Shown here one piece after another: positions 1 to 64,000 of a stretch of DNA of 64,000 nt. The stretch is from an uncultured Microbacterium sp. (GTDB taxonomy: Bacteria; Actinomycetota; Actinomycetes; Actinomycetales; Microbacteriaceae), in the NCBI GenBank assembly GCA_913774665.1, contig CAJYHN010000013.1, positions 1 to 64,000 on the forward strand, given 5' to 3'. The notes beneath the pieces are model-generated. The model was not told where the DNA came from. It saw nothing but the letters and a program-made list of their open reading frames with translations, and did no database searches. The translations under genes were made by a program, and so were the position numbers. The stretch's first letter is position 1. Each line of letters starts with the position of its first letter.

Positions 1-1
1 C

Positions 2-1300
2 CTCACTCGCTCCGGCCAGACAAAAACCGCCAGCACCACCGCCACTACCACTGCCACTGCCGCTGCCGCTGCCGCTGCCCAGGCCAACGTCATCACCGTC
101 CCCACCGACACCGACGGACTCGCCCGCATCTCCGTCTCGTTCGGTGACCCCTGGACGATGCCGGGAGCGCGAGCGATCACCGCGACCACGTCGTTCGCCT
201 CCGAGACGACCACGATCACTGTTCTCGGCGCGAACGCCTACGCGGTCGGATACAACTACTACAGCGCCTGGGCAGGGACCGTGGGCGTACTCGGCACGGA
301 CAGCACCGATGAGGTGCTGTATGCGCCCGTGCAATTGTCCCGAGTGTTCCCGTCGCCGATCGAGAATCTCGTCGGAAACACTTTCACGATTGCTCTCCTC
401 GCTGACGGATCGGTGTGGTCCGTCGGGTTCAACAACGCCGGTCAGCTCTGCGACGGGGGCACCATCGATCGAAACACGTGGGCTCAGATCACCTCCCTCC
501 CGCCGGTCAAGAGGGTGGCAGCCTCGCAAACGGTCTACGCATTGCTGGCAGACGGCACGGTTCGCGCGTGGGGCGCCAACCGTTCCGGAGCGCTCGGTAC
601 GGGGAGCACCAGCACATACAGCACGACACCCGTCAAGGTGCTCGGCATCAGCGGCGCCCACGATGTCGCGGCGATGGAGGCGACGGGCCTCGCTGTACTG
701 GGAGATGGTCGCGTGCTCGCGTGGGGCGACAACTCTGCCGGGCAGTACGGCAACGGGACCACGTCTCCGAGCGTGAGACCCGCTACCGTCTCTCTTCCCG
801 GCCCCGTAGACAAGCTGGCGGTGGGACCGAGCAACGCCTTCGCCTTGCTGACCGACGGACGCGTCTATGCGTGGGGCAGGACCTATGGCTCTACGCCGGT
901 CCCGTTCACAACATTTTCGTCGGATGATCCCGTCGTGCAGTTCGTTTCCCTGAAATCGAACACCTACGCGCTCCTGAAGAGTGGAACCGTCAAGGCGTGG
1001 GGGAGGAACTCCTCCGGCGAATTGGGGGACGGCGGCAGCGACTCGAGCGCGACCCCCGTCACCGTGCTGGGCACGGGCGCCGACAACCCTGCAGGCCAGA
1101 TCACCGCCTGCAGCGGGTGCGGGTTCATCGAACAGGCGCAGGGTGTCTTCTCGTGGGGGGACAATTCACGGGGAGCACTCGGAAGCGGCGACCCGAATCT
1201 CCGGTTACGGCGAACTCCCGGCGGTGTTGAGGGGCTTTCTGGTCGCATTCGGCTCGGACCGCCAACGGTCGCACAAAGCATGTTCTTCTTCCGCGACTGA
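2..1300 (+). CDS. RCC1-repeat protein, 5' end cut by window edge
   Basis: The reading frame is open from the window edge, so the true start lies upstream; an internal ATG at 158 is probably not the start. The visible protein has a Thr/Ala-rich low-complexity stretch (about bases 36-85) followed by roughly six RCC1-type blades, each with a W-G-x-N-x-x-G-x-L-G-x-G core, for example near bases 550, 720, 1000 and 1150. RCC1 repeats build beta-propellers; bacterial members are usually secreted or surface proteins of unknown role, not nucleotide exchange factors. Base composition looks less GC-rich than the neighbours, which may indicate acquisition. The function is not known to me. Confidence 0.75.
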   Translation, partial: LTRSGQTKTASTTATTTATAAAAAAAQANVITVPTDTDGLARISVSFGDPWTMPGARAITATTSFASETTTITVLGANAYAVGYNYYSAWAGTVGVLGTDSTDEVLYAPVQLSRVFPSPIENLVGNTFTIALLADGSVWSVGFNNAGQLCDGGTIDRNTWAQITSLPPVKRVAASQTVYALLADGTVRAWGANRSGALGTGSTSTYSTTPVKVLGISGAHDVAAMEATGLAVLGDGRVLAWGDNSAGQYGNGTTSPSVRPATVSLPGPVDKLAVGPSNAFALLTDGRVYAWGRTYGSTPVPFTTFSSDDPVVQFVSLKSNTYALLKSGTVKAWGRNSSGELGDGGSDSSATPVTVLGTGADNPAGQITACSGCGFIEQAQGVFSWGDNSRGALGSGDPNLRLRRTPGGVEGLSGRIRLGPPTVAQSMFFFRD

Positions 1301-1397
1301 CCAATCGAGCGGGCAGCCGTCATCGAACTCCGGCGCGTAACACGCATCCCTCGCCGGCGCCCGAACACGGTGCAACGTCAGGGATGAGTCGACGGGG

Positions 1398-2189
1398 TCA
1401 GGCCGTCTCGACGTCTTCCGCGAACCACCGAGCCGCAGAGCCGGAGAACACCGGCTCGTTCACGACCGGCTCATCGTCGTCGACGACGTCGCACACCACG
1501 ACCGTGACGTTGTCGCGCGTGCCAGCCTCGAGAGCCAGCGCAACCGCGGATGCCGCAGCGGCGCGAGGATCGGACGCCTCGGCGACCAGTCGGGCGACAT
1601 CGGCCTCGGGGACGTAGTCCGTCAGGCCGTCACTGCACAGTACCCACCGGTCGCCGATGATCGGCGGACGCTCTGCGACGGAGACGACGTCACCCTCTGC
1701 GCCGCCGAGCGAGGCCGTGATGATGTTGCGCCGCGGGTGCGCCTGAGCGGCCTCGGGGGGAATGATGCCGTGGTCGACGAGCGCCTGGACGTACGAGTCG
1801 TCACGCGTCTCGCGCGTGAACTCGCCGTCGCGAAGCAGGTAGGCACGCGAATCTCCGGTGTGGGCGAGCAAGAGCTCACCGCCCACGCTGAGGAAGATTC
1901 CCGTGAAGGTCGTCGCCATTCCCTGCAGCGCAGGGTCGCGCTCGACGTGGGCACGGATGTCCCAGTTCGCCTCACGGATGCGGACGAGAAGGCCGTCGGC
2001 ATCCATTCCGCCACCTCGCGTCGCCACGAGACGGTGGAGCAGGGCGGCGGAGGCGAGGTCCCCGGAGGGTCCTCCCCCGACGCCATCGGCCACCGCCGCA
2101 CCCCAGGACGCCGCGAAGGCGGCGTCCTGGTTGGTGGGACGGTGGGAGCCGGCGTCGGAGACGGCGGCCGCATTCAGCCGGATGGGCAC
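1398..2189 (-). CDS. PP2C-family Ser/Thr protein phosphatase
   Basis: A 263-residue soluble phosphatase of the metal-dependent PP2C family, of the PstP type that reverses Ser/Thr kinase signalling. Visible motifs are NQD at residues 20-22, DGVGG at 35-39 (metal ligand Asp35), GDSRAY at 112-117, CSDGLTD at 185-191 and DNVTVV at 226-231, covering the metal-binding aspartates. There is no membrane anchor, unlike mycobacterial PstP (established for that family). It lies 4 bp downstream of ctaF on the same strand. A PASTA kinase is encoded about 35 kb away; that they work together is only inference. Confidence 0.9.
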   Translation of the reverse strand: MPIRLNAAAVSDAGSHRPTNQDAAFAASWGAAVADGVGGGPSGDLASAALLHRLVATRGGGMDADGLLVRIREANWDIRAHVERDPALQGMATTFTGIFLSVGGELLLAHTGDSRAYLLRDGEFTRETRDDSYVQALVDHGIIPPEAAQAHPRRNIITASLGGAEGDVVSVAERPPIIGDRWVLCSDGLTDYVPEADVARLVAEASDPRAAAASAVALALEAGTRDNVTVVVCDVVDDDEPVVNEPVFSGSAARWFAEDVETA

Positions 2190-2193
2190 GGGG

Positions 2194-2610
2194 TCAGCGC
2201 GCGAAGTACCCGCGGTAGTACTCGTACACCCAGCCGACGATCGCGATGACGAACACCGCGAAGCCGACGGGGACGAGCCAGCTGCCGACCGCGAGACCGA
2301 TCACCGCGATCGCGGCGGAGGCCGCGAGCACGATGGGCCACCACGACCACGGGCTGAACTCGCCCATCTCGGGGTCGCCATCGTCGATGTCGGCGGTGAG
2401 GGTGTCTTCGGGCAGGTCACCGCGCTGCGCCTTGAGAACGCGCGAGATGTAGAACGCGATCATCGACGACATGAGGCCGAGGAAGATGAGCGCGACGCTG
2501 CCGACCCACTCGACACCGCCGTGCTGGATCAGGCTCCAGGTGATGTAGACGCCACCGATCACGAAGGCGAAGACGGCGAGCAGCCACCAGAGTCCAACAT
2601 TGGTACGCAT
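2194..2610 (-). CDS. ctaF: Cytochrome c oxidase subunit IV (actinobacterial CtaF)
   Basis: A 138-residue membrane protein with four predicted membrane helices (about residues 5-30, 35-58, 90-110 and 112-132) and a short acidic loop near residues 65-80. Its size, topology and place directly after ctaD match the actinobacterial subunit IV of the aa3 oxidase, which sits in the bc1-aa3 supercomplex. It starts 2 bp after the ctaD stop, so it is probably translated with it. Confidence 0.9.
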   Translation of the reverse strand: MRTNVGLWWLLAVFAFVIGGVYITWSLIQHGGVEWVGSVALIFLGLMSSMIAFYISRVLKAQRGDLPEDTLTADIDDGDPEMGEFSPWSWWPIVLAASAAIAVIGLAVGSWLVPVGFAVFVIAIVGWVYEYYRGYFAR

Positions 2611-2612
2611 GC

Positions 2613-4382
2613 TTACTTGACCTCTCCGGCCGCAGAGTCGACCACGGGAGCCTCAGGGGCGTCCTTCGCAGGTCCCACACCGACCGGGATGCCGGCTTCG
2701 GGGTGGTTCAGGTCGAAGGCGGGACGCTCGCTGCGGATACGCGGGATCGAGGTGAAGTTGTGGCGCGGCGGCGGGCACGAGGTGGCCCACTCCAGCGAGG
2801 CGCCGTAACCCCACGGGTCGTCGACCGTGACGCGCGGAGCCTTGCGGGCGGTGATCCACACGTTCAGGAGGAACGGGATCATCGAGGCGCCGAGGATCAT
2901 CGAGCCCACGGTGGACAGCTGGTTCTCCCAGGTCCATCCGTCCGCGGCGGCGTAGTCGGCGTAGCGGCGGACCATGCCGTCGACACCCAGCCAGTGCTGA
3001 ATGAGGAAGGTCATGTGGAAGCCGATGAACAGCATCCAGAAATGCACCATGCCGAGACGTTCGTTGAGCATCTTGCCGGTCCACTTGGGCCACCAGAAGT
3101 AGAAGCCGGCGAACATCGCGAACACCACGGTGCCGAACACGACGTAGTGGAAGTGCGCCACGACGAAGTACGAGTCGGACAGGTGGAAGTCGAGCGGGGG
3201 CGACGCCAGGATGACGCCGGTCAGACCACCGAACACGAACGACACGAGGAAGCCGAGGGCGAAGACCATGGGGGTCTCGAAGGTGACCGAGCCTCGCCAG
3301 AGCGTTCCGATCCAGTTGAAGATCTTCACGCCCGTCGGCACAGCGATCAGCATCGTCATGAGGGCGAAGAAGGGAAGCAGCACACCGCCGGTGACGTACA
3401 TGTGGTGCGCCCACACCGCGACCGAGAGGGCCGCGATGGCGATGGTCGCGTACACGAGGGTCTTGTAGCCGAAGATCGGCTTACGGCTGAACACCGGGAA
3501 GATCTCGGACACGATGCCGAAGAACGGCAGCGCGATGATGTACACCTCGGGGTGACCGAAGAACCAGAAGAGGTGCTGCCAGAGGAGCACTCCGCCGTTC
3601 TCGGGGCTGTAGATGTGCGCACCGAGCACGCGGTCGGCGGCGGCGGCGAAGATCGCGGCGGCCAGCACGGGGAACGCGAGAAGGATCAGGATGCTCGTGA
3701 TGAGCGTGTTCCAGGAGAAGATCGGCATCCGCCACATCGTCATACCGGGGGCGCGCATCGTGAGCACCGTGGTGATGAAGTTGACCGCACCGAGGATCGT
3801 TCCGAAACCACTGATGCCGAGACCGAGCATCCAGAGGTTTCCGCCGACGCCCGGCGAGAAGCTGGCGTTGGCGAGCGGCTGATACGCGAACCAGCCGAAG
3901 CCGGCCGCACCCTGCGGGGTGAGGAAGCCCGAGACGGCGATGGTGGAGCCGAAGAGGAACAGCCAGAACGCGAAGGCGTTCAGACGCGGGAACGCCACGT
4001 CGGGCGCCCCGATCTGCAGCGGCAGCAGCGCGTTGGCGAAGCCGGCGAACAGCGGCGTCGCGAACATGAGCAGCATGATCGTGCCGTGCATGGTGAAGAG
4101 CTGGTTGTACTGCTCTTTGGTCGGGATGATCTGCATGCCCGGCTCGAACAGCTCGGCGCGGATGATCAGCGCCATGACGCCACCGAGCATGAAGAACATG
4201 ACGGAGGCGATCAGGTACATGTACCCGATGGTCTTGTGGTCGGTGGAGGTGATCCACTTGACGACCAGGTTGCCCTTCTGCTCGACACGCGTGGTGCTCA
4301 GCAGTGCGGCTTGACGCGGCGGGAGAGTCGTCGGGCGCGAAGGGCCCGTCTCCTGGAGCGGAAGCGTCGTGGCCATGATCAC
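2613..4382 (-). CDS. ctaD: Cytochrome c oxidase subunit I
   Basis: Catalytic subunit of the aa3-type terminal oxidase (589 residues), which reduces oxygen at a haem a3-CuB centre and pumps protons. About twelve membrane helices are visible. Family landmarks include the N-terminal [12 protein letters not shown] segment, HPEVYI in the CuB region, the WAHHMYVTG His-His pair and AHFHYVVFG with the haem ligands. A hydrophilic Pro-rich C-terminal tail of about 60 residues follows the last helix. The start overlaps the ctaC stop by 4 bp (ATGA), indicating translational coupling. Subunit III (ctaE) and the bc1 genes are not in this window. Confidence 0.97.
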
Positions 4383-5260
4383 TCGTTCCCTTCGGTACCG
4401 GCCGTCGTCAGGTTCTGCAGACGCGACAGGTCGCTGATGTCACCCACGTCGCCGGCACGGCGCAGCGAGTCGAGGTAGTTGTTGTACTCGTCTTCGCTGA
4501 CGACCTTGACGTTGAAGAGCATGGCGGAGTGGTACTCACCGCAGAGCTCCGCGCACTTGCCCTCGTACGTGCCTTCACGGGTGGGCGTGAACGACCACTC
4601 GTTGTCGCGACCGATGTACATGTCTTTCTTGTAGAGGAAGTCGATGATCCAGAAGGAGTGGATGACATCGCGCGAGCGGAGGTCGATCTTCACCGTCTTG
4701 TTCACCGGCAGGTACAGCGTCGGGACGTCCTGGAGGTCGTAACCGTCGGACGTGGCCTTGGCCTGCACACCCATGGAGTACACGGCGTCGGAGTTGTCTT
4801 CCTTCGTGCCGTTGTACTGGAAGTCCCACGCCCACTGCTTGCCGTAGGCGGTGATGGAGACGTCGGGGTTGTCGTACTGCGTCTCGAGCGTGTTCTGGTC
4901 ACGCGCCGTGAAGGCGAAGAACCCCACGACGAGGATCAGCGGCACGACCGTGTAGAAGATCTCGACCGGCATGTTGTAGCGCAGCTGGACCGGGAGACCG
5001 GACTGGCCCTTGCGGCGGCGGTACGCGATGACCGACCACAGCATGAGACCCCACGTGATGACGCCCACCGCGAGGAGCACGATCCACGAGTTGACCCAGA
5101 GCCCTGCGACCATGTCGGTGTGGTTCGTGGCGGCCGGGCCGTCATCGACGAAGCCGGGCAGGAAGCCGTGGAGCTGGGTCGTGGTGCAGCCGGAGAGGAG
5201 CGCGACGGAGGCGATGCCGAGGGGAAGCGCTGCCCAGCGAAGGCGACGTTTGGAGGGCAC
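4379..5260 (-). CDS. ctaC: Cytochrome c oxidase subunit II (lipoprotein)
   Basis: The CuA-bearing subunit that passes electrons from cytochrome c to subunit I, 293 residues. It begins with a lipoprotein signal peptide with lipobox L-S-G-C (Cys25), then two membrane helices (about residues 50-77 and 98-120), then the extracytoplasmic cupredoxin domain. The CuA motif [12 protein letters not shown] near residue 240 supplies both Cys, the His and the Met ligands. Start is GTG, preceded by GGAAAGG. It is the first gene of ctaC-ctaD-ctaF; a promoter with an overlapping palindrome lies just upstream. Confidence 0.96.
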
Positions 5261-5284
5261 AATGCACCTTTCCGGGTCGTGGAT

Positions 5285-5308
5285 GTTGCTCTGACAGTCT
5301 AGAGCAAC
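5285..5308. promoter_or_regulatory. ctaC promoter -10 inside an 8-bp-arm palindrome
   Basis: Arms GTTGCTCT (5285-5292) and AGAGCAAC (5301-5308) are perfect inverted repeats with an 8-bp spacer. The minus-strand -10 candidate TAGACT (5296-5301) lies in the spacer, and TGAGAA about 16 bp further upstream could be the -35. A protein bound to the arms would cover the -10 element. The site is read from sequence; the regulator is unknown. Confidence 0.5.
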
Positions 5309-5345
5309 CTCTCACCGTTCTCAGGCCATTCGTCCAGTGCCGAGA

Positions 5346-5400
5346 CATCGAGAACCCCCGGATTCCGCGGTGTGTTTCGGGATTCCGGGGGCTCTCGATG
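5346..5400 (-). terminator. Long hairpin after erpA
   Basis: A 17-bp stem with one mismatch (5346-5362 against 5384-5400) and a 21-nt loop lies just beyond the erpA stop. There is no T-run, so it may end transcription weakly or only protect the 3' end. It also separates erpA from the ctaC promoter. Confidence 0.5.
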
Positions 5401-5426
5401 TGGCGCCCGAGAACGGCGTCGGGGGG

Positions 5427-5792
5427 TCAGTGGAAGCTGTCTCCGCACGCGCAGGAACCCTGGGCGTTCGGGTTGTCGATCGTGAAGCCCTGCTCCGAGA
5501 TCGTGTCCTTGAAGTCGATGTTGGCGCCGTCGAGGTACGGGACGCTCATGTCGTCGACGATCACCTCGACGCCGTCGAAGTCGACGACCTTGTCACCGTC
5601 GAGGAAACGCTCGTCGAAGTACAGCTGGTAGATGAGGCCGGAGCAGCCGCCGGGCTGGACGGCGACGCGCAGGCGCAGGTCGTCGCGACCCTCCTGCGAC
5701 AGGAGGCTCTTCACCTTGTCGGAGGCGGCCGCGGTCAGGCCGACGCCGTGCTCGCGGGTCTCGGCGGAGGACGACAGTGTGGTGTCGGTCAT
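5427..5792 (-). CDS. erpA: Iron-sulfur cluster insertion protein ErpA (A-type carrier)
   Basis: A 121-residue HesB/IscA-family A-type carrier that hands Fe-S clusters to apo-enzymes. The three cluster-binding cysteines are present: Cys50 in PGGCSG and Cys114/Cys116 in the C-terminal GSCACGDSF. The length is normal for the family. It is a single gene with its own promoter (-10 TAGACT at 5833-5838) and a GAAGGG ribosome site. It lies beside the oxidase genes, but a link in function is not shown. Confidence 0.95.
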   Translation of the reverse strand: MTDTTLSSSAETREHGVGLTAAASDKVKSLLSQEGRDDLRLRVAVQPGGCSGLIYQLYFDERFLDGDKVVDFDGVEVIVDDMSVPYLDGANIDFKDTISEQGFTIDNPNAQGSCACGDSFH

Positions 5793-5832
5793 GGCGATGC
5801 CCTTCGGGTTGTTCGGTCGCGGGGACGGAACG

Positions 5833-5838
5833 AGTCTA
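5833..5838 (-). promoter_or_regulatory. erpA -10 element
   Basis: TAGACT on the minus strand, about 40 bp before the erpA ATG, which allows a short leader containing the GAAGGG ribosome site. Confidence 0.45.
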
Positions 5839-5864
5839 CGCCCGTCCCGCCCCCGCGGACTCGA

Positions 5865-7259
5865 TCAGTGCGTCCGCGCGTTCAGACGGGCCAGCAGCAG
5901 CGCCTCCGAGACGAGCGCGTTGCGGAAGGTCTCGAGGTGAAGCGACTCGTTGGGGCTGTGCGCACGCGCGTGCGGGTCCTCCACGCCGGTCACGAGGATC
6001 TGCGCCTTGGGGAACTCGCGGACGAGGTCCGAGATGAACGGGATCGATCCCCCGATGCCGACGTCGACCGAATCGACCCCGTACCCGTCCGCGAAGGACG
6101 AGCGAGCCTCTTCGACGGCCCATCCGCTGGTGTCGACCAGGAACGAGTCGCCGCAGTCGACGTCGGTGAACTGCAGCTGCGCACCGAAGGGGGCGTGCGC
6201 CCGCAGGTGCGCCTCGACCGCGGCGAAAGCCTCTTTCGCGTCCTGCCCGGGAGCCACCCGCGCGCTGATGACGACGCTCGTCTGCGGAGAGAGCGTGTTG
6301 GATGCCGCCTCGACCGGGGTGGCATCCCATCCGGTGATCGTGATGGACGGCTTGTTCCAGATGCGGCTGAGGATCGAGTCGCGCCCGATCGGGCTCACGC
6401 CCTCGAGGAGGCCGGACTCCGCGCGCAGCGTCGCCTCGTCGTAGGCGGGGGTCTCGGCGTCGCGCACGGCGAGGCCCTCGACCGCGACGGCGCCGTCGTC
6501 GTCCCACAGGGTCGCGAGGAGCTTGACGGTGGCGAGCATGGCATCGGGGACCGCTCCACCCATCATCCCGGAGTGGGACGCGTGCTCGAGGGTGCGGACG
6601 GTCAGGGTGAACCGTGCGTTCCCGCGAAGGGAGACGGTGAGGCCGGGGGTGCGCTCGTCCCAGTTGCCCGAGTCGGCCACGACGATGACGTCCGAACGGA
6701 GCACCTCGGCGTTGTCGGCGAGGAACTGGCCGAAGGAGCGGGAGCCGTACTCCTCCTCCCCCTCGATGAAGACGGCCAGGCCGAGGTCGAGGTCGTCGCC
6801 GAGGACCTCGGACACCGCGCGGATGGCGCCCACGTGGGCCATGACGCCGGCCTTATCGTCGGCGGCGCCTCGACCGTAGAGGCGACCGTCGCGGACTGTC
6901 GGCTCGAACGGAGGCGAGTCCCAGAGCGCCTCGTCTCCGGGAGGCTGGACGTCGTGATGCGCGTAGAGCAGCACCGTCGGGCGCCCGTTGCGGGCCGCCC
7001 GCGTGGCGAGCACGGCGGGCTGGCCGAACTCGTCGGTCCCGGGGATCGCGGCGCGCTTGACCTCGACCGTGTCGAAGACGCCGGTGCCCTCGAGGAGGGC
7101 GGCCACGGCGTCGGCGCTCTTCACGAGCGCTGACTGGTCGAAGGCCGGCCACGCGATCGAGGGGATGCGAACGAGGGAGCCGAGGTCGGAGAGGGCGGAG
7201 GGGATGCCGGCGTCCGCTGCTTTTTGCACAGCGTCCTGCCGGGACAGGTCGAGGGTCAT
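5865..7259 (-). CDS. M20-family dipeptidase / metallopeptidase
   Basis: A 464-residue M20 (ArgE/DapE/CNDP-type) zinc peptidase. Motifs are HHDVQPPG at residues 101-108 with a metal-binding His and Asp, the GRGAADDKAG segment with bridging Asp near 135, EGEEEYGS at 167-173 with the catalytic Glu and a metal Glu, and a late His in the DPHARAHSPNES segment. The start was set at 7259 because a -10 box ends 7 nt upstream; the longer open frame runs into the divergent neighbour. The substrate cannot be told from sequence; annotation as cytosolic dipeptidase is usual. Confidence 0.88.
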   Translation of the reverse strand: MTLDLSRQDAVQKAADAGIPSALSDLGSLVRIPSIAWPAFDQSALVKSADAVAALLEGTGVFDTVEVKRAAIPGTDEFGQPAVLATRAARNGRPTVLLYAHHDVQPPGDEALWDSPPFEPTVRDGRLYGRGAADDKAGVMAHVGAIRAVSEVLGDDLDLGLAVFIEGEEEYGSRSFGQFLADNAEVLRSDVIVVADSGNWDERTPGLTVSLRGNARFTLTVRTLEHASHSGMMGGAVPDAMLATVKLLATLWDDDGAVAVEGLAVRDAETPAYDEATLRAESGLLEGVSPIGRDSILSRIWNKPSITITGWDATPVEAASNTLSPQTSVVISARVAPGQDAKEAFAAVEAHLRAHAPFGAQLQFTDVDCGDSFLVDTSGWAVEEARSSFADGYGVDSVDVGIGGSIPFISDLVREFPKAQILVTGVEDPHARAHSPNESLHLETFRNALVSEALLLARLNARTH

Positions 7260-7266
7260 GCGGGTA

Positions 7267-7272
7267 ATCTTA
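7267..7272 (-). promoter_or_regulatory. -10 element of the dipeptidase gene (leaderless)
   Basis: TAAGAT on the minus strand ends 7 nt before the ATG at 7259, so the transcript probably begins at the start codon. Overlapping plus-strand boxes TAATCT (7265-7270) and TTAAAT (7270-7275) could serve the divergent DUF3043 gene. Confidence 0.5.
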
Positions 7273-7305
7273 AATCTCCCGATCAGCGAAGCACCGAGGT
7301 TTCCC

Positions 7306-7878
7306 GTGGCCAAGTCCCCCGCACCCGCATCCAACGACACCCCCGTCGAGCCGACGGAGCTCGGTTCGGGCAAGGGCCGCGCCACCCCGTCGCGCGCCGA
7401 GCAGGAGGCCGCCCGCAAGCGCCCCCTCGTGCCCGACACCAAGGAAGCCAAGGCCCGCGCGCGCGCCGAGCTCGCCGCTCAGCGCGAGAAGGCCCGCATC
7501 GGCATGGCCGCCGGCGAAGAGAAGTACCTTCCCGTCCGCGACCGCGGCCCGCAGCGCCGATTCGCCCGCGACTTCGTCGACGCCGGCTGGCACCTCGGCG
7601 AGGGCGTGATGCCGTTCATGATCCTCGTCATCGTGGCGACGCTGATCCCCGTGTCGTTCTTCCAGTACTGGTCGTTCGTCGCGCTGTGGATCTTCATCCT
7701 CTTCGTCGTCGGCGACATGATCATCACCTCGATCCGCATCAAGCGGGCCGCCAAGGAGAAGTTCGGCGAGAGCCGACTCGAGAAGGGTCTCGGCTGGTAC
7801 GCCGCGATGCGGACCGTCCAGATGCGCTTCATGCGCCTGCCCAAGGCCCAGGTCAAGCGCGGGCAGTACCCGGTCTAA
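7306..7878 (+). CDS. DUF3043 family membrane protein
   Basis: A 190-residue actinobacterial protein of the DUF3043 family. The first 90 residues are charged and Lys/Arg/Glu-rich, with a conserved RRFARDFVDAGWHLGE segment, then two membrane helices (about residues 103-121 and 125-145), then a basic cytoplasmic tail. The function is unknown. GTG at 7306 is preferred because the upstream frame overlaps the divergent dipeptidase gene; a weak CGAGG ribosome site lies upstream. Confidence 0.85.
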   Translation: MAKSPAPASNDTPVEPTELGSGKGRATPSRAEQEAARKRPLVPDTKEAKARARAELAAQREKARIGMAAGEEKYLPVRDRGPQRRFARDFVDAGWHLGEGVMPFMILVIVATLIPVSFFQYWSFVALWIFILFVVGDMIITSIRIKRAAKEKFGESRLEKGLGWYAAMRTVQMRFMRLPKAQVKRGQYPV

Positions 7879-7894
7879 TCCGGTCCCTTTCGAC

Positions 7895-7924
7895 GAAGCG
7901 GCGCGCCTTCGGGTGCGCCGCTTC
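7895..7924 (+). terminator. Hairpin between DUF3043 and pyrD
   Basis: Perfect 10-bp arms GAAGCGGCGC and GCGCCGCTTC with a 10-nt loop lie between two convergent genes. They probably act in both directions, though there is no T-run. Confidence 0.6.
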
Positions 7925-7956
7925 TCCGTGCGCGCTGGCGACAGCGCGGCGAAGCC

Positions 7957-8982
7957 TCACCGGGCGCGCGCGAGACCGCGGTTGATCTGCCGGGCCCACA
8001 GCGGGCCGCGATACAGGAACCCCGTGTACCCCTGCACGAGCGTCGCGCCGGCGGCCAGACGCTCGCGGACGTCGTCGGCGGTCTCCACTCCCCCGGCCGA
8101 GATCACGACGAACTCCTCCGGCACCGCGGAGCGCACCAGCCGCAGCACCTCGGCCGCACGGGCCTTCAGCGGCGCCCCCGACAGTCCACCGGCGCCCATC
8201 GCCTCGACCTTCGCGGCAGCGGTCGAAAGCCCCGAGCGCGCGATGGTCGTGTTGGTCGCGATGATCCCCGAGAGTCCGGCATCGACGGCGAGACGCGCGA
8301 TGTCCTGCACCTCGACGTCATCGAGGTCGGGAGCGATCTTCACGAGCAGGGGCGTGTCGCCCGCGGCATCCCGAACCTCCGTCAGCAACGGACGCAGCGT
8401 CTCGACCGCCTGCAGGCCGCGCAGACCGGGCGTGTTCGGCGAGGACACGTTGACGACGAGGTAGTCGGCCAGAGGGGCCAGCAGACGGGCGCTGCGGACG
8501 TAGTCGGTCGTGGCGTCGTCGACGGCGACCACGCGACTCTTGCCGATGTTGACCCCGATCACCGGGCGCCGACGAGATCGTCGCAGGCGGCGCAGCTTCG
8601 CCGCGGCGGCGACCGCACCGTCGTTGTTGAAACCCATGCGGTTGATCACCGCGCGGTCGGCGACGAGCCGGAACAGGCGGGGCCGGGGGTTGCCGGGCTG
8701 CGCGAGGGCGGTGATCGTCCCCACCTCGACGTGACCGAAGCCGAGGGCGCCGAGGCCGCCGACCATCGTGACGTTCTTGTCGAAACCCGCCGCGACGCCG
8801 AACGGCGAATGGAACGTCAATCCCAGAGCGTGGACGCGCTGCGCCGGCGCGGGCGCCGTGAAGCGACGGACGAGGGATGCCACCGGCTCCACGCCCGCGA
8901 CACGGATGACGAGTGCGCCGAGATGGTGCGCGAACTCGGGATCGAAGCGGGTCAGGACCGTACGGAAGAGAAGGGGATACAT
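7957..8982 (-). CDS. pyrD: Quinone-dependent dihydroorotate dehydrogenase (class 2)
   Basis: Fourth step of UMP synthesis: oxidises dihydroorotate to orotate and passes electrons to the membrane quinone pool through FMN. The 341-residue protein has the class 2 N-terminal segment MYPLLFRTVLTRFDPEFAHH for membrane contact, the NRMGFNNDG motif, the VNVSSPNTPGLR active-site region and a C-terminal ISAGGVETADD phosphate-binding segment. I chose ATG 8982 because it matches the family N-terminus; a start 33 bp earlier would overlap the end of nrdR. Confidence 0.94.
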   Translation of the reverse strand: MYPLLFRTVLTRFDPEFAHHLGALVIRVAGVEPVASLVRRFTAPAPAQRVHALGLTFHSPFGVAAGFDKNVTMVGGLGALGFGHVEVGTITALAQPGNPRPRLFRLVADRAVINRMGFNNDGAVAAAAKLRRLRRSRRRPVIGVNIGKSRVVAVDDATTDYVRSARLLAPLADYLVVNVSSPNTPGLRGLQAVETLRPLLTEVRDAAGDTPLLVKIAPDLDDVEVQDIARLAVDAGLSGIIATNTTIARSGLSTAAAKVEAMGAGGLSGAPLKARAAEVLRLVRSAVPEEFVVISAGGVETADDVRERLAAGATLVQGYTGFLYRGPLWARQINRGLARAR

Positions 8983-8992
8983 CCCCGCCAGA

Positions 8993-9484
8993 TTACTGGA
9001 CCGGGTCGGACTCACCGGCCCGCCCGGAGGAACGCTCCGCGTGGTCGGCGCGCAGCTGCGCGATCGCGGCGTCGAAGTCGTCGAGCGAATCGAACGCCTG
9101 GTAGACGCTGGCGAAGCGCAGGTAGGCGACCTCGTCGAGCTCTCGCAGCGGGCCGAGGATCGACAGGCCGATCTCGTTCGCCTCGATCTGCGACGAGCCG
9201 GTCTGGCGGATGTTCTCTTCGACCTGCTGGGCGAGCACGGCCAGGTCGGCGTCGGTCACCGGTCGCCCCTGGCACGCCTTGCGGACGCCCGACATCACCT
9301 TCTCGCGACTGAACGGCTCGACGACCCCGGACCGTTTGATCACGTTGAGACTCGCGGTCTCGACGGTCGAGAAGCGCCCCCCGCACTTCGGGCACTGGCG
9401 ACGGCGGCGGATGCTGAGGCCGTCGTCGCTGGTGCGCGAGTCGATGACGCGGGAGTCCGGGTTGCGGCAGAAGGGACAGTGCAT
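8993..9484 (-). CDS. nrdR: Transcriptional repressor NrdR
   Basis: A 163-residue repressor of ribonucleotide reductase genes that senses ATP/dATP through an ATP-cone. The N-terminal zinc ribbon has Cys3, Cys6, Cys31 and Cys34, followed by the ATP-cone from about residue 48 ([16 protein letters not shown]). Length and layout are typical. It lies between hisD and pyrD, all on the minus strand. A -10 candidate TAGTCT overlaps the hisD stop codon. No nrd genes are in the window. Confidence 0.96.
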
Positions 9485-9493
9485 GACGCCGCC

Positions 9494-9499
9494 AGACTA
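9494..9499 (-). promoter_or_regulatory. nrdR -10 element overlapping hisD stop
   Basis: TAGTCT on the minus strand ends 9 nt before the nrdR ATG and uses the hisD stop codon TAG as its first three bases. It suggests an own, nearly leaderless transcript. Confidence 0.4.
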
Positions 9500-10798
9500 C
9501 GCGTCGAAGCGCGCGGTCACGGCCTCGCCGTGCGCGGGGAGCGCTTCGGCGTCGGCCAGCGTGACGATGGCGTCGCGCACCCGGGCGAGGGCCTCGCGGT
9601 CGTATTCGACGACCTGCTGCGGGCGCAGGAAGGTCGCCGCCGACAGTCCCGCTCCGTACCGCGCCTGTCCCCCGGTCGGGAGCACGTGATTGCTCCCGGC
9701 GAGGTAGTCGCCGAGGCTGACCGGCGTGTACGGGCCGACGAACACGGCCCCGGCGTTCACGAAATCCTCGGGACGCGGGTCGGCGAGATGCAGCTCGAGG
9801 TGCTCGGGGGCGTACGCGTTGCTGAACGCGGTCGCCTGGGCGAGGTCATCGACCAGGACGACGGCCGACTGCGGCCCGTGGAACGCCGCCGTGACGCGCT
9901 CGGTGTGGCGGGTCGCGGCGACGCGCTCGGGCAGTGCCGCCCGGACGGCGTCGGCCAGGTCGACGGAGTCGGTGACCAGCACGGCAGAGGCCTGCTCGTC
10001 GTGCTCAGCCTGGCTGACGAGGTCGGCCGCGACGAGAGCGGGCACCGCGCTGTCGTCGGCGACGACGAGGATCTCGGTCGCCCCGGCCTCGGAGTCGGTG
10101 CCGACGCGGCCGGCGACCGCGCGCTTGGCGGAGGCGACGAAGTTATTGCCGGGCCCGGTCACCACGTCGACCGGGTCGAGCCCGATCTCGGCCACCCCGT
10201 AGGCGAAGGCTCCGATGGCCCCCGCTCCCCCCATCGCGTAGACCTCGGTGACGCCCAGGAGCTTGGCGGCGGCGAGGATGACGGGGTGCACGCGGCCGCC
10301 GAACGCCGCCTGCGGCGGGGACGCCAGGGCGACCTCGCGCACTCCCGCGACCTGTGCGGGCACGGTGTTCATCACGACGCTCGACGGGTAGACGGCTTTT
10401 CCGCCCGGCACGTAGAGTCCGACGCGACGCACCGGCTGCCACCGCTGCGTCACGCGCGCACCCTCGCCGAGTTCGGTGACGACCGGGGCGGGGACCTGGG
10501 CGGCGGAGGCCGCGCGCACGCGCACGATCGCCTCGTCCAGAGCGGCACGGATGCCGGGATCGAGATCGCGCAGCGCCTCGTCGAGGTGGTCTGCGGGCAC
10601 GCGGAGGGCGTGGTCGCTCACCCGGTCGAAACGGGCGGCCTGCTCGCGGAGTGCTTCTTCGCCCCGGCGCGCGACGTCGTCGACGAGACGCGCCGCGGTG
10701 GCGAGGGCCTCGTCGCGCGCGGCGTCGGCCCGCGGGACGACGGCCAGGAGCTCGGCCGGCGAGAGCACGCGGCCGCGGAGATCGATCGTGCGAAGCAT
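9497..10798 (-). CDS. hisD: Histidinol dehydrogenase
   Basis: Last two steps of histidine synthesis: oxidises L-histidinol to L-histidine with NAD and zinc. The 433-residue protein is a normal length and covers the whole family, including the GPGN(N/K)FVASAKR nucleotide-binding region, the Q-A-E-H-D segment with zinc/catalytic His residues, and the HVLPTGG-type C-terminal block. Other his genes are not next to it here. A -10 box ends 7 nt before the ATG and no ribosome site is seen, so it looks leaderless. Confidence 0.96.
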   Translation of the reverse strand: MLRTIDLRGRVLSPAELLAVVPRADAARDEALATAARLVDDVARRGEEALREQAARFDRVSDHALRVPADHLDEALRDLDPGIRAALDEAIVRVRAASAAQVPAPVVTELGEGARVTQRWQPVRRVGLYVPGGKAVYPSSVVMNTVPAQVAGVREVALASPPQAAFGGRVHPVILAAAKLLGVTEVYAMGGAGAIGAFAYGVAEIGLDPVDVVTGPGNNFVASAKRAVAGRVGTDSEAGATEILVVADDSAVPALVAADLVSQAEHDEQASAVLVTDSVDLADAVRAALPERVAATRHTERVTAAFHGPQSAVVLVDDLAQATAFSNAYAPEHLELHLADPRPEDFVNAGAVFVGPYTPVSLGDYLAGSNHVLPTGGQARYGAGLSAATFLRPQQVVEYDREALARVRDAIVTLADAEALPAHGEAVTARFDA

Positions 10799-10805
10799 GT
10801 CGTCA

Positions 10806-10811
10806 AGGCTA
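10806..10811 (-). promoter_or_regulatory. hisD -10 element (leaderless)
   Basis: TAGCCT on the minus strand, 7 nt before the hisD ATG, with no Shine-Dalgarno between. Confidence 0.5.
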
Positions 10812-10816
10812 CCGGC

Positions 10817-10856
10817 GCCTGCGAGCCGCCTCGCGCGGGGCGGGCGGCTCGCAGGC
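10817..10856 (-). terminator. Terminator after the unknown membrane protein
   Basis: Perfect 14-bp arms (10817-10830 and 10843-10856) with a 12-nt loop, just after the stop at 10862 of the minus-strand gene. The stem is strong and GC-rich, with no clear T-run. Confidence 0.6.
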
Positions 10857-10861
10857 TCTGC

Positions 10862-12139
10862 TCAGCCGCGCGTGACGCCGGAGACGTCGTGCAGGTAACC
10901 GATGCGGCCGTCGTCGTGACGGACGACGAACGTCTCGCCGCGATCCTCGATCACGAGCGCCCACGCCGTGGGCCCGATCCGGAAGATCGGCGTGCCGTAG
11001 TCGTCGACGATCTCGCGCTCCTCGGGCGCCAGCGCCCAGAACGCCTGCGCGTGCGGGTGGTCGTCGTGCGCGCCACGCTGCTCGGCCGTGGGCTCGTCGC
11101 GGTCCGGGGCGGCCCAGCGCGAGTGGTCGTCGTGACCGTCCGCGTCGTCACGATCGTCATCGACGCGCAGCGGCGCGAAGACGTCGGTGTCGGTGGCGTC
11201 GGAGTGGGCGGGGAGCACGCTCGTCGCGGGCGCGGGGTCGTGCGCCAGGTCGGTCGAGCCGGTGTAGGTGCCGGGAGTGGGGGCGTCCGCGCCGGCGTGG
11301 GCACTCGAGTGGGCGGCGGCACGCGCGGAGCCCGGGGTCGAGGGAGTGCGGGGCGTCCGCGGACGCGCGACGACCGGGCGGATCGGTCGCGCGTTGCGGT
11401 GAGCGGGGATCTCTTCACGGTCGCGGAAGTCGGCCGAGAACGGCGGGATGAACGGCCCGAAGACCGTGAGGACCACACCCGCCAGCAGCAGGACGGCCTC
11501 GACCCAGATGACCCAGGAGCGCGTCCAGACGGTGTTCGAGGCGTACACGGCGACGGCGTCCCACACCCACGAGACCCAAACGAGGGCCGAGATCGTGAAC
11601 GCGACCGAGGCGAACTGGTCGATGCCGAGGGAGCCGACGCGGCGGATGCCCTGCGGAGAGAGGCGACGGAGGATCACCAGTCCCGTGGCGACGGTCGGCA
11701 GGGCGATCGCGGGGATCCACCACAGGCCCGAGAGCCAGACGTTCGCCCCGCCGATCAGGACGCTCGAACCGGATTCGAGGATGTTGGTGCGGAAGAACGA
11801 GACGAAGAAGGCCACGACCCAGATGCCGAGCAGGGCGACCTCGCGGACCGAGAACGGGCCGACACCGTAGTTCGGGCGGGCGTCACGGCCGTCGACGGCG
11901 GGGCGGCTGCCCGTGTGGGCGTTGGCGTGCGCCGCGGCCGGAAGAGAGGCGCCGCGGGACCCGGCCTCGACGGCGCCGGTGTCGTGGGTGAAGGCATCGT
12001 CCGCATCGGCGGCGCGGTCGCCCGCGCCGTGTCGGCGGGCACCGGTGGGTTCGTAGGGGGTGCTCTCGTCGGCACGGGAGCCGTCGAGGCGATCGGGGTC
12101 GGTGGGCGTGAAGCCGTCGTGGGGGGTCGAATCGGTCAC
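10862..12139 (-). CDS. Unknown four-helix membrane protein with acidic His/Asp-rich tail
   Basis: I do not recognise a characterised family. The 425-residue protein has a polar N-terminus of about 95 residues, four predicted membrane helices (about residues 98-118, 132-155, 172-197 and 205-230), then a Pro/Ala/His/Asp-rich linker and a compact C-terminal domain of about 60 residues containing FWALAPEEREIVDDYG and VIEDRGETFVVRHDDGRIGYLHD. GTG 12139 is chosen because AAAGGA lies at normal spacing. It is located between dnaE and hisD, as a single gene by its own terminator. Confidence 0.8.
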   Translation of the reverse strand: MTDSTPHDGFTPTDPDRLDGSRADESTPYEPTGARRHGAGDRAADADDAFTHDTGAVEAGSRGASLPAAAHANAHTGSRPAVDGRDARPNYGVGPFSVREVALLGIWVVAFFVSFFRTNILESGSSVLIGGANVWLSGLWWIPAIALPTVATGLVILRRLSPQGIRRVGSLGIDQFASVAFTISALVWVSWVWDAVAVYASNTVWTRSWVIWVEAVLLLAGVVLTVFGPFIPPFSADFRDREEIPAHRNARPIRPVVARPRTPRTPSTPGSARAAAHSSAHAGADAPTPGTYTGSTDLAHDPAPATSVLPAHSDATDTDVFAPLRVDDDRDDADGHDDHSRWAAPDRDEPTAEQRGAHDDHPHAQAFWALAPEEREIVDDYGTPIFRIGPTAWALVIEDRGETFVVRHDDGRIGYLHDVSGVTRG

Positions 12140-12213
12140 GGTGGTCCTTTCGGAGGGCGGCAAGCGCCCGGTCATCCTAACCAGGGGGCGTCCAGAACGA
12201 GCTGGGGTTGAAA

Positions 12214-12229
12214 CGCGCCGCAGGGCGCG
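12214..12229 (-). terminator. Small hairpin after dnaE
   Basis: Arms CGCGCC and GGCGCG with a 4-nt loop, directly after the dnaE stop; followed on the minus strand by TTTC. A modest terminator candidate. Confidence 0.4.
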
Positions 12230-12233
12230 CGGG

Positions 12234-15200
12234 TCAACCGAGGCAGTTGGGGCCGAGGAGGCCCTTGAGCTCGCCGAACAGGTCGGCGGTCACGCGAACG
12301 GGCATCGGCACCTCGAACACCTTGGCGGTACCGCCTTTGTGCAACTTGAGGACGACCTCGGTCGAGCCGGAGTGACGTTGCAGCATCTGCGCGAGCTCGC
12401 CGACGAGCGCTTCGTTCGCGCGCTGCTCCGGAACGACGAGGGTGAGGCCGCCCGCGTCGTCGAGGCCCTCGAGGTCGGGGGCGAAGGCGCTCTGAGCGTG
12501 CAGGTTGAGCCCGTCGTCGCGACGCGACACGCGTCCGCGGACCACGAGGATCGAGTCGCCCTGCAGGATCGGCGCGAACTCCGCGTACGTCTTGCCCATG
12601 AACATCACGGTCACCTCGCCGTTGAAGTCCTCGACGGTGACCATGCCGTACGGGTTTCCGCTCTGCTTCGCGACGCGGTGCTGCACGCTCGTCAGCAGAC
12701 CGGCGACCGTCACCTGATCGCCGTCCTGCACGTCTTCAGAGGCGAGCAGGTCGTGGATGGAGGTGGACGCGTGCTTCGCGAGGGGCACCTCGAGACCGGC
12801 CAACGGGTGGTCGGACACGTACAGGCCGAGCATCTCGCGCTCGAACGCCAGCTTGTCCTTCTTCGTCCACTCCGGCCGCTCGGGCACCTTGACGACCTGT
12901 TGCGGTTCGTCCCACAGCGAGTCGAAGTCGAAGCCGACCTCGCCGTTCGCCTCGCGCTTCTTGTCGATCACGGCGCCCTCGCAGGCGTCTTCGTGCACCT
13001 CGATGAGCGCGCGGCGCGTGGACCCGAGCGAGTCGAACGCCCCCGCCTTGATGAGGGATTCGACGGTGCGCTTGTTCGCCGCGTGCGCGGGGACCTTCGC
13101 GAGGAAGTCGTGGAACGACGTGTACTTCGCCTCATGCCGTGACGCCACGATCCCGTCGACCACGTTGGTACCGACGTTGCGGACGGCGCCCAGGCCGAAG
13201 CGGATGTCTTCGCCGACGGCGGCGAAGAAGCGGATCGACTCGTTGACGTCGGGCGGGAGCACCTTGATGCCCATGCGACGGCACTCGTTGAGGTAGACCG
13301 CCATCTTGTCTTTCGAGTCGCCCACGCTCGTGAGCAGGGCCGCCATGTACTCGGCGGGATAGTGCGCCTTGAGGTACGCCGTCCAGTACGACACGAGCCC
13401 GTAAGCGGCGGTGTGCGCCTTGTTGAAGGCGTAGTCGGCGAACGACTCGAGCACCTTCCACAGCGTCTGCTGCGCGACCTCGCCGAAGCCGCGCTCGGTC
13501 ATACCGCCGAAGAAGATCTCTTTCTGCTTGTCGAGTTCGCTCTTCTTCTTCTTTCCCATCGCGCGGCGCAGCAGGTCGGCCTGTCCGAGCGTGTACCCGG
13601 CGACCCGCTGGGCCACCGCCATCACCTGCTCCTGGTAGACGATGAGGCCGTAGGTGGTGTCGAGGATGTCGGCGAGCGGCTCTTCGAGCTCGGGGTGGAT
13701 CGGCTCGATCTCCTGCTGCTTGTTCTTGCGCAGCGCGTAGTTGATGTGCGAGTTCACGCCCATCGGGCCGGGGCGGTACAGCGCGAGCACCGCCGAGATG
13801 TCCTCGAAGTTGTCGGGACGCATGAGGCGCAGGAGCGAGCGCATGGGCCCGCCGTCGAGCTGGAACACCCCGAGCGTGTCTCCGCGCGCGAGCAGCTCGT
13901 ACGACGCCGCGTCGTCGAGCGCGAGGTCTTCGAGCACGAGGGGGTGGCCGCGGTTGGCCTCGATATTGTCGAGGGCGTCGTTGATGATGGTGAGGTTTCG
14001 CAGCCCCAGGAAGTCCATCTTGATCAACCCGAGCGACTCGCACGCCGGATAGTCGAACTGCGTGACGATCTGGCCGTCCTGCTCGCGGCGCATGATCGGG
14101 ATGATGTCGATCAGCGGCTCGCTCGACATGATCACGCCGGCCGCGTGCACGCCCCACTGGCGCTTGAGGTTCTCGAGCCCGAGGGCGGTGTCGAACACCG
14201 TCTTGGCCTCGGCATCGGTCTCGATGAGGGTGCGGAACTCGCTCGCCTCTTTGTACCGCGGGTGTTCGGGGTTGAACATGCCGTCGAGCGGCATGTCTTT
14301 CCCCATCACGGCGGGGGGCATGGCCTTGGTCAGGCGGTCGCCCATGCTGAAGGGGAAGCCCAGCACGCGACCGGCGTCTTTGAGGGCCTGCTTGGCCTTG
14401 ATCGTGCCGTAGGTCACGATCTGCGCCACGCGTTCGTCGCCGTACTTCTCGGTGACGTACTGGATGACCTCGCCGCGACGACGGTCGTCGAAGTCGACGT
14501 CGAAGTCGGGCATGGAGACGCGGTCGGGGTTGAGGAACCGCTCGAAGATCAGACCGTGCTGCAGGGGGTCGAGGTCGGTGATCTTCATCGCGTAGGCGAC
14601 CATCGACCCGGCTCCCGAACCACGACCGGGGCCGACGCGGATGCCGTTGTCCTTGGCCCAGTTGATGAAGTCGGCGACCACGAGGAAGTAGCCCGGGAAC
14701 CCCATCTGGAGGATGACGTCGGTCTCGTACTCGGCCTGCGTGCGCACGGCATCGGGGATGCCCCCCGGGTACCTGTCGTGAAGACCGTTCTCGACCTCTT
14801 TGATCATCCAGCTGCCCTCGGTCTCGCCCTCGGGAACGGGGAACCGCGGCATGTAGTTGGCGGAGGTGTCGAACTCGACGTCGCAGCGCTCGGCGATCAG
14901 CAGCGTGTTGTCGCACGCCTCGGGGTGGTCGCGGAACACCTGACGCATCTCGGCGGGCGACTTGACGTAGTAGCCGTCGCCGTCGAACTTGAAACGCTTG
15001 GGATCGTCGAGCGTCGAGCCCGACTGCACGCACAGCAGGGCGGCGTGACTCGTCGCGTCGTGCTGGTGCGTGTAGTGGAGGTCGTTCGTGCCGAGCAACG
15101 GGATGCCGAGGTCTTTCGACAGCTTGAGCAGGTCGCCCATGACGCGCCGCTCGATCGACAGTCCGTGATCCATGATCTCGGCGAAGTAGTTGTCTTTGCC

Positions 15201-15746
15201 GAAGATGTCCTGGAACTCGGCGGCGGCGGCGCGGGCGGCCTCGTACTGCCCGAGGCGCAAGCGCGTCTGCACCTCGCCCGAGGGACACCCGGTCGTCGCG
15301 ATCAGGCCCTTGCTGTAGGTCTGCAGCAGTTCGCGGTCCATGCGGGGTTTGAAGTAGTAGCCCTCCATGCTCGCCTTGGACGACAGGCGGAAGAGGTTGT
15401 GCATGCCCTGCGTGGTCTCGGACAGCAAGGTCATGTGCGTGTACGCACCCGAGCCCGAGACATCGTCGCTCTGCTGCTCGGGAGTACCCCAGCGGACGCG
15501 GGTCTTGTCGGAACGATGGGTTCCGGGCGTGACGTAGGCCTCGATGCCGATGATCGGCTTGATGCCCGCGTCTTTCGCCGTCTTGTAGAACTCGTAGGCC
15601 GCGAACGTGTTGCCGTGGTCGGTGACGGCGATGGCCGGCATGCCCTGTTTGACGGCCTCTTGGACCATCGGGCCGATGCGGGCCGCGCCGTCGAGCATCG
15701 AATACTCGCTGTGCACGTGAAGGTGAACGAAGGAGTCAGCTGCCAC
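12234..15746 (-). CDS. dnaE: DNA polymerase III alpha subunit
   Basis: Replicative polymerase catalytic subunit, 1170 residues, DnaE1 type. The N-terminal PHP domain starts with HLHVHSEYS (residues 8-16) and keeps its metal-ligand histidines, as expected for an actinobacterial DnaE1 with proofreading capacity in the PHP domain. The palm carries the catalytic acidic cluster PDFDVDFDDRR (Asp414/416/418). The (HhH)2, OB-fold and C-terminal clamp-binding regions follow. GTG start with a -10 box ending 6 nt upstream and no ribosome site: probably leaderless, and so not strictly part of the division cluster transcript. Confidence 0.97.
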   Translation of the reverse strand: MAADSFVHLHVHSEYSMLDGAARIGPMVQEAVKQGMPAIAVTDHGNTFAAYEFYKTAKDAGIKPIIGIEAYVTPGTHRSDKTRVRWGTPEQQSDDVSGSGAYTHMTLLSETTQGMHNLFRLSSKASMEGYYFKPRMDRELLQTYSKGLIATTGCPSGEVQTRLRLGQYEAARAAAAEFQDIFGKDNYFAEIMDHGLSIERRVMGDLLKLSKDLGIPLLGTNDLHYTHQHDATSHAALLCVQSGSTLDDPKRFKFDGDGYYVKSPAEMRQVFRDHPEACDNTLLIAERCDVEFDTSANYMPRFPVPEGETEGSWMIKEVENGLHDRYPGGIPDAVRTQAEYETDVILQMGFPGYFLVVADFINWAKDNGIRVGPGRGSGAGSMVAYAMKITDLDPLQHGLIFERFLNPDRVSMPDFDVDFDDRRRGEVIQYVTEKYGDERVAQIVTYGTIKAKQALKDAGRVLGFPFSMGDRLTKAMPPAVMGKDMPLDGMFNPEHPRYKEASEFRTLIETDAEAKTVFDTALGLENLKRQWGVHAAGVIMSSEPLIDIIPIMRREQDGQIVTQFDYPACESLGLIKMDFLGLRNLTIINDALDNIEANRGHPLVLEDLALDDAASYELLARGDTLGVFQLDGGPMRSLLRLMRPDNFEDISAVLALYRPGPMGVNSHINYALRKNKQQEIEPIHPELEEPLADILDTTYGLIVYQEQVMAVAQRVAGYTLGQADLLRRAMGKKKKSELDKQKEIFFGGMTERGFGEVAQQTLWKVLESFADYAFNKAHTAAYGLVSYWTAYLKAHYPAEYMAALLTSVGDSKDKMAVYLNECRRMGIKVLPPDVNESIRFFAAVGEDIRFGLGAVRNVGTNVVDGIVASRHEAKYTSFHDFLAKVPAHAANKRTVESLIKAGAFDSLGSTRRALIEVHEDACEGAVIDKKREANGEVGFDFDSLWDEPQQVVKVPERPEWTKKDKLAFEREMLGLYVSDHPLAGLEVPLAKHASTSIHDLLASEDVQDGDQVTVAGLLTSVQHRVAKQSGNPYGMVTVEDFNGEVTVMFMGKTYAEFAPILQGDSILVVRGRVSRRDDGLNLHAQSAFAPDLEGLDDAGGLTLVVPEQRANEALVGELAQMLQRHSGSTEVVLKLHKGGTAKVFEVPMPVRVTADLFGELKGLLGPNCLG

Positions 15747-15752
15747 GGCTCG

Positions 15753-15758
15753 AGTCTA
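15753..15758 (-). promoter_or_regulatory. dnaE -10 element (leaderless)
   Basis: TAGACT on the minus strand with 6 nt to the GTG start and no Shine-Dalgarno. The rest of the 130-bp gap up to the rluD-type gene shows nothing else I can name. Confidence 0.5.
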
Positions 15759-15876
15759 CGTTCGGCCTCCGACATCGACCGCGGAAGTTCGCAGCCCGCA
15801 CCCAGTTCGACGGGCCGACCCGGGCGCGTCGCCGGGTCATGGCATGCCCTGCTCCGATGATCGCGGAGGGGCGGCT

Positions 15877-16800
15877 TCAGGCCCCGTCGCCGAGCAGCTC
15901 GAGCGCGTGGGCCAGATCCGCCGGGTAGGGCGACTCGAACGCGACCCACTCCCCCGTGCCGGGGTGCGTGAACGCCAGGCGGTGCGCGTGCAGCCACTGC
16001 CGTGTCAGCCCGAGGCGGGCCGACAGGGTCGGGTCCGCGCCGTACAGCGGGTCTCCGGCGCAGGGGTGGCGATGCGCCGCCATGTGCACGCGGATCTGAT
16101 GCGTGCGGCCGGTCTCGAGATGGATCTCGAGCAGGGAGGCGCGAGGGAACGCCTCGAGCGTCTCGTAGTGGGTCACCGAGTCCTTGCCGTCCGGGGTCAC
16201 GGCGAACTTCCACGAGTGGTGCGGATGCCGACCGATCGGCGCATCGATGGTGCCGGCGAGCGGGTCCGGGTGCCCCTGCACGACAGCGTGGTAGATCTTG
16301 TCGACCTCGCGCTCCTTGAAGGCGCTCTTGAGCAGCGTGTACGCGCGCTCGGTCTTGGCGACCACCATGAGCCCGCTCGTTCCCGCATCGAGGCGGTGCA
16401 CGACGCCGCGCCGCTCGGCCGGGCCGCTCGTGGCGATGCGGAATCCGGCCGCGGCTAGGGCGCCGAGCACGGTCGGACCGTCCCACCCGACGGAGGGGTG
16501 CGCGGCCACGCCCGCGGGCTTGTCGACCACGACGATGTCGTCGTCGTCGTGCACGATCCCGAGGTCGGGAACCGCGACCGGCACGATCTCGGGCTCGCGC
16601 CTGGGCTCCCACTCGACGCTCAGCCAGGTGCCGGCGCGGAGACGATCGGAGCGCCCGGCCACCCGGCCGTCGACGCTCACCCCGCCCGCGTCGGCGACCT
16701 CGGCCGCGAACGTGCGGGAGAACCCGAGCATCTTGGCCAGACCCTGGTCGATGCGCGTCCCGTCGAGCCCGTCGGGGACGGGCAGGCTCCGCGACTCCAT
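15877..16800 (-). CDS. RluA/RluD-family pseudouridine synthase
   Basis: Converts uridine to pseudouridine in rRNA; the 307-residue protein has an N-terminal S4 RNA-binding domain (about residues 10-65) and a catalytic domain with [11 protein letters not shown], catalytic Asp138. The family signature GRTHQIRVH is present near residue 215. The gene position after lspA is typical for Gram-positive bacteria and Actinobacteria, where it is often called rluD. ATG 16800 lies 1 bp past the lspA stop, which supports this start over an upstream one that overlaps lspA. Confidence 0.93.
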
Positions 16801-16801
16801 G

Positions 16802-17386
16802 TCAGCGGGCGCCCGGGTCGGCCGGAGCATCGACCGCGCCGTCGGCGGACTCCGCCGCGGCTCGGGAGGCCTTGGTCTCGCGCGTTCCGTCGAGCTTCAG
16901 ACCGAACAGCACGAGGATCGCCACCGAGATCATCATCGTGACGATGAACATGTCGGCGACGTTGTAGATCGCGGGCATCATCCAGGGCGTCGAGATGAAG
17001 TCCACGACGTGCCCCACGGGGAAGCCGGGTTCGCGGACCAGGCGGTCCGTGAGGTTGCCCAGCACACCGCCGAGGAGGAGCCCCAGCACGATCGCCCAGA
17101 GACGCGAACGCACGCGACGCACGCCGAGGTAGACGATCACGCAGGCGACGACCGCGAGAGCGATCGTGAACACCCACGTGACACCCTCGCCGAGCGAGAA
17201 CGCCGCACCGGGGTTACGGACGAGATAGAACTGCAGGAAGTCGCCGATGATCGGGACCACGCGCTCCGAAGGGAGAGCGGCGATCGCGGCGTTCTTCGCA
17301 AACTGGTCGGCGGCCAGCACCAGCACCGCGAGAATCGCGATGGTGACGCCGGCCGCCGCCGTACGCAGGGGAGGTCGACTGCGCAA
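16802..17386 (-). CDS. lspA: Lipoprotein signal peptidase (signal peptidase II)
   Basis: Inner-membrane aspartyl protease that removes signal peptides from prolipoproteins such as the CtaC encoded here. The 194-residue protein has four membrane helices, the DQ motif near residue 27, and the two conserved blocks GNLTDR...VVDF and YNVADMFI that hold the catalytic aspartates. It has a charged Ala/Asp-rich C-terminal extension. The start is apparently TTG, 9 bp after wag31, without a clear ribosome site, so the exact N-terminus is uncertain. Confidence 0.93.
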
Positions 17387-17395
17387 AGAGTCGGC

Positions 17396-18016
17396 CTACA
17401 GACCGATCGCCGACACCGGCGTCGAGCCCGAGGACGTCGCGGTGGTGTCGAGGTCGCGGAGCTGACCCTCGATGTACGAACGCAGCTGCGAGCGGTAGTC
17501 GCGCTCGAAGTTGCGCAGCTCGGTGATGCGACCCTCGAGCGTGGTGCGCTCCTTCTCGAGACGGGCGCGCTCTTCGCGGCCCTTCTGCTCGGCCTCGGCG
17601 ACGATGGATGCCGCCTGGGCCTGCGCCTCGCCGATGAGCTGGTCGCGCTGGGCCTTACCCTCGGCGACGTGCTCGTCGTGCAGACGCTGCGCGAGCTCGA
17701 TGATTCCGGCGCTCTGGGCGGCGGGCTCGGCGTCGTGCGACGGGGCGGAGGCGACGGGTGCCGGAGCGGGCGTCTCGGCGGCGACCGGCTCCTCGACCTT
17801 GGGAGCCTCGGCGGGGGCTTCGGCGGCGGCCGGAGCGGCCTCGCCGGACTCGTACGCCGCGAGCTTGGTCTTCAGCTCTTCGTTCTCGGCGATCGTCTTG
17901 CGCCACTCGACGACGATCTCGTCGAGGAAGTCGTCGACCTCGTCGGGGTCGAAGCCCTCCTTGAAGCGCACGTGCTGGAACTGCTTGGTGACGACGTCAT
18001 CGGGGGTCAGTGCCAT
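17396..18016 (-). CDS. wag31: DivIVA/Wag31 polar growth protein
   Basis: Cytoplasmic coiled-coil protein that marks the cell pole and organises wall synthesis in Actinobacteria. The 206-residue protein starts with the DivIVA membrane-binding domain (residues 1-60, with FKEGFDPDEVDDFLDEI), then an Ala/Pro/Glu-rich linker (about 65-105), then a long coiled coil (about 105-190). ATG 18016 has an ideal GAGGAAA site. A good promoter lies about 75 bp upstream, so it can be expressed apart from sepF and yggT. The family is known to be phosphorylated by PASTA kinases in mycobacteria. Confidence 0.96.
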   Translation of the reverse strand: MALTPDDVVTKQFQHVRFKEGFDPDEVDDFLDEIVVEWRKTIAENEELKTKLAAYESGEAAPAAAEAPAEAPKVEEPVAAETPAPAPVASAPSHDAEPAAQSAGIIELAQRLHDEHVAEGKAQRDQLIGEAQAQAASIVAEAEQKGREERARLEKERTTLEGRITELRNFERDYRSQLRSYIEGQLRDLDTTATSSGSTPVSAIGL

Positions 18017-18089
18017 GGTGTTTCCTCTTTCGAGAGCTCTGATGTCGGAACTGTGGGGGGTGTCGCACCGGGGCGTACCGCTTCGGAAC

Positions 18090-18119
18090 AGCATAGCCGC
18101 CGCCCTCCATCACTGTCGA
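18090..18119 (-). promoter_or_regulatory. wag31 promoter
   Basis: On the minus strand, TCGACA (18114-18119) and TATGCT (18090-18095) are spaced by 18 bp, the best-looking vegetative promoter in the window. It gives an untranslated leader of about 70 nt before wag31. Confidence 0.6.
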
Positions 18120-18150
18120 AGATCAGGGATGAAGAAGCGGCGGCGGGGCG

Positions 18151-18453
18151 TCACACGGCCGCGAGGGACCGCGTCACGCTCAACAGCATGAAGCAGACGA
18201 ACATCACGATCGCGAATCCGAAATCGATCGCGATCCCCCCGATGCGCAGGGGCGGGATGAAGCGACGGATCAGCTTGATGGGCGGGTCCGTCACGGTGTA
18301 GACGATCTCGGCCAACACGAGGGTGACACCGCGCGGACGCCACTCCCGGTTGAACATCGGGATGTACTCGAGCACGAGGCGCGCGAGCAGCAGCACGATG
18401 AAGATGAACAGGACCGCGCTGAGGATGGAGCCGACAAGGCTCAGAACGGCCAC
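18151..18453 (-). CDS. YggT family membrane protein
   Basis: A 100-residue protein with two membrane helices (about residues 4-25 and 70-95) flanking a short loop with PMFNREWRPRG, as in the YggT family. These genes lie beside division genes in many Gram-positive bacteria and Actinobacteria (between sepF and wag31 here). The biochemical role is not established. It starts 2 bp after sepF ends, so it is probably co-transcribed. Confidence 0.9.
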   Translation of the reverse strand: MAVLSLVGSILSAVLFIFIVLLLARLVLEYIPMFNREWRPRGVTLVLAEIVYTVTDPPIKLIRRFIPPLRIGGIAIDFGFAIVMFVCFMLLSVTRSLAAV

Positions 18454-18455
18454 TG

Positions 18456-18926
18456 TTACTGGGACGCGAAGGGCGCAGCCTCGGGATCGGCCTGCGCGAT
18501 CGCACCGTCGCCGGAGACGGCGATGTTCTCGGGCGAGAGCAGGAACACCTTGCTCGTCACCCGCTCGATGCGTCCGTACAGCCCGAGCGAGAGTCCGCTC
18601 GCGAAGTCGATCAGGCGACGCGCGTCGGCGTCGCTCATCTGCGACAGGTTGATGATGACCGGGATTCCCTCGCGGAAGTTCTCGGCGATCGTCTGCGCGT
18701 CGCGGTACTGCTTGGGGTGCACCGTGAGGATCTCGCTCACGGGTCCGGCCGCGGGCTGACGCACCACGGCGGGACGGTGCAGGGGGGTCACCGGCGCGGC
18801 CTTCTCGAGGGGAGCAGCAGCTGCGGGCTGCTTGCGCGCGATGGGCTGCGGCGCCGTCTCCTCATAGGTCTCTTCCTCGTCGGCGAGGCCCAGGTACACC
18901 ATCGTCTTCTTGAGGGGGTTCGACAT
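18456..18926 (-). CDS. sepF: Cell division protein SepF
   Basis: Membrane anchor and organiser of FtsZ filaments; essential in Actinobacteria, which lack FtsA and ZipA. The 156-residue protein has the N-terminal amphipathic segment [19 protein letters not shown], an Ala/Pro linker with basic residues, and the C-terminal beta-sandwich core from about residue 65 ([29 protein letters not shown]) that dimerises and binds the FtsZ tail. GGAGGATG precedes the ATG. FtsZ, its partner, is two genes upstream. Confidence 0.96.
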
Positions 18927-18957
18927 CGCATCCTCCGTTCGCTCGTCTGGTCCGAGG

Positions 18958-19644
18958 CTAGTCGCGCGGGGGCCTCGGGCCCGTGATTGCGGAGCCGATC
19001 CGCAGGTGTGTCGCGCCCATTGCGATCGCCTCGGGGAAATCGCCGGTCATGCCCGCCGAGATCCACCGCGCGTCGGGGACGACGGAGCGCACCGCGTCCG
19101 CGCACCGGTGCAGTCGCTCGAACGCGCGAGCGGGTTCTTCGTCGAGCGGGGCCACGGCCATCACCCCGCGCAGCCGCAGGGTCGACAGCCCCGCCACGTG
19201 GGCGGCCAGTTCTTCGACGGCCTCGGGGGCGACTCCCCCGCGACCGGGGTCGTCGGTGAGGTTCACCTGCACGAGCACGTCGAGGAGGTCGCCCTCGGCG
19301 CCTGCGGCATGCAGTGCGTCGGCGATGCGGGATCGGTCGACCGAGTGGACGGCATCCGCTCCCGCTCGCACCGCGCGCGCCTTGTTGGTCTGGGCCTGGC
19401 CGATGAAGTGCCAGGTCAGATCCGGGATGCCGTCGAGCTCCGCGCGTTTGGCGGTGAGCTCCTGCTGCCGGTTCTCGCCCACGTGCCGGACTCCCAGCGC
19501 ATGCAGATCGGTGACGAGGGATGCCGGGTGGAACTTCGTGACCACGATGCGGGTGATGTCGCCGGGGTCGCGGTTCGCGGCGCGGGCGGCGTCTCGGATG
19601 CGCTCGTCGACGGCGGCGAGTCGCTCGGCAAGGGCGGTGTCCAT
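18958..19644 (-). CDS. YggS family pyridoxal-phosphate homeostasis protein
   Basis: A 228-residue single-domain PLP-binding protein (YggS/PLPBP/YlmE family) that buffers pyridoxal phosphate and has no known catalytic activity. The PLP-lysine region [13 protein letters not shown] is near residue 36, and [11 protein letters not shown] and [12 protein letters not shown] are family signatures. It lies between ftsZ and sepF as in most Actinobacteria. A clear GAAGGAGC ribosome site precedes the ATG. The pgeF/ylmD gene often found here is absent. Confidence 0.93.
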
Positions 19645-19709
19645 GCTGCTCCTTCGACGACGAGAGCGGGCCCGGTGGACACCGGACCCGCTCGTCGTAC
19701 CGTTGGTTC

Positions 19710-20897
19710 TTACTTCAGGAAGTCGGGCACGTCGAGGTCGTCGTCGGCGTAGCCGCCGTCGTACGAGGACTCGGGCACGCGAGCCGTGACGGGCGCCGGC
19801 TCGGGTCGACGCTCGGGAGCGCGCTCGGTCGCCGCCTTCTGCTCCTCGGCCGCGTCGAGGTCGCGGGCGACGTCGTCGGCGGGGATGACGGGCACGACCG
19901 GCGCCGAGACCGGACGCTGGGCGCCGACCGCGTCGATGCGCAACGAGGGCTCTCCCCCGTCGAAGCCGGCGGCGATGACGGTGACCCGCACCTCGTCGCC
20001 GAGCGTGTCGTCGATGACCGTTCCGAAGATGATGTTGGCCTCGGGGTGCGCGGCCTCCTTCACCAGCTGGGCGGCGTCGTTGATCTCGAAGATGCCGAGG
20101 TTCGACCCGCCCTGGATCGACAGCAGCACGCCGTGCGCACCCTCGATCGAGGCCTCGAGGAGCGGGGACTCGACGGCGAGCTCGGCGGCCTTGATCGCGC
20201 GGTCCGCTCCACGGGACGAGCCGATGCCCATGAGCGCCGAGCCGGCGCCCTGCATGACCGACTTGACGTCGGCGAAGTCGAGGTTGATGAGACCGGGGGT
20301 CGTGATGAGGTCGGTGATGCCCTGGACACCGGCGAGCAGCACCTGGTCGGCCGTGGCGAACGCCTCGATCATCGAGATCCCGCGGTCGCTGATCTCGAGC
20401 AGGCGGTCGTTCGGGACGACGATGAGGGTGTCGACCTCTTCCTTCAGGCGCTGCACCCCGCCCTCGGCCTGGCTCTGGCGACGACGACCCTCGAACGAGA
20501 AGGGCTTGGTGACGACACCGATGGTCAAGGCGCCGATCGACTTGGCGATCTTGGCGACGACGGGAGCACCGCCGGTGCCGGTTCCGCCGCCCTCTCCCGC
20601 GGTGACGAAGACCATGTCGGCACCGCGCAGGGCCTCTTCGATCTCTTCGGCGTGATCCTCGGCGGCGCGTCGGCCGACCTCGGGGTCGGCGCCGGCGCCG
20701 AGGCCGCGGGTGAGCTCACGACCGACGTCGAGCTTGACGTCGGCGTCGCTCATCAGCAGCGCCTGAGCGTCGGTGTTGATCGCGATGAACTCCACGCCGC
20801 GAAGGCCGAGCTCGATCATGCGGTTGACGGCGTTGACGCCGCCCCCGCCCACACCGACGACCTTGATCACGGCGAGGTAGTTCTGGTTGTGGCTCAT
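19710..20897 (-). CDS. ftsZ: Cell division protein FtsZ
   Basis: Tubulin-like GTPase that forms the Z ring. The 395-residue protein has the GTP-binding tubulin signature GGGTGTG at residues 103-109, the T7 loop with [11 protein letters not shown] near 205, and the conserved C-terminal tail DLDVPDFLK that binds SepF. A Pro/Glu/Arg-rich linker (about 320-380) joins body and tail. It has a GGAGGC ribosome site. The 150-bp upstream gap holds two adjacent palindromes and separates it from ftsQ, so ftsZ probably has its own promoter. Confidence 0.98.
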
Positions 20898-20927
20898 GCC
20901 GGCCTCCGTTTGTCCCCGAACCCGAAA

Positions 20928-20974
20928 CTTTAAACCTCATGTTGAGGGTTAAAGAATTGCCCGGTATGCAATTC
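20928..20974. promoter_or_regulatory. Two adjacent palindromes upstream of ftsZ
   Basis: The first has 12-bp arms CTTTAAACCTCA (20928-20939) and TGAGGGTTAAAG (20943-20954), matching at 11 of 12 positions around TGT. The second has perfect 7-bp arms GAATTGC (20954-20960) and GCAATTC (20968-20974) around a 7-bp spacer. They begin 31 bp before the ftsZ start and share one base. They could be operators (an FtsR homologue is encoded at 52.5 kb) or leader structure. Confidence 0.6.
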
Positions 20975-21048
20975 CTTAGCTCGAAGGTAGGCGGCGGATC
21001 CGACCCCGCCCGCCCGACACGCGGCGTGTTGGATTATCGCCTCGGAGA

Positions 21049-21981
21049 TCAGCGGACGACGCCGGCCTCGGGCGAGGTCACGTCGTATTCCTTGGCGCGG
21101 TCGGGAGGGCTCTTCTGCATCAGGCGATCGAGCACCACGGCCTTCTCGGCCGAGCGGTCGGCGCTCCCCCACACGACCTTCGACCCCGACGCCCCGAGCG
21201 TCAGCGTCACATCGTCGGGCGTCGAGGCCGACACGGCCGTCACCTGCGCCCGCACCGCATCCGGCAGAGAGCGCACCACGCGACCCGTGGCGCGGAAGGC
21301 CGCCGAATCCGTTCCGCCGGCGATGTCGAGCACGGGCTGACCGGCCGGGGCGTCGGGCGTCGTCGACAGCGCCACGCCGGCGGCATCCACCACCGTGAAA
21401 CCCGCCGCGGACTGGATCGCGCCGATGGGGGTCCGCTCGACGATGCGCACCACGAGGTCGTGGGGCGGGCGCGCCTCGAGGGTGTACGACTCCACCAGCG
21501 GGAAGCGCACGAGCGCCGCCTTCACCGCGCTGTCGTCGACCATCGCGAGCGGGACGCCGACCTGGTCGCCCAGCGCGGCGGACACCGCCGCCGGGTCGAG
21601 CTGCGAGGTGCCGATCACGTCGATCTTCTCGACCGCGAAGAGCGGGCTGTACGCCGCGCCCGCCGTACCGAGGCCCATGACGAGGAACGCCGAGATCACA
21701 CCGATCCAGATGTTGCGACGACGCCGCTGGCGCACCGTGAAGCGGCGCACCTCCGCGGAGAGCGCCCGCCGCCGGGCCCGCGAGGCCCGCCACACCTCGC
21801 GCAGCCCCGCTCCCCCGGCATCCGGATCATCCGCGGAGAAGCCGCCGTCGACCGGGCGCTCGCGTGCGTCGACCGCGGAGGTCTCGGCGATGGATGCCGT
21901 CCGCCGGGGCGTCGAGTCCCGAGCGACCTTCGCGCGGCGAGCGGACTCCGGCGAAGACGGCAGGGGCGACGGCCGCTCCAC
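21049..21981 (-). CDS. ftsQ: Cell division protein FtsQ (POTRA/FtsQ type)
   Basis: Bitopic divisome protein linking early and late division factors. The 310-residue protein has a long basic cytoplasmic N-terminus (about 110 residues), one membrane helix (NIWIGVISAFLVMGLGTAGAAY), a POTRA domain beginning FAVEKIDVIGTSQLDPAAV and the FtsQ/DivIB beta domain to the C-terminus. GTG 21981 lies 2 bp after the murC stop and is preferred over upstream starts inside murC. Confidence 0.92.
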   Translation of the reverse strand: MERPSPLPSSPESARRAKVARDSTPRRTASIAETSAVDARERPVDGGFSADDPDAGGAGLREVWRASRARRRALSAEVRRFTVRQRRRRNIWIGVISAFLVMGLGTAGAAYSPLFAVEKIDVIGTSQLDPAAVSAALGDQVGVPLAMVDDSAVKAALVRFPLVESYTLEARPPHDLVVRIVERTPIGAIQSAAGFTVVDAAGVALSTTPDAPAGQPVLDIAGGTDSAAFRATGRVVRSLPDAVRAQVTAVSASTPDDVTLTLGASGSKVVWGSADRSAEKAVVLDRLMQKSPPDRAKEYDVTSPEAGVVR

Positions 21982-21983
21982 GG

Positions 21984-23390
21984 TCAGACCGCCGCGGCCT
22001 CGGTGCGGGCCAGCGCCTCGAGCACCTGGGGGATGATCTGGTAGACGTTGCCGCACCCGAGAGTGATGACGTAGTCGCCCGGTCGGGCGATCCGGGCCGT
22101 GTAGTCGGCCGCCGCCTGCCAGTCGGGGACGTAGTGCACGTGGGCGGGATCGGCGAACGCGCCGCTGACGAGCTCCCCGGTGACCCCGGGCACCGGGTCT
22201 TCGCGCGCGCCGTAGACGTCGAGCATGACCGTGTGGTCGGCGTGCGACTCGAGCACCTCGGCGAACTCGCGGTACATCTCCTGCGTGCGCGAGTACGTGT
22301 GGGGCTGCTGGATCGCGATGATGCGCCCCTCGCCCACGACCGTTCGCGCCGCGGACAGCGCCGCGGCGACCTCGGTCGGGTGGTGCGCGTAGTCGTCGTA
22401 CACGCTGACGCCCTGCTGCACGCCGTGCAGCTCGAAGCGGCGGACCGTGCCGCCGAAGCCCTCGACCGCGCGCGCCGCCGCGGACAGTGAGTGCCCCAGC
22501 ACGCGCAGCACCGCGACCGCGCCGGCGGCGTTGACCGCGTTGTGGGCGCCGGGGACCCGCAGCTGGACCTCGACGGTCTCACCGTCGGCCGAGAGGGCGA
22601 AGGCGACGGGTCCGTCGGTGCGGATCTCGCTGAGGCGGACGTCGGCCGCGGCGTCCTCGCCGAACGTGACGACGTTCGCGTGGGTGATGCGCTCGCGCAC
22701 GGAACGCGCGCCGGGGTCGTCGGCCGAGATCACGACGGCCTCGCGGGCGGCGTTCGCGAAGCGGGCGAAGGCCGCGTCGAAGGCGTCGCGCGAGCCGTAG
22801 TGATCGAGGTGGTCGGGATCGACGTTGGTGATCAGCGCGACCGAGGTGTCGTAGAGCTCGAACGTGCCGTCCGACTCGTCGGCCTCGATCACGACGAGGT
22901 CGTCCGAGCCGGTGCCGCTCGAGGCGCCGAGGTCGGCGATGACGCCGCCGTTGACGAATGTGGGGTCGACCTCGAGGGCGCGCAGGGCGGTCACGATCAT
23001 GCCGGTCGAGGTGGTCTTGCCGTGGGCACCCGCGACCGAGACGAGGCGACGACCGCCGATGAGCCAGTGCAGCGCCTGCGAGCGGTGGATCACGTGCAGT
23101 CCGCGCTCCTTGGCGGTGACGAACTCGGGGTTCTCCGGCCAGATCGCTCCGGTGTGGACGACCGTGTCGGCGTCGCCGAGGTGGGCGGCGTCGTGCCCGA
23201 CGTGCACGGTCGCGCCGCGGGCGGCGAGGTCGCGCAGGGCGGCACTGTCGGAACGGTCGGAGCCGGAGACCCGGATACCGCGGTCGAGGAACATGCGGGC
23301 GAGTCCGGACATGCCCGATCCCCCCACGCCGATGAAGTGCGCGGAGGTGATGGTCTCGGGGATGGGGAGGCTCAGGTCGGGTCTGATCAT
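21984..23390 (-). CDS. murC: UDP-N-acetylmuramate--L-alanine ligase
   Basis: First Mur ligase: adds L-alanine to UDP-MurNAc using ATP. The 468-residue protein has the N-terminal [11 protein letters not shown] nucleotide motif, the central P-loop [11 protein letters not shown], and the C-terminal ligase domain with [10 protein letters not shown]. The length is typical. A TAAACT -10 candidate at 23401-23406 ends 10 nt before the ATG, so an internal promoter may supplement operon readthrough from murG 67 bp upstream. Confidence 0.97.
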
Positions 23391-23400
23391 GGCGTCTGCG

Positions 23401-23406
23401 AGTTTA
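23401..23406 (-). promoter_or_regulatory. Possible murC -10 element
   Basis: TAAACT on the minus strand, 10 nt before the murC ATG, in the 67-bp gap after murG. A very short leader would result. Confidence 0.35.
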
Positions 23407-23457
23407 CGTCGCCGATCCTGCGCGTCGGCCCCGGCGCGCTGGCAGGGGTGCGGCCGG

Positions 23458-24531
23458 TCAGCGGGCGAGGGCCTCGTCGAGGAGGGCGATCACGTTCTCG
23501 GTCCCGGTCCGGATGCCGGTGCGCGCCGCCGCGTCGCGCATCGCGGCCCGCCGGTCCTCGTCGGCGAGGAGCGGGACGATCTCGGCGCGGACCCGGTCGG
23601 GCGTGAGATCGGCGTCGGCGATGAGCAGCGCGGCGCCCGCGCGGACGGCCGCGGCGGCGTTGAGGCTCTGCTCGCCGTTGCCGACCGCGTAGGGAACGTA
23701 CACGGCGGGGATGCCGAGGGCGTTGATCTCGCTGACGGTCGCGGCACCCGATCGCGACACGACGAAGTCGGCGAGAGCGAAGGCGAGGTCCATGCGATCC
23801 ACGTACCGGACGACGGCATAACCCTCGACACCCGGATCGGGCAGGTCGGAGTTCTGTCCCGTCACGTGCAGCAGCTGCCAGCCGGCGTCGAGGACGTCGC
23901 GCCAGGCCCCGCCGAACGCGGTGTTCAACCGCAGCGCGCCGAGCGACCCCCCGAACACCAGCAGCGTCGGCTTCTGAGCATCGAGCCCGAAGTGCGCGGC
24001 GGCCTCCGCACGCAGAGCGGAGGCGTCGAGCTCGACGATCTCGCGGCGAAGCGGCATCCCGACCTCTCTCGCACCGCGCAGCGGAGTGCCCTCGAAGGCC
24101 ACGCCGACGCCCGCGGCACCCCGCGCTCCGAGCACGTTCGCGAGTCCCGGCTTGGCGTTGGCCTCGTGCACCACGAAGGGCACGCGCTCGCGGCGGGCGG
24201 CGACGTAGGCGGGAGCCGCCGCGTACCCCCCGAAACCGACGACGACGTCGACCCCGCGCGAGCGGATGAGTCGGCGCACGTGCGCGACGGCGCGCAGGAA
24301 GCGCACCGGGAACGCCGCCGCGGCCCCGTTGGGACGGCGCGGGAAGGGGACCTTCGCGACGGTGAGCAGCTCGTACCCGCGCAGCGGGACGAGACGCGAC
24401 TCGAGGCCCTCTCGCGTGCCGAGCACGAGCACGTCGGCCGAGGCGTCGCGGGCGCGCAGTCCGTCGGCGACCGCGAGGAGGGGGTTCACATGCCCGGCGG
24501 TGCCGCCGCCGGCGAGGAGGTAAGTCGTCAC
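23458..24531 (-). CDS. murG: UDP-GlcNAc:undecaprenyl-PP-MurNAc-pentapeptide GlcNAc transferase
   Basis: Makes lipid II from lipid I at the cytoplasmic membrane face. The 357-residue GT28 protein has the N-terminal acceptor motif [13 protein letters not shown], the [10 protein letters not shown] segment, and the C-terminal donor-site block [26 protein letters not shown] start. It lies 49 bp after ftsW. Confidence 0.97.
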
Positions 24532-24580
24532 CGTTCGACCCTAACGAGGTCGGGCGGTGCTCCGTCGCCGCCCCCGGGCG

Positions 24581-25834
24581 TCAGCCGCGCGGTCGACGGG
24601 CGGATGCCGCGGCCCGCCGCGCCGCCCGCGGAGGCGTCTCGCCCGCCGCGCGACGGTCGGGAAGCGTCCGCGCGCACGACAGCAGCACACCGCACCCGAT
24701 CAGCACCGACAGCAGCGAGGTTCCGCCCTGCGACATGAACGGCAGCGGCACACCGAGGACCGGGAACACGCGAAGGACCACCGCGACGTTGATCATGGCC
24801 TGACCCACGATCCAGATGGTCACGCCGCCCGCGACGATCCGCACGAAGGGGTCGTCGGTGCGGCGGATGATGTGGAAGGCCCCGACCGCGAACAGACCGA
24901 AGAGCGCGAGGACGACGACGCAGCCGATCAGCCCCATCTCCTCCCCCACGATCGCGAAGATGTAGTCGTTGGCCGCCGCGGGGAGCCAGTCGTACTTCTC
25001 GGCCGAGTTGCCCAGGCCCACGCCGAAGATCCCGCCCGCGGCGAGCCCCCAGATGCCGTGCAACGGCTGGTAGCAGTCGCCGAGGTAGTTCGCGATGCAG
25101 TCCTGGTCGAGGAAGCTCATGATGCGGCGCATGCGGTCGGCGCTGGTGATGGCGAACAACGCGATCGCGCCGAGCGCCGCGAGGGCCGGCAGCACGAAGA
25201 TGCGCAGCTTCACCCCCGAGAAGAACAGCGCCCCGAGCAGGACGAGCACGAGGATCATCGTCGTCCCCAGGTCCTTTCCACCCATGACGGTGGCGACCAC
25301 GAGCGCGAAGACCGGAACGATCGGGATGAACACGTGTCGCCAGTCGCCCAGCAGAGTCTGCTTGCGGTACAGGACGTAGCCCAGCCACAGCGCGAGAGCG
25401 AGTTTGAGGAACTCGGCCGGCTGCGCCTGGATGCCCGCGATGCTGATCCAGTTGCGGTTGCCGTTCGCCGAGATGCCCAGCGGGGTGAATACCAGCAACT
25501 GGAACAGCGTCGCCAGCGTCAGCGCCGGCCATGCCATGCGCTTCCAGAAACGCAGCGGAGCACGGCTCAGCACGAACATCAGCGGGATGCCGATGACGGC
25601 GAAGACCGCCTGCTTGAGGACGTGGTCGAAGGGGCTCTGGGCGCCGTCGAGCGCCGAGGTGGCCGACAGCACCATGACCAGGCCGAACCCGGTGAGCAGG
25701 AGCGCCGCCGAGGTGATGAGCAGGAATTCGCTGGGCACGGGCCGGAACGCCCTGCCGAGAGAGACGCGGGCAGCGAGGCCGGCGCGCGCGGGCTCATCGG
25801 GGCTCTGCCGCGGACGAGGTGCCGTCGTGGTCAC
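24581..25834 (-). CDS. ftsW: Lipid II polymerase FtsW (SEDS family)
   Basis: SEDS glycosyltransferase that polymerises septal peptidoglycan together with its partner FtsI. The 417-residue protein has about ten membrane helices and the family blocks RAPLRFWKRMAWP, PAEFLKLALALWLGYVL, GGKDLGTTMILVLV, NYLGDCYQPLHGIWGLAAGGIFGVGLGNSAEKYDWLPAAANDYIFAIVGEE-type loop and PFMSQGGTSLL. A basic Arg/Ala-rich C-terminal tail of about 25 residues is cytoplasmic. It starts 10 bp after murD. Confidence 0.96.
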   Translation of the reverse strand: MTTTAPRPRQSPDEPARAGLAARVSLGRAFRPVPSEFLLITSAALLLTGFGLVMVLSATSALDGAQSPFDHVLKQAVFAVIGIPLMFVLSRAPLRFWKRMAWPALTLATLFQLLVFTPLGISANGNRNWISIAGIQAQPAEFLKLALALWLGYVLYRKQTLLGDWRHVFIPIVPVFALVVATVMGGKDLGTTMILVLVLLGALFFSGVKLRIFVLPALAALGAIALFAITSADRMRRIMSFLDQDCIANYLGDCYQPLHGIWGLAAGGIFGVGLGNSAEKYDWLPAAANDYIFAIVGEEMGLIGCVVVLALFGLFAVGAFHIIRRTDDPFVRIVAGGVTIWIVGQAMINVAVVLRVFPVLGVPLPFMSQGGTSLLSVLIGCGVLLSCARTLPDRRAAGETPPRAARRAAASARRPRG

Positions 25835-25844
25835 GCGAGTCCCC

Positions 25845-27362
25845 TCAGTCGTGCGGTCGAGATTCTCCGTCTCGGCCCGCGATCCACGCCCGCACCGCCT
25901 CGGCGAAGCGGTCGCCGCGGTCGGAGTAGGACGAGAACTGATCGAAGGACGCCGCCGCGGGAGCGAGGAGAACGGTGTCTCCCTCCCGGGCCACGCCCGC
26001 CGCCAGTTCGACGACCTGGGCCATGACGTCTTCAGTCTCAGCGTGGTCGACCTCGAACAGCGGCACCGCCGGGGCGTGTCGCCCGAACGCCGCCACGATC
26101 TCGTCGCGCTCGGTGCCGATCACGATCGCGGCGCGCACCGAGGTGCCCCGAGCGCGCACGAGGTCGCTCAGGTCCACGCCCTTGAGCAGACCGCCCACCA
26201 CCCAGACCGCGCCCGGGTACGCCGCGAGCGACGAGGCCGCCGCGTGCGGGTTCGTCGCCTTGGAGTCGTCGACCCAGGTGACCCCGAGGTGCGTCCCGAC
26301 GACCTGGATGCGGTGCGGGTCGAGCCGGAAGCGCTCGAGCGTGTCGTGGATGTGCGCGGGCGTCGCCCCGAGGGAGCGCGCGAGGGCCGAGGCCGCGAGG
26401 ATGTTGGCGACCATGTGGGGAGCCGCGAGGCCGCGCGGGGCGAGGTCCGCCACCGTCGTCAGCTCGAGGGCCGAGGTGGCGCGCTCCTCGAGGAAGGCCC
26501 GATCGACGAGGATGCCGTCGACCACACCGAGATCGCTCGGACCGGGGACCCCCAGGTCGAAGCCGATGGCGCGCGCGCCCTCGACGACCTCGGCGTCCTC
26601 GACCATCTCGCGTGTGGCGACGTCGGCCTTGTTGTAGACGCAGGCCACGCGCGTGCGGGCGTAGATGCCGGCCTTCGCCGCGCGGTACGCGTCCGCGCCG
26701 CCGTGCCACTCGAGGTGGTCGTCGGCGAGGTTGAGACAGACGGCCGCGTGAGGCGAGAGAGCGTCCGGTCCGGACTGCTGGTTCAAGTACCAGAGCTGGT
26801 GGCTCGACAGCTCGACGACGAACACGTCGAACCCGCCCGGGTCGCGCACGGCATCGAGGACCGGGGTGCCGATGTTGCCGACGGGGACGGCTCGCTGACC
26901 CGCCGTCATCAGCATCTCGGCGGTCAGACGCGTGGTGGTGGTCTTGCCGTTCGTGCCGGTGATGAGCACCCAGTCGGCCGGGCGCCCGTCCGAACGCACA
27001 ACCTTGTCGCGCACGCGCCAGGCGAGCTCGACGTCGCCCCACAGCGCGATGCCCCGCTCCTGCGTCCACGCGATCACGGGGTGGTGCGGGGGGAAACCGG
27101 GGGATGCCACGACCACCTCGGGCGCGAAGTCCGCCATCTCGGCGGGGACGGTCTCGAGTGGACCCTCGTGCAGGCGCACGCCCAGAACCGGAAGCAGGCG
27201 CGAGTACTCGGCATCCGCTCTCTCCGTCACGACGAGCACGTCGGCGCCGAGCTCGGCGAGGGTGTCGGCGACCGAGAAGCCGGTGACCGACAGGCCGAGG
27301 ACGACGACGCGCAGGCCCTTCCAGTCGGCGTGCCAGCTGGTCAGGGTGGAGAGGTCGGTCAT
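25845..27362 (-). CDS. murD: UDP-N-acetylmuramoylalanine--D-glutamate ligase
   Basis: Adds D-glutamate to UDP-MurNAc-L-Ala. The 505-residue protein has an N-terminal Rossmann-like UDP-binding domain (VVVLGLSVTGFSVA), the ATP P-loop GTNGKTTTTRL near residue 135, and the C-terminal domain with VDDSKATNPHAA and LLAPAAASFDQFSSYSDRGDRF. The ATG at 27362 overlaps the mraY stop by 4 bp; the much longer open frame upstream is a shadow of mraY. Confidence 0.97.
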   Translation of the reverse strand: MTDLSTLTSWHADWKGLRVVVLGLSVTGFSVADTLAELGADVLVVTERADAEYSRLLPVLGVRLHEGPLETVPAEMADFAPEVVVASPGFPPHHPVIAWTQERGIALWGDVELAWRVRDKVVRSDGRPADWVLITGTNGKTTTTRLTAEMLMTAGQRAVPVGNIGTPVLDAVRDPGGFDVFVVELSSHQLWYLNQQSGPDALSPHAAVCLNLADDHLEWHGGADAYRAAKAGIYARTRVACVYNKADVATREMVEDAEVVEGARAIGFDLGVPGPSDLGVVDGILVDRAFLEERATSALELTTVADLAPRGLAAPHMVANILAASALARSLGATPAHIHDTLERFRLDPHRIQVVGTHLGVTWVDDSKATNPHAAASSLAAYPGAVWVVGGLLKGVDLSDLVRARGTSVRAAIVIGTERDEIVAAFGRHAPAVPLFEVDHAETEDVMAQVVELAAGVAREGDTVLLAPAAASFDQFSSYSDRGDRFAEAVRAWIAGRDGESRPHD

Positions 27363-28465
27363 ACGCGGGACAGCCATTCGACGTAGAAGAATCCGATGCC
27401 CGAGACGGCGAGGAGGCCGGCGATGATCCACATGCGCACGACGATGGTGACCTCGGGCCACCCGCGCATCTCGAGGTGGTGGTGCAGGGGGCTCATGAGG
27501 AACAGACGCTTGCCGCGGGTGACCTTGAAGTAGGCCCGCTGGAGGATCACCGATCCCGAGGCGATCACGTAGACGCCGGCGATGAGGATGAGCAGGAGCT
27601 CGGTGCGGGTGAAGATCGCGAGGGCGGCGATCACCCCGCCGATCGCCATCGACCCGCAGTCGCCCATGAAGACCTTCGCCTTGGGGGCGTTCCACCAGAG
27701 GAACCCGACGAGGGCGCCGACGAACGACGCTCCCACGATGGCCAGGTCGAAGGGGTCGCGCACGGCGTAGCAGCCGGCTTGCACGGTCGGGTCGAGGACG
27801 TCGGCGCAGACCTGCTTGTTCTGCCAGAACGCCATCAGGCTGTAGGCGCCGACCACGAAGATGCCCGAGCCCGCGGCGAGGCCGTCGAGACCGTCGGCCA
27901 CGTTGACGGAGTTCGAGGTGGCCGTTCCGATCAGCGAGATCCACGCCAGGTACAGCAGCCACCCGAGGATCGGGCCGAGCGCGAAGAACGACAGCAGCTG
28001 GATGTCGCGGAACACCGAGACGTACCCCGAGGCGGCGGTCTGCCCGACGGTGTTGGGGAAGTTCAGGGCGACGATCGCGAACGGAACCGCGACGATCACC
28101 TGACCGGCGATCTTGCGCCATCCCGACAGCCCCAGGCTGCGCTGCTGGCGGATCTTCATGTAGTCGTCGATGAAGCCGACGACGCCGAAGCCGAGCATGA
28201 GCCAGAGGACGAGGAGCCCCGACACGGTCGGGGGGTTGTTCCCGGCGTACGAGCCGATGAAGTACCCGACCATGGTGCCGAGGATGAAGATCGTTCCGCC
28301 CATGGTGGGCGTGCCGCGCTTCGCCCCGTGCGAGGGGTTGTGCACGTTCTCGGGGGTGCGGATGACCTGCCCCCAGCCCCACTTCCGGAACCAGCGGAGG
28401 AAGACCGGGGTGAGGAACAGGGTGAAGGCGAGCGAGATCGCAGCCGACGTCAGAAGTGATCTCAC
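27359..28465 (-). CDS. mraY: Phospho-MurNAc-pentapeptide transferase
   Basis: Membrane enzyme that forms lipid I by transferring phospho-MurNAc-pentapeptide to undecaprenyl phosphate. The 368-residue protein has about ten membrane helices and the catalytic blocks GFIDDYMKIRQQRSLGLS (Asp-Asp), NSVNVADGLDGLAAG and FMGDCGSMAIGG, plus the HHHLE loop near residue 320. It overlaps both murF (4 bp) and murD (4 bp). Confidence 0.97.
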   Translation of the reverse strand: MRSLLTSAAISLAFTLFLTPVFLRWFRKWGWGQVIRTPENVHNPSHGAKRGTPTMGGTIFILGTMVGYFIGSYAGNNPPTVSGLLVLWLMLGFGVVGFIDDYMKIRQQRSLGLSGWRKIAGQVIVAVPFAIVALNFPNTVGQTAASGYVSVFRDIQLLSFFALGPILGWLLYLAWISLIGTATSNSVNVADGLDGLAAGSGIFVVGAYSLMAFWQNKQVCADVLDPTVQAGCYAVRDPFDLAIVGASFVGALVGFLWWNAPKAKVFMGDCGSMAIGGVIAALAIFTRTELLLILIAGVYVIASGSVILQRAYFKVTRGKRLFLMSPLHHHLEMRGWPEVTIVVRMWIIAGLLAVSGIGFFYVEWLSRV

Positions 28466-29874
28466 GCGAACAAGTCTCCCAGACGGTCGCCGAGGTGCCG
28501 GAGCCCCGCCGAGTTGGACGACTTCACCAGCACGCGATCACCGTCGCGCAGTTCGGTCGAAAGGTAGTCGTAGGCCGCGTCGGTGTCGGCGAAGAAGACC
28601 GCCTCGCCGTCCCACGAGCCCTGGGCGATCGCCTCGAGGTACATCCGGCGCGCCTCGGAGCCGATCACGACGATGCGTTGGATGCGCAAGCGCACGGCGA
28701 GAAGACCGACTCGGTCGTGTTCCTCGTCGGCGTACTCCCCCAGCTCGTTCATCGCACCCAGCACGGCGACGGTGCGCTCGTTCGGGCCGGTGATCTGCGC
28801 CAGGGTGCGCAGAGCTGCGGCCATCGAGTCGGGGCTGGCGTTATACGCGTCGTTGATGATGCGCACGCGGTCGGAGCCCAGGGGCTGCATGCGCCAGCGC
28901 TCGGCGATCTCGACGGTCTCGAGGCGCGCGATCGCGTCGGCCGCCGGGACGCCGAGGGCCGTGGCGGCGGCGAGGGCCGCCAGGGCGTTCATCACGTGGT
29001 GCTCGCCGAGCACCCGCAGGGTGAGGGTGAAGGGTTCTCCGTCGACCAGCAGATCGGCTCGGGTGCCGGATGCCGACACCTCGACGTCCACGGCCCGGAC
29101 CGCGGCCCGCTCGCCCCGACCGAACCACCGCACGTCCAGGCCGCGCTCGCGCGCGATCGGCTCCATCGCGGCGACGCGGGGGTCGTCGACGTTGAGCACC
29201 GCGAGGCCGCCCTCACGGGTCGCCTTCACCAGCTCGCTCTTGGCGTGGAACGTCGACTCGATGCCCCCGAAGCCGCCGGCGTGGGCCATGCCCACCATGA
29301 GCACGACCCCGATGTCGGGGGTGACGAGCCCGGCGAGGTGAGCGATGGCACCGGGGGCGCTCGCCCCGAACTCGCTCACCAGGAAGCGGGTGCTCTCGGT
29401 GACGCGCAGCATCGTGAGGGGGGCGCCCACCTCGTTGTTGAACGAGGCGCGGGGCGCCACCGTCTCGCCCTCGTCCTCGAGGATGCGGGCGAGGAGGTTC
29501 TTGGTGGTCGTCTTGCCGTTGGATCCGGTGATGCCGACGATCTTGAGCTCGCCGGTCTCGCGAACCCGAGCCACCACGTCGCGAGCCAGGTCGCTGAGGG
29601 CGGCCACGGCATCCGGGACGACGATCTGACTCACGGCGTTGTCGAGCTCGCGTTCGACGATCGCGAGGGTCGCTCCCCGCTCGACGGCGGTGCCGACGAA
29701 GAGATGGCCGTCGGTGGTCTCACCGGGCTTGGCGACGAAGATCCCGCCGGGTTCGATGAGGCGCGAGTCGGTGTCGACGAGGCCGGAGACCCGGGTGTCG
29801 GGGGTGTCGTCGCCGCGGACGACGAGGCGCCCGCCGAGCACGTCGGCGAGGTGGGAGAGGCTGAGGGAGATCAT
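28462..29874 (-). CDS. murF: UDP-MurNAc-tripeptide--D-Ala-D-Ala ligase
   Basis: Adds D-Ala-D-Ala to complete the stem pentapeptide precursor. The 470-residue protein has the N-terminal UDP-binding fold, the ATP loop GITGSNGKTTTKNLL near residue 108, the carbamylated-Lys region NNEVGAPLTML, and the C-terminal INDAYNASPDSM block. It starts 62 bp after ftsI ends with GAAAGGG upstream. The usual neighbour murE is not between ftsI and murF, and no other murE is in the window. Confidence 0.96.
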   Translation of the reverse strand: MISLSLSHLADVLGGRLVVRGDDTPDTRVSGLVDTDSRLIEPGGIFVAKPGETTDGHLFVGTAVERGATLAIVERELDNAVSQIVVPDAVAALSDLARDVVARVRETGELKIVGITGSNGKTTTKNLLARILEDEGETVAPRASFNNEVGAPLTMLRVTESTRFLVSEFGASAPGAIAHLAGLVTPDIGVVLMVGMAHAGGFGGIESTFHAKSELVKATREGGLAVLNVDDPRVAAMEPIARERGLDVRWFGRGERAAVRAVDVEVSASGTRADLLVDGEPFTLTLRVLGEHHVMNALAALAAATALGVPAADAIARLETVEIAERWRMQPLGSDRVRIINDAYNASPDSMAAALRTLAQITGPNERTVAVLGAMNELGEYADEEHDRVGLLAVRLRIQRIVVIGSEARRMYLEAIAQGSWDGEAVFFADTDAAYDYLSTELRDGDRVLVKSSNSAGLRHLGDRLGDLFA

Positions 29875-29936
29875 TGCTGTGGGACGCCCTTTCCGGTCGC
29901 ATTCGTTACCGAGACGAGACCGAGGCGGGCTCTTTC

Positions 29937-31739
29937 TCAGCCGAACTTGGGCAGTTCGGGGGTCGTGGTTCCGGAGGGGATCACCCGGTAGGACTTGAGA
30001 ACCTGGGTGAGGGCCTTCTGGAACGCGGGGGCGGTGGCCGCCGACGATTTTACCGTCCGCGGCTCGTCCAGGTTGACCGCGACCACGTACTGCGGGTCGT
30101 CGGCGGGGGCGAAACCGATCATCGTCGTGAAGTAGGCGTCGGGCTTGTAGGCGCCCGTTTTCTCGTCGACCTTCTCGCCGGTACCGGTCTTGATCGCGAT
30201 GCGGTAACCCGGGATGGCGATCTTCGAGGCGAGCTCACCCTGCGTGGCGACGTTCTCGAGCATGAGCGAGACCTCCTTCGCCGTGTCGGGCGAGACGACC
30301 TGCGTGCCGTCGGTGGGCGGGACGTCGGTGACCGTTCCGTCGGCCGCGGTGCAGCCCTCGACGATCGACAGCGGCTTCTTGAGCCCCCCGTTGGCGATGG
30401 TCTGATAGGCCCCCACGAGCTGCGGCACCGTGACCGACAGGCCCTGACCGAAAGCGGTGTTGTAGAAGGTCTGCTTGTCCCAGTCCTGGACGGGGTGCAG
30501 GATGCCGACGGACTCGCCGGGGAACGCAATCGAGCTCACCGAGCCCATGCCGAACTTCTGCAGGTAGTCGAAACGCGTCTGGGCGGGGATCATCTCGGCG
30601 AACTTCGAGATACCCACGTTCGAGGAGTCGATGAGCACGCCGGTCGGCGTGTAGACGTTCGGGCCGTGCGAGAACGCGTCCGAGACCCGGGCGTCACCGC
30701 CGAGGACCTCTCGCCCCGAGGCGGTGACGGTGGTCTGCGGCGTGTACGAGCCGCTGTCGAGACCGATCGCCGTCGTGAGCGCCTTGAACGTCGACCCGGG
30801 CTCGAAGGGGCTCGAGAACGCGCGGCTGCCGCGGTCGTTGGGTGCCGTGGCGGTCGGGTCGTTGGGGTCCACCGTGGGGTACTCGGCGAGGGCACGGATC
30901 TTGCCCGTCTTCGCCTCGACGACAGTGATCGTGCCGCGGAGCGAACCGGTGTTCTGCACCTGCTCCGCGATGAGCTGCTGGAGGTACCACTGCAGGTCGC
31001 GGTCGATGGTGAGCTTGAGCGTGCCGCCGTCGACCGCCGGCTCCGTCACGACCTCGGTGCCGGGGAGCACCACTCCGTCGCGGCTCTGCTGGAAGACGAC
31101 CTTGCCGTTGGTCGAGGCGAGGCAGTCGTCGTCGGCCGACTCGAGGCCCGCGAGGGCCTGGCCGTCGCTGCCCACGAAGCCGAGCAGGTTTCCCGCCACG
31201 GCACCGTCGGGGTACATCCGGCCCGCCTGCGGCGGGAAGCTGAGGAACGGCAGCCCCAGGGCCACCAGGGCGCGGTACTGCTCGGTCGAGACGCTCTTCG
31301 CGATCATGGCGTAGCGCGAATCGGGATTGTCGGCCACGGCATCCTGGACGATCTTCTGCACGTCTGCGGCGCTCTGGCCGGTGACGGCGGCGATCCGGGC
31401 GGCGAGGTCGGGCCACTCGGTCGTGGTCTCGTTGCCGTCGTCGTCGCGCGTGGTCACGCCCTTGGCCGCGAGCATCGGGTCGATCTGCACGTCGTACCGG
31501 TTGACGCTGGTGGCGAGGGGAACGCCGTTGTCGTCGACGATGGAGCCGCGGGAGGCGTACTCGACGCGGGAGTTCTGCAGGCCCATCGAAAGCGAGTCGT
31601 CCACGTGATCGCGGGCGTTGACGACCTGGATGTCGACCAGCCGGACGACGAAGGCGAGGATCACGATCAGAACGACCGCGAGGGCGACGACGGTGCGACG
31701 CCGCGGGGACCGGGAGGTTGTCGTCGTCATGGCTCTCAT
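29937..31739 (-). CDS. ftsI: Septal transpeptidase FtsI / class B penicillin-binding protein
   Basis: Cross-links septal peptidoglycan outside the membrane, partner of FtsW. The 600-residue protein has a short cytoplasmic N-terminus, one membrane helix (about residues 17-37), a pedestal domain, and a transpeptidase domain with SxxK at Ser316-Lys319 (GSTFK), SxN at 372-374 (SSN) and KTG at 517-519. The ATG at 31739 overlaps the stop of the ftsL-like gene in an ATGA; a second ATG 9 bp on is possible. Confidence 0.96.
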   Translation of the reverse strand: MRAMTTTTSRSPRRRTVVALAVVLIVILAFVVRLVDIQVVNARDHVDDSLSMGLQNSRVEYASRGSIVDDNGVPLATSVNRYDVQIDPMLAAKGVTTRDDDGNETTTEWPDLAARIAAVTGQSAADVQKIVQDAVADNPDSRYAMIAKSVSTEQYRALVALGLPFLSFPPQAGRMYPDGAVAGNLLGFVGSDGQALAGLESADDDCLASTNGKVVFQQSRDGVVLPGTEVVTEPAVDGGTLKLTIDRDLQWYLQQLIAEQVQNTGSLRGTITVVEAKTGKIRALAEYPTVDPNDPTATAPNDRGSRAFSSPFEPGSTFKALTTAIGLDSGSYTPQTTVTASGREVLGGDARVSDAFSHGPNVYTPTGVLIDSSNVGISKFAEMIPAQTRFDYLQKFGMGSVSSIAFPGESVGILHPVQDWDKQTFYNTAFGQGLSVTVPQLVGAYQTIANGGLKKPLSIVEGCTAADGTVTDVPPTDGTQVVSPDTAKEVSLMLENVATQGELASKIAIPGYRIAIKTGTGEKVDEKTGAYKPDAYFTTMIGFAPADDPQYVVAVNLDEPRTVKSSAATAPAFQKALTQVLKSYRVIPSGTTTPELPKFG

Positions 31740-32359
31740 CGTGTCGCGGGTGTCGGCAGACCGTCGCTGATCGGCGGGGGTGTCGCCGATGGGGTGGTGG
31801 GGGCGGCGACCTCGGTCGGTGCGGCGGCTCCGGGCGCTGCGGGCGCGGGGGTCGCGGCGCCGTTCTCGGTGGTGGACGCCGCCGGGTCGGTGACCAGCGG
31901 CACGCCCGAGATCAGCGCGTTGCCGACCGAGCCACGGCCCTTCGCGTCGACGGACGACGCCGCGTCGGCGGGCTTGTCGGAGCCGATGACGGCACCGTCG
32001 CTCAGGCGGAGGTAGGTGGGCGACTCGTCGATCACCATGCCCAGGGCTGCGGCGTTCGCCGCGAGGTACTGGGGCGAGCTGAGTCCCGCGCTCTCGTCGG
32101 AGAGGATCTGCTTCTGGTAGGTCAGGTCGCGCTGCTGCTGGGTCAACGACGAGATCTCGAACGAGCTCTGCGTCGTGAGGATGCCGAGGCTCATCTGGAC
32201 CACGACGATGGTCAGCGCCCCGAGCACGGCGACGACGCCGAAGAGGCGTCGCGGTGGCCGACGACGCGCGGTCGCGGGGACCACGGTGAGCCGACGCTCA
32301 CGGACCGGCGTGGGGAAGTCGGGAGCGAAGGCTGCATCGATGGCCTGGGGCGCGCTCAT
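31736..32359 (-). CDS. FtsL-like bitopic division protein with long C-terminal extension
   Basis: The position between rsmH and ftsI and the topology fit FtsL: a basic cytoplasmic N-terminus with RRRPPRR, one membrane helix (about residues 39-57), and a coiled-coil stretch rich in Gln/Leu (about 65-100), followed by the typical LGM(V)I..SPTYLRL end near residue 118. Unusually, about 85 more residues follow, rich in Ala, Pro, Thr and Ser, predicted outside the cell. The protein is 207 residues, about twice a typical FtsL. It overlaps rsmH and ftsI by 4 bp each. Confidence 0.85.
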
Positions 32360-33309
32360 GCGTCCTCCCGGATTCTCTCGGCCGCGCGCAGGCGCACGGG
32401 GGTGGCGCGGGGGTTGATCTCGCGCTCTTCGTCGCTGGCGAGTTCGGCTCCCCGGACGAGCAGCCTGAACGTCGGTGCGTGCTCGGGCAGCTCGACGGGC
32501 AGGCCCCGAGGTGCGGTCGAGGTGGACGCCTCGGCGAGGACGCGCTTGACCAGGCGGTCTTCGAGCGACTGGTATGACAGCACGACGATGCGGCCGCCGA
32601 CTCCCAACACCTCGAGGGCCGCGGGAATCGTGCGCTCGAGCACCGACAGCTCGGCGTTGACCTCGATGCGCAGGGCCTGGAAGACGCGCTTGGCGGGGTG
32701 CCGCTCGCGCAGCACCGCGGCCGGGGTGGCGGCCTGCAGCACGTCGACCAGTTGGCCCGAGCGCTCGAGCGGGGCCTCGGCGCGGGCGGCGATGATGGCG
32801 CGGGCGTAGCGGCCGGCGAGCTTCTCTTCGCCGTAACGCTCGAAGATGCGGCGCAGGTCGCCCTCGCCGTAGGTGGCGAGCACCTCGGCGGCGGTGACGC
32901 CGGTGGTCTGGTCCATCCGCATGTCGAGCGGGGCGTCCTGGGCGTAGGCGAAGCCGCGGGCGGCCTCGTCGAGCTGAAGGGAGGAGACACCCAGGTCGAA
33001 CAGGATGCCGTCGACCCTGTGGACGCCGGCGGATGCCACGGCCTCGGCGATGCCGTCGTACACGGTGTGGACGAGGGTCACGCGGTCGCCGAAACGCGCG
33101 AGCCGCTCCCCCGCGATGCGCAGGGCGTCGGTGTCGCGGTCGAGGCCGATGAGCCGGGCCTGCGGGAACCGCTCGAGGAACGCCTCGGAGTGCCCGCCCA
33201 TGCCGAGCGTTCCGTCGACGAAGACGGAGCCCGGCTTCTGCAGGGCGGGGCCGAGCAGCTCGACGCAGCGCTCGAGCAGGACCGGGGTGTGGATGTCGCG
33301 GATGTCCAT
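32356..33309 (-). CDS. rsmH: 16S rRNA m4C1402 methyltransferase RsmH (MraW)
   Basis: Methylates N4 of C1402 in 16S rRNA using SAM. The 317-residue protein has the SAM-binding start [13 protein letters not shown] and [17 protein letters not shown], the [13 protein letters not shown] motif near residue 105 and the C-terminal [12 protein letters not shown] and [12 protein letters not shown] blocks. It is the first large gene of the division cluster, 100 bp after mraZ; the gap holds a structured leader candidate. Confidence 0.97.
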
Positions 33310-33409
33310 GATGTGTCGGGGCGAACCTTCGGACTCTGATCCCCATCCGCGTCGACCTGGCGCCGGGGAAGTGCGTCAGGGCGAGCGGCTGGGCATCACA
33401 GCCGAAGGG
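33310..33409 (-). ncRNA. Candidate structured leader (mraW-RNA-like) before rsmH
   Basis: The 100-nt RNA between mraZ and rsmH can form a hairpin CGGCTG/CAGCCG close to mraZ and a second stem pairing TTCCCC with GGGGAT around an inner GGCG/CGC helix. A conserved mraW RNA motif upstream of mraW operons has been described for Actinobacteria; position and structure agree, but I could not compare with its covariance model. Confidence 0.35.
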
Positions 33410-33853
33410 TCAGAAGAGTCCCGGGATCACCTCCTGCTCCATCTCGGCGTACGTCTCTTCGTTGCTCTCCGCGTAGGAGTTCCAGGCCTCGGCGTCCCAG
33501 ATCTCAGCGTGCGCTCCGACGCCGGTGACGACGAGTTCGCGCCCGAGTCCCGCGTAGGTGCGCAGGGCGGGCGGGACGGTGATGCGGTTCTGGCTGTCGG
33601 GCTTCTCGGCGCTGGCCCCCGAGAGGAACATGCGCAGGAAGTCGCGGGCCTGCTTGTTGCTGAGCGGGGCCTCACGGATCCGCTCGTGAACGCGCTCGAA
33701 CTCCTCGGTGCTGAACACGTAGAGGCAGCGGTCCTGCCCACGCGTGATCACCACTCCGGCGCCGAGATCGTCACGGAACTTCGCCGGCAGGATGACCCGA
33801 CCCTTGTCGTCGAGCTTGGGTGTGTGCGTTCCGAGCAGCATTCGGGCGTCCAC
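33410..33853 (-). CDS. mraZ: Transcriptional regulator MraZ
   Basis: A 147-residue DNA-binding protein with two SpoVT/AbrB-like halves, each with the DxKGR-type element ([17 protein letters not shown] near residue 14; [22 protein letters not shown] near 88). MraZ forms rings and binds tandem repeats upstream of its own operon (established in several bacteria). ATG with a GGGGGTGG ribosome site. It is the first gene of the division cluster, and three 10-bp-spaced GTGG repeats lie right upstream. Confidence 0.96.
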
Positions 33854-33875
33854 CCCCTTCGTCCGGCCTGCGAAG

Positions 33876-33905
33876 TTTCCCCCACTTTACTCCACCACCC
33901 TCCAC
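33876..33905 (-). promoter_or_regulatory. MraZ operator: three 10-bp direct repeats
   Basis: On the minus strand, GTGGAGGGTG, GTGGAGTAAA and GTGGGGGAAA follow one another, so GTGG recurs exactly every 10 bp, 23 to 52 bp before the mraZ ATG. This matches the known layout of MraZ boxes (G-rich direct repeats at one-helical-turn spacing). Confidence 0.75.
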
Positions 33906-34190
33906 TTTGCTATCGAAAACAGCAGTCTTCTGCGGAGAACCGCCGCCGTGTACAGTGGTCGACCATCCCGGCGCGTCCTCGCACTTTCCGCGTGTTTCCG
34001 CGGCGCGACGGCGCCTCGCACGCTCCACGGACGTCCCGGTGGAGCAAAAGGGAGGGATTCGAGCCCGGATGCCGACTGCCCGCCCGCTCCCCTCCGCCCG
34101 TCACCCCGTGGACGAGGCACCGCTCGCACGCTCCGAGGGGAAGACTCCCCCGGGCGCTCTCACCGGCTCGCCCCTGCCCCGGGCGCACGA
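33906..34190. other. Gap between mraZ and the DUF3040 gene
   Basis: Part of a 387-bp gene-free stretch. Besides the mraZ operator and the DUF3040 terminator it holds a 7-bp-arm hairpin (34022-34028 with 34039-34045) and, on the minus strand around 34045-34075, GGGCTCGAATCCC, which resembles a tRNA T-arm; no matching D-arm, anticodon arm or acceptor was found. Small open frames in it look like chance. Confidence 0.4.
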
Positions 34191-34219
34191 AAAAGCACCG
34201 GCTCCGAAGAGCCGGTGCT
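34191..34219 (-). terminator. Rho-independent terminator after the DUF3040 gene
   Basis: Perfect 10-bp arms GCACCGGCTC (34196-34205) and GAGCCGGTGC (34210-34219) with a tetraloop, followed on the minus strand by five T residues. The clearest intrinsic terminator in the window. Confidence 0.85.
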
Positions 34220-34240
34220 GAGGTGGAACGAAGACGAAGG

Positions 34241-34621
34241 TCAGGGGCTGTCGTGGCGGCGGTCCCAGCGCTCGTTCATGCGGTCCATGAACGAGGAGCC
34301 GGCTGCGCGAGCCGGTCGCGGCTTGGAGGCGGCGGGCGCGGTCGGAGCGGCCCCCCGCGTCGGCGTGACGGCGAAGATCACGCCACCGACCATGAGAAGG
34401 AAGCCCAGCACGCCGACGGCGATGCCGACGAAACCGGTGTTGAAGCCGATCGACACACCCGCGACGAGGGCACCGAGACCACCGAGCACCAGGATCGAGC
34501 CGAGGACGATGTTGCGGTAGCTGAGGGCACGACTGGGGGCGGACACCACATCGGTGTCGTTGCTCATGAGATGGCGCTCCATCTCATCCAGTAGACGCTG
34601 CTCCTGCTCTGACAGTGGCAT
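34241..34621 (-). CDS. DUF3040 family membrane protein
   Basis: A 126-residue actinobacterial DUF3040 protein. It begins with the conserved MPLSEQEQRLLDEMERHL segment, followed by two membrane helices (about residues 33-52 and 56-78), then a basic Ala/Pro/Arg tail. The function is unknown; in other Actinobacteria a DUF3040 gene also lies beside mraZ. GAGGGGGA lies before the ATG; a TAGAAT -10 (34651-34656) is in the divergent promoter region shared with the prenyl synthase. Confidence 0.88.
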   Translation of the reverse strand: MPLSEQEQRLLDEMERHLMSNDTDVVSAPSRALSYRNIVLGSILVLGGLGALVAGVSIGFNTGFVGIAVGVLGFLLMVGGVIFAVTPTRGAAPTAPAASKPRPARAAGSSFMDRMNERWDRRHDSP

Positions 34622-34650
34622 GCATCCCCCTCTGCTGTTCGTTGCGGACG

Positions 34651-34679
34651 ATTCTACGCGCGGCGTGGATCACTAGGCT
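34651..34679. promoter_or_regulatory. Divergent -10 elements (DUF3040 gene and prenyl synthase)
   Basis: TAGAAT on the minus strand (34651-34656) serves the DUF3040 gene with a leader of about 25 nt. TAGGCT on the plus strand (34674-34679) ends 6 nt before GTG 34686, so the prenyl synthase mRNA appears leaderless. Confidence 0.5.
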
Positions 34680-34685
34680 AGGCCC

Positions 34686-35777
34686 GTGCCGACCTCCCCG
34701 GAACCGATCGAAGCTGTTTCCCAGCGACTCGACAAGTTCCTCTCCGAACAGCTATCGTACGCCTCCGCGCTCGGCCCCGAGGCCGAGTCCCTCACCCGCG
34801 CGGGGGCCTCCGCCCTCCGCGGCGGAAAGCGCCTGCGGGCGCGCTTCTGCCTCGCGGGGTGGCGAGCCGTGGGCGCCCTCGACGCGCCGTCCTCCGCGGC
34901 CTTCGACGAACCCGCCCTGGCCGTGGCCACCTCGCTCGAGATCTTCCACGCGGCGGCCCTCGTCCACGACGACCTCGTCGACAACAGCGACACGCGCCGC
35001 GGCCAGCCCGCCGCGCACCGCGCTCTGCAGAAGGCCCATCGGGATGCCGACTGGGCGGGTGACTCCGATGCGTTCGGCCGCTCGGGCGCGATCCTGCTCG
35101 GCGACCTCCTGGTGGCCTGGAGCGACGACCTCCTCGAAGAGGGCCTCGAGGACCACCCCTCCGCCGCCGCGACCCGCCGGGCCTACTCCCGCATGCGCCG
35201 TGACGTGACGATCGGTCAGTTCCTCGACGTCGCGGAGGAATCCGCGTACACCGTCTATCCGGATGACACCCACGCCGAGCGGGCGCTGCGGATCGCCTCG
35301 TACAAGTCGGCGCGCTACAGCATCCAGCAGCCCCTGCAGATCGGAGCGGCGCTGGCCGGTGCCGACGACGAGCAGCTCGAAGCCCTCGGTCGATTCGGTC
35401 ACGACGTCGGCATGGCGTTCCAGCTGCGCGACGACGTGCTGGGCGTCTTCGGCGACAGCGCCGTCACGGGAAAGCCGGTCGGCGACGACCTGCGCGAGGG
35501 CAAGCGCACCGTCCTGGTGGCCTACGTCCGCGAGATGCTCGAGTCCGCGGAGCGCGACCGCTTCGATGCCCTCCTGGGCGACCCCGCTCTCGACGCGGAG
35601 CAGATCGCAGCCCTGCAGCAGACGATCGTCGCCACCCGCGCCCTCGAGCGCACCGAGACCCTGATCGCCGATTACGCGCAGCGCGCCGATGCGGCCCTCG
35701 CCGACGCGCGCGTCGACACCGGAGCGCTCACCGATCTGCGCGCCCTCGCACGCGCGGCCACCGAGCGCACGGCCTGA
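34686..35777 (+). CDS. Polyprenyl diphosphate synthase (IdsA-like)
   Basis: Trans-prenyltransferase that condenses isopentenyl diphosphate onto allylic diphosphates to make C15-C30+ chains for quinones, carotenoids or lipid carriers. The 363-residue protein has the first Asp-rich motif VHDDLVD (Asp95, Asp96, Asp99), the GGKRLRARF substrate segment at 47-55, and the second motif QLRDDVLGVFGD near 246. A mycobacterial relative (idsA2) lies at the same place beside Rv2175c. Chain length cannot be read with confidence. Confidence 0.92.
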   Translation: MPTSPEPIEAVSQRLDKFLSEQLSYASALGPEAESLTRAGASALRGGKRLRARFCLAGWRAVGALDAPSSAAFDEPALAVATSLEIFHAAALVHDDLVDNSDTRRGQPAAHRALQKAHRDADWAGDSDAFGRSGAILLGDLLVAWSDDLLEEGLEDHPSAAATRRAYSRMRRDVTIGQFLDVAEESAYTVYPDDTHAERALRIASYKSARYSIQQPLQIGAALAGADDEQLEALGRFGHDVGMAFQLRDDVLGVFGDSAVTGKPVGDDLREGKRTVLVAYVREMLESAERDRFDALLGDPALDAEQIAALQQTIVATRALERTETLIADYAQRADAALADARVDTGALTDLRALARAATERTA

Positions 35778-35789
35778 GGCCGAGCGGCC

Positions 35790-36134
35790 TCAGGCGAGGG
35801 TCGCGGCGACCCGGCGGACTTCGCTCTTGCGCCCGGCGAGAAGCGCCTCGATGGGCGCGAGACCGATGGTGTCTTCCGGCGTCAACAGCCAGTCGATGGT
35901 CTCGTCGGGGTCGAATCCGGCGTCGTGCAGGACGATGATCGTGCCGCGCAGAGACGGCAGCGGGCGCCCGTCGACGAGGAAGACCGCCGGCACCTTGAAC
36001 ACGCCGTCGCGGCGCGAGCCGACGAGGTAGTGCTCGTCGAAGAGGCGGCGCACGCGCCCGAGCGACTCGTCGAGCATCTCGACCAGGTCGGGAATGGTCA
36101 GCCACGCGGTCTCGTAACGGGAAGTCTCGCTCAC
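35790..36134 (-). CDS. Rv2175c-like DNA-binding protein
   Basis: A 114-residue winged-helix-like protein of the Rv2175c family. In Mycobacterium tuberculosis Rv2175c is a DNA-binding substrate of the kinase PknL, whose gene is adjacent (established); here a PASTA kinase gene lies 1.2 kb away with one gene between. Visible features are the N-terminal LTIPDLVEMLDESLGRVRRLF helix-turn-helix and the VDGRPLPSLRGTI wing. It is transcribed away from the LysM and kinase genes. The GTG start has GAAGGG close by. Confidence 0.88.
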   Translation of the reverse strand: MSETSRYETAWLTIPDLVEMLDESLGRVRRLFDEHYLVGSRRDGVFKVPAVFLVDGRPLPSLRGTIIVLHDAGFDPDETIDWLLTPEDTIGLAPIEALLAGRKSEVRRVAATLA

Positions 36135-36184
36135 CCCTTCATCTTCTCATTGCCACCGACGCGACCCGTCCCCGGTCGCCTTCT

Positions 36185-36220
36185 TCACTCCCGTCACACT
36201 CGTCACAGGAGTCACTTTCG
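36185..36220 (+). promoter_or_regulatory. Four 9-bp direct repeats (MtrA-like boxes) upstream of LysM gene
   Basis: TCACTCCCG, TCACACTCG, TCACAGGAG and TCACTTTCG follow one another, so TCAC recurs exactly every 9 bp at 36185, 36194, 36203 and 36212; the last three are GTCAC. They end right before TTGACA at 36221. MtrA in mycobacteria binds GTCACAnnn-type 9-mer direct repeats and controls wall-hydrolase genes. Confidence 0.6.
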
Positions 36221-36249
36221 TTGACATCCGCCCCGAGCCATGCCACCGT
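36221..36249 (+). promoter_or_regulatory. Promoter candidate for the LysM gene
   Basis: A consensus -35 TTGACA (36221-36226), 17 bp, then a poor -10 CACCGT (36244-36249). A strong -35 with a weak -10 fits a promoter that needs an activator, and the repeats lie directly upstream. Confidence 0.45.
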
Positions 36250-36282
36250 GTCGGGCAGTCGGAAGAACGGAATCCCCCCACC

Positions 36283-37269
36283 ATGAGACGACTCACGCTG
36301 TCCCCCCTGCCCTCGCGACGTCGCACCGCAGCCATCTGGCCCGCCGCCGTGGCCGGCACGATCGCCCTCTCCCTCACCGCCGAGCACGCCGCGCACGCCG
36401 CACCCCCCGAACCAGCGCTCACCTCTCTCCCGCCCGCTCCCCGGAGTCTCGGGATGCCAGTGCTCGCCGCCGTCACCGCGCCCACCACCTACACGGTCGA
36501 GCCGGGCGACACGGTGTGGGACATCGCCCGCGCGCATGGTCTCGACACCGCCGCGGTCCTCGCGGCCAACGGCTTGGCATCCGACGCCGTCATCCGCCCC
36601 GGCCAGGTCCTCGCCCTCACGCCGGCGGCCGCGGCCGCTCCCCCGGCTCCCCCCGCCCCTGAGGCCGCGCCCCGCACGCACGAGGTGCGCCCCGGCGACA
36701 CCGTCTCGGCGATCGCCCGGGCCAACGGCGTCTCGCTCGAGGCCGTGCTGAGCGCGAACGGGCTCACGCGTGCCTCGATCATCTACCCCGGCGACGTCCT
36801 GCGCATCCCGGCGGATTCCCCCGCTCCTGCCCCCGCCGCCGTCGCCCCCGCCACGGCTCCGGGCCTCGACGCCGAGCAGTCCGACAACGCGCGCCTGATC
36901 ATCCGCATCGGACGGGAGCTGGGCGTCTCGGATCGCGGCATCCTGATCGCCCTCGGCACCGCGATGCAGGAATCGTGGCTGCGCAACCTCGAGTGGGGCG
37001 ACCGCGATTCGCTGGGCCTCTTCCAGCAGCGACCCAGTACCGGGTGGGGCACTGCGGAGCAGATCCTCGATCGCGAACGGTCGACGCGCGTGTTCTACGG
37101 CGGCGCGGCCGACCCCAACGGCACCGCCACCCGCGGACTCCTCGACATCCCCGGCTGGGACCAGCTCCCCTACGCCGATGCCGCCCAGGCCGTGCAGATC
37201 TCGGCCTACCCCGACCGGTACGCCCAGTGGGAGCAGCCGGCCACCACGTGGCTCGCCGTTCTGGGGTGA
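36283..37269 (+). CDS. Secreted LysM protein with lysozyme-fold C-terminal domain
   Basis: A 328-residue exported protein. It has a signal peptide (about residues 1-40, cleavage near AHA-A), two LysM peptidoglycan-binding modules (about 69-112 and 132-175), a Pro/Ala linker and a C-terminal domain (about 198-328) with DRGILIALGTAMQESWLRNL and DSLGLFQQRPSTGWGTAEQI. This resembles actinobacterial transglycosylase-like domains; Glu230 is the likely catalytic acid. It is probably a wall hydrolase or binder. It lies between the Rv2175c-like gene and the PASTA kinase gene. Confidence 0.85.
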   Translation: MRRLTLSPLPSRRRTAAIWPAAVAGTIALSLTAEHAAHAAPPEPALTSLPPAPRSLGMPVLAAVTAPTTYTVEPGDTVWDIARAHGLDTAAVLAANGLASDAVIRPGQVLALTPAAAAAPPAPPAPEAAPRTHEVRPGDTVSAIARANGVSLEAVLSANGLTRASIIYPGDVLRIPADSPAPAPAAVAPATAPGLDAEQSDNARLIIRIGRELGVSDRGILIALGTAMQESWLRNLEWGDRDSLGLFQQRPSTGWGTAEQILDRERSTRVFYGGAADPNGTATRGLLDIPGWDQLPYADAAQAVQISAYPDRYAQWEQPATTWLAVLG

Positions 37270-37311
37270 GGTGAAGGTGAGCCGCTCCCCGGGCTCACAG
37301 GGGGCGCTCCG

Positions 37312-37317
37312 TAGACT
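37312..37317 (+). promoter_or_regulatory. -10 element of the PASTA kinase gene (leaderless)
   Basis: TAGACT ends 6 nt before GTG 37324 with no ribosome site, 43 bp after the LysM gene stop. Confidence 0.5.
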
Positions 37318-37323
37318 CGACCT

Positions 37324-39276
37324 GTGAGCACGAGTCAGCAGGCAGACCCGCTGATCGGCCGTCTCGTCGACGGCCGATACCGGGTTCGCGCGCGCATCGC
37401 GCGCGGCGGCATGGCGACCGTGTACGTCGCGACCGACCTGCGCCTCGAGCGCCGGGTCGCGCTGAAGGTCATGCACGGCCACCTCAGCGACGACACGGTG
37501 TTCCAGAGTCGGTTCATCCAAGAGGCCCGCTCGGCTGCGCGCCTGAGCGATCCGCACGTGGTGAACGTGTTCGACCAGGGCCAGGACGGCGAGATGGCCT
37601 ACCTGGTCATGGAGTACCTCCCGGGCATCACGCTGCGCGAGCTGCTGCGCGAGCACCGGCGCCTCACGGTGGATCAGACCCTCACGATCATGGATGCCAT
37701 CCTCTCGGGGCTCGCCGCCGCACACCGGGCCGGTATCGTCCACCGCGACGTGAAGCCCGAGAACGTCCTGCTCGCCGAGGACGGCCGCATCAAGATCGGC
37801 GACTTCGGCCTCGCCCGCGCGACGACGGCGAACACCGCGAGCGGGGCGCAGCTCATGGGCACGATCGCCTACCTCGCCCCCGAGCTCGTCACGCGCGGCA
37901 CCGCCGACGCCCGCAGCGACATCTATTCGCTCGGGATCATGCTCTACGAGATGCTCGTCGGCGAGCAGCCCTACAAGGGCGAGCAGCCGATGCAGATCGC
38001 CTACCAGCACGCCACCGACTCGGTGCCCCGCCCGAGCGCGAAGAACCCCGGCGTCCCGGAGCAGCTCGACGAACTCGTGCTCTGGTCGACCGAACGAGAG
38101 CCGGGCGACCGCCCGATCGATGCCGCCGCGATGCTCGAGCGCCTCCGCGCGATCGAGAAAGAGCTCGGTCTCGCCCCCCAGGTCGCGCGCGCCGTGGCCG
38201 TGGGCACGACGAGCCCCGCGACGGCCGCCGAGTCGCGCGAGCTCACGAAGGTGCTGCCGCAGACGGCATCCCTCCCCTCCGCCACCATCGACGAGCCCGA
38301 CAACGCGGCACGACTGCGCACCCGCACCCGGCGACGGACGACAAGGGGGGCGTGGCTCCTCGTGCTCGTGCTGCTGCTCGCCGGCGGAGCCGGGTTCACG
38401 GGCTGGTACTTCGGCTCCGGTCCGGGTTCGCTCGTCGCGGTCCCCGACGTGTCGGGCCGCAGCTTCGCGGACGCCGAGGCCCTGCTCACGCAGCAGCAGC
38501 TGCAGGCTCAGGCGCAAGAGGTCAACGACCGCGAGATCCCCTCCGGCACGACCGTCGGCTCCGACCCCGCGCCCGGCGAGCGTCTCGACAAAGAGACGGT
38601 GGTGACCGTCTTCGTCTCGATCGGGCCCGCCACCCACCAGATCCCCGCCCTCGCGGGCAAGAGCGCCGACGAGGTGCGCGCGATCCTCGAGCAGGCCTTC
38701 GTGGGGGTCGCCGGCGACCCCGAGCGGCAGTTCGCCGACCCGGCCGACGGCACGGTGCTGGGCGCCTCGGTGATCCCCCGCTCCGGCGGCAACGCCATCG
38801 ACTGCACCCAGGGCTGCACGGTGTACGAGGGCGACGCCGCCTCGCTCGTCGTCTCGCTCGGCCCCATCCCCGATGTCACGGGCGACTCGCGTTCGCAGGC
38901 CGAGCGCGCCCTCGACGGCGTCGGGCTCAAGACCGCGGTGACCGAGGAGTACAGCAATTCCGTGGCATCCGGCAACGTGATCGCCATGGGCCAGCGCGAC
39001 GGCGGCGGCAACTGGCGCCCCGGCGACACCGTGCCCCTGCGGGTGTCGATCGGCCCGAAGCCCGTCGAGATCCCCGGCAACGTCGTGGGGATGTCGATCC
39101 GGGATGCCGTGAAGACCCTCGAAGCGCTCGGCTTCGAGGTGAACGCGGGCATCGACGACGGCACCCTGCCCCTCGGGTTCAAGTACTGGGACATCTACAA
39201 GGTGCGCGCCACGAACCCCAAGGCCGGCACGACGGCCCCGCAGGGCTCGACCATCACGCTGACGCCGACGCTCTAG
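37324..39276 (+). CDS. Serine/threonine protein kinase with four PASTA domains (PknL-like)
   Basis: A 650-residue transmembrane kinase. The kinase domain (about residues 14-275) has the Gly-rich loop ARGGMATVYVA, Lys48, HRDVKPEN (140-147) and DFGLA (160-164); the linker is Arg/Thr-rich; a membrane helix spans about 343-363; four extracellular PASTA repeats run from 371 to the end and bind muropeptides or lipid II in this family. Order of neighbours (prenyl synthase, Rv2175c-like, DAHP synthase) matches mycobacterial pknL. It likely phosphorylates wall and division proteins. Confidence 0.94.
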   Translation: MSTSQQADPLIGRLVDGRYRVRARIARGGMATVYVATDLRLERRVALKVMHGHLSDDTVFQSRFIQEARSAARLSDPHVVNVFDQGQDGEMAYLVMEYLPGITLRELLREHRRLTVDQTLTIMDAILSGLAAAHRAGIVHRDVKPENVLLAEDGRIKIGDFGLARATTANTASGAQLMGTIAYLAPELVTRGTADARSDIYSLGIMLYEMLVGEQPYKGEQPMQIAYQHATDSVPRPSAKNPGVPEQLDELVLWSTEREPGDRPIDAAAMLERLRAIEKELGLAPQVARAVAVGTTSPATAAESRELTKVLPQTASLPSATIDEPDNAARLRTRTRRRTTRGAWLLVLVLLLAGGAGFTGWYFGSGPGSLVAVPDVSGRSFADAEALLTQQQLQAQAQEVNDREIPSGTTVGSDPAPGERLDKETVVTVFVSIGPATHQIPALAGKSADEVRAILEQAFVGVAGDPERQFADPADGTVLGASVIPRSGGNAIDCTQGCTVYEGDAASLVVSLGPIPDVTGDSRSQAERALDGVGLKTAVTEEYSNSVASGNVIAMGQRDGGGNWRPGDTVPLRVSIGPKPVEIPGNVVGMSIRDAVKTLEALGFEVNAGIDDGTLPLGFKYWDIYKVRATNPKAGTTAPQGSTITLTPTL

Positions 39277-39347
39277 CGGCGAACTCGCGACGGGGATCGC
39301 GGAGCATCGAGCGCTCCCGGCACAGAGTCCAGGGCACCCCGAAACGA

Positions 39348-39379
39348 CGACGCCCCCGACGAGAGGGTCGGGGGCGTCG
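39348..39379 (+). terminator. Hairpin between kinase gene and aroG
   Basis: Perfect 13-bp arms (39348-39360 and 39367-39379) with a 6-nt loop between convergent genes; very GC-rich, no T-run, probably bidirectional. Confidence 0.65.
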
Positions 39380-39394
39380 GTCGGTCGAGACGGG

Positions 39395-40732
39395 TCAGCG
39401 GTTCTCGAGTTCCTCGGCCACGAGGAACGCCAGCTCGAGGCTCTGACGGTGGTTCAGACGCGGGTCGCACAGGCTCTCGTAGCGGGTCGCGAGGGTGGCC
39501 TCGTCGATCTGCTCCGAGCCGCCCAGGCACTCGGTCACGTCGTCGCCGGTGAGCTCGACGTGGATGCCGCCGGGGTGCGTCCCCACCGAGCGGTGCGCCT
39601 CGAAGAAGCCGCGCACCTCGTCGACCACGTCGTCGAAACGACGGGTCTTGTAGCCGGTGGGCGTCGTGATGCCGTTGCCGTGCATCGGGTCGGTGACCCA
39701 GAGCGGCGTGGCACCCGAGTCGCGGACGGCCTCGAGCAGCGGGGGCAGGGCGTCGCGGATCTTGCCCGCGCCCATGCGCGTGATGAAGGTCAGACGGCCG
39801 GGTTCGCGCTCGGGGTCGAGCTTGTCGATGAGCGCCAACGCCGTCTCGGCCGTCGTGGTGGGGCCGAGCTTCACGCCGATGGGGTTGCGGATCTTCGAGA
39901 AGTAGTCGACGTGCGCGCCGTCGAGCTCGCGCGTTCGCTCACCGATCCACTGGAAGTGCGAGGACGTGTTGTACGGCTGGCCCGTGCGCGAGTCGATCCG
40001 CGTCATGGGGCGCTCGTAGTCCATGAGCAGACCCTCGTGGCCCGTGTAGAACTCGACGCGCGTGAGCTCGTCGAAGTTGGCGCCGGCGGCCTCCATGAAC
40101 TTGATGGCGCGGTCGATCTCGGCCGCCATCGACTCGTACGCCTGGTTCGCGGGCGTGCTCGCGAAGCCCTTGTTCCAGCTGTGCACCTCGCGCAGATCCG
40201 CGAAGCCACCCTGCGTGAAGGCGCGGATGAGGTTCAGGGTCGAGGCGGCCGTGTGGTACCCCTTGAGCAGGCGCGCGGGGTCGGCCTTGCGCGACTCCTC
40301 GGTGAAGTCGTAGCCGTTGACGATATCGCCGCGGTACGCCGGGAGCGTCACATCGCCGCGCGTCTCGACGTCGCTCGAGCGGGGCTTGGCGAACTGGCCC
40401 GCCATGCGGCCCATCTTGACCACCGGCATCGAGGCGCCGTAGGTGAGGACGACGGCCATCTGCAGGACCGTCTTGATGCGGTTGCGGATCTGCTCGGCGG
40501 TCGCGCCGGCGAACGTCTCGGCGCAGTCACCGCCCTGCAGGAGGAACGCCTGGCCGGCGGCGGCACGCGCGAGGCGGTCGCGGAGGATGTCGACCTCGCC
40601 GGCGAACACCAGCGGAGGAAGGGTCGCCAATTCTGCGGATGCCGCGGCCACAGCGGCCTCGTCATACCACTGGGGCTGCTGCTTGATGGGCAGGGTTCGC
40701 CAGTGGTCGAGGTCGTGGAGCTGCTGATTCAC
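39395..40732 (-). CDS. aroG: Class II 3-deoxy-7-phosphoheptulonate (DAHP) synthase
   Basis: First step of the shikimate pathway: condenses phosphoenolpyruvate with erythrose 4-phosphate. The 445-residue class II enzyme has FLLQGGDCAETF near residue 63, RMAGQFAKPRS, the metal- and substrate-binding VGPTTT-like KLGPTTTAETAL, TRMGAGKIRDALPPLLEAV and DPMHGNG blocks, and HVELTGDDVTECLGG near the end. Class II with this length is usual in Actinobacteria and plants. GTG start, 9 bp after the acyltransferase gene. Confidence 0.95.
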   Translation of the reverse strand: MNQQLHDLDHWRTLPIKQQPQWYDEAAVAAASAELATLPPLVFAGEVDILRDRLARAAAGQAFLLQGGDCAETFAGATAEQIRNRIKTVLQMAVVLTYGASMPVVKMGRMAGQFAKPRSSDVETRGDVTLPAYRGDIVNGYDFTEESRKADPARLLKGYHTAASTLNLIRAFTQGGFADLREVHSWNKGFASTPANQAYESMAAEIDRAIKFMEAAGANFDELTRVEFYTGHEGLLMDYERPMTRIDSRTGQPYNTSSHFQWIGERTRELDGAHVDYFSKIRNPIGVKLGPTTTAETALALIDKLDPEREPGRLTFITRMGAGKIRDALPPLLEAVRDSGATPLWVTDPMHGNGITTPTGYKTRRFDDVVDEVRGFFEAHRSVGTHPGGIHVELTGDDVTECLGGSEQIDEATLATRYESLCDPRLNHRQSLELAFLVAEELENR

Positions 40733-40741
40733 CCCTGAAGT

Positions 40742-41455
40742 CTAGTGGCGGGACACCGGCGCCTTTGCCGCCTGTGACGTGGCGAGGCGGTCTTTCACCG
40801 TCGAGGCGTAGACATCCTCGTAGCGCTGCTCGCCGAGCCGCTGGAGGGCCACCATGATCTCGTCGGTGACCGAGCGCAGCACGTAACGGTCGCCCTCCAT
40901 GCCCGCGAAGCGCGAGAAGTCGAGGGGCTCGCCGATGACGATGCCCACGCGCCCCACCCGGGGCAGACGCTGGCCGATCGGCATGACCGCTCCGGTGTCC
41001 ACCATGACGACCGGAACGACCGGAACCCGGGCCTCGAGCGCCATGCGCGCGATGCCCGTACGTCCCCGGTAGAGGGTGCCGTCGGGGCTGCGCGTGCCCT
41101 CGGGGTAGATGCCGAGCAGTTCTCCGCGGCCGAGCACGCCGAGGCCGGTGTTCAGCGAGGCCTCGGACGCCTTGCCGCCCGAGCGGTCGATGGGCAGCTG
41201 GCCAGTCGCCGTGAAGAACATCCGCGTCGCCCAGCCCTTGAGGCCCTTGCCGGTGAAGTAGTCGCTCTTGGCGAGGAACGCCATGCGGCGGTCGATCATG
41301 AGCGGGAGGAAGATCGAGTCCGAGAACGACAGGTGGTTGCTCGCGAGGATCGCCGCTCCTTCGACGGGGATGTTTCGCCGGCCCACCATCCACGGACGGA
41401 ACACGGCCTTGATGACCGGTCCGATGACCACGTACTTCATGAGCCAGTAGAACAC
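40742..41455 (-). CDS. 1-acyl-sn-glycerol-3-phosphate acyltransferase (PlsC family)
   Basis: Membrane-associated acyltransferase of phosphatidic acid synthesis. The 237-residue protein has the NHLSFSD motif (His41, Asp46), LPIDRSGGK, YPEGTRSPDG near residue 118 (acceptor binding), and VVPVVMVDTG. An N-terminal hydrophobic segment would attach it to the membrane. GTG start with AGGAG 9 bp upstream, 2 bp after the glucokinase stop, so the two are likely co-transcribed. The Mtb counterpart Rv2182c lies in the same neighbourhood. Confidence 0.9.
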   Translation of the reverse strand: MFYWLMKYVVIGPVIKAVFRPWMVGRRNIPVEGAAILASNHLSFSDSIFLPLMIDRRMAFLAKSDYFTGKGLKGWATRMFFTATGQLPIDRSGGKASEASLNTGLGVLGRGELLGIYPEGTRSPDGTLYRGRTGIARMALEARVPVVPVVMVDTGAVMPIGQRLPRVGRVGIVIGEPLDFSRFAGMEGDRYVLRSVTDEIMVALQRLGEQRYEDVYASTVKDRLATSQAAKAPVSRH

Positions 41456-41457
41456 CG

Positions 41458-42393
41458 TCAGCGCTCCTTCCCGGCGAGGTCCGCGACCCCGATGAGACCG
41501 GCGTCGTTGCCCAGACGTGCGATCGCGAATTCGGCGACCGGACGTTCACCGTATCCCGGAAGCGAGGTCTCGTACGCGAGCTTCACCGGCTCCAGCAGGT
41601 CGGCGCCGAGCTGCGCAACTCCCCCGCCGATCACGAAGACCTCGGGGTCGAGCACGGCCTGGAACCCGCCGCACGCCTCGCCGAGGGCCGTGGCCACGCG
41701 GCGCAGGGCCTCGACGGCCCCCGGGTCGCCCGCCAGGACCAGGCGCGACACCGCGGGGCCGGGGATCGCACCGCGTTCCTCGCGCACCGCGGCCAGGGCC
41801 GCACCGATGCCGCCCTCGTCGGCGATGGCGTTCGCCTCGCGCTGCAGGGCGCGTCCCGAGGCGTACTGCTCGAGGCATCCGTTCTGCCCGCACCCGCACG
41901 GGTGCCCGCCGCGCACGAAGCGCATGTGTCCCAGTTCGGCGCCGATGCCGTGACCCCCGTGGAAGAGCTCGCCGTCGGTCACGACCGCGCCGCCGACGCC
42001 CGTGCCCATCGTCAGCATGACCATGTCACGCACACCCCGACCGGCACCGAAGCGGTACTCGCCCCACCCCGCGGCGTTCGCGTCGTTCTCGATCGTGACC
42101 GGGGCGTTCAAGCGCTGCTCGAGGCGGGCGCGGAGGGGCTCGTCGCGCCAGTCGATGTTCGGGGCGTAGATGACGGTGCTGCGGTCGCGACTGATGAACC
42201 CGGCAGCGGCCACGCCGATCGCGTGGATCTCGTGCGCGCGGCGCAGGTGATCGGCCATGTCGACCACGGCGTCCACCAGGGCTGCGGGGTCGATGGGGGT
42301 ATCGACGCGGAGCTTCTCGATGATGGTGCCGTCGTCATCGACGACGCCCCCCGCGATCTTCGTGCCCCCGATGTCGATGCCGACGTTGCGCAC
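41458..42393 (-). CDS. ROK family glucokinase
   Basis: Phosphorylates glucose with ATP (or polyphosphate in some relatives). The 311-residue protein has the N-terminal phosphate-1 motif DIGGTKIAGG, the ENDANAAGWGE sugar-binding block, the GTGVGGAVV segment, the zinc motif HPCGCGQNGCLEQYASG, and the C-terminal VFVIGGGVAQLG. GTG 42393 is chosen because GGAAGGGAG lies just upstream and the GIDIGGT motif follows at residue 4. Annotation as ROK sugar kinase with glucose preference is by family. Confidence 0.9.
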   Translation of the reverse strand: MRNVGIDIGGTKIAGGVVDDDGTIIEKLRVDTPIDPAALVDAVVDMADHLRRAHEIHAIGVAAAGFISRDRSTVIYAPNIDWRDEPLRARLEQRLNAPVTIENDANAAGWGEYRFGAGRGVRDMVMLTMGTGVGGAVVTDGELFHGGHGIGAELGHMRFVRGGHPCGCGQNGCLEQYASGRALQREANAIADEGGIGAALAAVREERGAIPGPAVSRLVLAGDPGAVEALRRVATALGEACGGFQAVLDPEVFVIGGGVAQLGADLLEPVKLAYETSLPGYGERPVAEFAIARLGNDAGLIGVADLAGKER

Positions 42394-42501
42394 CGCGCTC
42401 CCTTCCGGACCGACCGTGCGGCTCGGCCCGGAGAAGTCTAGCGATGCCGCGCGACCCGCACCGGAATACGCCGTCCCCCGGGGGCCCGGCATCCATGCTT
42501 A

Positions 42502-42507
42502 TAGACT
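42502..42507 (+). promoter_or_regulatory. -10 element of the acyl-CoA synthetase gene
   Basis: TAGACT about 43 bp before GTG 42551, leaving a leader with the strong AAAGGAG ribosome site. Confidence 0.45.
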
Positions 42508-42550
42508 CGACGGACCCGCTCGACGTTCTTCCGGTGCCAAAGGAGTTGCC

Positions 42551-44377
42551 GTGATCCAGTTCGATCAACCCGCCCTCGTTCCCGCAGACCCCGACGCGAA
42601 TGCCTCGGACCTGCTCGCCGACCGCGTCCGCGCCACCCCTGACCGTCCGCTGTTCGCGGTGCCCGATCGCGACGGCTGGCGCGACATCACCGCCGCCGAG
42701 TTCGAGAAGCAGGTCATCGCTCTCGCGAAGGGCTTCGTGGCGGCCGGTGTCCAGCCCGGCGAGAAGGTCGGCTTCATCGCCCGCACCACCTACGACTGGA
42801 CCCTGGTGGACTTCGCGCTTTTCTACGCCGGTGCGGTCATGGTCCCGGTGTACGAGACGAGCTCGGCCTCGCAGATCTCGTGGATCCTCTCGGACTCCGG
42901 CGCGATCGCCGTGGTCGTGGAGTCGCCGGAGCACGGCGAGCGTCTCGACGAGGTCCGCAGCGACCTCCCCCTCGTCCGCGAGGTCTGGGCGATGCACTCC
43001 GGCGCCCTCGACACCCTCGTCGCGAACGGCACGCACATCACCGACGAAGAGATCGAGCGCCGCCGTCACCTGGCCAAGGCCTCCGACATCGCGACGCTCA
43101 TCTACACCTCGGGCTCCACGGGACGCCCGAAGGGCTGCGTCCTCGTCCACAGCAACTTCGTCGAGCTGGCCCGCAACTCCGCCAAGTCGCTGCACGAGGT
43201 CGTCGAGACCCCGGGCGCCTCCACTCTCCTCTTCATCACCACGGCGCACGTGTTCGCCCGGTTCATCTCGCTGCTCAACGTTCACGCGGGCGTGAAGACG
43301 GGTCACCAGCCCGATACGAAGCAGCTCCTCCCCGCGCTCGGGAGCTTCCGCCCCACCTTCCTCCTCGCGGTCCCCCGCGTCTTCGAGAAGGTCTACAACT
43401 CCGCCGAGCAGAAGGCCGAGGCCGGCGGCAAGGGCAAGATCTTCCGCGCCGCCGCCGACGCCGCGATCGAGCACTCGCAGCGCCTGCAGGACGGGAAGTC
43501 GATCCCCCTGCTGTTGAAGATCAAGTTCGCCCTGTTCGACAAACTGGTGTATTCCAAGCTCCGGGATGCCATGGGCGGGAACATCGTCTACGCGGTGTCG
43601 GGATCGGCCCCTCTCGGCCCCCGCCTGGGTCACTTCTTCCGCAGCCTCGGCGTCGTGATCCTCGAGGGCTACGGCCTCACCGAGACCACGGCTCCGGCCA
43701 CGGTCAACCTCGCGACGAAATCGAAGATCGGCACGGTCGGTCCGGTTCTGCCGGGTGTCCGCATCCGTCTCGCGGATGACGGCGAGATCCAGGTGCGCGG
43801 CATCAACGTTTTCCGCGAGTACTGGCAGAACCCCGACGCCACCGCCGAGGCTTTCGACGGCGAGTGGTTCAAGACCGGCGACATCGGCGCCTTCGACGCC
43901 GACGGCTTCCTCGCGATCACCGGCCGCAAGAAAGAGATCATCGTGACCGCGGGCGGCAAGAACGTCGCGCCCGCGGCCCTCGAGGACCCGATCCGCGCCA
44001 ACCCGATCGTCGGTCAGGTCGTCGTGGTGGGCGATCACAAGCCGTTCATCGCGGCCCTCGTGACCCTCGACTCCGAGATGCTGCCGACCTGGCTGGCCAA
44101 CAACGGCCTCCCCGCCGACATGCCGCTCGCCGAGGCGGCCGAGAACGAGAAGGTGCGTGCCGAGGTGCAGGGGGCGATCGACCGGGCCAACACGCGGGTC
44201 TCGCGCGCGGAGTCCATCCGCAAGTTCACGATCCTTCCGACCGAGTGGACCGAGGCGAGCGGCCATCTCACCCCGAAGATGAGCATCAAGCGCAACATCA
44301 TCGTGTCGGACTTCGCCGACGCGATCGAGGACATCTACGCGGTGCCGGTGAACACCACCAACGTGTCGCTTCCCTGA
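42551..44377 (+). CDS. Long-chain acyl-CoA synthetase (FadD15-like AMP-binding enzyme)
   Basis: Activates fatty acids to acyl-CoA through an acyl-adenylate. The 608-residue protein has the ATP loop YTSGSTGRPKG at 185-195, the GYGLTETTAPATVN adenylate-binding motif, the hinge region TGDIGAFDADGFLAITGRKKEII and a C-terminal Lys region TPKMSIKRNII. The GTG start at 42551 has AAAGGAG at good spacing; frames further upstream overlap the divergent glucokinase gene. Similarity and neighbourhood point to the FadD15 subgroup. It is a single gene with its own terminator. Confidence 0.92.
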   Translation: MIQFDQPALVPADPDANASDLLADRVRATPDRPLFAVPDRDGWRDITAAEFEKQVIALAKGFVAAGVQPGEKVGFIARTTYDWTLVDFALFYAGAVMVPVYETSSASQISWILSDSGAIAVVVESPEHGERLDEVRSDLPLVREVWAMHSGALDTLVANGTHITDEEIERRRHLAKASDIATLIYTSGSTGRPKGCVLVHSNFVELARNSAKSLHEVVETPGASTLLFITTAHVFARFISLLNVHAGVKTGHQPDTKQLLPALGSFRPTFLLAVPRVFEKVYNSAEQKAEAGGKGKIFRAAADAAIEHSQRLQDGKSIPLLLKIKFALFDKLVYSKLRDAMGGNIVYAVSGSAPLGPRLGHFFRSLGVVILEGYGLTETTAPATVNLATKSKIGTVGPVLPGVRIRLADDGEIQVRGINVFREYWQNPDATAEAFDGEWFKTGDIGAFDADGFLAITGRKKEIIVTAGGKNVAPAALEDPIRANPIVGQVVVVGDHKPFIAALVTLDSEMLPTWLANNGLPADMPLAEAAENEKVRAEVQGAIDRANTRVSRAESIRKFTILPTEWTEASGHLTPKMSIKRNIIVSDFADAIEDIYAVPVNTTNVSLP

Positions 44378-44391
44378 GACGGCTGACGACG

Positions 44392-44421
44392 ACGGCCCGG
44401 TCCCCTCGGGGGCCGGGCCGT
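44392..44421 (+). terminator. Terminator after the acyl-CoA synthetase gene
   Basis: A 13-bp stem (44392-44404 with 44409-44421, one T-G pair) closed by a 4-nt loop, followed by TTTC. It lies 15 bp after the stop codon. Confidence 0.7.
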
Positions 44422-44508
44422 TTCGCGTCGCACGAACAGCGGCCCTCACCGTGACCGGGCGCTCTGCCTCGCCCCGCCCTGTTCCCGCGACCAGCGCGAG
44501 CAGGAGAA

Positions 44509-44534
44509 GGGCCCGGATGCCGGCATCCCGGCCC
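44509..44534 (-). terminator. Hairpin after def built on GGATGCC/GGCATCC
   Basis: A stem GGATG/CATCC with a CCGG loop, one mismatch, then GGGCC/GGCCC; followed on the minus strand by CTTCTCC. It lies 17 bp after the def stop. Confidence 0.5.
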
Positions 44535-44550
44535 CTCCGCAGAGATCAGG

Positions 44551-45042
44551 TCAGAACCAGTCGCTCTCGCGCACCTGACGCATGGCCTCGCGACGTGTCT
44601 CTGGGGACAGACGCGAGAGGTAGAGCGTGCCGTCGAGGTGGTCGGTCTCGTGCTGGAGCGCCTGGGCGAGCAGCCCTTCGCCCTCGAGCACGACCTCGTC
44701 ACCGTTCAGATCCATCCCGACGACCTTGGCCCACGGGTAACGCAGCGCATCGTGCCACAGGCCGGGCACCGAGAGGCAGCCCTCGCCCACGAGCTCCGGC
44801 TCCCCCCGCGTCTCGACCAGCACGGGGTTGAGGACGTACCCGATGTCGCCGTCGATGTTGTAGCTGAAGGCACGCAGACCCACGCCGATCTGGGGAGCAG
44901 CGACACCGGCGCGGCCGGGCAGCTCGACCGTGTCGATCAGATCCTGCACGAGGGCGCGGATGCCGTCGTCGATCTGCTCGATCGGGGCGCTCGTCGCACG
45001 CAGGACGGGGTCTCCGAACAGACGGATCGGGCGGACGGTCAT
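44551..45042 (-). CDS. def: Peptide deformylase
   Basis: Removes the formyl group from nascent N-terminal methionine with a ferrous/zinc active site. The 163-residue protein carries all three motifs: GVAAPQ (46-51), EGCLS with ligand Cys89 (87-91), and HETDH (131-135) with two His ligands and catalytic Glu. It overlaps the MinD-like gene by 4 bp and is probably translated after it. Another def copy may exist elsewhere. Confidence 0.96.
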   Translation of the reverse strand: MTVRPIRLFGDPVLRATSAPIEQIDDGIRALVQDLIDTVELPGRAGVAAPQIGVGLRAFSYNIDGDIGYVLNPVLVETRGEPELVGEGCLSVPGLWHDALRYPWAKVVGMDLNGDEVVLEGEGLLAQALQHETDHLDGTLYLSRLSPETRREAMRQVRESDWF

Positions 45043-47273
45043 GCGGCGGCCGCCGGAGTGCGCAGACCTTCGACGACCGCGGCGGCGAGTTCGCGAGCCG
45101 CCTGCCGGGTCGAGGGCTGGAGCTCACGGAAGGCGATCGCGCTGCCGGCGGCGATACGCGCGTCGTAGGGCATGCGGATGACGGTGCGCACCCGCGAGCG
45201 GAAGTGCGCCTCGAGCTCGCTCTCGCGCACGAGAGGAGTGCCCGGCCGCGAGTTGTTCAGCACCACGACGGCATCGCGCACGCGGGCGGAGTAGCCGTTG
45301 GTCTCGAGCCAGGTCAGCGTCTCGGAGGCGAGGCGCGCCTCGTCGACCGACAGTCCCGCGACGATCACCAGGGTGTCGGCGAGCTCGAGTGTCGCCCCCA
45401 TGACCGAGTGCACGATGCCCGTGCCCGTGTCGGTGAGGACGATGGAGTAGTAGTGCGCCGCGACGTCGGCGACCTGACGGTAGTCGTCGTCGCTGAAGGC
45501 CTCGGACACCCGCGGGTCGGAATCGGATGCCAGAACGTCGAGGCGGGTGGCATCCCGGGCCACGATCGACGAGACGTCGTTGTATCCGACCATCTCGTCG
45601 TGGGAGCGGACGAGGTCGCGGACGGTGCGTCCGTTGGGACGGCCCACGCGATCGGCGAGCGTTCCGCGATCGGGGTTGGCGTCGACGGCGATGACGCGGT
45701 CGTCGCGGGCGTCGGCCAGGGCCATGCCCAGCAACGAGGTGACCGTCGTCTTGCCGACGCCGCCCTTGCGGGACAGCACCGGCACGAACCGGGCCCCACC
45801 CGAGAGGGGGGCGGAGATGCGCCGGTCGAGGTCCTTGCGCTGTCGCGCGCGCCGTCCGTCGCCGAGGTTGATGCGGTGGCGCGAGACCGAGTAGACCAAC
45901 TGCTGCCAGAGACCCTCGGGCTCGGGGCGGGCGATCTGGCGGGGGTCGAGCAGACGGTCGGCCGTGAGCAGGTCGGAACTCTCGCGCGCGTCGTCGATCT
46001 CACCGATGCGCTTCGAGGTGAGCGTGACCTCGGGGGCGGGGGTGCGGACGCGCTCGAGCGCGTGCGCCCGGTCGACGCGAGCGGCTTCGTCGGCGACTCG
46101 GGCGGCGCCCTCGGCCTGGTGGGCGCTGCGGCGGGTGAGGGGGATCGTCCCGATGACGCCCGTCGCCGCGCGCTCGGCGCGCGTGGTCGGCACCGGCACC
46201 GCTGGGGTGTCGGCGACGACGGGCGAGGCATCGTCCGCCTCGACCTCTTCCGCGGCCTGCGCCACCTCGTCGCCCTGTTCGGGCTCGCCGACGGCGGCGG
46301 GAACCCACGGCGCGTGCGTCAGCGGTGCGGACGCGGCGTCGACGGCTGGGCCATCTGCCCCCGGCTCATCGTCATCGAGCGAGGAATCGACGAGATCGAC
46401 GTCGGCGGGCTCGGCGGCGTCGGCCTCGAACAGCTCGACGTCATCGACGACCGCGGCGTCGGCGAGATCGTCGGCCCACGGGGCGGCCTGCGTCGCGTCG
46501 GCATCGCGGTGGTCGGCGTCAGCCTCGTCGTCCCTCGCGGGGTCGACCGCGACCGTGCCGACCTCAGCCGGGTCGGCATCCGCCGGCGCGTCTTCGGCGT
46601 CGTCGGCGTCGTCGTCGGAGGCGTCGGCTCCGAGAGCGCCCTCGTCGGTCTCTTCGGCACCGTGAACGGCGAGACCATCGCCCTCCGTGAAGGCGGCGTC
46701 AGCGGCCGGGATCTCCTCGGCCTCCTCCCCCGCGCTCGAGCCCTCGTCGCCGATAGAGTCCTCGTCGATCGAGTCGTCGTCGATCGAGTCGTCGTCGATC
46801 GAGTCGTCGTCGCCGGAGCCGTCCTCGGCGGCCGGGTGCTCGGCATCCGGAGTCTCCTGCTCGTCCAGATCGTGGGACGGCTCGAGAACGATCTCGGCAT
46901 CGTGCACCTCGTCGCCCGCAGACGCGCCCGTGCCCTCGACCGCGTCGTGCGGCTCGAGGATGATGTCGCCGGTCGCCAGCTGCTCGACGTGCGGATCGTG
47001 GACGATCCCGTCGCGGCCGTCGTCGGTGGGAGCGGCGGAGGGGACGCGCGGGGCGTCCAGAGCGGCGAGGTCGGCCTCGTCGAGGGGGATCTCGTCTTCG
47101 ATCACGTCGTCGTCGAGGTCGTCGTCGTCGGTGGCCGCGGGGAGGTCGACATTGACCTGCGCGATGTGTCCACCGAGGATCGTGATGCTGGCCGTGTCGA
47201 GGTTCCCGATCTCGTCGAGCACGCCGTGCTCGGCGTTCTCGTCGGGGTTCGCGTCGGTGCGGTCGGGGGTCAC
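45039..47273 (-). CDS. Large MinD/ParA-like ATPase with acidic N-terminal region
   Basis: The 744-residue protein has two parts. The first 350 or so residues are extremely Asp/Glu/Ala-rich and likely disordered, with a small DDDSI repeat. The C-terminal part has the deviant Walker A SRKGGVGKTTVTSLLG (about residue 500), VIAVDANPDRGTLADRVG and VLTDTGTGIVHSVMG, as in MinD-type and type VII secretion-associated (EspI-like) ATPases. GTG 47273 is chosen because GGAG lies 6 nt upstream; a TTG 12 bp earlier lacks one. It overlaps def. Its role is unknown; no type VII genes are near. Confidence 0.82.
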   Translation of the reverse strand: MTPDRTDANPDENAEHGVLDEIGNLDTASITILGGHIAQVNVDLPAATDDDDLDDDVIEDEIPLDEADLAALDAPRVPSAAPTDDGRDGIVHDPHVEQLATGDIILEPHDAVEGTGASAGDEVHDAEIVLEPSHDLDEQETPDAEHPAAEDGSGDDDSIDDDSIDDDSIDEDSIGDEGSSAGEEAEEIPAADAAFTEGDGLAVHGAEETDEGALGADASDDDADDAEDAPADADPAEVGTVAVDPARDDEADADHRDADATQAAPWADDLADAAVVDDVELFEADAAEPADVDLVDSSLDDDEPGADGPAVDAASAPLTHAPWVPAAVGEPEQGDEVAQAAEEVEADDASPVVADTPAVPVPTTRAERAATGVIGTIPLTRRSAHQAEGAARVADEAARVDRAHALERVRTPAPEVTLTSKRIGEIDDARESSDLLTADRLLDPRQIARPEPEGLWQQLVYSVSRHRINLGDGRRARQRKDLDRRISAPLSGGARFVPVLSRKGGVGKTTVTSLLGMALADARDDRVIAVDANPDRGTLADRVGRPNGRTVRDLVRSHDEMVGYNDVSSIVARDATRLDVLASDSDPRVSEAFSDDDYRQVADVAAHYYSIVLTDTGTGIVHSVMGATLELADTLVIVAGLSVDEARLASETLTWLETNGYSARVRDAVVVLNNSRPGTPLVRESELEAHFRSRVRTVIRMPYDARIAAGSAIAFRELQPSTRQAARELAAAVVEGLRTPAAAA
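46756..46815. repeat. Four 15-bp tandem repeats in the acidic region
   Basis: The unit GAGTCGTCGTCGATC repeats four times in register, with changes in the first and last copies. It encodes repeated Asp-Asp-Asp-Ser-Ile on the minus strand. A 15-bp unit keeps the frame, so copy number may vary between strains without breaking the gene. Confidence 0.8.
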
Positions 47274-47294
47274 TGCAGTCTCCAAACGGGAAGA

Positions 47295-47310
47295 GGGCGC
47301 GAAAGCGCCC
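47295..47310 (-). terminator. Hairpin after pyruvate carboxylase gene
   Basis: Arms GGGCGC and GCGCCC with a GAAA tetraloop, between pyc and the MinD-like gene. Without a T-run it may be a weak terminator. Confidence 0.45.
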
Positions 47311-47319
47311 CCTCCCAGG

Positions 47320-50300
47320 TTACTGCGCTTGGCGGATTACCAGCAAAAGATCTCCTGCTTCAACCTGTTGTGTGGTACCGATCGCGACACGCTCGACCAC
47401 TCCGTCGACGGGGGCGGTGATCGCCGCCTCCATCTTCATCGCCTCGATCGAGGCGACCGCCTGGCCGGCGGAGACGCGGTCGCCCGGCGACGCCTTCATC
47501 GTCACGACGCCCGAGAACGGCGCCGCCATCTGACCCGGCTTCGAGGTGTCGGCCTTCTCGGCCTGACGCGCCTCGACGTCGATGGAGCGATCGCGGACGA
47601 ACACCGGGCGCAGCTGACCGTTCAAGGTCGTCATGACCGTGCGCATGCCCTTGTCGTCCGCCTCGCCGACCGCCTCGAGGCCGACGAACAGCTGCACGCC
47701 GCGCTCGATCTCGACGGTGTGTTCACCGCCGGACTGCAGCCCGTAGAGGTAGTCGGTCGTGGACAGCACGCTCAGGTCGCCGTACGTCTCGCGGGTCTGC
47801 TCGAAAGTGCGCGTCGGCCCCGGGAACAGCAGACGGTTCAGGCGGGAGCGCCGCTCCGCGGACTCCCCCGCCAGCGCCGCCGTGTCATCGTCGGTGAGCG
47901 GCGTCGTCCCCGTCTTGGCATCCCGGCCGGCGAGGACCTTCGAGCGGAAGGGCTCCGGCCAACCGCCCGGAAGATCGCCCAGCTCCCCCGCCATGAACGA
48001 CACCACCGAGTCGGGAACGTCGTACTTCTCGGGGTTCTGCTCGAAGTCGGCCGGATCGGCCTTCACCGCGGCGAGGTGCAGGGCGAGGTCGCCCACCACC
48101 TTCGACGAGGGCGTGACCTTGGGTACACGGCCGAGGATGCGATCGGCGGCGGCGTACATGTCCTCGATGAGCTCGAAGTCGTCGGCCAGGCCCAGCGCGA
48201 TCGCCTGCTGGCGCAGGTTCGACAGCTGCCCGCCCGGGATCTCGTGACGGTACACGCGTCCGGTCGGTCCGGCGAGACCCGACTCGAACGGCCGATAGAG
48301 GTGGCGCACGGCCTCCCAGTAGGGCTCCAGATCGCTGACGGCTTCGAGGTCGAGGCCCGTGTCGCGGTCGGTGTGCGCCAGCGCGGCGACGAGCGCCGAC
48401 AGCGACGGCTGGCTCGTGGTGCCCGCCATGGGCGCCGAGGCCGCGTCCACGGCATCCGCCCCCGCCGCCGACGCCGCCAGCAGCGTCGCGAGCTGGCCTC
48501 CCGCGGTGTCGTGGGTGTGGACGTGCACCGGCAGGTCGAAACGCTCGCGCAGCGCCGTCACGAGCTTCGCGGCTGCGGCCGGGCGCAGCAGACCCGCCAT
48601 GTCCTTGATCGCAAGGATGTGAGCACCCGCCGCGACGATCTGCTCGGCGAGACCCAGGTAGTAGTCGAGCGTGTACAGCTCCTCGGCGGGATCCAGCAGA
48701 TCCCCCGTGTAGCAGAGGGCGACTTCGGCCACCGCGGTGCCGGTCGCCAAGACCGCGTCGATCGCCGGCCGCATCTGCGAGACGTCGTTGAGAGCGTCGA
48801 AGATGCGGAAGATGTCGACACCGGATGCCGCGGCCTCGGTCACGAAGGCGTCGGTCACCTCCGTGGGGTACGGGGTGTAGCCGACGGTGTTGCGACCGCG
48901 CAGCAGCATCTGGATCGCGACGTTCGGCAGCGCCTCGCGGAGCGCGTCGAGACGCTCCCACGGGTCTTCGCCGAGGAAGCGGAGGGCGACATCGTAGGTC
49001 GCCCCTCCCCACGCTTCGACCGAGAGCACCTCGGGCGTCAGCCGCGCGACGTAGGGGGCGACGCGCGCGAGGTCGCGGGTGCGCACGCGCGTGGCGAGCA
49101 GCGACTGGTGCGCGTCGCGGAACGTGGTCTCGGTGACGGCGAGGGCGGTCTGCTCGCGCAGGGCCTTCGCGAAGCCCGCGGGACCGAGCTGCTGCAGACG
49201 CTGGCGCGAGCCCGCGGGGGCGGGGGCCGCCAGGTCGAGGCGCGGGAGTTTGGCCGCCGGGTCGATCGACAGCGGGTTCTCGCCGTTGGGGCGGTTGACG
49301 GTGGTGTCGACGAGCCACGAGAGGATCTTCGTGCCGCGGTCCTTCGACTCCCGGCCCTTCAGCAGCTGGGGGCGCTCGTCGATGAACGAGGTGCTGAGGT
49401 CGCCCGCGACGAAGGCGGGGTCGTCGAGCACGGCCTGCAGGAACGGGATGTTCGTCGAGACCCCGCGGATGCGGAACTCGGCGAGGGCCCGGCGGGCGCG
49501 CGACACGGCCGCCTCGAAGTCACGGCCGCGACACGACAGCTTCGACAGCATCGAGTCGAAGTGCGGGCTCACCTGCGATCCGGCCGCGGTCGTGCCGCCG
49601 TCGAGGCGGATGCCGGCGCCACCGGGCGAGCGGTACGTGGTGATCTTGCCGGTGTCGGGGCGGAACCCCTGCGTGGGGTCCTCGGTCGTGATGCGGCACT
49701 GCAGCGCCGCGCCCCGCAGGTGGATGTCATCCTGCTGCAGGTGCAGCTCGGCGAGGCTCGCACCCGCGGCGATGCGCATCTGCGACTGCACGAGATCGAC
49801 GTCGGTGACCTCCTCGGTCACGGTGTGCTCGACCTGGATGCGGGGGTTCATCTCGATGAAGACGACCTCGCCCGCGCGCGGCCCCGCGGTCTCGAGAAGG
49901 AACTCGACGGTTCCGGCGTTCTGGTAGCCGATCGAGCGGGCGAAGGCGACGGCGTAGCGGTGCAGGTCCTGACGCACGGCATCGTCGAGGTTCGGCGCCG
50001 GAGCGATCTCGATGACCTTCTGGTGGCGGCGCTGCACGGAGCAGTCGCGCTCGAACAGGTGAACGGTCTCGCCCGTGGCATCCGCGAGGATCTGCACCTC
50101 GACGTGACGCGGGCGCTGCACGGCCTGCTCGAGGAACATGCGCGGATCGCCGAACGCGCTCTGCGCCTCGCGCATGGCTTCGGCCAGCGCCGGGGCGAGC
50201 TCGCCCTTCGACTCGACGCGACGCATGCCGCGCCCCCCGCCGCCGGCGACGGCCTTGGCGAAGACCGGGAAGCCGATCTCGTCGGACTGGGCGAGAAGCT

Positions 50301-50727
50301 CGTCGATGTCGTCGGACGCGGGCGTCGAGCGCAGGACCGGCACGCCGGCCGAGATCGCGTGCTCCTTGGCCGTCACCTTGTTGCCCGCCATGGCGAGCAC
50401 CTCGGCGGGGGGCCCGATGAAGGTGATGCCGTGGGCGGCTGCCTTCTCGGCGAGCTCCGGGTTCTCGGAGAGGAAGCCGTAGCCCGGGTAGATGGCATCC
50501 GCTCCGCACTCGCGGGCGACGCGGATGATCTCGTCCACGTCGAGGTAGGCGCGCACGGGGTGGCCGCGCTCGCCGATCTGGTACGCCTCGTCGGCCTTCA
50601 GACGGTGGAGGGAGGCGCGGTCCTCGTACGGATACACCGCGACGGTGCGGGCTCCGACCTCATACGCAGCGCGGAACGCGCGGATCGCGATCTCGCCGCG
50701 GTTGGCGACCAGGATTTTCGAGAACAT
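47320..50727 (-). CDS. pyc: Pyruvate carboxylase
   Basis: Biotin enzyme that carboxylates pyruvate to oxaloacetate to refill the citric acid cycle. The 1135-residue single chain has an N-terminal biotin carboxylase/ATP-grasp domain (KILVANRGEIAIRAFRA; VAGGGGRGMR; EMNPRIQVEHTVTE), a central carboxyltransferase domain (about 530-830, with GGATYDVALRFLGEDPWERL and HTHDTAGGQ) and the C-terminal biotinyl domain with EAMKMEA, biotin Lys near 1098. ATG 50727 has GTGAGG upstream. Full length for a type I enzyme. Confidence 0.97.
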   Translation of the reverse strand: MFSKILVANRGEIAIRAFRAAYEVGARTVAVYPYEDRASLHRLKADEAYQIGERGHPVRAYLDVDEIIRVARECGADAIYPGYGFLSENPELAEKAAAHGITFIGPPAEVLAMAGNKVTAKEHAISAGVPVLRSTPASDDIDELLAQSDEIGFPVFAKAVAGGGGRGMRRVESKGELAPALAEAMREAQSAFGDPRMFLEQAVQRPRHVEVQILADATGETVHLFERDCSVQRRHQKVIEIAPAPNLDDAVRQDLHRYAVAFARSIGYQNAGTVEFLLETAGPRAGEVVFIEMNPRIQVEHTVTEEVTDVDLVQSQMRIAAGASLAELHLQQDDIHLRGAALQCRITTEDPTQGFRPDTGKITTYRSPGGAGIRLDGGTTAAGSQVSPHFDSMLSKLSCRGRDFEAAVSRARRALAEFRIRGVSTNIPFLQAVLDDPAFVAGDLSTSFIDERPQLLKGRESKDRGTKILSWLVDTTVNRPNGENPLSIDPAAKLPRLDLAAPAPAGSRQRLQQLGPAGFAKALREQTALAVTETTFRDAHQSLLATRVRTRDLARVAPYVARLTPEVLSVEAWGGATYDVALRFLGEDPWERLDALREALPNVAIQMLLRGRNTVGYTPYPTEVTDAFVTEAAASGVDIFRIFDALNDVSQMRPAIDAVLATGTAVAEVALCYTGDLLDPAEELYTLDYYLGLAEQIVAAGAHILAIKDMAGLLRPAAAAKLVTALRERFDLPVHVHTHDTAGGQLATLLAASAAGADAVDAASAPMAGTTSQPSLSALVAALAHTDRDTGLDLEAVSDLEPYWEAVRHLYRPFESGLAGPTGRVYRHEIPGGQLSNLRQQAIALGLADDFELIEDMYAAADRILGRVPKVTPSSKVVGDLALHLAAVKADPADFEQNPEKYDVPDSVVSFMAGELGDLPGGWPEPFRSKVLAGRDAKTGTTPLTDDDTAALAGESAERRSRLNRLLFPGPTRTFEQTRETYGDLSVLSTTDYLYGLQSGGEHTVEIERGVQLFVGLEAVGEADDKGMRTVMTTLNGQLRPVFVRDRSIDVEARQAEKADTSKPGQMAAPFSGVVTMKASPGDRVSAGQAVASIEAMKMEAAITAPVDGVVERVAIGTTQQVEAGDLLLVIRQAQ

Positions 50728-50767
50728 GCGCACCTCACGTCAAGCTGGCGGAGCTGAATGTGCTCAC

Positions 50768-50787
50768 AGCCTAGGGGACGGTAACGT
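50768..50787. promoter_or_regulatory. Close divergent -10 elements of pyc and parA-like genes
   Basis: Minus-strand TAGGCT (50768-50773) fits pyc with a leader of about 34 nt. Plus-strand TAACGT (50782-50787) ends 8 nt before GTG 50796, so the ParA gene would be leaderless. The two boxes are 8 bp apart, so polymerases at both sites would collide. Confidence 0.45.
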
Positions 50788-50795
50788 GGACTCTC

Positions 50796-51608
50796 GTGCA
50801 CGTACTCTCCGTCAGCTCTCTCAAAGGCGGGGTCGGCAAGACGACCGTGACACTCGGGCTGGCTTCCGCAGCCTTCGCACGTGGCGTTCGCACTCTCGTC
50901 GTCGACCTCGACCCTCAGTCCGACGTGTCGACCGGGATGGACATCCAGGTCGCCGGTCGGCTCAACATCGCCGATGTCCTGGCCAACCCCAAAGAGAAGG
51001 TCGTCCGACAGGCGATCACCTCGAGCGGGTGGGCCAAGGTTCACCCCGGAACCATCGACGTGCTCATCGGCAGCCCGTCGGCCATCAACTTCGACGGACC
51101 GCACCCGAGCGTCCGCGACGTCTGGAAGCTCGAAGAGGCGCTGGCGACGATCGAGGCCGACTACGACCTCGTGCTGATCGACTGCGCCCCCTCGCTCAAC
51201 GCCCTCACGCGCACGGCGTGGGCCGCGAGCGACCGCGTCGTGGTCGTCACCGAGCCCGGCCTGTTCTCGGTCGCCGCGGCCGACCGCGCCCTGCGCGCGA
51301 TCGAGGAGATCCGCCGTGGCCTCTCGCCGCGACTTCAGCCCCTCGGCGTCGTGGTCAACCGCGTGCGCCCGCAGTCGATCGAGCACCAGTTCCGCATCAA
51401 AGAGCTGCGCGACATGTTCGGCCCGCTCGTGCTCAACCCGCAGCTGCCCGAGCGCACCTCTCTCCAGCAGGCGCAGGGCGCCGCCAAGCCGCTGCACGTC
51501 TGGCCCGGCGATTCGGCGCAGGAGCTCGCGGCCGACTTCGACGCGCTGCTCGACCGGATCGTGCGCACCGGCCGGATCCCCGTCGAGTCCGAGGCCCCGC
51601 AGGCCTGA
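50796..51608 (+). CDS. ParA family ATPase
   Basis: A 270-residue ATPase of the ParA/MinD superfamily. It has the deviant Walker A LKGGVGKTT (residues 9-17), DLDPQSDVSTGM (A' motif, 39-50) and VLIDCAPSLNALT (Walker B, near 126-138). No parB gene or parS is near, and the protein lacks the N-terminal DNA-binding extension of plasmid ParA. It may position a cellular cargo other than the chromosome origin. It is a single plus-strand gene facing a MerR gene. Confidence 0.88.
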   Translation: MHVLSVSSLKGGVGKTTVTLGLASAAFARGVRTLVVDLDPQSDVSTGMDIQVAGRLNIADVLANPKEKVVRQAITSSGWAKVHPGTIDVLIGSPSAINFDGPHPSVRDVWKLEEALATIEADYDLVLIDCAPSLNALTRTAWAASDRVVVVTEPGLFSVAAADRALRAIEEIRRGLSPRLQPLGVVVNRVRPQSIEHQFRIKELRDMFGPLVLNPQLPERTSLQQAQGAAKPLHVWPGDSAQELAADFDALLDRIVRTGRIPVESEAPQA

Positions 51609-51767
51609 CCCGCGATTCCGTCAGACGCCGTCCCACTGCCCCGCAGCCGGGCGGCGTCTCTCGTTCGAGCTGTCCTCGCCCCTCCGCCTGTCGACGGGTC
51701 CGGGACTCATTGCCGCTATCGAGCGGGTCAGCCACCCGCGCATCTCCCCGTCCCCGGGGCGCTTCAC

Positions 51768-51798
51768 GAAAAGAATCCCGGATGCCGTGGCATCCGGG
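51768..51798 (-). terminator. Terminator after the MerR (ResR-like) gene
   Basis: Perfect 10-bp arms CCCGGATGCC and GGCATCCGGG two bases apart (51777-51798), followed on the minus strand by ATTCTTTTC. It contains the common GGATGCC heptamer in both arms. The rest of the 212-bp gap shows nothing else. Confidence 0.7.
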
Positions 51799-51820
51799 GT
51801 CTGAGAAGTGCGAGGTGCGT

Positions 51821-52366
51821 TCAGGCGGTGCGGGCGGCGCGGCGAGCGGCGAGCTCGTCGACGGCGTCGGGCGTCGCCTTCTCGAAATCGACGAGCGTGG
51901 ACTCGACCTCGCGGAGGACCTTGCCCACCGCGATGCCGAAGACGCCCTGGCCGCGGCTGACGAGGTCGATGACCTCGTCGTTCGACGTGCACAGGTACAC
52001 CGAGGCCCCGTCGCTCATGAGCGTGGTGCCCGCGAGGTCGCGGATTCCCGCGGCGCGGAGCTGGTCGACGGCCGTGCGGATCTGCTGCAGCGAGATTCCG
52101 GTGTCGAGAAGACGCTTCACGAGCTTGAGGACGAGGATGTCGCGGAAGCCGTAGAGACGCTGCGAGCCCGAACCGTTCGCTCCGCGGACCGTCGGGACGA
52201 CGAGCTCGGTGCGCGCCCAGTAGTCGAGCTGGCGGTACGTGATGCCCGCGGCGCGTGCCGCGACGGCCCCGCGATAACCGGTGTCGTCGTCCATCTCGGG
52301 CAGACCGTCGGTGAAGAGGAGATCAGCGGCGAACCGAGGTTCACCGAGCGCGTCGCCAGCGTTCAT
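51821..52366 (-). CDS. MerR family regulator (Rv1830 ResR/McdR-like)
   Basis: A 181-residue MerR-type regulator with an N-terminal winged-helix region (about 20-90: GYRGAVAARAAGITYRQLDYWARTELV and SGSQRLYGFRDILVLKLVKRLLDTGISLQQIRTAV) and a C-terminal effector/dimer part with SDGASVYLCTSNDEVIDLVSRGQGVFGIAVGKVL. Its place two genes from an FHA protein matches Rv1830, which regulates division genes in mycobacteria. The intermediate DUF151 gene (Rv1829) is missing here. No typical ligand cysteines. Confidence 0.88.
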   Translation of the reverse strand: MNAGDALGEPRFAADLLFTDGLPEMDDDTGYRGAVAARAAGITYRQLDYWARTELVVPTVRGANGSGSQRLYGFRDILVLKLVKRLLDTGISLQQIRTAVDQLRAAGIRDLAGTTLMSDGASVYLCTSNDEVIDLVSRGQGVFGIAVGKVLREVESTLVDFEKATPDAVDELAARRAARTA

Positions 52367-52461
52367 GCTCGCGTCCTCCTCATCGGTTCGTTTCCTCCAC
52401 GCTAGATGAGCGGAGGTCCCCCGGCAATGACATCCGCTCCGAGGGTCGCGGCGTGTCGCGA

Positions 52462-53148
52462 TCAGGACAGGATTCGCTCGAGCGCGTCGCGGACGAACAT
52501 CGCCCGCACCTCGTCGAGGCGGGCCGCGAGCTCGGGGGCGAGCTCGCTCGCGCGGGCCCGCGAGGCCGCATCGGGGCGCCGCAGCAGGGCCGACAGCGCC
52601 GACTCCACGAGCGAGACTTCGCGCTCGGCGCTCTGCCGGAGCGAGCGGATGTGACGCGGCTCGATGCCGTGCCGGTCCAGCGCGACGAGGGCGCGGAGCA
52701 GAGTGACCGTCTGCTCGGAATAGCTGTCGGCGGCGCCGATCACCCCGGTGCTGACCGCGTCGTTCAACAGCTGGGGGCGCGCGCCCGCGGCGGTCAGGAG
52801 CTCTTCGCGTCGGTAACGGCGCGGGGCGCTCGTCATCGACGGGATCGCGGTCGGCGGAGCCGGGTTGCGGCCCGCGTCGAGGTCGGCGAGGTAGTCGCGG
52901 ATGACGACGAGCGGAAGGTAGTGGTCGCGCTGCAACGTGAGCGCGAGTCGCAGCCGCTCGAGGTCGGCCGGCGAGAACTTCCGGTACCCGGAGTCGGTGC
53001 GCGTCGGCGAGACGATCCCCTGCACCTCGAGGAAGCGCAGCTTGCTCGAGGTGAGTGCCGGGAAATCGGGCGTCAGGCGCGCGAGCACCTGCCCGATACT
53101 GAGCAGCCCCGCAGCCGTCTGTCGACTACGGGAGGGGGCTGCCGCCAT
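52462..53148 (-). CDS. ftsR: MerR family regulator FtsR-like (Rv1828)
   Basis: A 228-residue regulator with a MerR-type winged helix (LSIGQVLARLTPDFPALTSSKLRFLEVQGIVSPTRTDSGYRKFSPADLERLRLALTLQ region in the first 80 residues, in several blocks) and a C-terminal helical domain. Order and similarity match FtsR of Corynebacterium (Rv1828), which activates ftsZ. It overlaps the FHA gene by one base (TGATG), so the two are coupled. The ftsZ gene, with palindromes upstream, is 32 kb away in this window. Confidence 0.9.
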   Translation of the reverse strand: MAAAPSRSRQTAAGLLSIGQVLARLTPDFPALTSSKLRFLEVQGIVSPTRTDSGYRKFSPADLERLRLALTLQRDHYLPLVVIRDYLADLDAGRNPAPPTAIPSMTSAPRRYRREELLTAAGARPQLLNDAVSTGVIGAADSYSEQTVTLLRALVALDRHGIEPRHIRSLRQSAEREVSLVESALSALLRRPDAASRARASELAPELAARLDEVRAMFVRDALERILS

Positions 53149-53636
53149 CAGTGCTCAGCCGCGGGCAGGTCGGCCGGCGAACCGAAGAAATTGAGACGGA
53201 ACTTGCCGATGCGCACCTCGGAGCCGTTGACGAGGGCCGAGCGGTCGACCCGCTCGCCATTGACGTAGCTGCCGTTGAGCGAGCGCTGGTCGACGATCTC
53301 GAACGAGCTGCCCGAGCGGAGGATCTCGGCGTGACGACGCGAGACGGTGACGTCGTCGAAGAAAAGGTCGGCCTCGGGGTGACGGCCGACGGTGGTCACG
53401 TCGGTGTCGAGGAGGTAGCGGGCCCCGGTCGTCGGTCCGGAGCGGACGATCAGCAGAGCCGCCCCCGAGGGGAGGGCGTCGATCGCCTCGAGCTCCGCCT
53501 CGTTCAGATCGGCCCCGAAGGGGACGAACGACAGGTCCGCGTCGTGGGTCTGGGTCGTGTCGTGCGACGACCCGGCTGCGGCGGCGTCGGCCGCGCGCCG
53601 GATCTCGTCTCGCTCGAATCGGCTGGTCTCGTCCAC
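53148..53636 (-). CDS. garA: FHA-domain protein GarA/OdhI-like
   Basis: A 162-residue protein with a C-terminal forkhead-associated domain (about residues 58-150; VGRHPEADLFFDDVTVSRRHAEIL and LNGSYVNGERV) that binds phosphothreonine. GarA/OdhI proteins inhibit 2-oxoglutarate dehydrogenase and are controlled by PASTA kinases (established in mycobacteria and corynebacteria); the usual ETTS/ETTV phospho-motif is not seen here in the short N-terminus, where ETSRFERDE and THDAD occur instead, so regulation may differ. GTG start with GAAGGAG. The gene commonly found upstream, gcvH, is not adjacent. Confidence 0.87.
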   Translation of the reverse strand: MDETSRFERDEIRRAADAAAAGSSHDTTQTHDADLSFVPFGADLNEAELEAIDALPSGAALLIVRSGPTTGARYLLDTDVTTVGRHPEADLFFDDVTVSRRHAEILRSGSSFEIVDQRSLNGSYVNGERVDRSALVNGSEVRIGKFRLNFFGSPADLPAAEH

Positions 53637-53931
53637 GGCTTCTCCTTCATCTTCACCATAACCGATCGGTCGCCAACGGAAGGGTCGACCGACTTCGAGC
53701 AGGCCATGGTGATGCGTGATGTGTCTGTAATCGCCGAAACCGGGACGCCGCGGTTTGGGGGATGCGGAGGCGGCCGACGAGACACTCGAACCTATCGACC
53801 CGAACGGGCCCCTGTCGAGTCCGCTTCACCCTCCGTCGGCGCGGCGTCGAGTTCCTCACCCCCGTCGCTGCCCGTTCGGCCCCTGTGCACGCTCCCCGCC
53901 CGACCGCTCGGGCCGTCGCTAGGGTCGAAGG
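53637..53931. other. 295-bp divergent gap between garA-like and copC-like genes
   Basis: It holds the garA ribosome site (GAAGGAG) and, at the right end, the leaderless -10 of the CopC-like gene. Nothing else, neither a credible short gene nor a strong hairpin, is visible to me. Confidence 0.5.
53920..53925 (+). promoter_or_regulatory. -10 element of the copC-like gene (leaderless)
   Basis: TAGGGT ends 6 nt before GTG 53932; there is no spaced ribosome site. Confidence 0.5.
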
Positions 53932-54579
53932 GTGACTTCCTCCGTGACACCCCGTCGACGCCTTCTTCCCGCCGTTCTCGCCGCCGGCCTGCTGGCCGCC
54001 GCCGCCCTCTTCGTGCCGGCCTCCCCCGCCGCCGCCCACGACGAGCTCGTCTCGACCGATCCCGCGGCCGGAGCGTCGCTCCAGGCCCTCCCGGCACAGA
54101 TCACGTTCACGTACAGCGCCGACATCCTCACCGACGCCGGCGCGACCGTGATCGAGGTCACCGATTCGTCGGGCGCCTCGCTCGCGGACGGCACCCCGAC
54201 GGTCTCGGGCACCGAGGTGACGCAGGCGCTGAAGGGAGCGGCATCCGGAACCGTCACCGTGAAGTGGCGCGTCGTGTCGAGCGACGGCCACCCCATCGAC
54301 GGCGACTTCGCCTTCTCGGTGCCCGCCGCAGCCGTGACCCCCTCCGCGACCGCCACCCCCACGGCGTCGGCCAGTCCCGCGCCCGCGCCCGCCGAGAGCG
54401 CGACTCCCGCGCAGACCCCGAACGCCACTCCCCTGCCGGCCCAGGACACCTCGACGCCCTCCCCCCTGCCCTGGATCCTTCTCGCCGTCCTCCTCGTGAT
54501 CGTGGCCGGCGTGCTGGTCTACGTCTTCGCCTCGCGCAGCGGTCGCAAGACCGCCGGTGGCGACACCGCCGGGCGATAG
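53932..54579 (+). CDS. CopC-domain copper-binding/resistance protein
   Basis: A 215-residue exported protein. It has a signal peptide (about 1-36, ending SPAAA-H), a CopC beta-barrel domain whose mature N-terminus is His37-Asp (AHDELVSTDPAAGASL), and the closing SSDGHPIDGDFAFSV block with another His. A Pro/Ala/Thr linker follows (about 128-182), and a C-terminal membrane helix with basic tail anchors it outside. The N-terminal His plus downstream His/Asp form a Cu(II) site in this family. No CopD or copper ATPase is adjacent. Confidence 0.88.
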   Translation: MTSSVTPRRRLLPAVLAAGLLAAAALFVPASPAAAHDELVSTDPAAGASLQALPAQITFTYSADILTDAGATVIEVTDSSGASLADGTPTVSGTEVTQALKGAASGTVTVKWRVVSSDGHPIDGDFAFSVPAAAVTPSATATPTASASPAPAPAESATPAQTPNATPLPAQDTSTPSPLPWILLAVLLVIVAGVLVYVFASRSGRKTAGGDTAGR

Positions 54580-54582
54580 GCT
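54577..54582 (+). promoter_or_regulatory. -10 element of lpd overlapping the copC-like stop (leaderless)
   Basis: TAGGCT starts with the TAG stop codon of the upstream gene and ends 6 nt before the lpd ATG at 54589. Confidence 0.5.
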
Positions 54583-54588
54583 GGAACC

Positions 54589-55986
54589 ATGCCTCATTAC
54601 GATCTGGTCATTCTTGGTGCGGGTCCCGGCGGGTACGTCGCCGCCGTCCGCGGCGCACAGCTCGGACTGTCGGTCGCGGTCATCGAAGAGAAGTACTGGG
54701 GCGGTGTGTGCCTCAACGTGGGCTGCATCCCCTCCAAGGCCCTCCTGCGCAACGCCGACCTCGCGCACACCTTCCACGCCAAGGCCGACCTGTTCGGCAT
54801 CTCGGGCGAGGTCACCTTCGACTTCGGCAAGGCGTTCGACCGCTCGCGCAGCGTCGCCGCCGGCCACGTCAAGGGCATCCACTACCTGATGAAGAAGAAC
54901 AAGGTCACCGAGTACGAGGGCCGCGGTCACTTCGCCGACGACCACACGATCACCGTGACCAAGACCGACGGCTCCACGGAGCAGGTCACCTTCGACAACG
55001 TCATCATCGCCACCGGCTCCACCGTGCGACTGCTCCCCGGCGTCACCCTCAGCGAGAACGTCGTCACCTACGAAGAGCAGATCCTCACCCGCGAGCTGCC
55101 CTCCTCGATCGTCATCGTCGGCGCCGGCGCCATCGGCATGGAATTCGCCTACGTCATGACCAACTACGGCGTGAAGGTCACGATCATCGAGTTCCTCGAC
55201 CGGGCCCTGCCCAACGAGGACGCCGAGGTGTCCAAGGAGATCCAGAAGCAGTACAAGGGCTACGGCGTCGACATCCTCACCTCCACCAAGGTCGACTCCG
55301 TCACCGACCACGGCGACAAGGTCACCGTCGCCTACACGGCCAAGGACGGCTCGACCGGCTCGATCGACGCCGACCGCGTGCTGATGTCGATCGGCTTCGC
55401 CCCCAAGGTCGACGGCTTCGGTCTCGAGAACACCGGCGTGAAGCTCACCGAGCGCGGCGCGATCGACATCGACGACCACATGCGCACCAACGTCCCCCAC
55501 ATCTACGCCATCGGCGATGTCACGGCCAAGCTGCAGCTGGCCCACGTCGCCGAAGCGCAGGGCGTCGTGGCCGCCGAGACCATCGGCAACGCAGAGACCC
55601 AGACCCTCGGCGACTACCGCAACATGCCCCGCGCCACCTTCTGCAACCCGCAGGTCGCCTCGTTCGGCCTCACCGAGCAGCAGGCGCGCGACGCCGGCCA
55701 CGACATCAAGGTCGCCAAGTTCCCCTTCTCGGCCAACGGCAAGGCGAACGGCCTCGGCGAGCCCGTCGGCTTCGTCAAGCTCGTCGCCGACGCCGAGACC
55801 CTCGAACTCATCGGCGGCCACCTCATCGGCCCCGACGTGTCCGAACTCCTGCCCGAGCTCACCCTCGCGCAGAAGTGGGACCTCACCGCTCTCGAGGCCG
55901 CGCGCAACGTTCACACCCACCCGACGCTGTCGGAGGGCCTGCAGGAGGCCTTCCACGGCCTCACGGGTCACATGATCAACCTCTGA
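54589..55986 (+). CDS. lpd: Dihydrolipoyl dehydrogenase
   Basis: Flavoprotein E3 subunit of pyruvate and 2-oxoglutarate dehydrogenase complexes; reoxidises dihydrolipoamide with NAD. The 465-residue protein has the FAD motif [17 protein letters not shown] (residues 10-26), redox Cys41 and Cys46 in [16 protein letters not shown], the NAD motif [14 protein letters not shown], and the C-terminal HTHPTLSE active-site His. GarA-like proteins that regulate 2-oxoglutarate dehydrogenase are encoded just upstream on the other strand. Confidence 0.97.
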
Positions 55987-55999
55987 TCGACAGATCGAC

Positions 56000-56031
56000 G
56001 AAGGCCCGCCCGGTTCACCGGGCGGGCCTTC
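56000..56031 (+). terminator. Strong terminator after lpd
   Basis: Perfect 14-bp arms (56000-56013 and 56018-56031) with a TTCA loop, followed by TCGTCTTTC. It lies between lpd and the convergent CYTH gene and may serve both. Confidence 0.8.
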
Positions 56032-56045
56032 TCGTCTTTCGGGAC

Positions 56046-56690
56046 TCAGCGCCCCAGAGCGCGCGCGAGCTTGGAACCGGATGCCGCGTGGCGGCCACCC
56101 GCGGCGAACACGGCCGCGTCGACGGCGGCGAAGAACTCCGCGCGCCCGGCGGCGTCGGAGGGGCCGGCGGGGCCGAGCTCGACCTCCCACTCCCGCCACG
56201 CCGACTCGACGCCGCGTCTCTCGTCGCGCGCCCGTACGCGGTCGTCGACGAACTCGGCGACCTCGTTCCCGTCGGCATCGAGCAGCGCATACGCCGTGCG
56301 GTGGTTGCGCAGCCGCGCGAGAGGAGTGAACGGGGGCGCGGCGATCGAGGCGACGGCATCCTGAACCGCCGGAGGGACCACCGGGTCGGCGTCGGGATCG
56401 CCGTCGGCCTCGAGCGGCCACTGCGTCTCGCGTCGGCCTCCGGCCTCGAGGGGGCCCTTCACGTGCCACCCCTCGTCGGGGCCGCCCGTGCGACGGCGTA
56501 CCGCGACGCCCGCCCGAGACAGGTCGGCCGTGGCGGTGTCGAGGTAACGCGCGTCGAGGTCGCGGGGTTCGGGGTCTCCGACCCGGGTCACGCCCGGCAG
56601 GGCGGACCAATCGGGCAGGGACGTCTCATCGTCGACGTCGTACTTCGACTCGACCTCGACGTTCGACGACCCGTTCGGGGCTCCGCTCAA
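56046..56690 (-). CDS. CYTH domain protein
   Basis: A 214-residue CYTH-family protein, whose members act on triphosphates (adenylyl cyclase class IV, thiamine triphosphatase, inorganic triphosphatase). Visible elements are the N-terminal VEVESKYDV (the E-x-E-x-K signature), the RYLDTATADLSRAGVAVRRRTGG strand with basic residues, GWHVKGPL, VAEFVDDRV and the REWEVELG core. Actinobacterial CYTH proteins are often paired with CHAD domains; there is none here. The start overlaps the small acidic protein gene by 4 bp. Confidence 0.85.
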   Translation of the reverse strand: MSGAPNGSSNVEVESKYDVDDETSLPDWSALPGVTRVGDPEPRDLDARYLDTATADLSRAGVAVRRRTGGPDEGWHVKGPLEAGGRRETQWPLEADGDPDADPVVPPAVQDAVASIAAPPFTPLARLRNHRTAYALLDADGNEVAEFVDDRVRARDERRGVESAWREWEVELGPAGPSDAAGRAEFFAAVDAAVFAAGGRHAASGSKLARALGR

Positions 56691-56914
56691 TCGTCGCGTC
56701 CGTCGGCGTCGGGGTTGATGTCTTCGGTCTCTTCGGAGAAGACGAAGACGGCCTGGGTCGGGCCGTCGGACTCGCCCGTGTTCTCGAGGCCGCCGTCGCG
56801 GCGGTAGACGAGCTGGCCCTCGCTGTAGGGCATGATCAGCGTGTCGTCGGACTCGTTCTCGAGCGGGAGGACCTGCCCGTCGAGCGGGCCTCCGGTCAGT
56901 CGTGCAATAGCCAT
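56687..56914 (-). CDS. Small acidic conserved protein of unknown function
   Basis: A 75-residue protein with MAIARLTGGPLDGQVLPLENESDDTL at the start and a Gln/Val/Tyr-rich middle ending in an acidic tail (SEETEDINPDADGRDD). It resembles small actinobacterial hypothetical proteins; I cannot name a function. ATG 56914 was chosen because upstream codons run into the divergent promoter. It overlaps the CYTH gene by 4 bp, so the two are probably one transcript. Confidence 0.75.
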   Translation of the reverse strand: MAIARLTGGPLDGQVLPLENESDDTLIMPYSEGQLVYRRDGGLENTGESDGPTQAVFVFSEETEDINPDADGRDD

Positions 56915-56969
56915 GACGTCAGCGTAGACCGCGGCACCGACACCGCCCGGTGCCTTGACACGACTCACC

Positions 56970-56975
56970 TACAAT
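56970..56975 (+). promoter_or_regulatory. -10 element of the glutamine amidotransferase gene (leaderless)
   Basis: TACAAT ends 7 nt before GTG 56983, with no ribosome site. Confidence 0.5.
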
Positions 56976-56982
56976 CGCTGGG

Positions 56983-57738
56983 GTGACCCCGACCGATCTC
57001 CCCGGTGACCGCCCCTTCGTGCTGCTGGCCACGCGCGCCGAAGACCTCCCGGCCGACGAGGAGTACGCGCTCTTCCTGCGATTCACGGGGCTGCCCCCCG
57101 AACGGCTGCGCCGCGTCCGGCTCGAGCGCGGGCCGATGCCCGAGATCGACCTCGACGAGGTCTCGGGGATCCTGGTGGGCGGGAGTCCCTTCAACGCCTC
57201 GGACCCGGTCGAGCGCAAGTCGCCCGTGCAACGACGCGTCGAGGACGAGATGGCGGCGCTCGTCGACGAGGTCGTCGCACGCGATCACCCCTTCCTCGGG
57301 GCCTGCTACGGCGTCGGAACCCTCGGGACGCACCTCGGAGCGCCCCTCGACGGCACCTTCGCCGAGCCCATCAGCGTGGTCGACGTGTCGCTGACCGCCG
57401 CCGGACGCGACGACCCCCTCACCGAGGGGCTGCCGACGACCTTCGCCGCGTTCGTGGGACACAAAGAGGCGATCAGCGCGCTGCCGCCCGCCGCGACCCT
57501 GCTCGCGTCGTCGCCGACCTGCCCGGTGCAGATGTTCCGGCTGAAGCAGAACGTCTACGCGACGCAGTTCCACCCCGAGCTCGATCTCGACGGCATCGTC
57601 ACGCGCATCCACGCCTACGCCTCATACGGGTACTTCGCCGCCGACGAGCTCGACCTCACCCTCGAGGCCGTGCGCCGCGCGCCCGTGACCGCTCCGTCGC
57701 GCCTGCTGCGGACCTTCGTCGAACGCTACGCGCGCTGA
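56983..57738 (+). CDS. Class I glutamine amidotransferase-like protein
   Basis: A 251-residue stand-alone class I (triad) amidotransferase, similar to the GuaA glutaminase half and often annotated GMP synthase-like or glutamine amidotransferase. The nucleophile elbow GACYGVG has Cys108, and QFHPELD near residue 190 gives the His-x-Glu pair; GGSPFN near 67 is the oxyanion region. The partner or acceptor is unknown. It ends 9 bp before the convergent nnrE stop. Confidence 0.88.
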   Translation: MTPTDLPGDRPFVLLATRAEDLPADEEYALFLRFTGLPPERLRRVRLERGPMPEIDLDEVSGILVGGSPFNASDPVERKSPVQRRVEDEMAALVDEVVARDHPFLGACYGVGTLGTHLGAPLDGTFAEPISVVDVSLTAAGRDDPLTEGLPTTFAAFVGHKEAISALPPAATLLASSPTCPVQMFRLKQNVYATQFHPELDLDGIVTRIHAYASYGYFAADELDLTLEAVRRAPVTAPSRLLRTFVERYAR

Positions 57739-57747
57739 GCCGTCGCC

Positions 57748-58479
57748 TCACGCGCGGTCGCGCGGGGTGACCCGCACGATCTCGACCGGGGCGGTGACCG
57801 CGGGGTGCGCGAGCTTGAGGTAGGGCTCCAACCCGAGATCGACCAGGTGCACGCGCCCGGCGAGCTCGGGACCACGACCGCGCACGAGACCCGCCTTGAG
57901 CGCTCCGAACGTCACCGTCGCGTCGGCGGCGAGCACCGCGGCATCCGCCGTCCCGTCGTCGGGATCCAGACCGCTCGGCAGATCCACCGCGACCACCAGC
58001 GGCCGCCGCTCCTGGGCCCGCACGCATTCCACGAGGGCACGGGCTCCCCCGCGCAGGCGCCGGTCCGCCAGACGTCCGATGCCCAGGATGCCGTCGAGCA
58101 CGAGCGCGTACTCCCCCATCGCTTCGCAGACGTCCGAGGCGGACCGCACGCGCGCTCCCGCAGCCACGGCCGCATCGAGGGCGGCCCGGTGCACGCGATC
58201 GCGCACGAGCACGATGTCGACGCGATCGGCGACGGCGCACAGGTCGGCCGCGGCGTAGAGGGCGTCTCCCCCGTTGTCCCCCGCCCCGGCCAGGACCAGG
58301 ACCGCGCCCGGGCGATCGGCGAGTCGGTGCGCGACGATCTCGGCCAGGGCCGCGGCCGCCCATCGCATGAGCGGTCGCCCCGCGGCGAGGAGCGGCTTCT
58401 CGGCGGCCCGGACCGCGTCGGCGCTATAGGCCGCGACGCGTTCGCCCGAGGCCAGCACTCCAGCCGCGCGCTCACTCAT
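57748..58479 (-). CDS. nnrE: NAD(P)H-hydrate epimerase (YjeF N-terminal domain only)
   Basis: Epimerises damaged NAD(P)HX so that the dehydratase can repair it. The 243-residue protein covers the YjeF_N domain, with LVLAGAGDNGGDALYAAADL, the catalytic Asp region VLDGILGIG, and VVAVDLPSGLDPDDG near residue 165. The fused ADP/ATP-dependent dehydratase domain present in many bacterial homologues is absent, so NnrD must be encoded elsewhere. It overlaps the YihY gene by 8 bp. Confidence 0.9.
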   Translation of the reverse strand: MSERAAGVLASGERVAAYSADAVRAAEKPLLAAGRPLMRWAAAALAEIVAHRLADRPGAVLVLAGAGDNGGDALYAAADLCAVADRVDIVLVRDRVHRAALDAAVAAGARVRSASDVCEAMGEYALVLDGILGIGRLADRRLRGGARALVECVRAQERRPLVVAVDLPSGLDPDDGTADAAVLAADATVTFGALKAGLVRGRGPELAGRVHLVDLGLEPYLKLAHPAVTAPVEIVRVTPRDRA

Positions 58480-59542
58480 CGCGGGAGCCCGCGCGCACCT
58501 CGGCGCGGTCTTCGCGGTCGGCGGCGGCGGGGTCGTTCTCCGCGAGCGTCGCGCGCTCCTTGGCCTCGGCGGCGCGGGCGGCCTCGAGCTCTCCCGTCGC
58601 GGCGCGCACGGCCTTCTCGGCCCGACGGACGCGGAACTGGATCATCGTCGACGCGCCGTACTTCGCGCGCACGCGGTCGTGGTCCTCCTCGGTCGCGACG
58701 GTGATGTACGCCCCCGCGATGAGGATCACCTGGCTCGAGAGGTTCAGCCACAGCAGCAGGGCGATGAGCGAGGCGAACGTCGCCAGCAGAGGGTTGTTGC
58801 CCGCGCCGCCGACGAACAGCCCCGACAGCTGCTGCAGGACGACCAGCCCGACACCGCCGAGCAGCGCACCGCGCAGGAGCGTGCGGCGGCGGGTCTTCAG
58901 GCCCGACAGCGCCGCGAACGCCACGGCCACGGCCGCCGTGTCGAGGACGAGGACGACGACGGCCGAGAGGAGCCAGGTGAGCACCGCCGTGACCCACGAC
59001 TCGGCGGAGATGCCCAACAGTTCGCGCACGAACGTGAGCCCCGCCGTGGCGAGGAAGGTGACGACGGCCGCCCCCACGAGGGCGACACCGATCCCGAGGG
59101 CGACGGCGAGATTACGCAGGATCACCAGGATCGGGAGCGTGTCGTCGGTGGCGATGCCGGCGATCTGTCGCAGAGCGGAGCGCAGCGATCCGATCGCGCC
59201 GATGGCGGCGCCGAGCAGACCGAGGGTTCCGATGATCCCCGCGACCGTGAACTCCGGCGGGGCCGTGATGTCGCTGACCTTGAGCAGCCCGTCGGGGCCG
59301 ACCAGCCCTGGGACCACGCTGTTCACCGAACGCTCGAGAGCGGCGATCCCCTCCGGATTGCCCGCGAGCCAGACGGTCGCGAACGAGAAGCCCAGCAGCA
59401 CCGCGGCGAACAGACTGAACAGCGTGCGATAGGTCACGCTGTCGGCCAGCATGGGGCCGCGCGCCCCCGAATAGACGAGGAAAGCGCGCACGAGACGGAG
59501 CCGCAGGGCCCACGCCGTGACGCGACGGATGAGGTCGGCCAT
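58472..59542 (-). CDS. YihY/BrkB family membrane protein
   Basis: A 356-residue membrane protein of the YihY/virulence factor BrkB family. About six membrane helices lie between residues 30 and 290; the family start YSGARGPMLADSVTYRTLFSLFAAVLLGF is present, and LWLNLSSQVILIAGAYITV near 270 is conserved. A Glu/Ala/Arg-rich cytoplasmic tail of about 60 residues follows. No function is established for the family; old labels as ribonuclease BN are errors. Confidence 0.9.
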   Translation of the reverse strand: MADLIRRVTAWALRLRLVRAFLVYSGARGPMLADSVTYRTLFSLFAAVLLGFSFATVWLAGNPEGIAALERSVNSVVPGLVGPDGLLKVSDITAPPEFTVAGIIGTLGLLGAAIGAIGSLRSALRQIAGIATDDTLPILVILRNLAVALGIGVALVGAAVVTFLATAGLTFVRELLGISAESWVTAVLTWLLSAVVVLVLDTAAVAVAFAALSGLKTRRRTLLRGALLGGVGLVVLQQLSGLFVGGAGNNPLLATFASLIALLLWLNLSSQVILIAGAYITVATEEDHDRVRAKYGASTMIQFRVRRAEKAVRAATGELEAARAAEAKERATLAENDPAAADREDRAEVRAGSRDE

Positions 59543-59609
59543 GGGGCCAGGCTAGCGGCGCGCGCGCATGCGTCGAGCGGGGTTGACCGCGCGGGTGCGC
59601 AGCGACACC

Positions 59610-60095
59610 TCAGCCCGGTGGCATCCCTTCCGCCTCCGCGTACCCGACCGCCACCCGCACCCATGCGCCCAGCAGCAGCCAGGGCCCATAAGCGATCTCG
59701 GCGCGCCGGTCGCCCGCGAGCAGCACTCCCCCCGCGGCGACACCGCCGAGCACGAGAGAGAGGAGCAGACCGGATGCCACGGCCTCGGGCCCGAACCATC
59801 CGAGCGGCGCCCCGACGAGCGCGGCGAGCTTGACGTCTCCCCCGCCGAACGCCCCGGGGCGGGCGAGATGCAGAGTGAGGGCGACGACAAAGGCCGCCGC
59901 GGCGCCCCCGACCACGCCGATCGCGCGCCCCGGGTCGCCGATCCGCGTCGCCTCGGCCGTCAGCAGAGCCCCCACCAGCACGGTGGCCGGGAGGACGACG
60001 GCATCGGGAAGACGGTGCGAGCGCACGTCTGTCACGATGAGGGTGAGACTCGCGGCCGCGAACACGCCGGCGGCGAGGACGAGCAGCACCGACAC
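59610..60095 (-). CDS. Prepilin peptidase (A24 family, short form)
   Basis: A 161-residue membrane aspartyl protease that trims type IV pilin-like signal peptides. It has about five helices, DVRSHRLPDAVVLP with the first catalytic Asp, and GGGDVKLAAL with the second (GxGD). It lacks the N-terminal methyltransferase part, as in many Actinobacteria that use it for Tad/Flp pili. GTG 60095 lies 4 bp after the DUF1905 stop. No pilus genes are adjacent. Confidence 0.87.
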   Translation of the reverse strand: MSVLLVLAAGVFAAASLTLIVTDVRSHRLPDAVVLPATVLVGALLTAEATRIGDPGRAIGVVGGAAAAFVVALTLHLARPGAFGGGDVKLAALVGAPLGWFGPEAVASGLLLSLVLGGVAAGGVLLAGDRRAEIAYGPWLLLGAWVRVAVGYAEAEGMPPG

Positions 60096-60099
60096 GTGC

Positions 60100-60396
60100 T
60101 CAGGCGTCGAGCACGAAGAGGTCGACGCGCACGATCGCCCCGGGGTCGATCCCCTCGGCGTCGCGCACCGCGCGCTTGAGAGGCAGGACGTACACGCCTC
60201 CCGCCTGCGGGAAGATCGAGGTGCGGAAGGTGGAGCCCCCGATCGTGGCGTCCACGCGGACGCCGCCGAATCCGCGGCGGAAGGTCTGCGTCTCGCGGAT
60301 CTCGGCGCTGAGATCGGGCGGGAGAGCGACGAAGTACCAGTCGCTGTCGCTGCGCGCCTCCCACCGGTAGACGTCACCCTCGAACCGCACTCTCAT
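60100..60396 (-). CDS. DUF1905 family protein
   Basis: A 98-residue protein of the DUF1905 family, a small beta-rich fold (MRVRFEGDVYRWEARSDSDWYFVALP, then GFGGVRVDATIGGSTFRTSIFP and YVLPLKRAVR). These domains also occur fused to YdeI-like proteins; the role is unknown. ATG 60396 gives the family length; the longer open frame has no support. It precedes the prepilin peptidase, possibly in one transcript. Confidence 0.85.
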   Translation of the reverse strand: MRVRFEGDVYRWEARSDSDWYFVALPPDLSAEIRETQTFRRGFGGVRVDATIGGSTFRTSIFPQAGGVYVLPLKRAVRDAEGIDPGAIVRVDLFVLDA

Positions 60397-60451
60397 CGCC
60401 CCTGCCCTCCCTCGCCCGAGCAGGTCACGATACCGCCGGCCGGCACCCGGT

Positions 60452-60880
60452 TCAGGCGCTTGTCCCCCGGGGAGGAGCCTCGGGTCGTGTCGTCTCGCCA
60501 CGGAGGGCGCGTCCGGTCGCGGCATCCGTCATGCCGACCACGGCGGCCGCGCACGCGGAGACGACGAGGTCGCGCGGGTCGAAGCCCGTGCCGAGCACCA
60601 GCGCGATCGGCCGGAACCGCTCCGCGAGGTCGGCGGGGACCCCGGTCGCCTGGAAGAGCTCGACGGCTAGGCTCCATCCCCCGGCGACGAGGGCGACGAC
60701 GAGCGGCCGCAGGCGGGGGAACACGACCACGAGCCCGCCGTAGACCGCGACCGTGTAGAGCGCATCACCCGCGATGTCGGCCGCGTCGCTGGACGGGAGC
60801 GCGAGGTGCACGACGAGCCCCGCGGCGACGACCGCCGCCAGGGCGAGGAGGGCGATCAGGCGACGGTGGCGGGGCGGCAT
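60452..60880 (-). CDS. DUF2809 family membrane protein
   Basis: A 142-residue protein with four membrane helices (about residues 8-25, 36-56, 59-75 and 103-118) and the ELFQATGVPADL segment typical of DUF2809. Its function is unknown. The Arg-rich start and the cytoplasmic tail suggest both ends inside the cell. Confidence 0.85.
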   Translation of the reverse strand: MPPRHRRLIALLALAAVVAAGLVVHLALPSSDAADIAGDALYTVAVYGGLVVVFPRLRPLVVALVAGGWSLAVELFQATGVPADLAERFRPIALVLGTGFDPRDLVVSACAAAVVGMTDAATGRALRGETTRPEAPPRGTSA

Positions 60881-60919
60881 CCTGTCATCGTGGCATGCCC
60901 GTGCGCCGGGGCCGACCGC

Positions 60920-61486
60920 CTAACGGATCACTCCCGCCGCGCGCGCCGGGTCCGCGTAGGCCCGAGCGAGCGAATCCACGGTGTCGTGCGCGTTGAGCCC
61001 GCTGGGGTTGGGCAGCACCCAGGTGGGCACGTCGGCGATCGCCTCCTCCTGCCGTCCCGCGGTCGCGCGCGGACGCAGGAAGCCCTGCCGGTACGCGGTG
61101 AGGCCCACGATCGCAACGGCCCGGGGCCGCCACGCGGCGACCCGCTCGACGAGGGCCGTGGCCCCCGCGCGCAGTTCGTCGCGCGAGAGCTCATCGGCGC
61201 GCGCCGTCGCCCGGGCGACGAGGTTCGACACCCCCACTCCGGCGTCGAGAATCATCCGGCGGTCCTCGTCGCCGAGCGGCTCGGAGTACGCGGGCAACCG
61301 CGGGAGGATCCCCGCGGCCACCAGCGCGGGCCAGAACCGGTTTCCCGGCCGCGCGAACGGCGTCCCGGTCGCGGCGGTCCACAGGCCCGGGTTGATGCCG
61401 ACGAACAGCAGCCGGACGCCCGGCTCGACGAGGTCGGGCCGCGTGGCATCCCGGAACGACTCGAGTTCGGCGCGCGTGTATCCCAT
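60920..61486 (-). CDS. G/U mismatch-specific uracil-DNA glycosylase (Mug/TDG type)
   Basis: Base-excision repair enzyme that removes uracil or thymine opposite G. The 188-residue protein has the family-2 UDG motif 1 VGINPG (residues 29-34), followed by TGTPFARPGNRFWPAL, and motif 2 NPSGLNAH (about 160-167). The active-site Asn of Mug is in motif 1 (Asn32). The ATG was chosen at 61486; longer frames run through the divergent hydrolase gene. It is a single gene. Confidence 0.9.
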   Translation of the reverse strand: MGYTRAELESFRDATRPDLVEPGVRLLFVGINPGLWTAATGTPFARPGNRFWPALVAAGILPRLPAYSEPLGDEDRRMILDAGVGVSNLVARATARADELSRDELRAGATALVERVAAWRPRAVAIVGLTAYRQGFLRPRATAGRQEEAIADVPTWVLPNPSGLNAHDTVDSLARAYADPARAAGVIR

Positions 61487-61543
61487 GAGACCACTATGAC
61501 CACTTCCCCGGGCGAGCCGGCCCGCTCTGCCAGGATCGGAGGA

Positions 61544-62335
61544 ATGGATGCCGTTCCCGCTCTGACCGAGGTTCCCCCCGCGCAGTTCGTCATCGTCGGC
61601 GACAACGTGCGCCTGGCCACGTACTCGTGGGGCGACGTCGAGGCCGACCCCGTCCTGTGCGTGCACGGGTTCGGTTCGAGCACGCGCGACAACTGGGTCA
61701 ATACCGGCTGGGTGCGCGATCTGCTGCGCGCCGGCTACCGAGTGGTCGCGGTGGACCAGCGCGGTCACGGCGCGAGCGAGAAGCCCCACGACGCCGCGTC
61801 GTACACGATGCCCACGCTCGTCTCCGACCTCGTCGCCGTGCTCGACACGTACCTGCTCGACCAGGTCCGTTATCTCGGTTACTCGCTCGGCGGGCGGGTC
61901 GGCTGGCAGCTCGCCGTGGACGCCCCCGAACACGTCGAGCGGGCCGTGCTCGGCGGCATCCCGGATGGACGCCCGCTCGCCCGGTTGCAGGTCGACCAAG
62001 CCCGCGCCTTCCTCGACCACGGTGAGCCCGTTCAGGATGCCACGACCCAGCGCTACGTCTCGCTCGCCGAACGCGTGCCCGGGAACGACCTGCGCGCGCT
62101 CGTCGCGATCGCCGAGGGCATGCGCCTCGGCGAGACCGACCCCGACCCCTCGACGCCCCCGCAGCAGCCCGTGCTCATCGCCACGGGCACGGACGACCCG
62201 ATCCACGACCAGTCGCAGCATCTGGCGGGTCTCCTACCCCGCGGCGAGTTCGCCGACATCCCGGGGCGACACCACGTCAACGCCCCCGGTGCACGGGCGT
62301 TCCGCGAGGCGGGAATGGAGTTCCTCGGCCGGTGA
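61544..62335 (+). CDS. Alpha/beta hydrolase
   Basis: A 263-residue alpha/beta hydrolase with VLCVHGFGSSTRDNW (oxyanion region), VVAVDQRGHGASEKP, the nucleophile elbow GYSLGGR (catalytic Ser), DDPI as the likely acid region, and GRHHVNAP with the catalytic His near the end. Substrate unknown. The start is uncertain: ATG 61544 has a -10-like CAGGAT 7 nt upstream and leaves room for divergent promoters; ATG 61496 would add 16 residues but leave only 9 bp to the mug gene. Confidence 0.85.
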   Translation: MDAVPALTEVPPAQFVIVGDNVRLATYSWGDVEADPVLCVHGFGSSTRDNWVNTGWVRDLLRAGYRVVAVDQRGHGASEKPHDAASYTMPTLVSDLVAVLDTYLLDQVRYLGYSLGGRVGWQLAVDAPEHVERAVLGGIPDGRPLARLQVDQARAFLDHGEPVQDATTQRYVSLAERVPGNDLRALVAIAEGMRLGETDPDPSTPPQQPVLIATGTDDPIHDQSQHLAGLLPRGEFADIPGRHHVNAPGARAFREAGMEFLGR

Positions 62336-62377
62336 ATCGCGCCCGCCCCCTCCGGACGCTCCGCCGGAGCGGCCCGG

Positions 62378-64000
62378 TCAGCCGCAGTCGTAGACGATCG
62401 TGGGGGCCGAGCTGTCGGCGGCGCAGTGCTGGGTGACCCAGGTGCGGATCTGCGATGAGGCGGTGGTCGTCGACGCGGCCGCCAGGGAGGTGCCCCCTCC
62501 CCGTTGGTCTCCGCCGATGACGTAGCGCACCTGCCCGGAGTCGACCAGCGCGGTGAAAGCGTCGAGCGTCGGCACGTCGTCGGTGCCGTTGAAGCCGCCG
62601 ATCGGCAGGAACGAGCCCCCGTCCGAGGCGAGGATCAGCTGCGCCGCCGACTGCGCCCCGAAGGTCGCCGCCAGGTACGTCGACCCCGTGCTGCGAGCCT
62701 GCAGCCACGACACGAGGGCCCCGTCGTCCGCCTCGCCCGCGCCGAAACCGCCGCCGCCGAAGCCGGAGGGCGCCCCGCCGGCTGCCCCGCGCGCGCGTCC
62801 CGACGACGATCCGCCCGGCGCGGCTCCGGTGCCGCGACCCGCACCCTGCCCCGCGCCCTGCCCGGATCCGGGCGCCGCTGGCCCGCCCGGCGCGGCGCCG
62901 AATCCCTGGCTGCCGCGCCCTCCGGTTGGCATCCCGCCGGCGAAATCCGCTCCTCCGAACCCGCGACCGCCGAAGCCCGCCGATTCGGACGCCCCGCCGG
63001 CGACCGGGTTGATCGAACTGGGGTGGGCGATGGTCATGGCAGACCAGACGGCCGGGGTGAGGAGCAACCCGATCATCACCGCGACCGTCGTGATGGCGCG
63101 CCCGCGCAGCCGCGTCGGGAGCAGCACGATCGCGGCGATCGCCGCGACGCCCTGCGCGATCGAGACCGGCACACTGTACCCGCCCGTCGCCAGGCCGATC
63201 CCCAGGGCGGTCGACCCCGCGACGGCGACGACGGCGATCTGCGGCCAGACCCTGCCCGCCCGATGCGCCGCGGCGAGCGCCGTCCCCACGACCAGTGCCA
63301 GCGGGATCGCGAGGGCAGCGGTGTAGAACTGGTGCATTCCGGCGACGGTCGAGAACATCGCGGCGAAGGTCGCGAGCCACACCGTCAGCAGCACCGTGAG
63401 CGGGCGCGAGAACCGCAGCACCCACAGGACGATGATCCCGACGATCGCCGCGGGGATGAGCCACGCCACCTGGCCCGCGAGCTGAGCGTTGAACAGGCGC
63501 AGCACGCCCGGCTCGCCCGAGAAGGGTGGGGTGAACGACTCGTAGGCGGCGCTGTCGGCGGTGGCGGAGAAGCGACCGAGCCCGTTGTACCCGAACACCA
63601 TCTCCCACGGGTTGTTCGACAGCGTGCTGCCGATGTAGGGCCGATCTCCGGCGGGGATCATCGAGACGATCGCCACCCACCACAGGGATGCCACGAGGCT
63701 CACCGCCCCGGCCAGGGCGAGGTGACCGAGGCGTCGGGCCCACGACTGCCGCGTGAAGAGGTACGCCAGCGCCAGGGCCGGCCACACCGCCCAGGCCTCG
63801 AGCTCGTAGAACTGGAAGGACAGGCCGATCAGCGCTCCCGCGGTGACCAGCCACCCCAGGCTCCGCGCCTGCAGGGCGCGCACCGCCGCCCACGCGGTGA
63901 GGGCGAGGCCGAGGACGAAGAAGGTCTCGGGCTGATTCGAGCGGGCCACCGCGACGAGGATCGGCGTGACGGCCGCGACGCTGCCGGCGATGAGTCCGGC
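62378..64000 (-). CDS. ArnT-like GT39-family membrane glycosyltransferase, 5' end cut by window edge
   Basis: The frame is open to the right edge, so the N-terminus (with the catalytic first loops) is outside. The 540 visible residues hold at least nine membrane helices and the VARSNQPETFFVLGLALTAW segment typical of polyprenol-sugar-dependent glycosyltransferases. Two low-complexity blocks rich in Gly/Ala/Pro/Ser interrupt the soluble part (about bases 62720-62990), then a compact extracellular C-terminal domain follows. It probably transfers a sugar from a lipid carrier to protein or wall polymer. Confidence 0.85.
   Translation of the reverse strand, partial: AGLIAGSVAAVTPILVAVARSNQPETFFVLGLALTAWAAVRALQARSLGWLVTAGALIGLSFQFYELEAWAVWPALALAYLFTRQSWARRLGHLALAGAVSLVASLWWVAIVSMIPAGDRPYIGSTLSNNPWEMVFGYNGLGRFSATADSAAYESFTPPFSGEPGVLRLFNAQLAGQVAWLIPAAIVGIIVLWVLRFSRPLTVLLTVWLATFAAMFSTVAGMHQFYTAALAIPLALVVGTALAAAHRAGRVWPQIAVVAVAGSTALGIGLATGGYSVPVSIAQGVAAIAAIVLLPTRLRGRAITTVAVMIGLLLTPAVWSAMTIAHPSSINPVAGGASESAGFGGRGFGGADFAGGMPTGGRGSQGFGAAPGGPAAPGSGQGAGQGAGRGTGAAPGGSSSGRARGAAGGAPSGFGGGGFGAGEADDGALVSWLQARSTGSTYLAATFGAQSAAQLILASDGGSFLPIGGFNGTDDVPTLDAFTALVDSGQVRYVIGGDQRGGGTSLAAASTTTASSQIRTWVTQHCAADSSAPTIVYDCG

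Follow-up and report, generated by a model that had tools for sequence, protein, structure and literature searches.

We consider it likely that the array of 9-bp direct repeats in front of a LysM wall-hydrolase-type gene, located in the 64-kb stretch of DNA analyzed here (the window), is an operator whose candidate reader is a BldC-like winged-helix protein of 63 residues, which would also control its own gene and probably an HU gene. The operator probably combines a known way of binding with a new code, read by a protein different from MtrA, the regulator proposed in the initial annotation. The features concerned are given below in window coordinates, except for the last one, which lies on another contig (C5) of the same genome; the first three were read from the window sequence.

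36184..36219, + strand: array of four 9-bp direct repeats, TTCACTCCC GTCACACTC GTCACAGGA GTCACTTTC
36220..36228, + strand: fifth position of the register, GTTGACATC, with the -35 hexamer TTGACA (36221-36226)
36244..36249, + strand: weak -10-like hexamer, CACCGT, with a 17-bp spacing to the -35
36283..37269, + strand: LysM wall-hydrolase-type gene for a 328-aa protein with two stretches of LysM (Pfam LysM, E 9.1e-29)
35790..36134, - strand: divergent gene of an Rv2175c-like winged-helix protein (Pfam Rv2175c_C, E 1.9e-19; Rv2175c_wHTH, E 1.1e-9; PDB 2kfs, E 1.1e-9)
37324..39276, + strand: gene of a PASTA-domain Ser/Thr kinase, downstream of the LysM gene (Pfam Pkinase and PASTA; NF033483, 539.5 bits against a cut-off of 450)
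C5:105253-105441, + strand: gene of the 63-residue lone winged-helix protein ("excisionase family", BldC-like; weak NF033787 match)

The four-copy repeat reported initially proved genuine. TCAC starts at 36185, 36194, 36203, and 36212, in exact 9-bp steps and as GTCAC in three of the four units; four copies of TCAC at this period occur only once on both strands of the window and in 0/100 dinucleotide shuffles, and GTCAC three times at 9 bp is found at one place in the 3.58-Mb genome, with 0 for the reversed-pattern control. The array also abuts TTGACA, as had been claimed; this -35 adjoins the last unit and shares its 9-bp register, and the -10, CACCGT, is weak. The span was given less precisely: the array begins one base earlier, at 36184, and ends at 36219, and the end formerly placed at 36249 takes in the -35 and -10 beyond the array. 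The Pfam matches bear out the setting that had been described, a regulatory-looking direct repeat ahead of a LysM wall-hydrolase-type gene with a PASTA kinase gene nearby. Judged by eye, the N-terminus of the LysM protein is of the secreted type; its C-terminal part is without a Pfam match, so a hydrolase activity is presumed. On the divergent side, many genus relatives (L038, L039, L045) carry, by eye, a conserved GATAGT about six bases ahead of the start codon of the Rv2175c-like gene, resembling a leaderless message, and the window has GAGAAG there (region 36135-36160).

Of 148 genomes searched for the LysM protein, the window's own among them, 140 gave some match. From the best matches, 70 of the 89 genus genomes, own included, formed the genus set (30 + 40 loci), and the 19 left out had weaker or unfetched matches (17), had no match (one), or were not chosen. 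The Rv2175c-like gene adjoins the LysM gene in 69 of these 70 loci, the remaining one lying at a contig edge; L063, at a contig edge, was dropped from the genus counts, giving 69 loci. Spacing served as the independent measure of conservation. Across the 69 loci, own included, T.AC pairs at lag 9 number 70 vs. 2.8 ± 1.9 in dinucleotide shuffles, followed by 36 at lag 18 and 13 at lag 27, so that the peaks fall at 9, 18, and 27 bp. Lag 11 is also above chance for T.AC (14 vs. 2.5 ± 1.5), and GT.AC pairs number 38 at lag 9 and one at lag 11. TTGAC could be used as an anchor in 69/69 loci, with the array units in register with the -35, and A at +24, G at +27, and T at +28 from TTGAC, in the -10 region, are conserved in 91–94% of the 69 loci. 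The consensus of the array unit is GTCACATCC, or GTCACATnn, and the genus consensus contains more GT-A-C letters at +9 and about +19.

A three-unit 9-bp profile was trained solely on the LysM promoters of the genus, and an array was called at a score of at least 12. Within those promoters this score is reached at offset 9 in 69/69 loci, at offset 10 in 43, at offset 11 in 14, and at offset 8 in 4, counts that are circular because the profile was built from the same loci; the matches at offset 10 are explained by the additional GT-A-C letters of the genus consensus noted above. The LysM array scores 26.9, the top of the window. The pair GTCACNNNNGTCAC occurs 26 times in the window's genome vs. 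2 for the control, and among the 26 pairs a score of at least 12 is attained only by two from the LysM array and one elsewhere (L035). The latter, an array-like place at C13:196461, has a profile score of 27.5 and adjoins a hairpin, and no HU gene lies behind it. The next-best profile match in the window, away from the array at positions 55958-55984, scores 16.9.

The 9-bp period and the variable copy number agree with a BldC-type binder. BldC is described as a lone MerR-like winged helix that places one protomer on each 9-bp direct repeat, head-to-tail and in variable number, with the consensus AATTnnnnC (PMC5859096). The BldC operators of Streptomyces (whiI, smeA-sffA) resemble the LysM array in the 9-bp direct repeats and the variable copy number but differ from it in consensus, which is GTCACATnn in the LysM array. 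There is also a likeness in targets: the HU-type gene hupS of Streptomyces is a BldC target (PMC6428758), and in genus relatives of the window's genome similar arrays precede HU genes (see below). True BldC was ruled out as the binder, as no protein of the genome exceeds the NF033787 cut-off of 77 bits and the best reaches 24.7. The 63-residue protein is the better of the two weak matches to the BldC model in the genome. Its PDB matches up to E 1 are phage Gp37 (4j2n, E 0.0019) and BldC (6ama, E 0.0028; 6amk, E 0.0033). The AlphaFold model (mean pLDDT 86.4) predicts a lone winged helix with helices at 12-19, 23-31, and 48-56, strands at 38-40 and 43-47, and no dimerization domain. Among 29 members, all selected by a sequence motif, the recognition region shows little or no variation. 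A match to the protein was found in 57/59 genus genomes; in the class, 112/118 genomes have some match, and in 93/118 it is at E 1e-16 or better.

The 63-residue protein may correspond to Rv0500A of Mycobacterium tuberculosis, and a gene of the KKRRKRM/KKKHRK type, a neighbor of Rv0500A, was found in 26/28 class loci of the 63-residue protein. In the excerpt consulted, Rv0500A is reported to be a repressor that binds the rv2390c promoter directly, and this excerpt contains no binding motif (PMC6375644).

The promoter of the protein's own gene carries repeats of the same period. In the window's genome, ATCACATTC GTCACAGTG GGCCCATAG GTTTACAGC run as 9-bp repeats into the -35 with a profile score of 16.6, TTTACA being assigned as the -35 and TAGAGT as the -10. 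The LysM-trained profile was applied to the own-promoter loci of the best matches in the genus (31), family (30), and class (28). With three units at offset 9, a score of at least 12 is reached in 20/31, 17/30, and 8/28 loci, respectively, the family set of 30 including 10 loci that first lacked a start match; 11/31, 13/30, and 20/28 stay under the threshold. Mononucleotide shuffles of these promoters reach it in about 1% of cases (8/620, 6/600, and 3/560), and offsets 7, 8, 10, 11, and 12 give 0–2 each. Among 170-bp background stretches of other DNA, 3/521 and 0/253 reach 12, as do 3/376 stretches of the window, including the LysM array itself. The two-unit test gave 18/31, 17/30, and 5/28 at offset 9 for genus, family, and class, together with 9/31 in the genus at offset 10 and 6/30 in the family at offset 11. 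At the class level, CAC spacings number 9 at lag 9, 11 at lag 11, and 8 at lag 7, with about 1.6 expected for each, and show no clear peak at 9. In several other genera the own-promoter repeats lie, by eye, beyond the -10, which suggests that the position moved while the repeat stayed.

In the family, 109 loci were found through the Rv2175c-like gene (29, one of them of the window's own genus, plus 80); the family consensus left out 12 loci without a usable anchor (12 of the first 29). The search for the 63-residue protein covered the first 80 of the 108 family genomes outside the genus, taken in listing order, and the sequences of the first 28 of these 80 had been viewed before the protein test. 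It is present in 60/80 genomes (best E 7.2e-23 or lower) and absent from 20/80 (E 1.6e-7 or higher, or no match). Where the LysM gene is adjacent (66 genomes), the array is found in 47/55 genomes with the protein and in 0/11 without it, phylogenetic independence being demonstrated for hardly any of these events; by genus majority the figures are 24/29 vs. 0/7. The eight of the 55 genomes that have the protein and score below 12 belong to genera g113, g114 (three), g46, g103, g73, and g53. Mononucleotide shuffles of the family loci reach 12 in 14/1090 cases. A tree of one short protein yields one independent pair on supported branches and six on the best tree, for which a sign test is powerless; in the supported pair the array follows the protein in 0.9 of the pairings and the opposite never occurs. 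The co-occurrence backs the 63-residue protein as the reader, as supporting evidence and not as proof.

Control of the hydrolase gene by phosphorylated MtrA dimers on GTCAC half-sites, close to what the initial annotation had envisaged, appears unlikely. Part of that proposal is sound: the half-site letters GTnAC agree with the MtrA motif (GTCAC three times in the array), the genome does contain mtrA (C13:424862-425518; 383.8 bits vs. a cut-off of 300), and its product matches PDB 2gwr at E 3e-94, with the stretch ADTRLVNVHVQRLRAK identical and a DNA-binding domain closely resembling that of M. tuberculosis MtrA. The targets of MtrA are also wall-related, since ripA and rpfB are wall hydrolases. 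Their promoters are listed as MtrA targets (PMC6265350). The discrepancy lies in the period, published as 11 bp for three genera: M. tuberculosis has 9 nt separated by 2 nt (PMC6265350), C. glutamicum 8+3 (PMC3353115), and Streptomyces 6+5 (PMC13189361). The premise of the initial annotation had treated the mycobacterial motif, which is 9 nt long, as if 9 were its period, and because the spacing is 9 bp in the window and the genus, MtrA was dropped as the first choice. The 7-bp CACGCCG/CACGAGG boxes of a further MtrA description (PMC2945938) do not fit the LysM array either. An 11-bp signal does exist, in the lag-11 excess of T.AC in the genus, in 10 occurrences of GTCACN6GTCAC in the window's genome (control 0), and in an 11-bp GTTnC-N6-rTwAA element just upstream of the array in 31/79 LysM-adjacent loci of the family from which the 63-residue protein is not known to be missing. 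However, the main period of the genus loci is 9, where GTNAC-N6-GTNAC is found in 2/69 loci vs. 31/69 for GTNAC-N4-GTNAC and the GTTnC-type element in 0/69, and by eye no such array is present in the 400-base region preceding mtrA in the window's genome. The spacing of the GTTnC-N6-rTwAA element (e.g., L124, L127, L129) agrees with published MtrA repeats, and the element occurs in 0/11 loci lacking the 63-residue protein, 0/19 kinase-adjacent loci, and 0/1090 shuffles. A search for GTNAC three times at 11 bp in 59 genus genomes returned 36 rows, corresponding to 18 places since this palindromic pattern matches both strands, vs. 4 control places; none is in the window's genome, and a tandem repeat in G003 is among them.

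The divergently encoded Rv2175c-like protein is quite improbable as the reader. It could bind the intergenic array and be linked to the PASTA kinase in the way that connects Rv2175c with PknL: it falls into the same broad class of winged helices, its gene adjoins the LysM gene in 69 of the 70 genus loci, and Rv2175c is a DNA-binding PknL substrate (PMC4601284). The likeness to the Rv2175c/PknL pair extends to the neighborhood, which holds both an Rv2175c-like gene and a PASTA kinase gene, but at the window locus the LysM gene lies between them, and the array goes with the LysM gene. All 80 tested family genomes have the Rv2175c-like gene, by selection, yet 33/80 score below 12, and where this gene directly faces the kinase gene and the LysM gene is missing, the array is found in 0/14 genomes (5 with the 63-residue protein and 9 without). 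The Rv2175c-like protein was rejected, the presence of the array not being tied to its gene. It is very improbable that some other regulator reads the repeats; the co-occurrence comparison covered the 63-residue protein and the Rv2175c-like gene only, which leaves room for one, but such a regulator would need to account both for the arrays at the 63-residue protein's own promoter and for the split of the LysM-adjacent genomes. The chance that no regulator is involved, and that accident or a bias of promoter sequence produced the array, is negligible: Tandem Repeats Finder at score 30 did not list the array, but the genus spacing is far above shuffles, the window shuffles gave none, and the own-promoter counts stand well apart from the background.

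With the 63-residue protein as the preferred reader, we infer a mechanism by analogy with BldC. One protomer would occupy each 9-bp unit (GTCACATnn), and the protomers may stack head-to-tail in the manner of BldC on its 9-bp operator repeats. A filament growing from the upstream units would abut the -35 and, judging from the genus consensus, run over it, and protomers stacked there could hinder RNA polymerase. Because the filament would abut and cover the -35, repression of the LysM hydrolase gene is, on balance, the more plausible sign of regulation, although activation is possible because the -10 is weak. The protein would act through the same repeats on its own gene and probably also control an HU gene. 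A wider reading has slightly less than even odds: in it, the winged-helix protein of about 60 residues found in most actinobacteria is a filament-forming global regulator that recognizes GTCACATnn every 9 bp and sets wall hydrolysis, its own level, and the nucleoid protein HU, the length of the array serving as a tuning knob. If the proposal is true, a very small and highly conserved regulator of actinobacteria would gain a DNA code and an initial regulon, binding in the BldC manner, head-to-tail along repeats of 9 bp, would be shown to operate on another sequence in bacteria lacking BldC, and wall hydrolysis would be linked to HU.

The initial annotation had raised the possibility that the motif also precedes other genes. 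This holds in that similar 9-bp arrays stand ahead of other genes in the genus; in the window's genome GTCAC three times at 9 bp occurs just once. The pattern TNACW three times at 9 bp gave 50 matches in 33/59 genus genomes vs. 17 for the reversed pattern, and the 22/50 whose loci were not already known LysM promoters were examined. HU genes lie downstream of 9/22 of these arrays in genus relatives, and 5/22 (L158, L161, L162, L169, L175) continue into the start codon of a gene whose product is secreted. The rest comprise one in the vicinity of a gene judged pilin-like by eye, one LysM promoter, and six without a common feature. The HU arrays take one orientation in L146, L154, L157, L163, L164, and L170 and the opposite one in L148, L149, and L173. 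The five secreted proteins have a KEQ-type motif and, by eye, look hydrolase-like.

A pattern scan of named genomes returned at least 119 stretches, and 31 of those listed are in Actinomycetota; among these 31, an HU gene lies within 1.2 kb in three and a LysM gene in two, one of which (L485) has the Rv2175c-like gene as well. The other 88 listed stretches have no LysM, HU, or Rv2175c match and one weak match to the 63-residue protein. Since the matches listed span many phyla, no inference on distribution was drawn from them. Further runs were noted by eye. At L457 (Terrabacter), around position 3893, a longer run of 9-bp GTCACACCC repeats lies ahead of an apparently secreted protein, and in Corynebacterium jeikeium (L482, 7915-7946) four units of 9 bp lie about 230 bp ahead of the gene of a TypA-like GTPase. 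At L126 (G285), about 11 consecutive 9-bp units, more AT-rich and of the AACAT type, stand ahead of the LysM promoter.
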